Source: Candidatus Hydrogenedentota bacterium
Lineage (GTDB): Bacteria > Hydrogenedentota > Hydrogenedentia > Hydrogenedentales > SLHB01
NCBI GenBank assembly: GCA_016215105.1
Contig: JACRLJ010000145.1
Coordinates: 2,782-38,794 of the forward strand
Reading direction: 5' to 3'
DNA length: 36,013 bases
This document shows positions 1-36,013 of the stretch, piece after piece. The notes beneath the pieces are model-generated. The model had not been told where the DNA came from. It was given only the letters and a program-made list of their open reading frames with translations, and did not search any database. The translations under genes and the position numbers were made by a program. Position 1 is the stretch's first letter; the number at the start of each line of letters is the position of its first letter.

Positions 1-1789
1 CCCCCGCGCTCCAGACCGGGCCAATCTCCGCGAATCGGTGACCCTTTTGGGGCCGCACATCCCGGATTCCAAATTGGTCATCGTCCGCCCAATCCAGGTT
101 CCGCCCGATCAGCAAATCATCGGCGCCCGCCTTGCCGCCAACGGCGGCGAACATGGTGCAAAACGGCGAGCGATACAAGTCTTCGGTCTTGCCGCGGGCC
201 GCGATCACCGCCCCGCATTGCAGCAGCCATACTGCGTCAAAAGGCAGGCCCGCCCCCGCCGCCATTCCCTCAATTTCCTCCGTCACGTTGGGGCCAACAC
301 CCGTCAACATCGGGCGGACGGAGATCCCCAATTGCGGAAGCGCCAACGGAAGCGGATCGACAAACGACGGCAACCAACTCCACCCCCCGGTCTTCGGCAC
401 ATATTGGCCCGACTCGATGTGCGCGACAATCTTCGATTGGTACGCGCTGGTCAGCGCGTCCTTGAACGCGGCGCCGCGTTGACGGCCAATCTCGTACGGT
501 GTCCCAGCCAATCGAATGATCGAGCCCCCCGCGGTGGGTTGCGGCTCCGCCACCTTCGATTCACCCGCTTCGCCCACATTGGGCTCCTCATGTCCAGCGC
601 GTGTCATCAGCCGCGAAAACTCGTCGTAAAACCAGTCCTCGATCCGCGGGCCATAGAAGTTCATGCCGGATTCATACTCAATTTTGGAATACTCGCCGCG
701 CGGCGCGAAATACATCAAATGATCGTTGGACAACGCCACGCTGAACTGCGCCGCGTACCCGCGCGCCAACGCCCGCTGGCGCAGCTCCAGGCCAATCTCG
801 ACACAAGGTTCTCCAGGGAAGAACGTCAGCAGCAAATCGTTAATCTCGAGCGTCTTCAATACCGTCTTCGCGGGAAGAAAACTCTTGGCGAGCGTCAACG
901 GCAGTTGCGGCGCGCTCGTACCCACATGCAGCTTGGCGTCCGCACAGGCAACATCGTTGGCCAGCGCCTTCACGCGCGCGGCGAGTGTACGCCCAATGGA
1001 CTCCGCTCTCGCCCAGCCTTCGTGGTTTTCCGGATTGCCGCAGCGCTGGTTGCCTTCGGCGCCATTCATGAACATCGCCACGCACTTTCCCCCGCAAAGC
1101 TTCTCCAACTCGTCGTAGTAGTAGCCGGGATAGTCCGCGGAAATCGCGTAGTGGTCGGAATCGGGAGCGGTCGTGGGGTGCGCCGCAAAGTTCGTCACGA
1201 TCGCAATGGGATTCCCATCGGCGTCCTCGACGCTAATCACCCCAATCTGACGATCGATCGGCCCACCTTCCTGACGCCGGTTTATCGAAAGTGAATCCTG
1301 TTCAGTCGTGCCATAGCCAATTGACGCCCGTTGCCGGGCCGCGTACGCAGACGCCATCGCTCCCGCGATCTTCTGGGCGGTGGCCTCCAACAGCTCCGGC
1401 ATGAACCGCCCCGACACGGTGCGAAAGATCAGTCCTTTCACCATCCCGCCCTGTGCGCTGTGCGTATGCGTTGCCGTCAGGAAAATATTCTCGCGCGGGA
1501 CATCCTTCGGCGCCAGTTCGAGCACACGGTCGCGCAACTCGCGATTGATTACGCACAGGTCCGCGTTCACCAGAAACACGCGGGTCGCGCCGTCGTCAAG
1601 ATATAGGCATCGCGCCCAAACGGGATCGTGTACCGACACAGCGCCCCGCCCCATCCGGTCGCCGTAGCCATTCAGAGGCGCGCCCAGCGGCGGCGTGATC
1701 TCGATCTTCGCCGCGCCCGCTTCGAACGCCTGAACAACCGGCGCCACGAGCAACGCCAGCACAATGAGGAAGTATCGCGCCATGAACAT
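1..1789 (-). CDS. Ceramidase-like + C45 Ntn-hydrolase fusion (3' end cut off)
   Basis: An open frame of 596 codons runs from ATG 1789 (alternative ATG 1783) off the left edge with no stop. Residues 1-21 form a signal peptide, so the product is exported. Residues ~24-400 resemble the neutral/alkaline non-lysosomal ceramidase N-terminal domain: KIEITPPLG near 28, a THTHS metal-site motif (H108, H110), FAAHPT (H204) and NGAEGN (242-247). Residues ~425-596 look like the C45 acyl-CoA:penicillin N-acyltransferase family: GTPYEIGRQRG (429-439), then SPFCTMF with likely autoproteolytic nucleophile Cys544, then LLIGRNLDW (559-567). Each domain family is known to cleave or transfer N-acyl groups; joint action on acylated amines or sphingolipid-like substrates is inference. 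An AGGA sits just upstream of the start. The C-terminus is unseen, so more domains may follow. Confidence 0.82.
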   Translation of the reverse strand, partial: MFMARYFLIVLALLVAPVVQAFEAGAAKIEITPPLGAPLNGYGDRMGRGAVSVHDPVWARCLYLDDGATRVFLVNADLCVINRELRDRVLELAPKDVPRENIFLTATHTHSAQGGMVKGLIFRTVSGRFMPELLEATAQKIAGAMASAYAARQRASIGYGTTEQDSLSINRRQEGGPIDRQIGVISVEDADGNPIAIVTNFAAHPTTAPDSDHYAISADYPGYYYDELEKLCGGKCVAMFMNGAEGNQRCGNPENHEGWARAESIGRTLAARVKALANDVACADAKLHVGTSAPQLPLTLAKSFLPAKTVLKTLEINDLLLTFFPGEPCVEIGLELRQRALARGYAAQFSVALSNDHLMYFAPRGEYSKIEYESGMNFYGPRIEDWFYDEFSRLMTRAGHEEPNVGEAGESKVAEPQPTAGGSIIRLAGTPYEIGRQRGAAFKDALTSAYQSKIVAHIESGQYVPKTGGWSWLPSFVDPLPLALPQLGISVRPMLTGVGPNVTEEIEGMAAGAGLPFDAVWLLQCGAVIAARGKTEDLYRSPFCTMFAAVGGKAGADDLLIGRNLDWADDDQFGIRDVRPQKGHRFAEIGPVWSAG

Positions 1790-1813
1790 TTGTCCTGAGT
1801 TTGGCAGTTGGCT

Positions 1814-1868
1814 GGGACTGACCCCATAATTCGCACGGCAGTCTGGTGCGAAATACGGGGTCTGTCCC
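1814..1868. repeat. REP-like imperfect palindrome (23-bp arms)
   Basis: Arms 1814-1836 and 1846-1868 are inverted copies with three mismatches around a 9-nt loop. The outer ends read GGGAC..GACCCC and GGGGTCTGTCCC. This resembles REP-type extragenic palindromes mobilised by RAYT transposases. It lies between the stop of the enoyl-CoA hydratase gene and the start of the ceramidase-like gene, and could also end transcription of the former, though no T-run follows on either strand. Confidence 0.7.
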
Positions 1869-1959
1869 TCTCTTTGATGGCGTGTCGTGCCTATGGCGCA
1901 GATTCTTGATTTCACGAGATCTCAACGGTTCCGCAACGTGCCAACTGCCGAATTCAGAT

Positions 1960-2745
1960 TCATACGTCCGTGAATCGCGGCGCGCGCTTTTCCACGAACG
2001 CCGCGACACCTTCCGCTGCGTCTTTGCTGCTACCGGCCACTTGAAACGCCGCCAACTCCAGCTCCGCGCCTCGCTCCGGATAAAATGAGCGCTCTCGCAC
2101 CGCGTGCAGGGTCACGCGAGTCGCCACGGCGGGCTTTGACGCCAGAACCACCGCCAACTCCTTGGCCGCGTCCATCAACTGAGCCGCCGGAACGACTTTG
2201 CAGACCAGCCCCGCCTGAAACGCTTCCTGCGCGCTCACCATACGCCCGGTGAGCAGCCAATCCATCGCCCGCGCTTCCCCGATCAATCGAGGCAGGCGGT
2301 GCGTCCCCCCCCATCCGGGAATGATACCCAAATTGATTTCCGGCTGACCGAATTGAGCGGCCTCCGACGCGATCCGCAAATGACACGCCAACGACAATTC
2401 GCATCCGCCCCCAAGAGCCATCCCTCCCACGACCGCCACAACCGGCTTCGGGCATGACTCGATTTCGTCAACCATAGCTAGACCGTCACGGGTAAGACTC
2501 ACCTCAGCCGGAGGTTTGCCCAACGAATCGCGCAACGACGGAATGTCGGCGCCGCCGCTGAAGAATCGCTCCAGGGCGCTCGTGATCAAGATGCAGCGAA
2601 CGCCCGTGTCCTCCCTGAGCTCCGCCAAACCCGCCCGGATGTCCGTGACCAGTCCCGCCGAAAGCGCGTTGGCCTTCGGCCTGTTCATGGCGATTACGCC
2701 ATAGCCGTCCGCGCGCTCTACCTGGATGTTCTCATACGTTGTCAT
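1960..2745 (-). CDS. Enoyl-CoA hydratase/isomerase family protein
   Basis: A 261-residue crotonase-fold protein of normal family length. Oxyanion-hole segments are FSGGADI (62-68) and GMALGGGCEL (108-117). The two acidic positions used by hydratases are present: Glu116, and Glu136 in FGQPEINLG. NRPKANALS (21-29) is the usual N-terminal signature. It should act on enoyl-CoA or a related acyl-CoA thioester in the cytoplasm; the exact substrate cannot be read from sequence, and isomerase or decarboxylase relatives share these motifs. A GGAG about 11 nt before ATG 2745 supports the start. No other fatty-acid oxidation gene is adjacent, so its pathway is open. A REP-like palindrome follows the stop. 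Confidence 0.88.
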   Translation of the reverse strand: MTTYENIQVERADGYGVIAMNRPKANALSAGLVTDIRAGLAELREDTGVRCILITSALERFFSGGADIPSLRDSLGKPPAEVSLTRDGLAMVDEIESCPKPVVAVVGGMALGGGCELSLACHLRIASEAAQFGQPEINLGIIPGWGGTHRLPRLIGEARAMDWLLTGRMVSAQEAFQAGLVCKVVPAAQLMDAAKELAVVLASKPAVATRVTLHAVRERSFYPERGAELELAAFQVAGSSKDAAEGVAAFVEKRAPRFTDV

Positions 2746-2935
2746 GCGACGTGTTCTCCATCTGATTTGACAAATACCATGATATGCGCCTGATGACCGC
2801 TCGAAAAGCCTGCCTCCCCCAAAACTACAGCGTTCGCGACAGGGCCTCGTCCCGGAGACCTCAACGCGTCCCGCCAGGAGCCGCTATTGTACAGCCGTCA
2901 CTACCCGGAAGAAAACCGCGCCACCTCAACCGGCC

Positions 2936-2962
2936 AGTCCACTCAGTCCACTTGGTCCACCT
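2936..2962. repeat. Three degenerate 9-bp tandem units
   Basis: Three units, AGTCCACTC, AGTCCACTT and GGTCCACCT, lie head to tail and touch the stop codon of the AsmA-like gene. A second 9-bp array with a related GTCC core is at 30161-30187. Function unknown; slipped-strand expansion is the simplest source. Confidence 0.55.
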
Positions 2963-3702
2963 CAACGCCGCCGTCCCAGCAACCCCCGCTGTTTCTTCTC
3001 CGGCTGCTCTGGCGCATCTTGCTTCTCCGCCGCGCCAAACTCCTGAATAAGCCGCCCCAGGAATTGAGCCATCGCTTGATCCACCGGAAGACCGGCGCCA
3101 TCCGCACCCGCGAAACTCATCTCAATCGGACCAACCGGCCGGCGTTGAGACGACGTTCTGCCGAGCGCCGTCGTATCGACGATGACATCGCATCCGTCCA
3201 GCACACCCCGATCAATACGAAACTTCTTTCCCGCCCCGGAAGGCATAGGCCGCCCAGCCACGGCCGCAGCCGCCAACTTGGGACGCGCCGCCGCGTCCAT
3301 CAATCGTTTGAGATTCGACCCCGCGCTGAGACGCGTTTCCACGATGACCGACGCCCCTTTGACCTGGATCAGCCGAATCTCCGGATTGGGCGCAAGAAGC
3401 TTTCGCGGCTCCGCCTCCACCCGCACCGACTCCGCCGTCAGCGCATGATCCGTCTTAAAACCCAACGGATTCCCAATGCGTAGACCCGTCAGTTCCAGAT
3501 ACTGTCCGCCCTTCTCCCAATGCACGCCCTCCACAGAACACGGCGCCTCCAACACCCACGACAACACCGCCCCCACCGCCGCCTTCACCACACCCTCCAG
3601 TTTGGACGGATCCTGCTCCTCCTCCGTGTCCGCCCAACCTCGGCCTGCCAACACAAGAACAGCCGCCAACCCCCAAACAATCGTCCTCTGTAACGTACCC
3701 AT
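2962..3702 (-). CDS. Exported AsmA-like protein
   Basis: A 246-residue protein from ATG 3702. Residues 1-24 are a signal peptide (hydrophobic run WGLAAVLVLAG, then a GRGWA cleavage region). Residues ~38-150 carry the beta-rich pattern of AsmA/DUF748 proteins: an amphipathic segment, then LELTGLRIGNP, then alternating strands ending RLIQVKGASVIVE. AsmA-like proteins line the periplasm and assist lipid transport or outer-membrane homeostasis; this one holds only one short repeat of that fold, so it may be a minor or specialised member. The C-terminal 30 residues are charged and low in complexity (AEKQDAPEQPEKKQRG), probably disordered. An upstream ATG at 3732 is in frame but would place ten residues before the signal peptide. 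Confidence 0.68.
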   Translation of the reverse strand: MGTLQRTIVWGLAAVLVLAGRGWADTEEEQDPSKLEGVVKAAVGAVLSWVLEAPCSVEGVHWEKGGQYLELTGLRIGNPLGFKTDHALTAESVRVEAEPRKLLAPNPEIRLIQVKGASVIVETRLSAGSNLKRLMDAAARPKLAAAAVAGRPMPSGAGKKFRIDRGVLDGCDVIVDTTALGRTSSQRRPVGPIEMSFAGADGAGLPVDQAMAQFLGRLIQEFGAAEKQDAPEQPEKKQRGLLGRRR

Positions 3703-3732
3703 GTGCCTACCCACCAATCCTGCGCCGCGCAA

Positions 3733-4004
3733 GGAACCGCAAACGCCGCTTAGTATTCACCACCAAAACCGCGCCAAGTTGTTATCCAGTCATTGTACCG
3801 CACGACGGACTCCCCTGTCTCTCAGACAACTACACACGCCACAGGGACGCAACGAACTCTGCAAAAGGCCCGACCCGCAAGAGGCGATCCCACTCCCCCT
3901 ACAAAGCCGGCCGCCGTGTACCACGCGCAGACACGGCCTCCTCGCAAAGTCACACCCCCGGCGAAAAGCACCCCAACCCCAATACACGAACCAAGACCCG
4001 GGTA
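3733..4004. other. Gene-free C-rich stretch
   Basis: The plus strand is strongly C- and A-rich with few stops on either strand, so several frames stay open, but none gives a recognisable protein, a good ribosome site or normal amino-acid composition. I see no RNA gene. It probably carries the upstream region of the AsmA-like gene: TTGGCG-16-TACTAA is a weak promoter candidate on the minus strand near 3758-3785. Confidence 0.4.
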
Positions 4005-4027
4005 GGGACGTTTCGCAGAAACGTCCC
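4005..4027. repeat. Perfect 9-bp inverted repeat
   Basis: GGGACGTTT (4005-4013) and AAACGTCCC (4019-4027) are perfect inverted arms around CGCAG. The right arm merges into the reading frame of the HsdR relic, so the palindrome marks the breakpoint where the rest of the restriction gene is missing. It looks like a small dispersed hairpin element; there is no second copy in the window. Confidence 0.65.
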
Positions 4028-4184
4028 CTTCGCCTACGAATCCACCGGCGCCGTCACCCAATTCACCAACGACCTCGACCCCGGCCCATGCAGCCACGAA
4101 GTCTTCACCTTCCACCGCCCCGAAGAACTCATCCGCCTCGCCAAACGCCTCGATTCACCAAGGTATTTTACAGAAGGTTCTTGA
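4020..4184 (+). pseudogene. Fragment of type I restriction subunit HsdR
   Basis: Codons from 4020 to the TGA at 4182-4184 contain FAYESTG, QFTNDLDP and VFTFHRPEEL in order. This matches the HsdR stretch just before the helicase motor, usually of the form YESTG..T.FTN..DP..R.R.VF.FHRPETL. Only ~45 codons remain of a protein normally near 800-1000 residues. There is no start, the upstream end is cut by a hairpin repeat, and downstream the frame drifts into a stop. It is a relic, not a working gene. A probable HsdM N-terminal scrap lies at 5828-5881 on the same strand, suggesting that a whole type I locus once stood here. Confidence 0.7.
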
Positions 4185-4297
4185 CACACCCGAGAGCTAT
4201 GCAAGTAGGTTTCTCAGGCGGTGATCTTGCCGTTGCGGGGCATTAGCTGGCACACTACCAACAATGATACTCACCGACGGCCGAAGGGATACCAGCC

Positions 4298-5239
4298 ATG
4301 CGAAGCATTGAATACAGGCTTAAGCTAAGCGGACTGCACGCGCCTGAAGGCAAGATCGGCGTGCGCGCGCTGCTCGACATCCTGGGCGGCCTAACGACAT
4401 GCGCCGAGAGGCAACTACGCCTGGTCATTGAGGGCTCGAGCGTCCGGAGCGGGCGCAATCCCGCGTGGCTCGGAAAGGCGGTTGACTTGACCTTCTCTGG
4501 GATCGGCAAAGGTTCCACCACGCTAACGTTCGAGGCGCCTATCCTGGAGGATGTCATGGGTGAGGCCATGCGGCAGGAGGATTTCTGGGTTCAGAGGCCG
4601 GCGCCGGATGATACTGCGCTCTCCCTGTTCGCAAAATCCATCCGGGACGCTACAACGGAGAACCTGGAAAGCGAATACTACGATGGAGGCGTGTTGTCCG
4701 CAATTCTAGACCTAAAACCTTTCGTCAAGTCAGAGGCCCAGTCAATCGAATTGATCTCGAAGGCAAGGCCTGCCGACGACATGATCTTGGGTATGGAGCA
4801 AATGGAGAAGGCCGAGAAACTCAAAATCCGTCTGCCCGAACCGGGCACGTTTCTCGTCTCGGGAAAGCTTGATGCGATTGAGCATAGCCGTCGGCGTTTT
4901 CATTTGCTACTTGCTGAAGGCCACTCGATACATGGACAGATTGACGAACACGAGATATCTCCTGAGCGTCTCAGGGATTTTTGGGGCAGGAACGTAACGG
5001 TAAAAGGGACGGTGTTCTTCAAGCCTTCCGGGCACATCAAACTCCTGGAAGCCCAACACATTAGGGAGCGCGCCGAAGGCGAAGAGGTCTTCGAGGCGCT
5101 CCCTGCCGTTCAAACGGAAGCCGAATTCGTGGGAAGCATCGTACAGGCCGCCGAAAAGAGAAACTGGGTCAAGTCCGTCTGGGGAAAGTGGCCGGGCGAT
5201 GAAACCATCGAAGAAACGATCGAGGAGTTGAAGCGCTAA
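4298..5239 (+). CDS. Uncharacterised 313-aa protein, putative antitoxin of the PIN gene
   Basis: I do not recognise a named domain. It has no signal peptide or membrane segment. Residues 1-95 have a mixed alpha/beta pattern (LSGLHAPEGKIGVRALLDIL; later KGSTTLTFEAP), the centre is acidic and helical, and ~190-260 appear beta-rich (GHSIHGQIDEHEI, NVTVKGTVFFKPSG), perhaps an OB- or barrel-like fold. The tail ends WGKWPGDETIEETIEELKR; short W.WPGDE..E.....L tails occur in antitoxins preceding PIN toxins, where they bind the toxin. The PIN gene begins 13 bp downstream with its own GGAGG, so the two are surely co-transcribed. At 313 residues it is far longer than a usual VapB (70-100) and has no obvious DNA-binding domain. 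Antitoxin role is inference from context and tail. Confidence 0.65.
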   Translation: MRSIEYRLKLSGLHAPEGKIGVRALLDILGGLTTCAERQLRLVIEGSSVRSGRNPAWLGKAVDLTFSGIGKGSTTLTFEAPILEDVMGEAMRQEDFWVQRPAPDDTALSLFAKSIRDATTENLESEYYDGGVLSAILDLKPFVKSEAQSIELISKARPADDMILGMEQMEKAEKLKIRLPEPGTFLVSGKLDAIEHSRRRFHLLLAEGHSIHGQIDEHEISPERLRDFWGRNVTVKGTVFFKPSGHIKLLEAQHIRERAEGEEVFEALPAVQTEAEFVGSIVQAAEKRNWVKSVWGKWPGDETIEETIEELKR

Positions 5240-5252
5240 GGAGGGGTGAACG

Positions 5253-5717
5253 GTGAGCTATCTACTAGACACAACCATATTGGTCGGCCTGCTGCAAGCA
5301 GCGCCCTATGCGGACTATGCGTCGAAGAAATACGCGCTATGGGAAATATCAAGCGCGCCAATAATCTCCGTCGTGACCGTGGCGGAGATTAGATCTTTTT
5401 CTCTGCGTAGACAATGGGGCGCCGAACGCATGGAGAGGATTGAGGATCTATTCCGAAAGATACCGCAGGTGCCGTGCAACCATCCGTCGGTGATCAATAA
5501 GTGGGCCGAAATTGACGCCTACAACCATCGCAAACACCCAACGCTGCAACTTGAAGGTTCAGCCAGAACGATGGGTGACAATGACCTGTGGATTGCGGCG
5601 ACGGCCTCAGTTCTGCGGGCTCGATTGCTTACAACGGACAAGGACTTCTCTCATCTTGATGGCGTCTTCGCCGAAGTAGATTGTATCGATACCAGTTGGA
5701 CCGCTTCGGATGTGTGA
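5253..5717 (+). CDS. PIN-domain ribonuclease toxin (VapC family)
   Basis: A 154-residue PIN protein starting at GTG 5253 behind GGAGGGG. The acidic metal-binding set is complete: Asp6 (YLLDTTIL), Glu45 (VTVAEIRS), Asp109/Asp111 (MGDNDLWIAATA) and Asp129/Asp131 (TTDKDF). VapC-type PIN enzymes cleave RNA, often tRNA or rRNA, with Mg or Mn and are held inactive by a partner. Length and motif order are normal and nothing suggests decay. The only candidate partner is the 313-residue protein 13 bp upstream. Its RNA target cannot be read from sequence. Confidence 0.87.
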   Translation: MSYLLDTTILVGLLQAAPYADYASKKYALWEISSAPIISVVTVAEIRSFSLRRQWGAERMERIEDLFRKIPQVPCNHPSVINKWAEIDAYNHRKHPTLQLEGSARTMGDNDLWIAATASVLRARLLTTDKDFSHLDGVFAEVDCIDTSWTASDV

Positions 5718-5827
5718 CGGCAGTATTGCTTGCCTACGGTCGCAGAAAGCAGAGCGGGAACTGGCCCTAAGTCATTGCAGTACAATCGCTTGGTGTTTCT
5801 ATTGCTTTCCAAAGGTCCCCAAGAAGC

Positions 5828-5881
5828 ACGAGCAACGACTCCCAACAAATCGTCAATTTTGCCCATGTCCTCCGCGACGAC
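5828..5881 (+). pseudogene. Probable N-terminal scrap of type I methylase HsdM
   Basis: The 18 codons from ACG 5828 read T-SNDSQQIVNFAHVLRDD. HsdM proteins often begin M-(S/T)..Q.IV.KLWN.C.VLRDDG, so this looks like an HsdM start whose ATG has become ACG and whose gene is lost after the VLRDD motif. The frame then runs into the RES toxin's upstream region. The match is short, so confidence is limited; it gains weight from the HsdR relic at 4020-4184. A lone TACAAT box at 5781-5786 may be the old promoter. Confidence 0.38.
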
Positions 5882-5971
5882 AGACTTCCGGATTCTTCAA
5901 GAAAAGTGCCTTTGGCTCACGACGCGGGAATGGAAAACACGCGCCATGCTAGATACTGGGGATACTCCCAT

Positions 5972-6562
5972 ATGACCCCACATCCCCGGTATAGCGCTCT
6001 CGCGGCCAAAATGCGTAAACTTGTCTCGTCCGGAACCACCGCAGCTCGGGCGGACATCGTATTCCGTTATTCTTTCCGCAAGTACGCCACCGCGACGGAA
6101 ATGATGAGCGGGACCGGGGCGTTCAAGGCTGGTGGCCGCTGGAACGCTCCGAACACTTTTCACGGCGTCTACTGCGCTTCCAACCCTGATCTCGCAAACC
6201 GGGAGTATTTTGCGTCGTGCCGAATCGCGGGAATTCCCGAACATACCCGGATGCCCCTGGTTGGAATAGCGGTCGAGGTCAATCTGGCGCAGGTTCTGGA
6301 CCTTCGCGACCCCGCCATCCTCAAACGGTTGGGCGTCACTCAAACCGCGTTGAACGCGGACCAGTGGCGGGACGAAATGGACGCGGGCAGGGAATCGCTC
6401 TGTCAGGCTATCGGCAGGACCGCCAAGGAAGCCGGTGTCGAAGCGCTACTGGTCGCCTCGGCGCAGGCCACGAACTCGAATGAACACAATCTCGTGCTAA
6501 TCATCGAGAACGCCCCGCCGGGCAGCAAAAAGTGGCGCGTAATGAAAGGCCACAAAAAGTAG
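5972..6562 (+). CDS. RES-domain toxin
   Basis: A 197-residue protein from ATG 5972 (GGGGA 9 nt upstream); in-frame ATG 5930 and GTG 5906 would only add residues outside the domain. The RES signature is complete: an early Arg in IVFRYSF (~32), GAFKAGGRWN (49-58), HGVYCAS (64-70), a downstream Glu in LANREYF (78) and the C-terminal strand HNLVLI. RES toxins degrade or ADP-ribosylate with NAD, depleting it or modifying targets, and are neutralised by an Xre-type antitoxin. That antitoxin is encoded 95 bp downstream. Toxin-first order is unusual, since RES genes commonly follow their antitoxin. No strong promoter is visible immediately upstream; transcription may come from the PIN operon. Confidence 0.85.
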   Translation: MTPHPRYSALAAKMRKLVSSGTTAARADIVFRYSFRKYATATEMMSGTGAFKAGGRWNAPNTFHGVYCASNPDLANREYFASCRIAGIPEHTRMPLVGIAVEVNLAQVLDLRDPAILKRLGVTQTALNADQWRDEMDAGRESLCQAIGRTAKEAGVEALLVASAQATNSNEHNLVLIIENAPPGSKKWRVMKGHKK

Positions 6563-6573
6563 GACGCAAAATG

Positions 6574-6591
6574 ACATGCAAGTATGCATGT
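6574..6591. promoter_or_regulatory. Palindromic operator candidate in the RES-Xre gap
   Basis: ACATGCA (6574-6580) and TGCATGT (6585-6591) form a perfect 7-bp palindrome with a 4-nt centre. Further CAAAATG/CATTTTG and TTGCA pieces surround it (6567-6609). It lies directly upstream of the -35 box for the Xre gene and within 12 bp of the toxin stop, so it is a likely site for Xre autoregulation. Binding is inferred. Confidence 0.55.
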
Positions 6592-6599
6592 AATAGTGC

Positions 6600-6629
6600 T
6601 TGCATTTTGGCGCCTCCTTCTGCTACAAT
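6600..6629 (+). promoter_or_regulatory. Sigma-70 promoter of the Xre antitoxin gene
   Basis: TTGCAT (6600-6605), an 18-bp spacer, and TACAAT (6624-6629) with an extended TGC before the -10. The start site would be near 6636, giving a ~22-nt leader that contains AAAGGAG before ATG 6658. It gives the antitoxin its own transcription independent of the upstream toxin gene. Confidence 0.65.
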
Positions 6630-6657
6630 GAGTTCGTCGGATAAAGGAGTTAGCGCC

Positions 6658-7143
6658 ATGACGAAACGTATCAATGCCAATGCCGCCACGAGGGCCTCTT
6701 CAAAAGGCGCGAAACGAACCGCGGTTACCGCTTCGGTCAACTCCGCTCGGGAGACAGCGTTGGAATATCCGGAGAGAAAAGGAAACGTCGCTTTGATCTC
6801 CCCCAGATCCGAACCAAAGGTCTTCCGTTCCGTGCGGGAATCTCTCGGCTTGACTCAAGGGCAAATGCAGTATTTGTCCGGAATCTCGGTCCGGAAAATC
6901 TCCGGGATTGAAACCGGCGAACACAAACCCACGACCGATGACGTGCGCCGGTTCAATGAATTGGGCCGGCTAACCAAGGAACTCTCGCAAATCATCAAGC
7001 CCGACGCCATTGCGGCATGGTTGGAAACCCCGAGCGAATACTTCAGCGGGGCCTCTCCCGCCCAAGTCATCAAGAACGGCGAGTCTGACCGCGTCTGGCG
7101 GCTCATCTGGCGGCTGCAGGATGGCGTGCCTCTAGATCAATGA
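6658..7143 (+). CDS. Xre-type antitoxin with Xre/MbcA/ParS toxin-binding tail
   Basis: A 161-residue protein starting at ATG 6658 behind AAAGGAG. The first ~50 residues are basic and Ala/Ser/Lys-rich. Residues ~53-108 form an Xre helix-turn-helix (VRESLGLTQGQMQYLSGIS, then KISGIETGEHKPT). Residues ~118-160 fit the Xre/MbcA/ParS toxin-binding region: AIAAWLETPSEYFSGASP, then a G...VW.L..RL..G pattern. It should neutralise the RES toxin encoded just upstream and repress its own promoter through the palindrome at 6574-6591. The low-complexity N-terminus is longer than usual for the family. Confidence 0.85.
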   Translation: MTKRINANAATRASSKGAKRTAVTASVNSARETALEYPERKGNVALISPRSEPKVFRSVRESLGLTQGQMQYLSGISVRKISGIETGEHKPTTDDVRRFNELGRLTKELSQIIKPDAIAAWLETPSEYFSGASPAQVIKNGESDRVWRLIWRLQDGVPLDQ

Positions 7144-7201
7144 GTTTGAGCGGCCCCTGATTCCCCCTGCATCTGTGAGAAACCGTATTCGCGGGTTGCC
7201 C

Positions 7202-7309
7202 AGAGGCGCGGCCAGAAAGCCTCCGCATAGCAAAACTCCGTACGAGCCAGCGCCGGTATTGAACAACTTACAGACGCTTTCTGGCCGCGCCGCGTTAAAA
7301 AGCCGACTT
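7202..7309. repeat. Dispersed 108-bp repeat, copy A
   Basis: The inverted ends GGCGCGGCCAGAAAGC (7205-7220) and GCTTTCTGGCCGCGCC (7276-7291) are perfect 16-bp complements around a 55-nt loop. The 108-bp core matches 18746-18853 with seven differences, all transitions; weaker likeness runs on to about 7341. Copy A lies 58 bp after the Xre stop, in non-coding DNA. The compact structure suggests a MITE- or REP-like element without its own protein. Confidence 0.85.
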
Positions 7310-7341
7310 CCTGGCGGAGTCCCGAACTTCTTTGGCCTTAT

Positions 7342-8041
7342 TCCATGAATATGAATTATGCTGTTTTTGTCAACCAAATCACCCTCGTTTTGCGAAAATA
7401 CCCGCCCGTCCCTCGCCACGCCCCGGCCCCGTCCCGCTCCGCCATTGCCTGCAAAACTCCTTTCGCGGCAATAACATATCCTGCCAGACCCCTTGTTTCG
7501 AAAACCCGCCATATCTGCCGTGTCCAGGCCCTGACCCAACTTCCTCCCTCTTCATCCTCCCCGTCGATGTGAAGTTCGATATCAGCCTTCAACCGCGCCA
7601 CCCCCTCGTTTCACCTTTCACGGATTACGCTCAGTATCCTGCGCTCCAGCCGCAGTTCTCCCTGGCCGCTTGTGCCTCGCGGCAGTCCAATTCGCCAAGG
7701 TTCTATGCGTTCTCAGCATTCTTTTGCGGCCAAATGGTTTCGTTGCGGCAGCGCTATGGATCGCTCTCTTCCCGTATCTCTCGCTGGCCCATACCTCTCC
7801 GCATTCCTCCGCGCCCTCCGCGACTCCGCGTTTTGGTTCCTCTCGCCCTCCTCAAACGGCCCCTCAAGCCGAAACACCTGCCCCTTATATATGGGGAGGT
7901 TTTGTGAAGTAGTCGGGCGGACCCCGTCGGCGCAAAGGGCTCGCTCTGTGTTGGGAGTGCCCTCTCCCTGTGTGCTATCGTACGCGCGTTTTCTTCTTTG
8001 GCGCACGACACCGAAACGAAATTACGTGAAAGGTTACTTCC
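7342..8041. other. Gene-free stretch before the propeller gene
   Basis: About 700 bp without a convincing gene; open frames on both strands lack ribosome sites and family motifs. On the minus strand 7356-7601 could encode 81 residues, unlike anything I recognise. Around 7805-7834 degenerate CTCCGCG units repeat several times (CCTCCGCGCCCTCCGCGACTC), a kind of text common in intergenic filler. AAAGG upstream of 8042 serves the next gene. Confidence 0.4.
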
Positions 8042-9112
8042 ATGGCGAAAGGCACGATTTACGAGACCGAACGCGTGTTTATGCGGGATCCGCGCTCCGG
8101 ACTTACCGTCACGCGGCTTACCCATAGTTCCTGTATTGCGCAAAATCTCTACTTCGAGATGTGCTCGTTCACCAAAGACGACGCGTACGTCGTCCTCATC
8201 TCCCAACGCTACGCCGGACGTGACGCGCCATGGGATCTATTCCGGATTCGTACCGACGGTCACGAGCTCATCCAATTGACTGAATGCGACGACCTTAGCG
8301 GCATCGTTTTTTCACCGGCCCAGTCGAAGTTCTTCTATCAATCCAAGGGAGAACTGCATCGTCTCGACGTCCATACGCTGAAAGACGAAGCGTTCGCGAA
8401 AGCCCCGGGCGCCAACGCCGTGTCGCCGCGCTCCCTCGCCACCATTGACGAAAACGGCGCCGCCTACATCGGCAGTGTCTTCAATGACAAAGGCGAAGCC
8501 CTCATCTTCAAGACCGACACGGCCAACGGCAAGACGAGCGTGCTTCACTCGACGACCTCGCTGGTGCATCTGCACGTCGATCCCCAAGGCAAGACCTTAT
8601 TCTTCATCGACCACAAGGAAAACACGGGACCATCACTAATTGATACGGATGGGAAGAATCTGCGTCCCTACCCCTTCCGTAAGTTCTCGCACCATACCTG
8701 GTTTGGAAAGACCGGGCTTATGCAGGGCACCCTGGTTCCCCCCGGCGCCGCGCTCGTCACCGTGCGCGAGGGCGACCCCGAACCTGTCATTCTTGCCGAA
8801 GGCCGCTACTATTGGCACTCCTCCGCGAGCGTGGACGCGCAATGGATTATTTCGGACACCAATTGGCCCCAGGAAGGTCTGTTTCTGTTGCACGTGCCGA
8901 CGCGCACCGTCACCTACGTGTGCGACACGCGCTCCTCGTGCTCTCACCCCCAGTGGAGCCACCCCCATCCGGCCCTGTCCCCGACAATGAAATATGTGCT
9001 GTACAACTCCGACATGACCGGCATAGGCCAAGTCTATCTGGCGAACCTGACAGAGGAATTCCTGGAAAAGGCGTCGCGCGGCTACACGTGCCAGCCAACC
9101 CTATTGGCGTGA
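8042..9112 (+). CDS. Oligogalacturonate-lyase-like beta-propeller (PL22 type)
   Basis: A 356-residue protein without signal peptide, built of repeated TolB/WD40-like propeller blades (for example WDLFRIRTDGHELIQLTE near 64-81, and KYVLYNSDMTGIGQVYL near 317-333). PL22 lyases bind Mn through one His plus a Q-x-x-H-x-H group; here Gln304, His307 and His309 sit exactly so in HPQWSHPHP, with His259 (YYWHSS) and His217/218 (FSHHTW) as further candidates. The family splits unsaturated oligogalacturonides in the cytoplasm by beta-elimination. The substrate could be another uronide, and plain PD40 binding proteins share the fold. Its 3' end overlaps the convergent PPC-protein gene by 12 bp. Confidence 0.75.
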   Translation: MAKGTIYETERVFMRDPRSGLTVTRLTHSSCIAQNLYFEMCSFTKDDAYVVLISQRYAGRDAPWDLFRIRTDGHELIQLTECDDLSGIVFSPAQSKFFYQSKGELHRLDVHTLKDEAFAKAPGANAVSPRSLATIDENGAAYIGSVFNDKGEALIFKTDTANGKTSVLHSTTSLVHLHVDPQGKTLFFIDHKENTGPSLIDTDGKNLRPYPFRKFSHHTWFGKTGLMQGTLVPPGAALVTVREGDPEPVILAEGRYYWHSSASVDAQWIISDTNWPQEGLFLLHVPTRTVTYVCDTRSSCSHPQWSHPHPALSPTMKYVLYNSDMTGIGQVYLANLTEEFLEKASRGYTCQPTLLA

Positions 9113-10423
9113 CGCCGGATCGCGAACGATTCGCGCTTTGCGTCCGGCAAGCCATACAAGCGCCAGCGCCGCGGCCAGCACCAGCGCGTCGCCAGCCGAG
9201 CCGCCACCGGACATGCTGGCGAGAGAGGGGTCCTCTTTGACGTGCGTCAACGAGAAATCCTGCGAAGTCGTGCCGTTCACCGTCACGGTCTTGGTCACCG
9301 GAGTATAGCCCGTCGCGGACGCGGTAACGGTGTACGTGTCCGCGGGAATGCTCGCGAAGGCATATACACCGGTCGAGTCGCTGAGCGTCGAAACACCGCC
9401 GAGGTCTTCGATCGTAATAGTGGCGTTGGCGATGACCGGCGCCGGCGTCCCGCAGCCTCCGCCGCCCGTCACCTTCTGCGTCACAACCCCGGCCAGCGCC
9501 GACGGAAGCGGCGAACCGCCGCTCTTGACGCTCAGCGAGAAGCTGTCGTCCTCTCCATCCTTCGCTACGTTCGTCACACGCACGTACAGGATGCCGGTGT
9601 CTGCCGGTTGCGTCACATACACGAGTTGCGCAACGGCCTCGGCTTTCGCATACTCGCCGGCCTTCGCACTGGACGCCAGCACGGTTGTCCCGTCAGACGC
9701 GTACAGGTCGATGAACGGCAGCGCGAGCGATCCCGCCTGGATCGCCGTGATCGTCAGCGTCTCACCGGGGCCTGGATTGTAGAAGGCCACCCAGTCCTTG
9801 TCGGTTGGGGATACAAACTGGTGGATCTGCGCCGGACCGTTCACGTCGATCCATCGGGCTTCAGCGGCGCTGTTGTCCGGCTCGTAACGATCGGGCCCGC
9901 CAAGCTTGGTCGCGGCAATACGATAGCTGGGCGTAGAGTTACAATCCTTATTACTGTAACAGGTCACAAATACGGCTACGCCGTAGTACGTGCCTTTGGT
10001 CAAATGAGCGACCCGAACCACCGGGCCGAACTGCTCGGTGTCTTCCGTGAGCCGTATGTACGACGCCGCCGCCAAGGCGTCATCCAGATTGCGGATCAAG
10101 GTAATCGACGACGAAAACAAGCCGAACCCCAGCAGGGGTTTCGGGTCGGGCCCCAACGCCTCAAAATCGGAGTACACGTCGGAGTCGCTAGCCAAGGTGA
10201 ACCTGAATAAATCGTAATCGCCCTCGGGCGAAAGCGTGTGCGTCTGCGGCACACCGGTAAGATCCAGCGGGGTCGCCTGAAATGCGCGGTCGTCCGGCTC
10301 AAACTTGTCCGGAGCGTCAGCCCATGCGCCGCTCGCACACAGCAGAAAAGCGCAAGCAACAAACGCGGAACCCCATTTCGAGCGCCGAACCGAGCGGACT
10401 ACCAACTTTGGGACTCGCCTCAT
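9101..10423 (-). CDS. Secreted PPC-domain protein with regulatory-like domain and C-terminal anchor
   Basis: A 440-residue protein from ATG 10423 (GGGAG six nt upstream). Residues 1-36 are a signal peptide ending SGAWA. Two bacterial pre-peptidase C-terminal (PPC) beta-sandwiches follow (~38-180 and ~185-325), each opening with an EPD(D/N) motif (FEPDDRAFQATPL, YEPDNSAAEARWI). Residues ~330-405 look like a carboxypeptidase-regulatory-like domain (ATITIEDLGGVSTLSDSTGVYAF.. then DTYTVTASATGYTPV). The tail SGGGSAGDALVLAAALALVWLAGRK, a Gly-rich motif, hydrophobic helix and basic end, resembles GlyGly/MYXO-CTERM sorting signals. No catalytic domain is visible. It is likely a cell-surface or exported binding protein; role unknown. 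Confidence 0.78.
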   Translation of the reverse strand: MRRVPKLVVRSVRRSKWGSAFVACAFLLCASGAWADAPDKFEPDDRAFQATPLDLTGVPQTHTLSPEGDYDLFRFTLASDSDVYSDFEALGPDPKPLLGFGLFSSSITLIRNLDDALAAASYIRLTEDTEQFGPVVRVAHLTKGTYYGVAVFVTCYSNKDCNSTPSYRIAATKLGGPDRYEPDNSAAEARWIDVNGPAQIHQFVSPTDKDWVAFYNPGPGETLTITAIQAGSLALPFIDLYASDGTTVLASSAKAGEYAKAEAVAQLVYVTQPADTGILYVRVTNVAKDGEDDSFSLSVKSGGSPLPSALAGVVTQKVTGGGGCGTPAPVIANATITIEDLGGVSTLSDSTGVYAFASIPADTYTVTASATGYTPVTKTVTVNGTTSQDFSLTHVKEDPSLASMSGGGSAGDALVLAAALALVWLAGRKARIVRDPASRQ

Positions 10424-10478
10424 GACATACTCCCTTGTTCTCGCCACCACGGACGCACTGCCAGCCACCGCATTGGCC

Positions 10479-10507
10479 AGTATACCGCCGGTTTTGCAGG
10501 GTGTCAA
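10479..10507 (-). promoter_or_regulatory. Sigma-70 promoter of the PPC-protein gene
   Basis: On the minus strand TTGACA (10507-10502), a 17-bp spacer and TATACT (10484-10479) form a near-consensus promoter. The transcript would start near 10472, giving a ~49-nt leader to ATG 10423. Its position also rules out a longer N-terminus for that protein. Confidence 0.8.
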
Positions 10508-10557
10508 CGAATACGCGGGTGGGAAATCGGACGCCTGACATCAGCCCCCTGTCGCAT

Positions 10558-10586
10558 TTGACTGCCAGCGTAATCCCTACTATACT
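10558..10586 (+). promoter_or_regulatory. Sigma-70 promoter of the HNH nuclease gene
   Basis: TTGACT (10558-10563), a 17-bp spacer and TATACT (10581-10586), pointing away from the PPC-protein promoter. Start of transcription would be near 10593, about 42 nt before ATG 10635. Confidence 0.8.
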
Positions 10587-10634
10587 GGACATGATTATCC
10601 TGGCGCGAAGTCGTCAGAGGAAGTGGAGAACGGT

Positions 10635-11228
10635 ATGTTGGACGCTAAGGTCTTGGTTCTTAACCGTTCCTGGGTAGCGGTACACATCACCCCTGTGCGC
10701 CGCGCTATCACCCTGCTGTATCAAGGACTTGCCCGCGCGGTTCATCCCGAAAACTACGCCCTCTACGACTTCGAGAACTGGTGTGCGCTGTCCAAGGCCC
10801 GCCCCGACGGCCGCTACATCCAGACGCCCGCGCTGTCCATCCGTGTACCCGAGGTCATCCTGTTGACGGTGTTTAACGGTTTCGTGCGCAAGGAAGTCCG
10901 CTTTTCCCGGCGCAATATCTTCGAGCGCGACAAGAACGTTTGCCAATACTGCGCCAGACGCTTCCCCAAGCCGGATCTAACCATCGACCACGTCGTGCCG
11001 CAATCCCGCGGCGGACGCGACACGTGGGATAATCTGGTTTTGGCGTGCGTCTCGTGCAACGTGCGAAAGGCAAATCGTACGCCCGATGAGGCCCACATGC
11101 CCCTCATTCGCAGGCCGGTAAAACCCAACTGGATGCCTCAACTCGGGTCGCGTATTCCCAGCGATCAAATTATCACTTGGCAGAAGTTTGTGGATACCGC
11201 CTACTGGGACGCCGAACTGCGCGAATAG
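10635..11228 (+). CDS. HNH endonuclease family protein
   Basis: A 197-residue protein; ATG 10635 has GGAG 6-7 nt upstream, and in-frame GTG 10623 overlaps that site. Residues 1-95 form an N-terminal region common to this bacterial HNH type (VLVLNRSWVAVHITPVRRA). The HNH core follows: CQYC zinc pair, TIDHVVPQSRGG with the metal-binding DH, the Asn in TWDNLVLAC, and the second Cys pair CVSC. Relatives are stand-alone cellular proteins of unknown target; many bacteria carry one copy away from mobile elements. It has its own strong promoter and precedes priA by 85 bp, so a DNA-repair link is possible but unproven. Confidence 0.87.
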   Translation: MLDAKVLVLNRSWVAVHITPVRRAITLLYQGLARAVHPENYALYDFENWCALSKARPDGRYIQTPALSIRVPEVILLTVFNGFVRKEVRFSRRNIFERDKNVCQYCARRFPKPDLTIDHVVPQSRGGRDTWDNLVLACVSCNVRKANRTPDEAHMPLIRRPVKPNWMPQLGSRIPSDQIITWQKFVDTAYWDAELRE

Positions 11229-11313
11229 CCGCTTCGCTTAGACCGAAACGCGTGTCAGTGCGCCTGCGGCGCCCGAATCAGACCGACGGCCCAACGGCGG
11301 ATGTCCTTTATTC

Positions 11314-13791
11314 ATGAAAAGAACTTCTCAAGCGATGCCGCGCCCCAATTTCGCGGACGTGGTACTTCCGCTTCCGCTCGATCAGGCGTTCACCTACGCG
11401 GTCCCTCCATCGCTCCAGGACCGTATCGCGATAGGAATGCGGGTGGTCGCCCCATTCCAGAAACGGATCACGACGGGGTACGTGGTCGGATTGGCGGAAA
11501 CGTCCGAAGTCACCGGTGTCCGCGCGATTCTTGATCTGCCCGATCCCGCGCCCGTCTTCACGCCGGACATGGTATCGTTGTGCCGATGGATTGCCGATTA
11601 TTATTGCTGCGCGTGGGGAGAAGCGCTCCAGTGCGCGATTCCCGCCGGAATCCAGATTCGGGGCAAGAAGCGCTATACCTTGTTGCCGGACCAGCTTGCC
11701 CCGGGACGTTTCACGGATCGCCAGCGCGCAGTCATTGCAGAACTCCACCGGCGAGGACCGCTCACCGAAGGCCAACTTGCTGCCGTAGTAGGCCGGACCG
11801 CCCTGAGCAATACGCTGCAATCTCTGGAGAGACGCGGAATCCTGCTGGCGGAATCCGTCCTGACCGAATCCCGCGTCTCTGAACGAACCGATACGTGGGC
11901 GCGCTTGCTCGAAGGCGCCATCCCCGGCGCGGACGATTTGGCGACTTTGCAGAGGCGCGCTCCAAAACAAGCCGCGGTGTATCTCGACCTCCTGAACGGC
12001 GAACCCGAGCGCAGCGCTGCCGCGCTCTGCGCCAAACATGCCACTACCTCTGAGGTCTTCCACGCACTTGAGGTCAAAGGTTTAATCGAACGGTTCGAAC
12101 GCGAGAGTCTGCGCAGTCCGGAATTCGAAGCCGACGCAAAGTCTCGTTACAAATTCGACCTCAACGAGGAACAGCAGGCGACGTACACGGCTATTGTCCG
12201 GGCGCTTGAGAAGAAAGAATTCCAGACGTTTCTGCTGCAGGGTATCACCGGATCCGGTAAGACTGAGGTATATCTCCAGGCAATCGAACATGCCTTGGCG
12301 CTCGGCCGCGATGCAATTATCCTCGTACCGGAGATATCACTGACCCCGCAAACTGTTGGCCGTTTCAAGGCGCGCTTTCAAGAGCAGATTGCGGTCCTCC
12401 ACAGCGCGTTGACTCCCGGTGAACGCTACGACGAATGGCGGCGCGCCCAGCGCGGCGAGGTGCGCATCGTAGTCGGCGCTCGTTCGGCCATTTTCGCACC
12501 CCTCCCCCGGCTCGGCATTATCGTCGTGGACGAAGAACACGATACTTCGTATAAGCAGGGCGAGGTACCGCGCTATCACGCACGTGACGTGGCCATAATG
12601 CGCGCAAACATGTGTGGAGCCGTCTGCGTGTTGGGATCGGCTACGCCCTCGGTCGAATCCTTCTATAACAGCCAAACCGGCAAGTCTAGCCACCTCGCGC
12701 TGGCCCGGCGCGCTACCAACTCTGTCTTGCCAGAGGTCGAACTGGTCGACATGCGTCTCGAAACGCGCGAGCTTGGGGCAAACGCCATCCTGTCGCGCAC
12801 GCTCGAAGCCGAAGTGAGAGCACGGGTCGACACCAAGGAGCAAGTCATCCTATTGCTGAACCGCCGCGGATTCTCGCCCTTCGTGTTGTGTCCCCAATGT
12901 GGATGGGTGGCAAACTGCGACGACTGCAACGTCAGCCTTACGTACCACGCGCACGGAGCCTTCGTGAGTTGTCACTATTGCGGCGCGCGGCGCAGCATCC
13001 CGCAGGTCTGCGGCGAATGCCATTTCAATCCCCTGCTCTACCTCGGCACGGGAACCCAGAAGGTCGAGGACTACCTGCTCCGCTCGTTTCCGGAGTCGCG
13101 TATCGAGCGTATGGACGCCGATACGACTGCGGGAAGAGGAGGACACGCCAAGATATTGACCCGGTTTGCCGCCGGAGAAATTGACATATTGGTCGGAACG
13201 CAAATGATTGCGAAGGGGCATGACTATCCCGGCGTGACACTCGTGGGAGTGATCAACGCGGACACTGGACTGAGCATCCCAGACTTCCGCGCCGCCGAGA
13301 ACACGTTTCAATTGCTGACCCAGGTGGCCGGCCGCGCGGGCCGCGGCGACCGTCCGGGAAAGGTAATCGTCCAAACCTACCGGCCCAAACACTTCGCAAT
13401 ACAAGCCGCCGCGCACCACGACTATGCGGCTTTCTATTCTCGCGAGATTGTGGATCGTGAAAGCGCGGGGTACCCGCCGTTCCGCCGCATGGCTAATCTG
13501 GCGATCGAATGCGAAGATCCGCTGATGGCGGAACGGTATGCCGCGACACTGGGACGAGTCGTACAGCGGCAAATCGAAGCGCTCGACTTCCAGGGAGTTC
13601 AGCTCCTGGGCCCGGCGCCCGCAGTCGTCCGCCGTGTCAAGAAGAAGTACCGATGGAACCTGATGACCTTGTCCAAGAGTGGAAAACGATTGAACACGCT
13701 CCTAAGAGCCAGTCGAGACGCCTTTGCAAAGGAGTGTACAACTACGCGGGTTCAACTCAAGATAGACCTTGATCCGTACGGAGTTTTCTGA
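11314..13791 (+). CDS. priA: Primosomal protein N' (PriA helicase)
   Basis: An 825-residue protein with the full PriA layout. Residues ~10-105 are the 3' DNA-binding domain (FADVVLPLPLDQAFTYAVP). The superfamily 2 helicase begins near 285, with Walker A GITGSGKTE (310-318) and DEEH box (406-409). The paired zinc-binding Cys segment, inserted between helicase lobes, spans ~526-580 (CPQCG, CDDC, CHYC, CGEC). GTQMIAKGHDYPGV and QVAGRAGR are later helicase motifs. PriA reloads the replisome at stalled forks. The start is uncertain between ATG 11314 and ATG 11338; neither has a clear ribosome site, and the domain begins right after the second. Confidence 0.96.
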   Translation: MKRTSQAMPRPNFADVVLPLPLDQAFTYAVPPSLQDRIAIGMRVVAPFQKRITTGYVVGLAETSEVTGVRAILDLPDPAPVFTPDMVSLCRWIADYYCCAWGEALQCAIPAGIQIRGKKRYTLLPDQLAPGRFTDRQRAVIAELHRRGPLTEGQLAAVVGRTALSNTLQSLERRGILLAESVLTESRVSERTDTWARLLEGAIPGADDLATLQRRAPKQAAVYLDLLNGEPERSAAALCAKHATTSEVFHALEVKGLIERFERESLRSPEFEADAKSRYKFDLNEEQQATYTAIVRALEKKEFQTFLLQGITGSGKTEVYLQAIEHALALGRDAIILVPEISLTPQTVGRFKARFQEQIAVLHSALTPGERYDEWRRAQRGEVRIVVGARSAIFAPLPRLGIIVVDEEHDTSYKQGEVPRYHARDVAIMRANMCGAVCVLGSATPSVESFYNSQTGKSSHLALARRATNSVLPEVELVDMRLETRELGANAILSRTLEAEVRARVDTKEQVILLLNRRGFSPFVLCPQCGWVANCDDCNVSLTYHAHGAFVSCHYCGARRSIPQVCGECHFNPLLYLGTGTQKVEDYLLRSFPESRIERMDADTTAGRGGHAKILTRFAAGEIDILVGTQMIAKGHDYPGVTLVGVINADTGLSIPDFRAAENTFQLLTQVAGRAGRGDRPGKVIVQTYRPKHFAIQAAAHHDYAAFYSREIVDRESAGYPPFRRMANLAIECEDPLMAERYAATLGRVVQRQIEALDFQGVQLLGPAPAVVRRVKKKYRWNLMTLSKSGKRLNTLLRASRDAFAKECTTTRVQLKIDLDPYGVF

Positions 13792-13960
13792 CGAATAACC
13801 ATCTTTCGATGACCTTCAATTCGAGTGTCCTCTGGATTACTGCTTCTCAGATCGTGTGTATTGACATAGTACTTCCTTAAACGGAAGAATGGCCGTTTGT
13901 GCGACTTCATCGTTGCGCACGGATTCGGGACACCTGATAACCTACGGGATGGAGAATTCG

Positions 13961-15280
13961 ATGCCCTACTTTACTGACCTGCAACAACTCGTGAACCAAG
14001 TATCCGAATGGGCCGATCTGCGGCATGAACAAGGAATCAACGTCGAGCCGACGCTTAAACGTCTGCGCTCACAAGTTACCGCCGCCCAACGCGCCCTTGA
14101 AAAGGCTCAGCCCAGCAAAGCTTCCATGGAACGTGAACCGAACGGATTGGCGGCAATTCGCGCGCTGCGCCCGAAAGGTCCGCGGCGGATGTGGAAGTCC
14201 ATAGACGAGCGGAGCTTTAGGCCACGTCTGCAAGGCGCGTGGCTCGGCCGCGCGGCCGGTTGCACGCTCGGCGTGCCGGTCGAGGCGTGGACCGTCGAGA
14301 AGATGGAACAACTGGCCAAGCGTCACAAGATGGCGTTTCCCCCGAGGGATTATTGGACAGGCCATCCCGAACCGGAAGTCGTTCACTACGGCACGAGTCT
14401 CTGGCGGGACTATCTGAAAGGAAACATCCGCTGCATCCCTGTGGACGATGACCTGACCTACACCACGTTGGGCCTCCTCATTCTGGAAGAGTATGGCCCG
14501 AAATTCACTACGGCGGATGTCGGCAAGGCCTGGGTTGAATGGCTGCCCATCGCCTGCACCGCCGAGGATGTTGCGCTGAAGAATCTAAAGGCAGGCGTAC
14601 CCGCGTCGAAGGCCGCGGAGAAGGGTAACCCGTATCAAGAGTGGATCGGCGCCGATATCCGCAGCGATCCCTGGGCATACGCCGCGCCGGGCTGGCCCGA
14701 GAAGGCCGCGGAACTTGCGTACCGGGACGCCTATTTGTCGCACCGCCAGAACGGAATCTACGGCGCCATGTATTTCGCCGCGGCGATCTCGGCCGCGTTT
14801 GCTGTGGACACGGCGTTGGAGGCGCTCAAGATCGGTCTGACCGAAATCCCGAGAGACTGCCGTTTGGCGGCGGATATTCGCTGGGCGCTAGCGCTGGCGC
14901 CGAAACTGAAGGATTGGCGCGCGGCGCGTCAGGCCGTAGACCAGCGGTTCGCCGGCATGCATGTCGTACACACAAACAACAACGCGTGTCTTACGATCTT
15001 CGGGCTGATTCTCGGCAAACATGACTTCACTCGCACCATCGGGATGACCATCGCCATGGGCCTCGACAACGACTGCACCGGGGCAACCGCGGGTTCCCTG
15101 CTCGGCGCCGTCATCGGCATCAAAAGCATCCCCGAGCACTGGTGGAAACCGTTCAACAACAAGCAGCGCACCTATCTGAACGGCCACGAGTGGTTCTCGA
15201 ACAGCAATCTCGTTGAACGCTATATCAAAGCCGCAAAAACAGTTGCGGCGGACTTACCGTGTTCTGAAAGAAATTGGTAG
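13961..15280 (+). CDS. ADP-ribosylglycohydrolase family protein
   Basis: A 439-residue protein; ATG 13961 is preceded by GGAGAA five nt away, and in-frame ATG 13949 overlaps that site. Residues 1-80 are an extra helical, charged region not part of the core. The ARH fold then shows GAWLGRAAGCTLGVPVE (92-108), VDDDLTYTTLGLL (161-173) and the C-terminal metal motif MGLDNDCTGATAGSLLGA. The family removes ADP-ribose from proteins, DNA or small molecules with two Mg ions; DDD and DND stand where DDT and DTD are more common, a variant seen in large divergent members. Substrate is unknown. It is cytoplasmic (no signal) and monocistronic by layout; the next transcript has its own promoter and riboswitch. 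Confidence 0.85.
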   Translation: MPYFTDLQQLVNQVSEWADLRHEQGINVEPTLKRLRSQVTAAQRALEKAQPSKASMEREPNGLAAIRALRPKGPRRMWKSIDERSFRPRLQGAWLGRAAGCTLGVPVEAWTVEKMEQLAKRHKMAFPPRDYWTGHPEPEVVHYGTSLWRDYLKGNIRCIPVDDDLTYTTLGLLILEEYGPKFTTADVGKAWVEWLPIACTAEDVALKNLKAGVPASKAAEKGNPYQEWIGADIRSDPWAYAAPGWPEKAAELAYRDAYLSHRQNGIYGAMYFAAAISAAFAVDTALEALKIGLTEIPRDCRLAADIRWALALAPKLKDWRAARQAVDQRFAGMHVVHTNNNACLTIFGLILGKHDFTRTIGMTIAMGLDNDCTGATAGSLLGAVIGIKSIPEHWWKPFNNKQRTYLNGHEWFSNSNLVERYIKAAKTVAADLPCSERNW

Positions 15281-15301
15281 TCCGGTTTTTCCAAAACCGG
15301 A
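15281..15301 (+). terminator. 9-bp hairpin right after the ADP-ribosylglycohydrolase stop
   Basis: TCCGGTTTT (15281-15289) and AAAACCGGA (15293-15301) pair perfectly around a 3-nt loop. It begins at the base after the stop codon. There is no T-run after it, so it may be a weak terminator or an mRNA 3' stabiliser. Confidence 0.4.
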
Positions 15302-15401
15302 GCAGCCTGCGACAGCGGATCCGTCCTCATTCAGTCTGCCAATTCATACGAATCCAATCGTTGCTCCTCCATCCGGATTTGGAAGAGCCGGACTACCTGC
15401 G

Positions 15402-15433
15402 TTGCTTTTTGCCGCATTTCGTGGCACTATAAT
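15402..15433 (+). promoter_or_regulatory. Promoter of the ZTP-riboswitch/purH transcript
   Basis: A perfect TATAAT is at 15428-15433. The best -35 is TTGCTT (15402-15407), 20 bp away, which is long. Transcription should begin near 15440, about ten bases before the P1 helix of the riboswitch, as expected for a leader riboswitch. Confidence 0.6.
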
Positions 15434-15449
15434 CGCGTCTTCATTAATG

Positions 15450-15530
15450 ACGCTGCCGTGACTGGCGACTTGGGCGTGGAATTGACCACGAGGAAGCGGT
15501 AGCGTTTAGGTCATGCCGATCGCCTGGGCG
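15450..15530 (+). promoter_or_regulatory. ZTP/ZMP riboswitch (pfl motif)
   Basis: The aptamer shows all main pfl features. P1 is ACGCTGCC (15450-15457) with GGTAGCGT (15498-15505), eight pairs including one G-T. The conserved GTGACTGGCGA follows P1 (15458-15468). P2 is CGTGG (15475-15479) with CCACG (15486-15490), then AGGAAGCGG. After a short linker the hallmark CCGATCGCCTGGGC (15516-15529) closes the aptamer and can pair with the early loop as a pseudoknot. The class binds ZMP/ZTP, purine intermediates that build up when 10-formyl-tetrahydrofolate is short, and turns on folate and purine genes. Here it precedes AICAR transformylase, the enzyme that consumes ZMP. The 130 nt to the start codon hold the expression platform; I see no T-run terminator, so control of translation or a factor-dependent stop is possible. 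Confidence 0.93.
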
Positions 15531-15659
15531 CTGAGTGCGGAGCAACGGATTCGCTGACGTTGGGCGCCAAAGAGCATCGCTTCTTCAATTCACGCGGCCT
15601 CCAACTCTACAAGATGTTTCTGTCGCTCTCAGATGTTCAACCAAGAAGGAGCACGAAGC

Positions 15660-16778
15660 ATGGCTGAAAAAGATCTCAAACAGATGTACCGGACCCAAAC
15701 CTTGGGTCACTTCCCCGACAGTATCGAGGTGATTGGGCGGCAGTACACCAAAGTCGAGGACCTCCGCTACGGCACGAATCCGCACCAGCCGGCGGCATTT
15801 TACCGCCCCGCCGACGGGCAACGCCTCGTGCTGGGCGCCTACGAACTCCTGAAGACCGGAAAGAGCGGCCTTTCCCAAACCAACATCGAGGACATGCACC
15901 ACGCTGTGGGCATCCTGAAGTATATGCAGCGGCCCGCCTGCGCCGTGATGAAGCACTGCAACCCGTCCGGCGCCGCCATCCAGACCGGCGCCGCGCCGCT
16001 CGTCGAGGTCTACCAACGCGCGCGCGACGCGGATGCGCAAGCCGCGTTTGGAAGTGTCGTCGTATTTAACGCCACCGTGGACGAGGATACGGCCACCGAA
16101 ATCATGCAGACCATTGTCGAGGGTGTCGCCGCCCCCGGCTACACACCAGCCGCGCTGGAAGCCTTGAGCAACTTCGAGCGCTTCAAGCGTAATCGGGACC
16201 TCCGTGTTATCAAGTTACCGGATTATTCGAGCTTGCCGAAGTTCATCGACGAAGGCGGCGAGTATCTGGAAATGAAAGTATTCGATGACGGAAGCCTGGT
16301 GCTCGCCGCGCCCTATCTGTCGCGCGTCAAAGGCGCGACGGACCTCATCCCGGCTTACAACGAACACAAGACCAAGGGCCGCATCGACATCGCCCGCAAA
16401 CCGACCACGCAGGAACTGGACGATCTGCTGTTCGCGTGGTACGTGAACATCCACGTCCGGTCGAACGGGTGCGTGATCGCCAGCAACGGGCAGACGCTCT
16501 GCGTCGGCACCGGCGAGCAGGATCGCGTCGGCGCCGTCCAGCAGGCCATCTTCAAGGCCAAGAATAAGTATAAGGGCACGGAATCGCTTGAAGGCGCGGT
16601 CATGTCGTCCGACGGGTTCTTCCCGTTCCGCGACGCCGTGGACGCCGCGACCAGCGAAGGGGTGAGCGCCATTGTTCAGCCCGGCGGCAGCGTCAACGAC
16701 TACGAGGCCATCGAAGCGTGCAACCAAGCTGGCGCCACGATGGTGTTCAGCTTGGAGCGGTGTTTCTCGCACCACTAG
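15660..16778 (+). CDS. purH: Stand-alone AICAR transformylase (PurH C-terminal domain only)
   Basis: A 372-residue protein starting at ATG 15660 behind AAGGAG. It covers only the formyltransferase half of PurH: RYGTNPHQ (36-43), KHCNPSGA (98-105, with the catalytic Lys-His pair), the AAFGSVV segment, RSNGCVIASNGQT, and SDGFFPFRDAV followed by AIVQPGGSVND. The MGS-like IMP cyclohydrolase domain of usual ~520-residue PurH is missing, and nothing upstream encodes it. The enzyme transfers formyl from 10-formyl-tetrahydrofolate to AICAR (ZMP) in purine synthesis; a separate IMP cyclohydrolase must lie elsewhere. The ZTP riboswitch in its leader senses the very substrate, so expression should rise when folate one-carbon units run short. 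Confidence 0.9.
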   Translation: MAEKDLKQMYRTQTLGHFPDSIEVIGRQYTKVEDLRYGTNPHQPAAFYRPADGQRLVLGAYELLKTGKSGLSQTNIEDMHHAVGILKYMQRPACAVMKHCNPSGAAIQTGAAPLVEVYQRARDADAQAAFGSVVVFNATVDEDTATEIMQTIVEGVAAPGYTPAALEALSNFERFKRNRDLRVIKLPDYSSLPKFIDEGGEYLEMKVFDDGSLVLAAPYLSRVKGATDLIPAYNEHKTKGRIDIARKPTTQELDDLLFAWYVNIHVRSNGCVIASNGQTLCVGTGEQDRVGAVQQAIFKAKNKYKGTESLEGAVMSSDGFFPFRDAVDAATSEGVSAIVQPGGSVNDYEAIEACNQAGATMVFSLERCFSHH

Positions 16779-16798
16779 GTCTCTATCGCCACACGAGT

Positions 16799-16829
16799 TT
16801 GCCGGTCGTTACGCTTTGTATGCTAAAAT
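16799..16829 (+). promoter_or_regulatory. Weak promoter candidate before the DUF2281 antitoxin gene
   Basis: TTGCCG (16799-16804), a 19-bp spacer and TAAAAT (16824-16829) with an extended TGC. The spacer is long, but no better site precedes the toxin-antitoxin genes. Confidence 0.4.
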
Positions 16830-16877
16830 GGCGTAGGCGGAAAACTGCCGACGGCGGAGCGAATGGAGTCTCAATCG

Positions 16878-17102
16878 ATGGCAAGCTTGGAAGAAAAGAT
16901 TCATGAACTCCCCCCTGATTTGAGGCGGGAAGTCGAGGATTTTGTCGAGTTCCTAAACCTCCGGCGAAGCAGGGCGCAGAGGCCGAATCCAGGGCGAAGT
17001 CCAAGTTTTTCGTGGGCGGGAGCGCTGAAAGACATGCGCGGCCAGTACACTTCCGTCGAGCTTCAGCACCAAATATCCAAGTGGAGAATTGGTGGGGCAT
17101 GA
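16878..17102 (+). CDS. DUF2281-type antitoxin (VapB-like), toxin partner broken
   Basis: A 74-residue protein from ATG 16878 (GGAG nine nt upstream; in-frame ATG 16863 is also possible). Its opening, SLEEKIHELPPDLRREVEDFVEFL, is typical of DUF2281 antitoxins; the C-terminus is basic with a WAGALKDM segment, the region that normally wraps the toxin. The gene overlaps the next start by ATGA, the classical vapBC coupling. That next frame is only 23 codons long, so the antitoxin now lacks a cognate toxin here. It may still act in trans or simply await loss. Confidence 0.75.
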   Translation: MASLEEKIHELPPDLRREVEDFVEFLNLRRSRAQRPNPGRSPSFSWAGALKDMRGQYTSVELQHQISKWRIGGA

Positions 17103-17170
17103 GGCTCCTGCTGGACACCAGCGTTTCTCCTTGCATTGCTCTCGTAGCAAGTCCGCGTCAACCGAATTAG
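17099..17170 (+). pseudogene. Truncated PIN toxin remnant (VapC)
   Basis: ATG 17099 overlaps the antitoxin stop. The first residues, MRLLLDTSV, are the PIN strand with its metal-binding Asp6, but the frame goes out of pattern at once and stops after 23 codons at 17168-17170. A working VapC needs ~125-140 residues. About 110 codons are missing, and the next toxin-antitoxin pair starts 16 bp later, so the gene was lost by deletion. Confidence 0.65.
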
Positions 17171-17185
17171 TGGAGTCATACAGAG

Positions 17186-17410
17186 ATGTTTACCCGCATC
17201 ACAATTGACCCAATGCAAATGGGCGGCGTGCCCTGCATCCGCGGATTGCGCATTCCCGTCGCCACAGTGGTAAGCATGGTTGCGGACGCGATGTCCGAAG
17301 ATGAAATCCTATCCGACTACCCCGATCTCGAGCGGGAAGATATCCGCGAGGCGCTGCGATACGCGGCTGAAGCCCTGCGCGAAAACACCCTACCTCTGGT
17401 GGCGGGGTGA
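17186..17410 (+). CDS. DUF433 antitoxin
   Basis: A 74-residue DUF433 protein behind GGAG. Family marks are all present: RITIDP near the start, GGVPCIRGLRIPVATVV (13-29), the helix-turn-helix-like segment MSEDEILSDYPDLEREDIREALRYAAE, and a short tail. DUF433 proteins are DNA-binding antitoxins paired with DUF5615 PIN-like toxins. The toxin gene follows with a 4-bp GTGA overlap, so the two are translationally coupled and likely autoregulated as a complex. Confidence 0.88.
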   Translation: MFTRITIDPMQMGGVPCIRGLRIPVATVVSMVADAMSEDEILSDYPDLEREDIREALRYAAEALRENTLPLVAG

Positions 17411-17787
17411 AGTTTCTGGTAGACAATGCATTGTCTACACGCGTCGCTGACGGTCTACGTGTCGCAGGTTATGATGCCGTCCACGTTCGGGCGTATAACC
17501 TTCACGCCGCGCCGGACGATCAAGTTCTTGAACGAGCCATTGCGGAGAATCGCGTCCTCCTCTCGGCTGATACTGATTTCGGTGCGATTTTGGCGGCCAC
17601 TCGGGAAGCAAGGCCGTCGGTGATCCTGTTCCGGAAGACTTCTGGACGACATGCCAACATGCAGGTGAGGCTTATCCTGGCTAATCTTGAAGCCGTCAAA
17701 GAAAAACTTGATAAAGGTTGCATTGTTGTTTTTGAAGACCAACGGATACGCGTACGAATGCTTCCTATAGGAGATATCGAGCCGTAG
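17407..17787 (+). CDS. DUF5615 PIN-like toxin
   Basis: A 126-residue protein starting at GTG 17407 within the antitoxin stop. It has the compact DUF5615 PIN-like pattern: MKFLVDNALS with Asp6, DAVHVRAYNL, and LLSADTDFGAIL with Asp56 and Asp58, then a SVILFR strand. These proteins keep the acidic nuclease site but are shorter than VapC. RNA cleavage is inferred from the PIN fold. Together with the DUF433 gene it forms an intact pair beside the decayed VapBC. Confidence 0.88.
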   Translation: MKFLVDNALSTRVADGLRVAGYDAVHVRAYNLHAAPDDQVLERAIAENRVLLSADTDFGAILAATREARPSVILFRKTSGRHANMQVRLILANLEAVKEKLDKGCIVVFEDQRIRVRMLPIGDIEP

Positions 17788-17827
17788 GGAAATCCCTTCC
17801 GCTTCTGGTCTAGATAGATGTGAGCCC

Positions 17828-18685
17828 ATGTCAGAACAGTCTCAGCCGCCTCCACCACGAGGACGCCTTACGTTGAACGATTTCTCCCGGCTTTGCGTCC
17901 ATACCATGACCACCAAGCCGTGGTCGTTGACTGAAGCGATTGACGCTTATGCCAAGGCAGGCGTTCCTGCGATCACAGTTTGGCGTCAGCATATCACGCC
18001 GATGGGGCTTGAGGCGGCAGCGAAGGCGCTACGCGAGTCCGGCCTGCGGGTCACCAGCCTGTGCCGGGGCGGGTTCTTTCCCGCGATCAGCGAAGCGGGA
18101 CGCCAGACGGCGATTGATGATAACCGGCGCGCCGTTGACGAGGCCGCCGCAATCGGCGCTCCCCTGATCGTATTGGTTTGCGGCGCCGTGCCGGGGCGTC
18201 CACTTGAGGAAGGGCGCCGACACATTCTGGACGGCATTGCCGCGGTGCTGCCGCACGCCCAGGCCGCAGGCGTCAAGCTGGGCATAGAACCGCTTCATCC
18301 CGTTTACGCCGATAGCCGCTCGGCGGTAAACACACTCAAGACCGCAAACGACATGGCCGAGACGCTGGCCAGCCCCTGGGTCGGCGTTACGGTCGATGTA
18401 TACCACCTTTGGTGGGACCCGGATCTTGAGCGCGAGATTGCGCGCGCCGGCAAGAACATTCTCTCGTTCCACGTTTGCGATTGGCGTACTCCCACCCGCG
18501 ATATCCTGAACGACCGGGGACTCATGGGCGAGGGCTGTATCAATATCCGCCAAATCCGGCGCTGGGTCACGCGAGCCGGTTTTGAAGGCGACATCGAGGT
18601 CGAGATATTCTCTGACGAGCATTGGGCCGAGGATCAGACCCAGTACCTTGAACGCATCAAGACGGCTTATTTGAATCGCGTGTAA
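17828..18685 (+). CDS. Sugar phosphate isomerase/epimerase (xylose-isomerase-like TIM barrel)
   Basis: A 285-residue TIM-barrel protein of the AP-endonuclease-2/xylose-isomerase superfamily. The metal site is readable: Glu154 (GIEPLHP), Asp190 and His193 (TVDVYHLWWD), His215 and Asp218 (FHVCDW), and Glu259 (EVEIFS). IGAPLIVLVCGAVPG is the usual fourth strand. Such enzymes isomerise or epimerise sugars or inositols. The lyase gene begins 40 bp downstream on the same strand, so both probably serve breakdown of one polysaccharide or its sugar acid; the substrate is unknown. The start ATG 17828 has only a weak ribosome site, and the first ten residues are a Pro-rich extension. Confidence 0.84.
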   Translation: MSEQSQPPPPRGRLTLNDFSRLCVHTMTTKPWSLTEAIDAYAKAGVPAITVWRQHITPMGLEAAAKALRESGLRVTSLCRGGFFPAISEAGRQTAIDDNRRAVDEAAAIGAPLIVLVCGAVPGRPLEEGRRHILDGIAAVLPHAQAAGVKLGIEPLHPVYADSRSAVNTLKTANDMAETLASPWVGVTVDVYHLWWDPDLEREIARAGKNILSFHVCDWRTPTRDILNDRGLMGEGCINIRQIRRWVTRAGFEGDIEVEIFSDEHWAEDQTQYLERIKTAYLNRV

Positions 18686-18724
18686 GGGCGGCTGGCGCGA
18701 AGCGCCCGCAAGGAGACCTCCGAA

Positions 18725-21655
18725 ATGCACACATCAGTTCGTCCTAGAGGCGCGGCCAGAAAGCCTCCGCGTAGCAGAACTCCGCACGAGCCAGCGCTGG
18801 CATTGAACAACTTACAGACGCTTTCTGGCCGCGCCGCGTCAAAGAGCCGACTTTCTCGCCGGATTCCTAGCGATCTATATGGCCTATTGATCCTACAGGT
18901 CCTATTCCTTCAGCCGTTCCTCGCCCAAGCCCAGGAAACTCCAAGAACCATGGTTCCCAAAGCTCACGCCACGCTTTACCCGGCGGACCTCACCATCAAA
19001 GCAAAGGCCAACGCCGCGGCTTTCCCTTGGGCCGCCTCGATGCAGAAAGAGTTAGTGTCGCGCGCCGACCCTTGGCTCAACATGAGCGACGACGACCTAT
19101 GGAACAGTATCTTTGGGCCGAACATCTCGAGATCGTGGATGGTGTGGTCCGACGGATTCTGCCCGGCGTGCAAGAAAGATGTGCGCATGTACGCATGGGA
19201 AATGGAGCCGTTGAGCCGTCCGTGGAAAGTGCGCTGCCCCCGCTGCAAAGAGACGTTCCCCAAGAATGACTTCGCGGCTTATCACAAGTCAGGATTTGAC
19301 GAGCATGGGGTGTTCCAACCGGACAAGGCCAACAAGGCGCTTCTGTTCAACACCGATCATCCCGACCCGAAAGATTCGTTGCACATGTTCGGCGTGGACG
19401 ATGGCGAGGGCTACATCGCGGACGGCCACACGTGGCGGTTTATCGGCGCGTATCTCATCTATGGACACTGGAAGCTATACATCCACACCGGAATTGTCCG
19501 CCTGGGCGACGCCTATATGGCCACGGGTGACCCACGGTACGCGTATAAGGCGGCGATACTTCTTGACCGGCTTGCGGACGTCTATCCCACGTTCGATTTC
19601 ACGAAGCAGGGTTTGGTATACGAGACGCGGCAGGACGTGCGCGGCCAGATTTCCACGTGGCACGACGCCTGTGAGGAGATTCGCACGACCGCGCAGGCCT
19701 ACGACCAAATCTTTGAAGCCGCGAAGGCCCAGGAGCCGGCGTTGACGGCGTATCTCTCCAAGAAAGCCGAACAATACAGACTGCCGAACGGAAAGAAGAC
19801 CTGGGCGGCTATCCAGAAGAACATCGAAGACGGGCTCTTCGTCGACACGCTCGACCATCGCAAGCGCATCGAATCGAACTATCCGCGCACCGACATATCG
19901 CTGCTGACGCTCAAGACGGTCCTGTATTGGCCGCAGAATCGGGACGAAGTGCTGTCGCTCCTGGACGGCGTGATCCAGAAGGCGACCGCGGTCGACGGCG
20001 TAAGCGGCGAAAAGGGTCTCGCCGGCTATGGCATGATTGCGCCGAGCGCGCTGGCCGACGTTCTCGCGCTGTTCGGCCGGCTGGAGCCGGGATTCCTCAA
20101 GACCGTCTACGAGCGGCATCCGGTGTTGCACGACACGTATCGGTTCCACATTGACACGAAATGCCTCGACGCATATTACCCGTCATCCGGTGACGCCGGA
20201 GGATTCGGCGCGAAAGGACAGGCTTACGCCGGCGTCGCGTTCAACAAGAATCCTGGTATCAACCCGTCCATGTACAGCTTCCTGTGGGACCTGTATAAGC
20301 TCACGGATGACTCCGCCTTTGTGCAAGTAATGTATCAGCAGAACGAGCACAAGGTCGACGGGCTGCCCTACGACTTGCTCGCCGCCGATCCCGCCGCTTT
20401 TCAACAGCAGGTAAAGGCGGTCATCGATAAAGTTGGCGCGAGCGTCCCCCTCAAGAGCGTAAACAAGCAGCAATGGCATCTTGCAATCCTGAGGAGTGGC
20501 GAGGGTGATCAGCGCCGCGCCCTGTGGTTTGACTACGATTCCGGTGGTCCGCACAGCCACGCCGACGGCATGAACGTCGGCTACTATGCCAAAGGCTTGG
20601 ATCTGGTTACCGATTTCGGTTATCCGCCGGTTGGTTACGGCGGCTGGGGCGCGCCAAAGTCGCGTTGGTATATCTCGACGTTCGCCCATGCGACGGTCGC
20701 AGTAGACGGTCAGAACCAGAAGGCCGCCGACGGCAAGACGACGCTGTGGGCGGACGGAAACCGGGTGCGGGCCGTCCGCGCCGCTGCCCCCGAGATGATT
20801 GGCGGCAAACGGTTCGAGCGGACGCTGGTCATGGTAGACCTTGATGCGAGCGATTCGTACGTGGTGGACTGCTTTCGTGTGGAAGGCGGCAAGGACCACG
20901 CAAAGTTCTTCCAGTCCCATTTTGGCGCGGTGGAGACGACCGGGCTGACGCTGGTACCGGGCGAGGACTATGGGTTCGAGACTCCGATGCGCAATTTCCG
21001 GCATGACGCCAACGCGAAACCCGGTTGGACCGCGGACTGGACGATTGAGGATTGGTATAAGTACTTGGCGCCGGGTAAACAGGCGCATCTGCGCTATATC
21101 GACCTCACGAACGACGCTGACGCAAATCTTGCTGAAGCCTGGATTGAAACTGCGACTATGGAGCGCACGCCGGATTGGATACCGCGGATCATGACGCGAC
21201 GGCGTGGAAGCGATCCACTGCAATCCACGTTCGTCAGCGTCTTCGGCGCGTACGACGCCATGCCCACCGTCACCGGCGCTCGGCGTCTCGACCTCGAGTT
21301 TCCAGGCGGCCAAGCTCTGAAAGACACCTATGCGGGGATTGAGATCGATCGGGCTGACGGGAAACGAGACATCTGTCTTATCCCCGACAGCGAGGCGCCC
21401 GTCGAGGTACTCGAACCAAGCACGGGTATTCATTTCCGGGGACATCTCGCCGTCGTTACGATGGGGTCTGCAGTCGAGCGTATCGCGTTATACGGCGCGG
21501 AGTGGATTACGACAAAGGACCTCGACTTGCGCCTGGACGGAAAGCCCGAGTACGTCGAGATTGTGTTCGAGAACGAGGTGGCCCGCATCGCCGCCGGAAA
21601 CGCCCAAACGCTGCTGAAGATAACACGGAACGGAACAGCCGTGCCCGTCAATTAA
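18725..21655 (+). CDS. Heparinase II/III-type polysaccharide lyase, repeat inserted at 5' end
   Basis: A 976-residue protein; ATG 18725 has AAGGAG nine nt upstream. Residues 8-43 are encoded by a dispersed repeat; a signal-peptide-like hydrophobic stretch (LYGLLILQVLFLQPFLAQA) appears only at 51-69, oddly deep for export. Residues 146-174 hold a CPAC..CPRC zinc-ribbon-like pair. A helical alpha/alpha toroid follows, then the heparinase II/III-like beta domain with GGPHSHADGMNVGYYAKG (His610, His612) and FAHATVAVDGQNQ. The enzyme would cleave an acidic polysaccharide such as alginate or a glycosaminoglycan by beta-elimination; which one is not readable. Neighbours fit uronide catabolism: an isomerase/epimerase 40 bp upstream. 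Confidence 0.82.
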   Translation: MHTSVRPRGAARKPPRSRTPHEPALALNNLQTLSGRAASKSRLSRRIPSDLYGLLILQVLFLQPFLAQAQETPRTMVPKAHATLYPADLTIKAKANAAAFPWAASMQKELVSRADPWLNMSDDDLWNSIFGPNISRSWMVWSDGFCPACKKDVRMYAWEMEPLSRPWKVRCPRCKETFPKNDFAAYHKSGFDEHGVFQPDKANKALLFNTDHPDPKDSLHMFGVDDGEGYIADGHTWRFIGAYLIYGHWKLYIHTGIVRLGDAYMATGDPRYAYKAAILLDRLADVYPTFDFTKQGLVYETRQDVRGQISTWHDACEEIRTTAQAYDQIFEAAKAQEPALTAYLSKKAEQYRLPNGKKTWAAIQKNIEDGLFVDTLDHRKRIESNYPRTDISLLTLKTVLYWPQNRDEVLSLLDGVIQKATAVDGVSGEKGLAGYGMIAPSALADVLALFGRLEPGFLKTVYERHPVLHDTYRFHIDTKCLDAYYPSSGDAGGFGAKGQAYAGVAFNKNPGINPSMYSFLWDLYKLTDDSAFVQVMYQQNEHKVDGLPYDLLAADPAAFQQQVKAVIDKVGASVPLKSVNKQQWHLAILRSGEGDQRRALWFDYDSGGPHSHADGMNVGYYAKGLDLVTDFGYPPVGYGGWGAPKSRWYISTFAHATVAVDGQNQKAADGKTTLWADGNRVRAVRAAAPEMIGGKRFERTLVMVDLDASDSYVVDCFRVEGGKDHAKFFQSHFGAVETTGLTLVPGEDYGFETPMRNFRHDANAKPGWTADWTIEDWYKYLAPGKQAHLRYIDLTNDADANLAEAWIETATMERTPDWIPRIMTRRRGSDPLQSTFVSVFGAYDAMPTVTGARRLDLEFPGGQALKDTYAGIEIDRADGKRDICLIPDSEAPVEVLEPSTGIHFRGHLAVVTMGSAVERIALYGAEWITTKDLDLRLDGKPEYVEIVFENEVARIAAGNAQTLLKITRNGTAVPVN
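18746..18853. repeat. Dispersed 108-bp repeat, copy B (inside lyase 5' end)
   Basis: Same element as 7202-7309, with inverted ends at 18749-18764 and 18820-18835; 101 of 108 bases agree and all seven differences are transitions. Weaker likeness continues to about 18888. It lies 21 bp after the lyase start codon and keeps the frame open. Most differences between copies would change amino acids, so the element is not kept for its translation. Confidence 0.87.
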
Positions 21656-21751
21656 CAGGCGATTCAAACACCATACCGTGCGGCGCCACTGCCAGTAGAG
21701 CGTGAGCGCTTGTTTCGCGGAATAGAATCTACTCCATACAGAAAGGATTGC

Positions 21752-23254
21752 ATGAACGACGGATCTATTGGCTTATTGCGGCAGAAGCTTGGCGAAATTG
21801 CAGATGTAAACTCCGCGATAGCGCTGCTTCAATGGGACCAGGAAACCTATATGCCGCCAAAGGGGGCCAATGCCCGAGGCCAGCAGTTGGCGACTCTGTC
21901 CGCGCTGTCGCATCGCCTTCTTACCGCGCCCGAGCTCGGCATATTGCTTGAGCAGCTTCGCCAGCGTTCTACCGGTCTCGATCCTGACGACGCAATACTT
22001 GTGTCCGAAACACAATACGACGTCAAACGCTCCACTAAGCTTCCGGAATCTTTCGTCCATGAATTCGCCGAGGAACAGAGCAAGGCATTCCAGGTGTGGG
22101 TCGAGGCCCGAGCCCAGTCCGATTTTCGCAAGTTTCAACCTAACTTGGAGCGAATGGTGGAACTGCTCCGCCGCAAGGCGGATCTCCTGGGTTACGAAGG
22201 CTCACCGTACAATGCCCTGCTCGAAGAATTCGAGCGCGGTATGACCGCCGAACAATTGCGCCCGTTGTTCGCCGAACTCGCGGAACAACAGAGCGGCCTC
22301 GTCAAGCAAATCACGAACGCGCACCGCGCTCTCGACACGAACTGGTTGAATCAGGAATGGGCTCCAGCTGCGCAGTGGGAGCTTTCGCTACGCGTGTTGC
22401 GCGAGATGGGCTACGATTTGGAGGCGGGCCGTCAAGACAAATCGGTGCATCCCTTTACCACGAGCTTCGACAAGTACGACGTTCGCATCACCACTCGCAT
22501 AAGCTCGAAGGACCTCTTTTCGGGTTTGATGGGGTCCATTCACGAAGGCGGCCACGCGTTGTACGACCAGGGCTTTCTAGACAAAGATCGCCGCGGGACC
22601 CTTGCCAGTGCGCCATCCTTGGGCGTACACGAATCGCAGTCACGCATGTGGGAGAACCTTGTTGGCCGGAGCCTTCCCTTTTGGAAGCGCTGCCTGCCGG
22701 CGCTCAACGAACTCTTTCCTTCTCAGTTCGAGCGCGTCACCGCTGAAGCCGTGTACGCCGCGGTCAATCGGGTACAGCCATCACTCATTCGCGTTGAAGC
22801 CGACGAATGCACCTACAATCTTCATATCATCCTCCGCTTCGAAATCGAGGTGGCGCTGATCGAAGGAACGCTGAAGGTCTCTGAAATCCCAGACGCTTGG
22901 AACGCCAAGGTAAAAGCCTACCTTGGGCTGGACGTTCCCAACGACGCTCAGGGCTGCCTTCAGGACATCCATTGGTCGCACGGCGCCATGGGATACTTCC
23001 CCACCTACGCCCTCGGCAACCTCTACGCGGCGCAATTATTCGAGAAGATACTTGAAGAAATCCCTGACCTCTGGTCACGCGTCGAGGCGGGTGATTTCGC
23101 CGCGCTACTGGCGTGGCTTCGAAGACGCGTCCACGTTTACGGACGCCGGAAAACTGCGAATGAGATCATCTGCGAAGCTACCGGCCAGCCGCCCAGCGCG
23201 GCGCCGTTCCTGCGTTATCTCGCCAAGAAATATGGCGCGCTCTATAGTCTGTGA
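21752..23254 (+). CDS. M32 family metallocarboxypeptidase (carboxypeptidase Taq type)
   Basis: A 500-residue protein, the usual M32 length, from ATG 21752 with AAAGGA five nt upstream. The zinc site HEGGH is at 264-268, followed by GVHESQSRMWEN (291-302), which supplies the third ligand and the family mark; LQWDQETYMPP (26-36) and the RYEI-like helix LRFEIEVALIEG complete it. M32 enzymes are cytoplasmic and trim amino acids from peptide C-termini with broad choice, excluding Pro. No signal peptide is present. It lies 96 bp after the lyase and 56 bp before the phosphatase gene. Confidence 0.93.
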   Translation: MNDGSIGLLRQKLGEIADVNSAIALLQWDQETYMPPKGANARGQQLATLSALSHRLLTAPELGILLEQLRQRSTGLDPDDAILVSETQYDVKRSTKLPESFVHEFAEEQSKAFQVWVEARAQSDFRKFQPNLERMVELLRRKADLLGYEGSPYNALLEEFERGMTAEQLRPLFAELAEQQSGLVKQITNAHRALDTNWLNQEWAPAAQWELSLRVLREMGYDLEAGRQDKSVHPFTTSFDKYDVRITTRISSKDLFSGLMGSIHEGGHALYDQGFLDKDRRGTLASAPSLGVHESQSRMWENLVGRSLPFWKRCLPALNELFPSQFERVTAEAVYAAVNRVQPSLIRVEADECTYNLHIILRFEIEVALIEGTLKVSEIPDAWNAKVKAYLGLDVPNDAQGCLQDIHWSHGAMGYFPTYALGNLYAAQLFEKILEEIPDLWSRVEAGDFAALLAWLRRRVHVYGRRKTANEIICEATGQPPSAAPFLRYLAKKYGALYSL

Positions 23255-23310
23255 ATGCGATGAACACCGCATTTGGGATGTCCTCGGTTTAGCCGCGTTA
23301 GGAAGACTCA

Positions 23311-24303
23311 ATGCACACAATGACCAGCAAAGAACTTCAATTTGCCGCGGGTGCGGTCGCGCAAGCATGCGCCATCGCCCGCGCAGTTCAAACCGAATTG
23401 ACCGGGCAAGCCTTGACGAAGGACGATAAGTCGCCGGTAACTGTCGCCGATTTCGCAGTACAGGCGCTCATCGCGCGGAACTTGGCCGGGGCGTGTCCAG
23501 ATGACGCCTTGGTGGGCGAAGAAGACGCGAACACGTTACGGACTTCCGGTGCGGAAGCGATACTAGGCCAGGTCACCGCATACGTCCGGCGCTTCGCCCC
23601 AGACGCCACTCCGGAGACCGTTTGTCAGTGGATTGATCGCGGCGCCGCGGAAGCGTCTGGCCGGTTCTGGACCTTGGATCCGATCGACGGCACGAAGGGG
23701 TTTCTACGCGGGGGGCAATATGCCGTTGCACTTGCCCTGATTGAAGACGGTCGAGTTCAGATTGGCGCGCTCGGTTGCCCTGCACTTGGCTCGGCGTGTT
23801 ACGACGCGCCGGATGGCCCGGGCTCTGTTGTCATCGCGGCGCGCGGACAAGGCGCATGGCATACAACTCCAGATCGCCTTGACGACATGGCCCCCCTGCG
23901 CGTCTCCAATCACAGCCGCCCGCGCGACGCGCGAATACTGCGTTCTTTCGAGGCGGGGCACACCAACGTCGATAAAATGTCTGAGTTGGCGCGGGCGCTC
24001 GGCGCCGAAGCGGAACCGGTCTTGATGGATAGCCAGGCGAAATATGCCGTGCTGGCCGCGGGAGCAGGCGATGTGTTGTTTCGTCTTCTGTCGCCTAAGC
24101 AACCTGACTATCGCGAACGAATCTGGGATCAGGCGGCCGGATCGCTCGTGGTGGAAGAGGCCGGGGGCAAGACTACCGACTTGGACGGGACGCCGCTCGA
24201 TTTCTCGAGGGGCAGGACTCTGGCCGGCAATCGCGGCGTGCTAGCGTCCAATGAAAGGCTGCACGACGCAGCCCTGGCCGCTCTGCGAACCGTAGGCGCT
24301 TAG
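23311..24303 (+). CDS. CysQ/HAL2-like 3'(2'),5'-bisphosphate nucleotidase
   Basis: A 330-residue protein of the Mg-dependent, Li-sensitive inositol monophosphatase superfamily. GGAAG precedes ATG 23311; ATG 23320 is a near alternative. Motifs: DKSPVTVADFAVQ, VGEED (metal Glu), WTLDPIDGTKGF (metal Asp pair), and IWDQAAGSLVVEEAGGKTTDL near the C-terminus. The ~60-residue insert and length of ~330 are closer to eukaryotic-type HAL2/plant SAL1 than to short CysQ (~250). The likely reaction is pAp to AMP plus phosphate, a by-product removal step of sulfate assimilation; inositol phosphate activity cannot be excluded. It ends only 7 bp from the convergent response-regulator gene. Confidence 0.86.
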   Translation: MHTMTSKELQFAAGAVAQACAIARAVQTELTGQALTKDDKSPVTVADFAVQALIARNLAGACPDDALVGEEDANTLRTSGAEAILGQVTAYVRRFAPDATPETVCQWIDRGAAEASGRFWTLDPIDGTKGFLRGGQYAVALALIEDGRVQIGALGCPALGSACYDAPDGPGSVVIAARGQGAWHTTPDRLDDMAPLRVSNHSRPRDARILRSFEAGHTNVDKMSELARALGAEAEPVLMDSQAKYAVLAAGAGDVLFRLLSPKQPDYRERIWDQAAGSLVVEEAGGKTTDLDGTPLDFSRGRTLAGNRGVLASNERLHDAALAALRTVGA

Positions 24304-24310
24304 AACCGCG

Positions 24311-24709
24311 CTACACGGGAGCTTGGTCTTCGGCCGAAGGAAGGTGGCGGCGGATTTGGGCCACCAATTCCGCAGGCGTAAACGGCTTAATCACCATGGT
24401 CACGGCGCCCGACCGCTTGCTGTGAGCGCGCGCGTCCATGGTGTGCGCGGAAGTCAGACAGACCACCGGAATCGCCTGCGTGAGCGGATTTGCCTTGAGT
24501 TGCTCACACACTTCATAGCCGCTCATCATCGGCATCATAATGTCGAGCAAGATCAAATCGGGCCTCTCGGCCTCCGCCAGGTCCAAAGCGCTAATGCCGT
24601 CGTACGCCCGCACGACTTCATAGCGTTCAGCCGTCAGTATCCGTTCGACCATGGTCACGACATCCGGTTCGTCATCCACCACCAGAATCTTAGAATTCGC
24701 CACGATCAC
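24311..24709 (-). CDS. Single-domain response regulator (receiver only)
   Basis: A 132-residue CheY-like receiver: acidic pocket VVDDEPD, phosphoacceptor Asp in LILLDIMMPMMSGYE, conserved Thr/Ser in VVCLTSAH, and Lys in VIKPFTPAEL. No output domain follows. Its start overlaps the PilZ gene's stop by 4 bp, so the two are coupled, and it probably works by protein contact with that PilZ partner or another protein. No kinase is adjacent in the same coupled pair; the sensor kinase 2 kb upstream on this strand is an option. Confidence 0.9.
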   Translation of the reverse strand: MIVANSKILVVDDEPDVVTMVERILTAERYEVVRAYDGISALDLAEAERPDLILLDIMMPMMSGYEVCEQLKANPLTQAIPVVCLTSAHTMDARAHSKRSGAVTMVIKPFTPAELVAQIRRHLPSAEDQAPV

Positions 24710-25164
24710 CCTCCCGTGCGTCGGCCACCACGATCTCCGACGGTGAAATCAATCGTATGCATACGGCTACGCCGCGTCAACAGGGGACGGCGGCGTTCAA
24801 TCCGGATCGGGCGAGATTCGGCGCGAGGAATCTCTTTGAGTTTGATGCGCACGCCAATATCTGTGAACCCATCGGCGTTCGGAATTACGCGCACCACCGC
24901 GCCCTCCAACGGTCCGGCCAAGGGAATCTCGAAGTCCTCATCCCGCATGAGCTGAATGCAGGCCGCTGTGCCCATTGGAAAATAATCGAGCATGCGAATG
25001 AGCATTCCAAACGGGTTGATGTCCATCACCACGCCCTGAAGCCGGTGTTCGGGAGCGTCCGCCGACCACACCAGGCATGCGCGGCAGGTCGGAGTCCGCC
25101 GCGCGATACGCCGTCCGCGGCGAAGTGAACGCTCGTCCACGCTGAAGAACATTTCGTCGGTCAT
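24706..25164 (-). CDS. PilZ-domain protein
   Basis: A 152-residue protein resembling a single PilZ beta-barrel. The Arg-rich opening RRGRRIARR (15-23) fits the RxxxR part of the c-di-GMP site, and MDINPFGMLIR (47-57) occupies the place of (D/N)xSxxG, here D-I-N-P-F-G with Pro where Ser is usual. Later strands GAVVRVIPNADGFTDIGVRI agree with the fold. It may bind c-di-GMP and relay the signal to motility, surface or receiver partners; weaker binding is possible given the altered motif. It is coupled to the receiver gene by a 4-bp overlap. Confidence 0.75.
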   Translation of the reverse strand: MTDEMFFSVDERSLRRGRRIARRTPTCRACLVWSADAPEHRLQGVVMDINPFGMLIRMLDYFPMGTAACIQLMRDEDFEIPLAGPLEGAVVRVIPNADGFTDIGVRIKLKEIPRAESRPIRIERRRPLLTRRSRMHTIDFTVGDRGGRRTGG

Positions 25165-25333
25165 TCGGCCATCCTACTCCGGTCCGGCGGCACAGGGACG
25201 AACAGTCGGAAACGGCGCGCGGGACATACAAGCATCCGCCTCGGCGACACGATACCCGGAACACACCCGCCTTGCCCATACCAAAGTAACCAAACACCGC
25301 TTCAATTGTCCAGTAGCTCAATTCTGCTTCAGA

Positions 25334-26707
25334 CTACTTGGGCTGCTCGCGCCGGTCAATTTCGTGTTTCTTGAGCCGGTATTGCAGAGTTTTGTACGTT
25401 AATCCCAGCAATTCCGCCGCTTCTTTGATTCGGCCACCCGACCGCTGAAGCGCCTGGCGAATCAAGTCCTCCTCCAGATCCTCCAGAATGATCCCGCCCG
25501 CGGGAAGTTTGAAGTCTCCGCTTTCCACGATAGTGTGTTCGCGCAATTTCTCCGGCAGATCCTCCACCGACACCACGTCGCGGTCGCACAAGATAAACAG
25601 TTGTTCGAGCGTGTTCTCCAGTTCGCGAACGTTTCCGGGCCACCGGTACCGCCGCATTACCTCGATTACGTCGGCCCCCACCGAAGGAGAAGGCCGCCCC
25701 AGCCGCTTGGCAAGCTTTTCCCGGAAATGTTTCACCAGCAGGGGTAGATCTTGGCTCCGCGAGCGAAGCGGGGGTAATGGAACCGGCAAAACGTCAAGCC
25801 GGAAATAGAGATCCTCGCGAAACTCGCCATCGTCCACCAGCTTCCGCAAGTTTCGATTAGTCGCCGCTACAACACGGACGTCCACCGTGCGTTGTTGCGA
25901 CGAACCCACGCGCTCGACCACACCGTCCTGAAGCACGCGCAACAGCTTGGCCTGGCTGTCCAGGCGCATGTCGCCGATTTCATCCAGGAACAACGTTCCA
26001 CCATTTGCCACCTCGAACTTACCTTGCCGGCTGGCTTCGGCTCCGGTAAAGGCACCCTTCTCGTGTCCGAACAACTCACTCTCGACCAAGCTGTCGGGAA
26101 TGGCGGCGCAATTCACCACAATAAACGGCTTGGCCTTGCGAGGGCCGGAAAAGTGAATGTGCCGCGCCACCAATTCCTTTCCGGTCCCGGATTCGCCCTG
26201 GATGAGGACGGTGCTGTTGACCGTTACCGCGCGCCGCACCACATCGAAGACTTTCTGCATCGCAGGGCTCTCGCCAATGATGTTCCCCAATGACACCGAA
26301 ACGCTGACCAACTCGCGCAGGGACTTGTTCTCGCGCCGAAGATCGCCACGTTCGAGCGCCTTGGCCGCTACGATCAGCAATTCTTCCTTGTCGAATGGTT
26401 TCGCAAGGTAGTCACAGGCGCCCTCTTTCATCGCGGCGACGGCGGTCTCAACAGTTGCGAATGCCGTCATGACCACGACTTCCGTCTCCGGGCGCAACCG
26501 CTTTGCCTGCCGCAACAGTTCAAGACCGTCCATACCGGTCATACGCATGTCGGTAACCAACAGGTCGTAGTCGTCCGCGCGCATCGACTCGATGGCGTCG
26601 TCGCCTGATGCGCAAGCTCGAACGGAATACCCCGCTTGCGTGAGAATATCGCTAATGATTTCCCGCTGAATCTGATCGTCTTCCGTGATGATAATTCTGG
26701 GTTTCAT
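25334..26707 (-). CDS. NtrC-family sigma-54-dependent response regulator
   Basis: A 457-residue regulator of standard layout. Receiver 1-120 has Asp53 (LLVTDMRMTG) and Lys103 (LAKPFDKEE). The AAA+ domain (~140-370) holds Walker A GESGTGKE (171-178), GAFTGA (218-223, the sigma-54 contact), Walker B GGTLFLDEIGDM and the R-finger segment. The C-terminal Fis-type helix-turn-helix is at ~415-450 (GRIKEAAELLGLTYKTLQYRL). It should open sigma-54 promoters after phosphorylation by the kinase whose gene overlaps it by 4 bp. I found no convincing -24/-12 site in this window, so targets lie elsewhere. Confidence 0.95.
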   Translation of the reverse strand: MKPRIIITEDDQIQREIISDILTQAGYSVRACASGDDAIESMRADDYDLLVTDMRMTGMDGLELLRQAKRLRPETEVVVMTAFATVETAVAAMKEGACDYLAKPFDKEELLIVAAKALERGDLRRENKSLRELVSVSVSLGNIIGESPAMQKVFDVVRRAVTVNSTVLIQGESGTGKELVARHIHFSGPRKAKPFIVVNCAAIPDSLVESELFGHEKGAFTGAEASRQGKFEVANGGTLFLDEIGDMRLDSQAKLLRVLQDGVVERVGSSQQRTVDVRVVAATNRNLRKLVDDGEFREDLYFRLDVLPVPLPPLRSRSQDLPLLVKHFREKLAKRLGRPSPSVGADVIEVMRRYRWPGNVRELENTLEQLFILCDRDVVSVEDLPEKLREHTIVESGDFKLPAGGIILEDLEEDLIRQALQRSGGRIKEAAELLGLTYKTLQYRLKKHEIDRREQPK

Positions 26708-28101
26708 GCCATCCTCTTGTCTAATGGCAACTTAATCAGCACCTGACACCCTTGACCGTCCGCTCCGCTCAGTTGAATTGCTCCGCCGTGTTCCTCGACG
26801 ATACCACGGGTGATCGAAAGCCCCAGACCGGTTCCAGTGGCTTTGGTTGTAAAATAAGGGTCGAAAGCATGTTCTGACACATCCTTAGACAGCCCCGGCC
26901 CGTCGTCTCGAATCTCGATCTCGCAGGTGGTCTCCGTCAACCGCGAAAACAGGCGGACGCGTCCTTCCTTGGGGCAGGCTTCCAGCGCATTGATCAGGAC
27001 ATTCAGAATCGCCCGGGTCCACTGTTTCGGGTCCAGCATTAATATCGTTTCCCCCGCTCGCAGTTCCGCTGTCAGGCGGACCTCGCGGGCTTCGGCGTCC
27101 GGTTGTACCAGCCGAACGCATTCGTCGAGCAATCCGTCGATCTTGCTTGGCTCCGGACGCAACTCACGCTCTTTCGCCAAAGAAAGAAACCCGGACACAA
27201 TCTCCTCCAGACGGTCCACCTCATTCCGTATGGTCCGCACGTGAAGCGCCGCCTGCTCTCCGTCCGGAAGACTATCGAGGTGATCCAGCGTGTGACTGGA
27301 CAACAGCTTAATCGAGTTCAGCGGATTACGGATGTCGTGCGCGACTCCCGCCGCGAGGGTCCCGATGGCCGTAAGCCGCTGCGCCTGGCGCAAGTTCGCT
27401 TCGACGATCTCCTTGTCGCGTAATGACGCCACCATCTTGTTAAACGTTCGTTCAAGAGCCCGGATTTCCCCGGCGCTCTTGCGAACCACCACGTTGCGCA
27501 AGGTCCCTTCACTGATTTGCGCGCACGATTCCGAGAGCTCTCCCAGCGGACGGAGTAAACGGCCTATGAAATACACCATCAATCCCAGGGTGACGAGGAA
27601 CCCGAGAACCAGAAGCATCAGATACCTGTTCGTCAACGCCCCAAACAGGAGAGTCTGAGATGCAATGGTGATCTGCGCCCTGGCATGGATCATTTGTCGA
27701 TTTGGATAGTCGACGAACACGTCTATTATCTTGGTAATCTTACCGCCATCCCGAAACTCGATGGTGTTCTTTTTCGGCTGCATGGGGTCGGCGGGCTCCT
27801 CCAGTTTCAGCTCGATTTCTTGATCGGGATTTCCTTCCTTCATCACCCGAGCCACTTCATCAAGTGAGGCGGTGGGGTTCTTGTCCAGATAAAACTGGAT
27901 ACTGTCGGCGATGCCTTGGGTTTGCAGGTCCATTTGCTGTTTGATTTCGTGAAACAAATAGCGGGAAGACATCTCGACCATACCAAGCAAAAGGACCAGC
28001 AGAACACCGCACAGCACGAGAATGCGAGTCACGAGTGAGTCATACCAGGGAATCTTCGGACCGGCTGCTGGCGCGCTACGTACTGTGGAAGATGTGTGCA
28101 T
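26704..28101 (-). CDS. Membrane sensor histidine kinase
   Basis: A 465-residue kinase with two membrane helices (~22-43 and ~160-180) enclosing a ~110-residue periplasmic sensor, followed by a HAMP-like linker (~181-235). HisKA has phosphoacceptor His255 in GVAHDIRNPLNS; the ATPase shows the N box near NVLINALEA (367-375), DDGPGL (399-404), the F box FDPYFTTK and GTGLGLSI (423-430). The sensor is charged and gives no ligand clue. It is coupled to the NtrC-type regulator by ATGA overlap, so the pair forms one two-component system. The uracil-DNA glycosylase gene ends 34 bp upstream on the same strand. Confidence 0.94.
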   Translation of the reverse strand: MHTSSTVRSAPAAGPKIPWYDSLVTRILVLCGVLLVLLLGMVEMSSRYLFHEIKQQMDLQTQGIADSIQFYLDKNPTASLDEVARVMKEGNPDQEIELKLEEPADPMQPKKNTIEFRDGGKITKIIDVFVDYPNRQMIHARAQITIASQTLLFGALTNRYLMLLVLGFLVTLGLMVYFIGRLLRPLGELSESCAQISEGTLRNVVVRKSAGEIRALERTFNKMVASLRDKEIVEANLRQAQRLTAIGTLAAGVAHDIRNPLNSIKLLSSHTLDHLDSLPDGEQAALHVRTIRNEVDRLEEIVSGFLSLAKERELRPEPSKIDGLLDECVRLVQPDAEAREVRLTAELRAGETILMLDPKQWTRAILNVLINALEACPKEGRVRLFSRLTETTCEIEIRDDGPGLSKDVSEHAFDPYFTTKATGTGLGLSITRGIVEEHGGAIQLSGADGQGCQVLIKLPLDKRMA

Positions 28102-28135
28102 CGTGAGAAATCAATACTGGCATTATCGCGCGGTT

Positions 28136-28894
28136 TCACAGCGTCACCGAACCGTCAAGGACTTTCATCACTTCTTGCACGTCCGCCCACGTCTTGGCCT
28201 TGTCTTCGGGGTTCCGAAGCAGATAGGCGGGGTGGTACGTCACCCGAAGCGGAATCCCGTGGTACGTGTGCCATTTCCCTCGCAGGCGCCCGACGGTATC
28301 TGTTGTTTTCAGGAGAGACTGGGCCGCGTATAAGCCCAGCGCGCATATCACCTTAGGTTGGATCAGTTCCAACTGCCGGATTAGGTACGGCTCACACTGT
28401 TCCACTTCAGCCGGCGTGGGATTGCGGTTCTCGGGAGGCCGGCACTTCAGAACGTTGCAGATGTACACGTCACTGCGATTCATCTTCATGCCCTTGACGA
28501 TGATATCCGTCAACAGCTGCCCCGCCCGGCCGACGAAGGGAACGCCCTGGCGGTCCTCGTCACCACCGGGCGCCTCTCCCACAAACACCAGTCTTGCATA
28601 CGGAGAACCGTCGGAGAAGACCGTCTGGGTGCGTGTCTCGCAAAGACCACACTTCTGGCACGCTCGCACTGTGTCCGCCAACGCCTTAAGATCGGCTGTC
28701 CGCGGATCGCCCTGCTCGTCCGCGGAATCCTCCGCGGCCATGCCGACCGGCTCGGTTGTGGTCCTTGCGCCAACAGACTCCAGAAGAGCCGCCACCTCCG
28801 GCGACACGTTGATCGTTCGGCCGTTGCGAGACGCCTGTTTTGCCAGCGCCATCGTCTCGTCTAAAGCAGCCTGCCAAACCTCGGAAGGGGTCAT
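28136..28894 (-). CDS. Family 4 uracil-DNA glycosylase (Fe-S type)
   Basis: A 252-residue protein from ATG 28894, which has GGAG eight nt upstream; in-frame ATG 28936 is possible and would still clear the preceding gene. The N-terminal ~70 residues are variable. The Fe-S cluster cysteines are in RACQKCGLC (78-85), NVLKCRPPENRNP (Cys151) and EQCEPY (Cys167). The active-site motif FVGEAPGGDEDRQGVPFVGRAGQLL (104-128) and the HPAYLLRNP motif mark family 4/UDGa. It removes uracil from DNA, including from deaminated cytosine, to start base-excision repair. It sits between a glycosyltransferase gene and a two-component system with short gaps, probably one transcript. Confidence 0.92.
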   Translation of the reverse strand: MTPSEVWQAALDETMALAKQASRNGRTINVSPEVAALLESVGARTTTEPVGMAAEDSADEQGDPRTADLKALADTVRACQKCGLCETRTQTVFSDGSPYARLVFVGEAPGGDEDRQGVPFVGRAGQLLTDIIVKGMKMNRSDVYICNVLKCRPPENRNPTPAEVEQCEPYLIRQLELIQPKVICALGLYAAQSLLKTTDTVGRLRGKWHTYHGIPLRVTYHPAYLLRNPEDKAKTWADVQEVMKVLDGSVTL

Positions 28895-28952
28895 TCCAAG
28901 CACTCCAATACACTCATTTTCCGGTAATTCTACCATGGAGGCCGCGCACTGT

Positions 28953-30056
28953 TCACGATGCACGGACGACGCGCAGGTAGACATCCTCAATCGCACGGGC
29001 AGACTCTGCCGGGTTGTGAAATCGTTCGCTCGCGGCGCGGGCGTTGGCGCCGAAGCGTCTGCGCTGTTCCGGATTCGCCAGAAGTTCGAGTACCGCTGCC
29101 GCGAATCGGTCTTCGTCGTTGTCGCGTACAACAAGGCCGGATTGGCCGTGAGTGAGCGGGTGGGCCGCGCTGGAACAGGCCACGATGGCCTTTCCGGCCG
29201 CCATGGCGTTCACAAGCTTGATAGGATAGCCGCTCCACGAGACTCGCGGACAGACAAACACACAATCACACGCAAGAGCGGCCCGCAGCGTATCGAGATC
29301 GGGCGCGGACACCGTTTCCGCTCCCGTGATTCGCCGGGCGTCGGCGGATATGACTCGAAGGCGGGCGCCAGGCGCCGTGGCGCACACCCGGTCCATGACA
29401 CGAAGAAGAAAGGGCAGGTTCTGATATGCGTCGAGATTGCCGGCATATACCACCGGGGGAATCTCGTCTTCTACACAAGTGCAATTGTGCGGCCACGACT
29501 CGAGGAATGGAGCAATCACGCTGATACGGTCGCCGGCGCACCCGCAAGACACCAAGTAGTCCGCCAAACGCTGGTGCGGGGCGATGATATGGTCCGCGCG
29601 GCGCGGCAGAACTCGATCTAAGCGCGAACCAAGTCTCTCCGCCCAAGGCGCGCGCCGGAAGTAGTACGGCAGTTCGTCCGCCAAGGCGTTGTGCGCGTGG
29701 TACACGATGGGCCGGGCGCGCGCCAGCAGCGCCACGAGCAGCCCCTCGTAATTGTGCGCATGAACAACCTGAATTCCGTGTGTCCGGATGACCCGCCGCA
29801 ACGTGATGGACAACGCGAGGTCAAGCGGGGGCTTTGCGAAAGATGGGCCGGCGGTTGTCTTCCGCGCGCCTGGAATTCGGACGCACCGGTGGATGGGCAG
29901 GCCTGTTGTATCTTCGCCTATCCCGTATCCGTAGACCACAAGGCGCACTTCGTGACCGCGCTGGGCGAGGGCCAGAGCCGTTTCACGAAGCAGCGCCTGG
30001 GAGCCTTGGGGAACCGGGTAAGGGCACGCCCCAACCATCGCAATGCGGAAACTCAT
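28953..30056 (-). CDS. Glycosyltransferase family 4 protein
   Basis: A 367-residue GT-B enzyme. The N-terminal lobe starts MVGACPYPVPQGSQALLRETALALAQRGHEV with the Gly-rich donor-side loop; IQVVHAHNYEGLL and IVYHAHNAL follow. The C-terminal lobe shows VVYAGNLDAYQNL, a PDLDTLRAALACDCVFVCP segment and YPIKLVNAMAAGKAIVACSSAA with the catalytic region. It likely transfers a sugar from a nucleotide donor onto a lipid or surface glycan in the cytoplasm. It overlaps the upstream phosphodiesterase gene by 4 bp, so the two enzymes probably work in one surface-glycan pathway. Confidence 0.9.
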   Translation of the reverse strand: MSFRIAMVGACPYPVPQGSQALLRETALALAQRGHEVRLVVYGYGIGEDTTGLPIHRCVRIPGARKTTAGPSFAKPPLDLALSITLRRVIRTHGIQVVHAHNYEGLLVALLARARPIVYHAHNALADELPYYFRRAPWAERLGSRLDRVLPRRADHIIAPHQRLADYLVSCGCAGDRISVIAPFLESWPHNCTCVEDEIPPVVYAGNLDAYQNLPFLLRVMDRVCATAPGARLRVISADARRITGAETVSAPDLDTLRAALACDCVFVCPRVSWSGYPIKLVNAMAAGKAIVACSSAAHPLTHGQSGLVVRDNDEDRFAAAVLELLANPEQRRRFGANARAASERFHNPAESARAIEDVYLRVVRAS

Positions 30057-31639
30057 TCGTAGTACCCCAGACTTCTCAAACGATCCTCAATGGCGCGTTC
30101 CTCGGATTGGGAGTAGGGCCGGGGCGGCGGCAGCGCAAGGCCAGTCACCGCGCTCGGCCCGACCTGTCCGACCTGTCCGATCAGTCCGATGCCATCCATG
30201 GCCGGCGCGGGAACACCCAACGCCTCCAGCACCGTCGGGGCGATGTCTTCCAGCCTCGCTTGTTGCGTAGATGCCGGTTTGGAGAGAAACAGGACTCCCG
30301 TGGGACGGTGATTCCCGTTCATACCACGCTCTTTGCCCCCCACGTACTCGTCGGGGCCGACGCGGCGGAACGCCGGTCCGCCGCGGCTCCGTAGGCATGA
30401 ATGTGAATAGCCCTGTTCGAGGGCCAGTTCGAGGATGATGTCCGGCGCACGTTCTATGTGGGGGCCTTGGTAGAGTTCCTCGCGCCGCCATGCCCGGTGT
30501 ATCACCGGCCACGATTCGAGTTCGTGGCACAACTCATCACAGAAGCGCCCGTAATCGTCCCCGGCAACCTGCCCGTCTGGCTCGCGTCCTCGCAAATTCA
30601 CGCGAAGGGATGGGAAGTAGTTCAATTCCTCCGACCAGGCCCGGGTATGAGCCCAATCAATGCCCCCAAACCGGGAACGGCTCTCTGCCCGCGCGGCAAG
30701 CCCGCCCAGGCGACGGAATAGGGCTCCTTTCCAGCCGTCCGGAACATAGCGCAGCGCCATCGCCTTGAGCCACGAATCGTGCGATGGCGTAAACCGCAGA
30801 TACCCCTTTTCGGCCAGCCAATTATTCAGGTGTACGACACCCGTGCCGGCGCCGCCGAAGCCGTGGTCGGACACCACCCCAATGGTGGTTCCCGGTCCGG
30901 CCGCGGCCATCAGACGTCCCACGGCTACGTCCAGCCGCGCATAGACATCGCGGATCGCGTGGGAATGGCCCGGCGCATGCCGGGGCGAATTCAGGTCGTG
31001 AAACATCCAGAAATGATGCGATACGGTATCCGACTCGCCGAACACGACCATGAAGAAGTCCCACGGTTCCTTTTCTAGCAGCGAGAGCGCGATTCGCTCC
31101 TTCGTGGCAATTCCGTCGAGTAGCTTTGGCAGGACCCTGTCGTGCCATCCTGGACCAATATGAGTCTCTTGGAAATCCGCAAAGCGCCAGCCGCGCACTT
31201 CCGGGTAGACTGATTCGGGATACACAAACGACCGGTCTATCGCGGTGCAAACGGGCGAATCGAAACCGGAGACCAGGATCCCGTTCACAGGCCCGGGAGG
31301 ATACGTACCGGGAACGCCTAGAACGCAGACCCTCTTTCCGGCGTCAGATAGGATGTTCCAGAGCGCGGGCGCCTTCCGGTCAGTGGCGTTGACGAAACGC
31401 AACTCGTATTTGCCGCGAGGAATCTCCGTGAAGTCGAATACCCCGTGACGGCCTGGATTCACGCCAGTGACGCAGGTGGTCCATGCCGGAAACGTGGCGG
31501 GGGGCGTCGTGCTGGCGCAGGGCAGGATACTCCCCTGTTCCCGAAGCGCGGCAAGATGAGGCAGGCGTCCTTCCTCCATCCACGCTTCGACTAAACTGGG
31601 CTCGGCGCCATCCAGGCCGACCAAAAGAAAGCGGCTCAT
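30053..31639 (-). CDS. Alkaline phosphatase superfamily phosphodiesterase/nucleotide pyrophosphatase
   Basis: A 528-residue protein from ATG 31639. Metal-binding Asp10 is in LLVGLDGAEP; the nucleophile Thr lies in TTPPATFPAWTT (~44-55); further ligands follow in FGESDTVSHHFW and VVSDHGFG. The C-terminus ends SEERAIEDRLRSLGYYE, typical of large type I phosphodiesterase/AlkP-like proteins in environmental bacteria. The substrate could be a nucleotide sugar, phospho-glycan or phospholipid headgroup. No signal peptide is seen, so cytoplasmic. Its partner by 4-bp overlap is a glycosyltransferase. A -10 box seven bases before the ATG and no ribosome site suggest a leaderless mRNA. Confidence 0.86.
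   Translation of the reverse strand: MSRFLLVGLDGAEPSLVEAWMEEGRLPHLAALREQGSILPCASTTPPATFPAWTTCVTGVNPGRHGVFDFTEIPRGKYELRFVNATDRKAPALWNILSDAGKRVCVLGVPGTYPPGPVNGILVSGFDSPVCTAIDRSFVYPESVYPEVRGWRFADFQETHIGPGWHDRVLPKLLDGIATKERIALSLLEKEPWDFFMVVFGESDTVSHHFWMFHDLNSPRHAPGHSHAIRDVYARLDVAVGRLMAAAGPGTTIGVVSDHGFGGAGTGVVHLNNWLAEKGYLRFTPSHDSWLKAMALRYVPDGWKGALFRRLGGLAARAESRSRFGGIDWAHTRAWSEELNYFPSLRVNLRGREPDGQVAGDDYGRFCDELCHELESWPVIHRAWRREELYQGPHIERAPDIILELALEQGYSHSCLRSRGGPAFRRVGPDEYVGGKERGMNGNHRPTGVLFLSKPASTQQARLEDIAPTVLEALGVPAPAMDGIGLIGQVGQVGPSAVTGLALPPPRPYSQSEERAIEDRLRSLGYYE
30161..30190. repeat. 9-bp tandem array inside the phosphodiesterase gene
   Basis: GACCTGTCC occurs twice, then GATCAGTCC, in register with codons; on the coding strand it yields the repeating IGQVGQVG peptide near the C-terminus. 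Being a multiple of three, gain or loss of units keeps the frame. Confidence 0.65.
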
Positions 31640-31646
31640 GGGTCCG

Positions 31647-31652
31647 ATTGTA
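31647..31652 (-). promoter_or_regulatory. Extended -10 box giving a leaderless phosphodiesterase mRNA
   Basis: On the minus strand TGCTACAAT ends at 31647, and the ATG is at 31639, seven bases on, which is where transcription should begin. No ribosome site fits in between. The same TGCTACAAT precedes the Xre gene. A -35 box is not evident, as is usual for extended -10 promoters. Confidence 0.55.
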
Positions 31653-32176
31653 GCATTGCGGAGAGGAAACGAAGACGCAATTGAAGGTGTATGGCACGAA
31701 GGGAAGCTCAAGAGTCGGGGAACTCGCGGACAAAGTACGGGAACTATCGGCGGGTCCGTCTTCCCAGCACGAGGCCAAATACAGAGAGAACCCCATCCAC
31801 GAATGCTTGAATGCCATCGAAGAAGACCGCGCAGGAGGCCTTCGCTGAAGGCGCCTCTTTCCGCATATGGCTGATTCCGCTCATCCGTCGATCCCGCTTG
31901 TGTTTCCGCTAACATCAAAACGCGAACACGTTGTAACCATACCTACCACTCGAAGGCTTAGGCGTTACAGGTCAGACTGCGCCGCGCCACTATACGTTTC
32001 ACCGCGGCGTCCTGCTTTGCCGCGACCGTATGCCTCTTGAATACACGGGGGAGTCGGAAAGTTCCACGCGGACATTGACAAGACGCGGGCGAGTGCGAGG
32101 GAGGGCGGTTATCCTCAACCGCCGCATGAACTCTTGGTAGGCGCTCTCAGATAGCAATGACGCCAGATCAAGTCTT
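31653..32176. other. Gene-free stretch upstream of the phosphodiesterase
   Basis: No frame here has family motifs or a plausible ribosome site. One clean hairpin is seen, GGCGGTT (32104-32110) with AACCGCC (32117-32123). I see nothing else I can name. Confidence 0.4.
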
Positions 32177-32412
32177 GAAGCGCTGAAAGGGCCGCCTATA
32201 CCAGCCCAGCGCAGTGTCCTGGGAAATAGGATCCAAATCGTGCGAGCCCTGAAAGGGCGTGCTATTGGAACGCTTCAATGGCGCGATTTCACAGGCATGC
32301 AGACGCCGCTGACAAAGTAGCAGTGCGCCCTCTCTGGGCTTTCGTTGTCACGGTTACGTGTTCCCAGGGCGTTGCCCTGGGCTGCGATAGTCTGGCCCCT
32401 TCAGGGCCGTAG
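32177..32412. repeat. Inverted pair of ~50-bp hairpin repeat units
   Basis: A unit at 32361-32412 (plus) begins TTCCCAGGGCGTTGCCCTGG and ends with CCTTCAGGGCC; inside is the perfect stem CCCAGGGC/GCCCTGGG (32363-32381). A related unit lies inverted at 32177-32225, with a partial tail copy at 32243-32266 (CCCTGAAAGGGC). Such CCCAGGGC...GCCCTGGG...CCCTTCAGGG units recur between genes in planctomycete-like genomes. They are non-coding and probably spread by transposase or gene conversion. Confidence 0.68.
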
Positions 32413-32471
32413 GACTACACTCTCGTAACACGGTGGCGGCAGACAACTCTCCGGCTATACTCACCGGCTAT

Positions 32472-33698
32472 TCAGTCGAACAGGATATCCGCGAACGAGA
32501 CAATACCACCGGCGGGATCGGGCGCGTAGCTGTAGTGCAATAGCTTTCCCGCTTCCTTGGGAGCGGCCGTGCGTAACGCGGAGTAGATACAGTGCAGACC
32601 GCATACGCGGCGTTCGTTGCCGTCCTTCATCACGGACTTGTGGAACGCGGCGGGAGCGCCCTGCACCGCGTGTTCAAGGTCTTCGCGATCCCGGCTCTCG
32701 ATCGCGCTGACTATGCTAGGTGCGATCTCGATGTCGTCGCCAAACCGCTTGCCGACGTGAGCCAAGTCGGCCCCGGCAATGACGGACACCTTTCGAGCCG
32801 CGTCGCTCGCAATGAGGTGGCACACGTTCAGAAACTTCTCGATGGGTTCGGCAAACGGGGCGCGAGGAGTCTCGGCTTCATCCGCGAACGATCCGCACAG
32901 TATGGGGACAATCTTCACCGCCGGACCGTAGAGATAGGCCAGCATGACGGCTTGAAACTCGATGGAGTGCTCCGTCCTGTGGACAATCTCGTACTCGTAC
33001 GGACTCCATGCGCAAGCCGCTTCGAGTTGCGTCAGGACATCCTTATCGGTCTCCAGTTCGCCAAAAGGAGTCTGAAACGCTTTCCGCGTCAGCGTAAACG
33101 GGACCGGTGGCGCCACATGAGCCACGCCGAAGATGATGACGGTGTCGGGCTTGCCGCGCCGGAATAATTCGAGGTATCCGAGGGCATACGCCGCGGCGCC
33201 GCGCTGAAAATCGATGTGAGGAACGACCAGACAGCGAACCGGATCCCCTTGGCCACCGACCGCGCCGGGAATCTCGCCGGGGGCTCCTTCGCCGGTAAAC
33301 AGGGAATCCAGGAACGCCCGCAATTCGTCCGCTTCCGCGGGATACGATTTGCCCGCTAAGTACGCCGCGCGAACATCGGAACCAGCAAACGACTCCTCGG
33401 CCTGCCGCCGAATTTCCAGGTACACGTCGTTTATAAGGAAGCCATGCGAGCCAAGCATTTCGACCACTCGCCGCACGTCTTCCGACATGAGCAGTTGCCC
33501 ACCGCTTTGTTGGGCGAACGAATGCTGGATGTCCACGACATCGTGAGCGCCGTCAAGATGGGCCGCGACAAAAAATGCAAATGGAGACAGCAATAGCGCT
33601 TCCTCGACAAACCCCTCGGGGTCGCGCAGGCTGATGTAGGTCTCCCCCTGGTGTTCAATCGGGGAAACATCCAATTGTCTCAAGGGTGGTAATGCCAT
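32472..33698 (-). CDS. MEMO-family protein (AmmeMemoRadiSam B-like) with N-terminal extra domain
   Basis: A 408-residue protein from ATG 33698. Residues ~105-408 match the MEMO fold, related to extradiol dioxygenases: VVPHIDFQRG (His161), IIFGVAHV (His194), RTEHSIEFQAV (His244), AGADLAHVG and RRVCGLHC. Normal MEMO proteins are ~270-300 residues; here ~105 extra residues precede it, resembling a small PqqD-like or winged-helix domain (ISLRDPEGF, EALLLSPFAFFVAAHLDG, VRRVVEMLGSHGFL). MEMO-B proteins often accompany an AMMECR1 domain and a radical SAM enzyme; neither is adjacent here. Exact chemistry is unknown. A promoter nearly abuts its ATG. Confidence 0.87.
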   Translation of the reverse strand: MALPPLRQLDVSPIEHQGETYISLRDPEGFVEEALLLSPFAFFVAAHLDGAHDVVDIQHSFAQQSGGQLLMSEDVRRVVEMLGSHGFLINDVYLEIRRQAEESFAGSDVRAAYLAGKSYPAEADELRAFLDSLFTGEGAPGEIPGAVGGQGDPVRCLVVPHIDFQRGAAAYALGYLELFRRGKPDTVIIFGVAHVAPPVPFTLTRKAFQTPFGELETDKDVLTQLEAACAWSPYEYEIVHRTEHSIEFQAVMLAYLYGPAVKIVPILCGSFADEAETPRAPFAEPIEKFLNVCHLIASDAARKVSVIAGADLAHVGKRFGDDIEIAPSIVSAIESRDREDLEHAVQGAPAAFHKSVMKDGNERRVCGLHCIYSALRTAAPKEAGKLLHYSYAPDPAGGIVSFADILFD

Positions 33699-33707
33699 GG
33701 CGCAATC

Positions 33708-33736
33708 AGAATAGCGATGCCGGCGCCATAGGTCAA
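33708..33736 (-). promoter_or_regulatory. Sigma-70 promoter giving a near-leaderless MEMO mRNA
   Basis: On the minus strand TTGACC (33736-33731), a 17-bp spacer and TATTCT (33713-33708). Only nine bases separate the -10 from ATG 33698, so the mRNA would have a 0-3-nt leader. The box sits in the 58-bp gap after the DUF2330 gene, letting MEMO be made separately. Confidence 0.65.
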
Positions 33737-33756
33737 CGACAACACGTACCAATCAA

Positions 33757-35760
33757 CTACGGCGATGGAGCCCCCTTTTGCGGCTGGAACGCCGAGACCA
33801 CATCGAGAAACTTCTGCATTGCGGCGCCATTCGTCACATCAAGCGGCGGCGCGATCCGGGTCATCAAGCCCAAGATACCGGCCTCAAATTCAATCAACTC
33901 GGAGTTCCGGCTGTTCCGCTCGATTAGTGAACGCAATTCGTCTCGCAGGAGCGGAAGAAACCTGTTTGGATTTCGCTGACACGTATACGCGGCAAGAATA
34001 TGGTCTCGGTCAAGTGTAAATGGAATATCCCTCCACAGTCTGATCCCTTTTTCCACGGCATCCAGATCGTCCGGATGTACGGTCCCGTTCACGTCAGGAT
34101 TCGTCACGGAAATGGGTGTAGGTGACACATCGGGAAACCGCATAGTCCTCGCCGGGGCGCCACTGCGCTCGTAGGTTTGGACGACTACGGCTGCGCCGTC
34201 CTGCTCGATGGTGATGTCGCCCGGAGCGTCATCTAGAGCGATCCGAGCTCCGGTGAACGGATTCGGAACGTGGATGCTGTTGAAGAACATGCGATACGTG
34301 TCAGCGATCCGTTCGGGCGGCGTGTCGCGAAACCCGTAGTGAGCGTCCGCAATTGCCCGAATTACGTCGGTGCTGTCGTCTAGGAAGTAGACGGCGATGG
34401 GATATCTGGCGACGACTTCGGTTAGGGGCAATTGGCGATACGCTTCAACGCCGGACACGCCTGCCAGCGGAACGCCCACAGTTCCGATTATCAAGGCCGG
34501 GACCCATTTGCGAGAACGCCAATAATTCAGTAGGAGATAAGCTAGAAGCACTCCGACGAAGACTGACGCGCTCCACACGCGGTAGAACCAGATCCATGCG
34601 AATTGTCTTGCGGCGCCTCGGGTGTACAATGTTTGGCGGTATGGCGCACGGGGCGTAAACTGCGGGAAGTAGTCGGAACTCATCTCATCTGGACGCACCT
34701 TGCCACTCAGCTTGGTGATTGTCGCCCCCTTCCATAGCAGCCTGTCCAAGACGGGATTGCCCCTTGAAGAGGGATCGAATCCGCCTGAATCGTGTCCGAA
34801 GTGGAACCCCATGGAATTGTCGTAGAGCACTTCGTCGCAGTACTCGCCGGTTAGCGGTTCCACAGACGCCATGCCGTCGCCAACGACGTAGAGTTCCAGA
34901 TACACGTCGGAAGCGGACAATGCCGTGAGACGCATCGGGTATACAGCCCGCTCTGCTGGAAAGGTAATCGCCAGGGGATGAGGAACCGCGATTCCTTCCC
35001 CCTCGCGGTTGAGCTTGGCCACGACAAAATGCCAGCCTTCGGAAATGTACTGCTGCACGATCTCATCGCCGTTGCCCGGCAATTCGGAGAATCCGTTATC
35101 TAATAGCCACGCGCGAAGGTCCTCGGCCTTTTCCGCCTTTAGTGTGGCCACATCGTAGTTACCAATGCGGGCCGTTTCCTCGACGGCAACAGAGCTCGCG
35201 ATTCGACCTCGCGTGGAACCCGCGACCGCGGACTTGGTTTCACCCCTGGGGGAAGACAGCGCTGTGTACAGCCAAAGCAGAACGATGAGGCCTCCCAGAA
35301 CTGGAATGGAGCGTAGTAACTTTTTCCAGGTTGGAGAACCAGCAACCACCGAGATCGCCCAGGCACTGCATATGATGGCAAATAGACGGTAATACGCGTG
35401 CCGGCCAGCCAGTTTTGAACCCACGTCGATAATTTGCGGCTGAAGCCGCATGGATAGGATCTGCAATGCCCCAACCGACCCCTTGGCGATATCCGTTGGT
35501 ACGCGGGGCACGGGAATGATCCACCCCAGCGTGGCGCCATCCGCGTCCACGGCGGATTGGACCATGAGATGCTCGACACCGTCCTTGTAGGTGATCAGCG
35601 CCCGTTGCCACGGGATGGCGGGAATCTTCTTTTGCAGGCGCTCATTGGCGAACGTCCCGTCCGCCGACGCGGAAACGGAAAGCCCAACACAGCCAGTGAC
35701 GACTGCCAAGGTTGTGAAGATTTGAAGTATTGCCCCGCAGGCGCGCATACCAATGCCCAT
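33757..35760 (-). CDS. DUF2330 membrane protein
   Basis: A 667-residue protein; ATG 35760 has GGGG eight nt upstream. Residues 1-33 are a signal peptide. DUF2330 is recognised by PWQRALITYKDGVEHLMVQ, then LGWIIPVPRVPTDI (78-91), and later RIGNYDVATLKAEKAEDLRAWLLDNGF and YISEGWHFVVAKL. Two hydrophobic stretches (~122-140 and ~152-168) split the domain between its conserved halves, and two more helices lie near 390 and 415, an uncommon insertion. The C-terminal ~200 residues are soluble. DUF2330 proteins are exported or anchored; their role is not known. The last gene at the window's edge ends 120 bp upstream, possibly same operon. Confidence 0.8.
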   Translation of the reverse strand: MGIGMRACGAILQIFTTLAVVTGCVGLSVSASADGTFANERLQKKIPAIPWQRALITYKDGVEHLMVQSAVDADGATLGWIIPVPRVPTDIAKGSVGALQILSMRLQPQIIDVGSKLAGRHAYYRLFAIICSAWAISVVAGSPTWKKLLRSIPVLGGLIVLLWLYTALSSPRGETKSAVAGSTRGRIASSVAVEETARIGNYDVATLKAEKAEDLRAWLLDNGFSELPGNGDEIVQQYISEGWHFVVAKLNREGEGIAVPHPLAITFPAERAVYPMRLTALSASDVYLELYVVGDGMASVEPLTGEYCDEVLYDNSMGFHFGHDSGGFDPSSRGNPVLDRLLWKGATITKLSGKVRPDEMSSDYFPQFTPRAPYRQTLYTRGAARQFAWIWFYRVWSASVFVGVLLAYLLLNYWRSRKWVPALIIGTVGVPLAGVSGVEAYRQLPLTEVVARYPIAVYFLDDSTDVIRAIADAHYGFRDTPPERIADTYRMFFNSIHVPNPFTGARIALDDAPGDITIEQDGAAVVVQTYERSGAPARTMRFPDVSPTPISVTNPDVNGTVHPDDLDAVEKGIRLWRDIPFTLDRDHILAAYTCQRNPNRFLPLLRDELRSLIERNSRNSELIEFEAGILGLMTRIAPPLDVTNGAAMQKFLDVVSAFQPQKGAPSP

Positions 35761-35879
35761 GATTTCACCCCTGGCGCGTTGTTCCCAATTCAGTTTCGGA
35801 CCCCGGTTGCGGCCCCGACCACGGTGTGAATATAGCGCGGCCTCCGGCTGGGCGCAAGCGCGATTGCGCAACAACTGAC

Positions 35880-36013
35880 TTATCCCCAGTTTGGCGCATG
35901 TTGACGCGTGACGAGTTCGCGCATAGCCTGGATTGCGTAGTCAAGCTGGTATCCCTTGTTTCTTATGAAGTGGTAGCCGATGCGTAACAGGTTGATGACG
36001 CGAATCTTGCAAG
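35880..36013 (-). CDS. 3' fragment of an unidentified gene (runs off right edge)
   Basis: The last 43 codons of a minus-strand gene, ending in a TAA at 35880-35882. The peptide has coding character (RVINLLRIGYHFIRNKG, then AIQAMRELVTRQHAPNWG) with amphipathic helix spacing, but no domain I can name. The rest is outside the window. Confidence 0.5.
   Translation of the reverse strand, partial: CKIRVINLLRIGYHFIRNKGYQLDYAIQAMRELVTRQHAPNWG

Follow-up and report, generated by a model that had tools for sequence, protein, structure and literature searches.

A ZMP/ZTP riboswitch upstream of a stand-alone AICAR transformylase gene in Candidatus Hydrogenedentota

Results

The riboswitch and the gene behind it

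The analysed stretch of 36,013 nucleotides (the window) contains a riboswitch aptamer followed by a gene for half of a PurH protein, both on the forward strand. The features of the locus are:

15428..15433 (+), possible -10 box TATAAT, proposed from reading the sequence
15448..15536 (+), ZMP/ZTP riboswitch aptamer (RF01750), covariance-model match
15521..15529 (+), CGCCTGGGC, conserved 3' core of the aptamer, comprising P3 and what we take to be the pseudoknot strand, placed by the RF01750 alignment
15531..15547 (+), possible 5' arm (CTGAGTGCGG...) of a post-aptamer hairpin, own-arm duplex -16.3 kcal/mol
15616..15632 (+), possible 3' arm (...CTCAG) of this hairpin, closing 27 nt before the ATG
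15647..15651 (+), Shine-Dalgarno sequence AGGAG, 8 nt 5' of the ATG, sequence reading
15660..16778 (+), stand-alone AICAR transformylase (PurH1), 372 aa, PF01808 match, start conserved in relatives

RF01750 (ZMP-ZTP) was the sole Rfam family that reached its gathering score in a cmscan search of the 36-kb window. The match at 15448-15536 (+) scored 64.4 bits (E 2.2e-8, gathering score 39) and is full-length, covering model positions 1-86 of 86, with the conserved segments GACTGGCG, GTGG..CCAC and CGCCTGGGC intact. The near-ideal pfl (ZTP) aptamer claimed in a preliminary description of this DNA, which had proposed the search with the Rfam model as a check, was thus recovered well above the gathering score. 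The score also ranks among the best of the 70 ZTP sites of the phylum, which argues that the aptamer has been kept by selection. The aptamer itself is real and ordinary and its target is sensible; from its riboswitch class it is expected to bind ZMP and ZTP.

The promoter that had been proposed was borne out in part: with the usual spacing of 7 bases from the TATAAT at 15428-15433, transcription is predicted to start about 8 bases 5' of the aptamer, but no -35 box passed the consensus scan. A GTGGCANNAT-like stretch is common to many purH1 leaders shortly 5' of the aptamer and is perhaps a lineage-specific -10 region.

The 372-aa reading frame matches PF01808 at profile positions 67-310 of 311 (E 6.5e-54) and aligns to solved PurH structures across the transformylase half. 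Residues R36, Y37, K98, H99 and R367 are invariant in 12 aligned relatives; the AICAR-contact positions were matched by eye on alignments, with the residue list taken from the available text of PMC3261824. The domain match and the contact residues together place the protein in the AICARFT domain family. The relatives obtained by protein search are 63-83% identical and mostly from Candidatus Hydrogenedentota. As had been claimed, the gene lacks the IMP cyclohydrolase domain: the PF01808 match begins only at profile position 67, and the N-terminal half, missing from the frame at 15660-16778, is located on another contig of the same genome. The models for bifunctional PurH cover only the C-terminal part and stay below their cut-offs (PRK00881, 267.9 against 402; TIGR00355, 220.6 against 528), as does the model for stand-alone AICARFT, PRK07106 (NF005492; 123.6 against 415). 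Since a ZTP riboswitch precedes a PurH that contains only the transformylase, the known ligand of the class supports the earlier proposal that the RNA would sense the substrate of the enzyme encoded downstream, and the observation of a riboswitch in front of a half-PurH is as a whole confirmed.

The ATG at 15660 is a more likely start of purH1 than the in-frame ATG at 15633, because the relatives share a MAEKDLKQMYRT-like start at the former position. By eye, a short upstream reading frame was noticed at 15614-15667, with a stop overlapping the purH1 start; it is probably due to chance.

PurH is split throughout the phylum

In 68 Candidatus Hydrogenedentota genomes, all belonging to one order, no PF01808 match spanned both halves of PurH. 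Each match fell in one half, the N-terminal one (profile about 1-62, at most 91) or the C-terminal one (starting at about 49). The PurH1 half was found in 57 of the 68 genomes and the PurH2 half in 55; 47 genomes contain both and three neither. In the genome of the window, PurH2 is a 206-aa reading frame just upstream of purD (contig C96, L002 1285-1905 (-)). With only the C-terminal half present, purH1 might be taken for a bifunctional purH that was truncated or wrongly assembled, but the same short form recurs in other members of the phylum and PurH2 is encoded separately, next to purD. This phylum-wide pattern of split genes refutes such an explanation, to which we give practically no credence.

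Relatives of this stand-alone PurH1 type are also present in Lentisphaerae, Armatimonadota, Spirochaetota and others. No ZTP riboswitch was detected near the related genes of other phyla, neither at the 37 loci nor elsewhere in the 37 genomes. The stand-alone arrangement, which had been singled out as noteworthy, is therefore real as far as the half-PurH is concerned, but it is phylum-wide rather than peculiar to this locus and occurs in other phyla without a ZTP site. In an Armatimonadota genome, a c-di-AMP riboswitch lies close to a related PurH1 locus (L153 2263-2397 (-)).

Two candidates for the cyclohydrolase step

The search for a separate IMP cyclohydrolase, which the preliminary description had recommended, returned two candidate genes and not one: PurH2 next to purD, and PurO. 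The PurO (PF07826) match of the window's genome scores 192.8 bits (contig C69, L202 2526-3176 (+)). The encoded protein of 216 aa passes the equivalog cut-off of TIGR01922 (209.3 against 158.35), and its alignment to solved PurO runs the length of the protein; as judged from its sequence, it is an archaeal-type IMP cyclohydrolase. PurO is present in 58 of the 68 genomes of the phylum, and PurH1, PurH2 and PurO occur together in 42 of them. Of the 37 genomes from outside the phylum that encode a related stand-alone PurH1, 33 contain PurO and two a convincing PurH2, with a third PurH2 match of 5e-4 in a 1055-aa frame.

According to the available text of PMC3261824, Lys66, Tyr104, Asp125 and Lys137 of human PurH are important for the cyclohydrolase. 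Tyr104 aligns to His110 of the PurH2 from the window's genome. In 39 PurH2 sequences, taken from the 55 phylum genomes that have the N-terminal half, this tyrosine is absent without exception (17 His, 12 Gln, 5 Arg, 3 Lys, 1 Asn, 1 Ala). Lys66 and Asp125 are retained in all 39 and Lys137 in 38, the remaining sequence reading X. The PurH2 from two genomes of other phyla, a control of only two sequences, retain the tyrosine, and these genomes gave no PurO match. The tyrosine is also missing in four phylum genomes without a PurO match (G007, G012, G016, G020), which are assemblies of 290 to 800 contigs.

ZTP riboswitch sites precede two kinds of gene in the phylum

The RF01750 search yielded 70 sites in 53 of 60 phylum genomes. 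According to tblastn, 48 of them precede gcvT and 20 an AICAR transformylase gene, while two lie at contig ends. Thus, gcvT is the main ZTP target in the phylum and the AICAR transformylase a minority target. The second ZTP site in the window's genome likewise precedes gcvT (L006 1501-1616 (-)). With the same aptamer class on purH1 and gcvT, the two genes form one small regulon across the phylum. The window gene belongs to purine and one-carbon folate metabolism, the field from which ZTP targets are drawn; published targets of the pfl class are purine and formyl-THF genes including purH, as stated in the available part of PMC2864571.

Fifty PurH1 genes were compared for ZTP sites, leaving out two fragments (G025:C558, G031:C500). 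A site lies directly upstream of 20 and is absent upstream of the other 30. One of the 20, at G016:C6 (L103, L037), precedes an AICAR transformylase of the PRK07106 type, unlike the other 19. The G016 genome also encodes the phylum's own PurH1 type, and the G016:C6 gene is possibly foreign, either from a contaminant contig or acquired by gene transfer.

Eleven related leaders contain a platform resembling a transcription attenuator

A terminator scan based on hairpins and T counts was noisy, and tests of complementarity and of arm swapping were used instead. In the complement test, which covered the 68 of 70 leaders with at least 60 bases downstream, 11 of 20 AICAR-transformylase leaders contain a downstream arm that can pair with the aptamer core CGCCTGGGC (p<=0.01 against shuffles), followed by 5-9 T within the next 12 bases; none of the 48 gcvT leaders contains such an arm. 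A hairpin is located directly behind the aptamer in the related leaders, and the invading anti-P3 arm sits in its loop. The arms of this hairpin covary: their own pairing amounts to -14.64 kcal/mol compared to -9.81 kcal/mol for permuted arms, and none of 5000 permutations was as good (n=19). The seven leaders outside the 12 used for the inner hairpin gave 30 of 5000 permutations, and the gcvT leaders (43 tested, 44 of 48 read in) gave 28 of 5000 with a far smaller shift. Since the segments for the swap test were picked after viewing the leaders, these counts are exploratory.

The platform of the 11 relatives looks like a transcription attenuator with a GCCCGGGCG-type arm able to invade the aptamer core. 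Invading helix and hairpin would compete for one arm, which is the layout of a switch. We favour the invading helix as the terminator, corresponding to an ON switch, which is the usual direction of ZTP switches in the available text of PMC9481103. The direction might also be reversed, at least in the leaders with a covarying hairpin: ligand binding would lock P3 and free the GCCCGGGCG arm, and the post-aptamer hairpin, with its CTG-TTTT end, would form and terminate transcription. The inner hairpin indeed abuts TTTTC in four of 12 leaders (G008, G019, G002, G023) and overlaps it in two (G015, G016), its flanks covary (6 of 5000 permutations), and ZTP OFF switches have been predicted earlier at moeA, again as far as the accessible text goes (PMC9481103). 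But the invading helix exceeds the hairpin in stability by a wide margin (-15 to -27 kcal/mol compared with about -1 to -13 kcal/mol), and T-rich sequence follows close behind it in G013, G022, G030 and G043. Moreover, the hairpin continues to pair beyond the T-run and is closed by CTG/CAG; such an extension is needless for a terminator but would be needed for an antiterminator, and it makes less sense to shut off an enzyme while its substrate piles up. We thus regard an OFF direction as unlikely and retain the ON direction.

The platform of the window's leader looks derived

The distance of 123 nt between the end of the aptamer and the ATG is the longest of 19 AICAR-transformylase leaders (others 48-94 nt). 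The scan detected no terminator-like site in the stretch separating aptamer and gene, there is no T-run, and an anti-P3 arm was absent in the complement test (p 0.70 against shuffles). The long platform without a T-run terminator described earlier is therefore present. It had also been put forward as deserving attention; it is indeed long and free of T-runs, but it looks derived, since 11 of the 20 leaders have a P3-invading arm and a T-rich stretch. A platform overlapping the aptamer, which is common in the RF01750 family but not obligatory, was not found in the window's leader.

CTGAG follows the aptamer and CTCAG stands 27 nt 5' of the ATG, at the positions where the hairpin is closed in the relatives (23-28 nt); the possible hairpin would carry about 70 extra loop bases. 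Its own-arm duplex of -16.3 kcal/mol was equalled by two of 36 swaps, and its pairing taken alone is within chance (reached by 106 and 136 of 1000 shuffles). The whole leader folds no better than shuffled sequences (z 0.47; other runs -0.54 to 1.62), with the aptamer pseudoknot lying outside the method.

It is quite possible, at slightly below even odds in our judgement, that about 70 nt were inserted into this leader and that a translational or Rho-dependent platform then took the place of the original one. The long insert lies in the hairpin loop while the spacing on the gene side is unchanged (27 nt), a hairpin is predicted over the Shine-Dalgarno sequence and the ATG, and a stretch with C over G extends from 15575 to 15634. 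Yet none of these features rises convincingly above shuffled or background sequence. Sequestration of the Shine-Dalgarno sequence by CTTCTT or by the hairpin covering the ATG is within chance, with 117 of 300 shuffles equally paired, and as a Rho site the C-over-G stretch reaches only the 95.5th percentile of the window. Since neither a terminator nor an anti-P3 arm is recognisable, the output might also be lost, leaving an intact aptamer in front of a decayed platform. The score of the aptamer speaks for selection and against such a loss, which we consider improbable. Overall, the interpretation in the preliminary description is partly supported.

Discussion

We consider it likely that the leader of the stand-alone AICAR transformylase gene contains a riboswitch for ZMP and ZTP, most likely one that raises expression of the gene. 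A shortage of 10-formyl-THF would cause ZMP, the substrate of the enzyme, and ZTP to accumulate; both would bind the aptamer, and expression of the enzyme would most likely go up. GcvT, encoded behind the same aptamer class, supplies one-carbon units to THF. Ligand and ON direction are deduced from the riboswitch class. In the window's leader, the signal might be relayed to the gene via translation or Rho, or control might be weakened.

The aptamer, the ligand class and purH as a target are already established, and the window shares the aptamer and a purH-type target with known pfl riboswitches (RF01750) upstream of purH. In many pfl RNAs, a platform arm overlaps the 3' part of the aptamer, as described in the available part of PMC2864571, and this is likewise the case in the relatives of the window's leader. 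In contrast to the known examples, the target in the window is only the transformylase half and its leader is without the arm, whereas the relatives add a covarying hairpin with the invading arm in its loop. Proteins of the PRK07106 type (NF005492) are, like the PurH1 of the window, AICAR transformylases without IMP cyclohydrolase, and the example at G016:C6 also has a ZTP site; however, the window protein is another stand-alone type, one that has no NCBIfam equivalog among the models compared.

The case is strongest outside the window, in the unusual last steps to IMP in this phylum. Combinations of PurH1, PurH2 and PurO in which an isolated PurH1 occurs with PurO or PurH2, as here, are described for Archaea in the available text of PMC3261824; here the host is a bacterial phylum, and all three genes occur together in most of the genomes. 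No published account of this arrangement was found in the literature searched, which excludes most subscription journals. We tentatively propose, with somewhat less than even confidence, that the final two reactions leading to IMP have been separated and in part replaced: PurH1 alone would be under ZTP control together with gcvT, PurO would close the ring, and PurH2 would be decayed in activity or have another role, with a two-hairpin platform whose direction is maybe reversed.

The split of PurH would let the cell subject the folate-using step by itself to control by the alarmone that signals a lack of folate. According to the accessible parts of two earlier studies, isolated PurH domains are frequent only in Archaea (PMC3261824), and PurO-like genes occur in 22 of 1266 bacteria (PMC6797443). 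A phylum with PurH1, PurO and a PurH2 without the tyrosine makes both statements worth revisiting.

Downstream of purH1, at 17190-17787 of the window, a reading frame with a DUF5615/PIN-like domain (17407-17787) lies directly behind a small reading frame. We take this arrangement to resemble a toxin-antitoxin pair.

Follow-up and report, generated by a model that had tools for sequence, protein, structure and literature searches.

An in-frame dispersed repeat between the start codon and signal-peptide core of a lyase gene from a Hydrogenedentota bacterium

We analyzed a 36,013-nucleotide stretch of DNA (the window) from a Candidatus Hydrogenedentota bacterium, which spans positions 2,782 to 38,794 of one contig (C113) of a 6.68-Mb assembly in 171 contigs. 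Within it, a gene for a heparinase II/III-like lyase carries a copy of a dispersed 127-nt repeat, in frame, between its start codon and the hydrophobic core of its signal peptide. The repeat has CTAG at both ends, targets CTAG as judged from one empty site, is absent from the orthologous lyase genes of relatives, and recurs at the same spot in at least three, and probably four, other genes for secreted proteins. From these sequence comparisons, we consider it quite likely that this copy (copy B) lengthened the signal peptide of the lyase by in-frame insertion, and that the change is tolerated, with translation still beginning at ATG 18725 and the protein still exported by Sec.

Table 1. Features of the lyase locus and of genes that carry the element near their start codons (positions are those of the window unless a contig is named)
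Feature	Position	Strand	Details
Element copy A	7200..7326	+	Between genes; degraded right end (CGAA); matches consensus at 115/127
Sugar isomerase/epimerase-like TIM barrel (PF01261), upstream of lyase	17828..18685	+	Syntenic in relatives
Shine-Dalgarno site AAGGAG	18710..18715	+	9 nt before ATG 18725
Heparinase II/III-like lyase ORF, 976 aa, ATG 18725	18725..21655	+	PF07940, E 1.9e-8
Element copy B, 127 nt	18744..18870	+	CTAG 18744-18747 to CTAG 18867-18870; net 123 nt
Internal palindrome, left arm	18749..18764	+	Fold of 18743-18859
Internal palindrome, right arm	18820..18835	+	Fold of 18743-18859
Signal-peptide hydrophobic core and c-region, LYGLLILQVLFLQPFLAQAQ, residues 51-70	18875..18934	+	Translation, hydropathy
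GH42-like protein	C17:7749		ATG 10 nt before element, GAGGAG site; MRS[..]VFVSLLVLTGG; Pfam
N-acetylmuramoyl-L-alanine amidase	C24:100522		ATG 15 nt before element; MSRTGLG[..]VWLLIGIALTCC; Pfam
Right-handed beta-helix protein	C109:507		ATG 8 nt before element; MN[..]LAPAFAGMVAIVVVS; Pfam
C99 protein, half unit (fifth case)	C99:30741		ATG 33 nt before element

Copy B and the start of the lyase gene

Counted from the A of ATG 18725, copy B begins 19 nt downstream. It matches the family consensus at 121 of its 127 positions and is therefore a young insertion. It is read in the '+2' frame, as RGAARKPPRSRTPHEPALALNNLQTLSGRAASKSRLSRRIP, and the lyase frame stays open through it because its net length of 123 nt equals 41 x 3 and the '+2' frame is usually free of stops. 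The best 12-residue hydropathy window of the lyase (2.42) starts at residue 51, and by inspection and hydropathy the leader fits a positive n-region, an h-region and a c-region of small residues. With the 123 bp omitted on paper, the leader becomes the compact MHTSVRPSDLYGLLILQVLFLQPFLAQAQ, that is, M-HTSVRPSD-LYGLLILQVLFLQPFLAQAQ-ET, in which the n-region, MHTSVRPSD, has a net charge of about 0 and is weak for a signal peptide. A preliminary description of this DNA had placed a dispersed repeat in frame between start codon and signal peptide, behind an AAGGAG site, with the frame left open and the hydrophobic segment beginning at residue 51. Our reading agrees with all of this apart from two measurements: the element is 127 nt long (123 net) rather than 108, and its offset is 19 nt from the A of the ATG rather than 21 bp after the ATG.

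Just ahead of the h-region, a G to C substitution in the lyase copy (window position 18857, position 114 of the element) replaces the consensus SGR with SRR (SRLSRRIPSDLYGLL). This creates a twin arginine, but the remainder of a Tat motif is absent. We also asked whether a 9-nt (CCTAnnnnn) tract had given rise to the h-region and rejected this, with 11 matches against 9 in the reversed control.

The isomerase gene upstream of the lyase is 64 to 74% identical to, and syntenic with, its counterparts in six relative genomes, and this synteny fixes the orthology of the lyase. Lyase orthologues in relatives are 48 to 60% identical (the best one 60% over its whole length). The leaders of the syntenic orthologues, such as MHNQTRLILCLAAAWNFLASANA and MRLERLMALVLAVGFVATFASWGQ, are about 20 to 30 residues long, and no part of them resembles residues 8-49 of the lyase. 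Between the isomerase and the first conserved residues of the lyase lie 256 nt, or 133 nt without the insert, compared to roughly 100-177 nt in most relatives. Since the signal peptides of the orthologues are compact and lack the 41 residues, the element appears to have rebuilt the N-terminus of the lyase, a conclusion drawn from protein-level orthologues outside the genus, with the DNA-level empty site described below lying at another locus (C166/C154). A rebuilt N-terminus with a long signal peptide was among the outcomes that had been proposed for this gene, and it is supported by the short syntenic leaders, the mobile nature of the repeat and three further full-length copies at the same position. 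The check named as able to overturn it, a search for distant orthologues that encode the same first 50 residues, was negative, which favors the rebuilt N-terminus.

We propose that copy B inserted recently into a CTAG at codons 7-8 (CCT AGC) of the original signal peptide. With a net gain of 123 bp and an open frame, the insertion would have placed 41 mostly basic residues between the initiator methionine and the hydrophobic core. ATG 18725 most likely remains the start of translation. As the h- and c-regions are untouched, export by Sec has most likely been retained as well, with an unusually long n-region of ~50 residues and a net charge of about +9 that would be removed with the signal peptide.

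The repeat family and its target site

The two copies in the window (Table 1) are 91% identical over 117 nt. A profile search of ~2.2 Mb of the genome defined the unit as 127 nt running from CTAG to CTAG; 82 of 91 near-full copies are exactly this long, and CTAG is intact at the left end in 60 copies and at the right end in 45. The 20-mer TACAGACGCTTTCTGGCCGC from the 3' arm has 183 matches with up to three mismatches in 6.68 Mb, while its reversed form has none. In whole contigs totaling 1.88 Mb we counted 71 copies (~38/Mb), which extrapolates to ~250 in the genome, partial ones included. The element has terminal inverted repeats (CTAG, 6 nt and GGCCAGAAAG, with ~15 of 20 positions identical between the ends), such that inverted GGCCAGAAAG motifs lie inside both ends, and a third copy of the motif forms the inner palindrome. 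This decamer occurs 126 times in 1.88 Mb, compared to 3 times for the reversed control. Copies occur in both orientations, and only two of the element's frames are usually stop-free: '+2' (54 of 82 copies) and '-0' (66 of 82).

Half units (1-88 and 87-127) and doubles of ~46 nt also stand alone, which gives the family a modularity like that of REP/BIME units. Such solo half units or mini doubles lie at C146:7127, C154:11140, C41:31222 and C154:132773. We found no match to the element in 19 relatives of the same family or order, no blastn match among plasmids or phages, and no match to any Rfam family. A sole exact 21-mer match in Nannocystis, among named genomes, was attributed to chance, the element being absent there.

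One copy, on C166, has flanks that align to C154:19224-19307 at 84.5% identity, with a single CTAG at the junction, and so provides an intragenomic empty site. With a single CTAG there and CTAG at both ends of copies, the net insertion is 123 bp, or 41 codons. A target site duplication thus appears to be present, for which, at this one clean empty site, TA (2 bp) and CTAG (4 bp) are indistinguishable. Beyond CTAG, the flanks of copies show little preference. At C166, the sequence interrupted by the 127-nt element is a copy of another dispersed repeat (GGACTGACCCC...CCAACTGCCGAATTCAG), part of which lies at window positions 1815-1957 and which has related copies on C61, C154 and C166.

CTAG is scarce in this genome (observed/expected 0.18). 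Of 28 called genes that end inside an element, 27 use the TAG of CTAG as their stop. We rejected the idea that the CTAG ends are specially adapted to supply stops, as 10 of 43 non-genic copies and 116 of 576 non-genic CTAG sites lie at stop codons; the coincidence follows from where CTAG targets are available and needs no special explanation. The copies at G000:C107:48694-48820 and on C46 each lie between convergent genes, both of whose stops are the TAGs of the element's CTAG ends, as if the gene pairs had once shared one CTAG.

The element is short, is present in high copy number and codes for no transposase, as a MITE does, and its sequence features suggest a CTAG-targeting, non-autonomous, MITE/REP-like mobile element. 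None of the 13 Y1_Tnp and 5 DDE_Tnp_1 genes in the genome has the element's ends, and there are no DDE_3 or DDE_Tnp_1_2 genes. IS630-type (DDE_3), IS5-type (DDE_Tnp_1, DDE_Tnp_1_2) and Y1/RAYT partners were rejected accordingly, as none carries these ends. A partial copy lies ~1.1 kb from one of the 13 Y1_Tnp loci, which is at chance level, and TnpA-REP adjacency is not seen.

Recurrence at signal-peptide n-regions

We translated both open frames genome-wide and read every long ORF that spans an element. The case list was built from these spanning ORFs, and copies seen only as tblastn places stayed outside the full-context inspection. Four clear cases with full copies have the order start codon, element, signal-peptide core: the GH42-like protein, the amidase, the beta-helix protein and the lyase. 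The GH42 orthologue L288 starts MRRSVLIAIMILTG, and its MRRS-VLIAIMILTG aligns straight to MRS-...-VFVSLLVLTG around the insert. The GH42 and amidase copies are read in frame '-0' and the lyase copy in '+2', and the insert peptides differ. The first two are also older (111 and 110 of 127 positions matching the consensus), and both ORFs are intact.

Two further cases, on C126 and C8, are ambiguous, and a cytosolic N-formylglutamate amidohydrolase (C42) has an in-frame half unit at its N-terminus. Genes with a start of their own, preceded by the element in an open frame (C6, C155, C146, C18:1645, C132 and C35), were not counted. At G000:C52:27534-27655 (L257), a degenerate copy abuts a HemW-like radical-SAM gene with no start codon before the element, and a start directly after it may be used. 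Among the long spanning ORFs read genome-wide, we found no convincing mid-gene copy.

Full copies largely avoid genes. In the 1.88 Mb of whole contigs, 2 of 45 lie inside called genes, compared to 84% of random positions and 52.5% of CTAG sites (p = 9e-12 for the latter). By contrast, all five copies between a start codon and a signal peptide lie within 33 nt of their own ATG, compared to 6.8% of in-gene CTAG sites within the first 36 nt, and five of the six N-terminal in-frame cases look secreted, compared to ~19% of genes by a crude rule (binomial 0.0013), although both comparisons are inflated by ascertainment and an approximate gene caller. The front of the signal peptide is thus almost the only intragenic place found to tolerate the repeat. 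The clustering near the start codon and the proportion of apparently secreted proteins fit the n-region being the coding part most indifferent to 41 extra residues. We suggest that selection purges nearly all insertions within genes yet tolerates those in the n-region, which would be close to neutral, because an n-region needs little beyond positive charge and has no fixed length.

The family can be seen as a natural insertion experiment, in which the surviving CTAG insertions mark where 41 extra residues are not lethal. Besides intergenic sites and stop codons, the survivors were found at N-termini, nearly all ahead of Sec signal peptides. They provide a sequence-level test of how freely an n-region can grow, and the long leader here and the short orthologue leaders form ready-made pairs for export assays. 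Whether n-regions serve as a general landing zone, through which a MITE remodels signal peptides genome-wide and long leaders alter the timing or route of export, is a broader proposal that we doubt.

Alternative readings and known repeat systems

The preliminary description had also raised a cytoplasmic form of the lyase, or a start elsewhere. Translation could now begin at TTG 18803 (within the element), TTG 18887 (within the h-region) or ATG 18950, the last of which would leave the lyase cytoplasmic. A simple codon-usage gene caller indeed put the start at 18950, owing to the atypical codon usage of residues 1-75, and a strong hairpin begins 24 nt past the first base of ATG 18725. However, this ATG is preceded by an ideally spaced AAGGAG and followed by an open frame, while 18803 and 18887 have no Shine-Dalgarno site. 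TTG 18887 and ATG 18950 are the only in-frame starts between the element and the mature domain, and a start at 18950 would make the lyase the odd one out among orthologues, whose signal peptides directly precede the conserved domain. Three other genes have, moreover, kept ATG, element and h-region in frame. We therefore regard a downstream start as distinctly unlikely.

The same hairpin could act on the RNA, governing initiation or mRNA stability from just inside the coding region; the earlier suggestion that the stem hides or exposes the start is of this kind. The fold of 18743-18859 is strong (MFE -49.8 kcal/mol, z -4.1), yet covariation stays within the range of shuffles: by alifold, we observed 2 double changes against a shuffled mean of 0.5 and maximum of 3, and 97.7% of stem pairs are kept, compared to 97.4% when shuffled. 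With changes that are not compensatory, arms that are conserved as sequence, as the ends of a mobile element would be, and copies in both orientations, we found no positive support for control of the start by the stem, and consider a role in RNA very unlikely.

By analogy with autotransporters, the 41 residues might instead be useful, with a long n-region slowing or redirecting export and the insertions retained for that reason. Extended signal peptides of autotransporters are conserved and functional and slow Sec translocation (PMC3297439), and the predicted lyase leader is likewise a long, N-terminally extended Sec signal peptide; five secreted proteins have the insertion at the same position. 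The ratio of nonsynonymous to synonymous changes in the four in-frame copies (38/18) is also below the background of 3.0-3.2. This difference is a small, nominal one, and with so few changes we rejected purifying selection on the inserted peptide. Unlike in autotransporters, the extension here would stem from a mobile element that inserted recently, and no peptide is conserved in it: the two frames yield unrelated peptides, basic in '+2' and more hydrophobic in '-0', with no common sequence kept. As plain tolerance predicts the same positions, we think a useful leader unlikely. Nor do we favor a lyase gene in decay, with the insertion as one step of it. A lesion in the export signal would be a plausible first one, but the lyase ORF is full length and free of stops, with the identity to its best orthologue sustained throughout, and the GH42 and amidase genes, whose in-frame copies are older, are intact as well. 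This reading is highly improbable.

In-frame repeat insertion as such is already known. The ERIC, RU-1 and RU-2 repeats of enterobacteria are short, palindromic and mostly intergenic; RU-1 is 127 bp long, RU-1f has an open frame of 41 aa, and such frames are sometimes fused to genes (Delihas 2007, PMC2759123). RU-2 provides residues 1-30 of the predicted signal peptide of the Yersinia exported protein YPO1552, while fusions of ERIC/RU to large protein families are at C-terminal regions (PMC2759123). Our element shares the short, palindromic, mostly intergenic character and the open frames, and has the length of RU-1; when compared with ERIC through Rfam and plasmid/phage blastn, it gave no match. 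Unlike ERIC/RU, it extends a signal peptide that was already present, does so in either orientation, and is found in this position in four or more genes of a single genome, so that the enterobacterial precedent of YPO1552 becomes a recurrent pattern. Rickettsia palindromic elements, the classic example of in-frame insertion, are mobile, ~150 bp long and found in frame in unrelated protein genes, with nearly half of them within ORFs (PMC10969869). They differ in this from the repeat described here, of which only the 2 of 45 copies noted above lie in called genes and the convincing in-frame copies are N-terminal. The element resembles REP/BIME/REPIN units, which TnpA-REP moves (PMC8266576), in its palindromic form, the tetranucleotide at its foot, the occurrence of solo as well as paired units, a copy number in the hundreds and an intergenic location, but its foot is CTAG at both outer ends rather than GTAG, and no Y1 transposase gene is flanked by units. 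The new part is the recurrence at signal-peptide n-regions, a position-specific outcome that we did not find in the literature searched.

Elsewhere in the window, a ZMP/ZTP riboswitch (RF01750, 64.4 bits) at 15448-15536 lies upstream of an ORF starting at 15633/15660. The product reads like an AICAR transformylase, and the arrangement with this riboswitch is an ordinary one.
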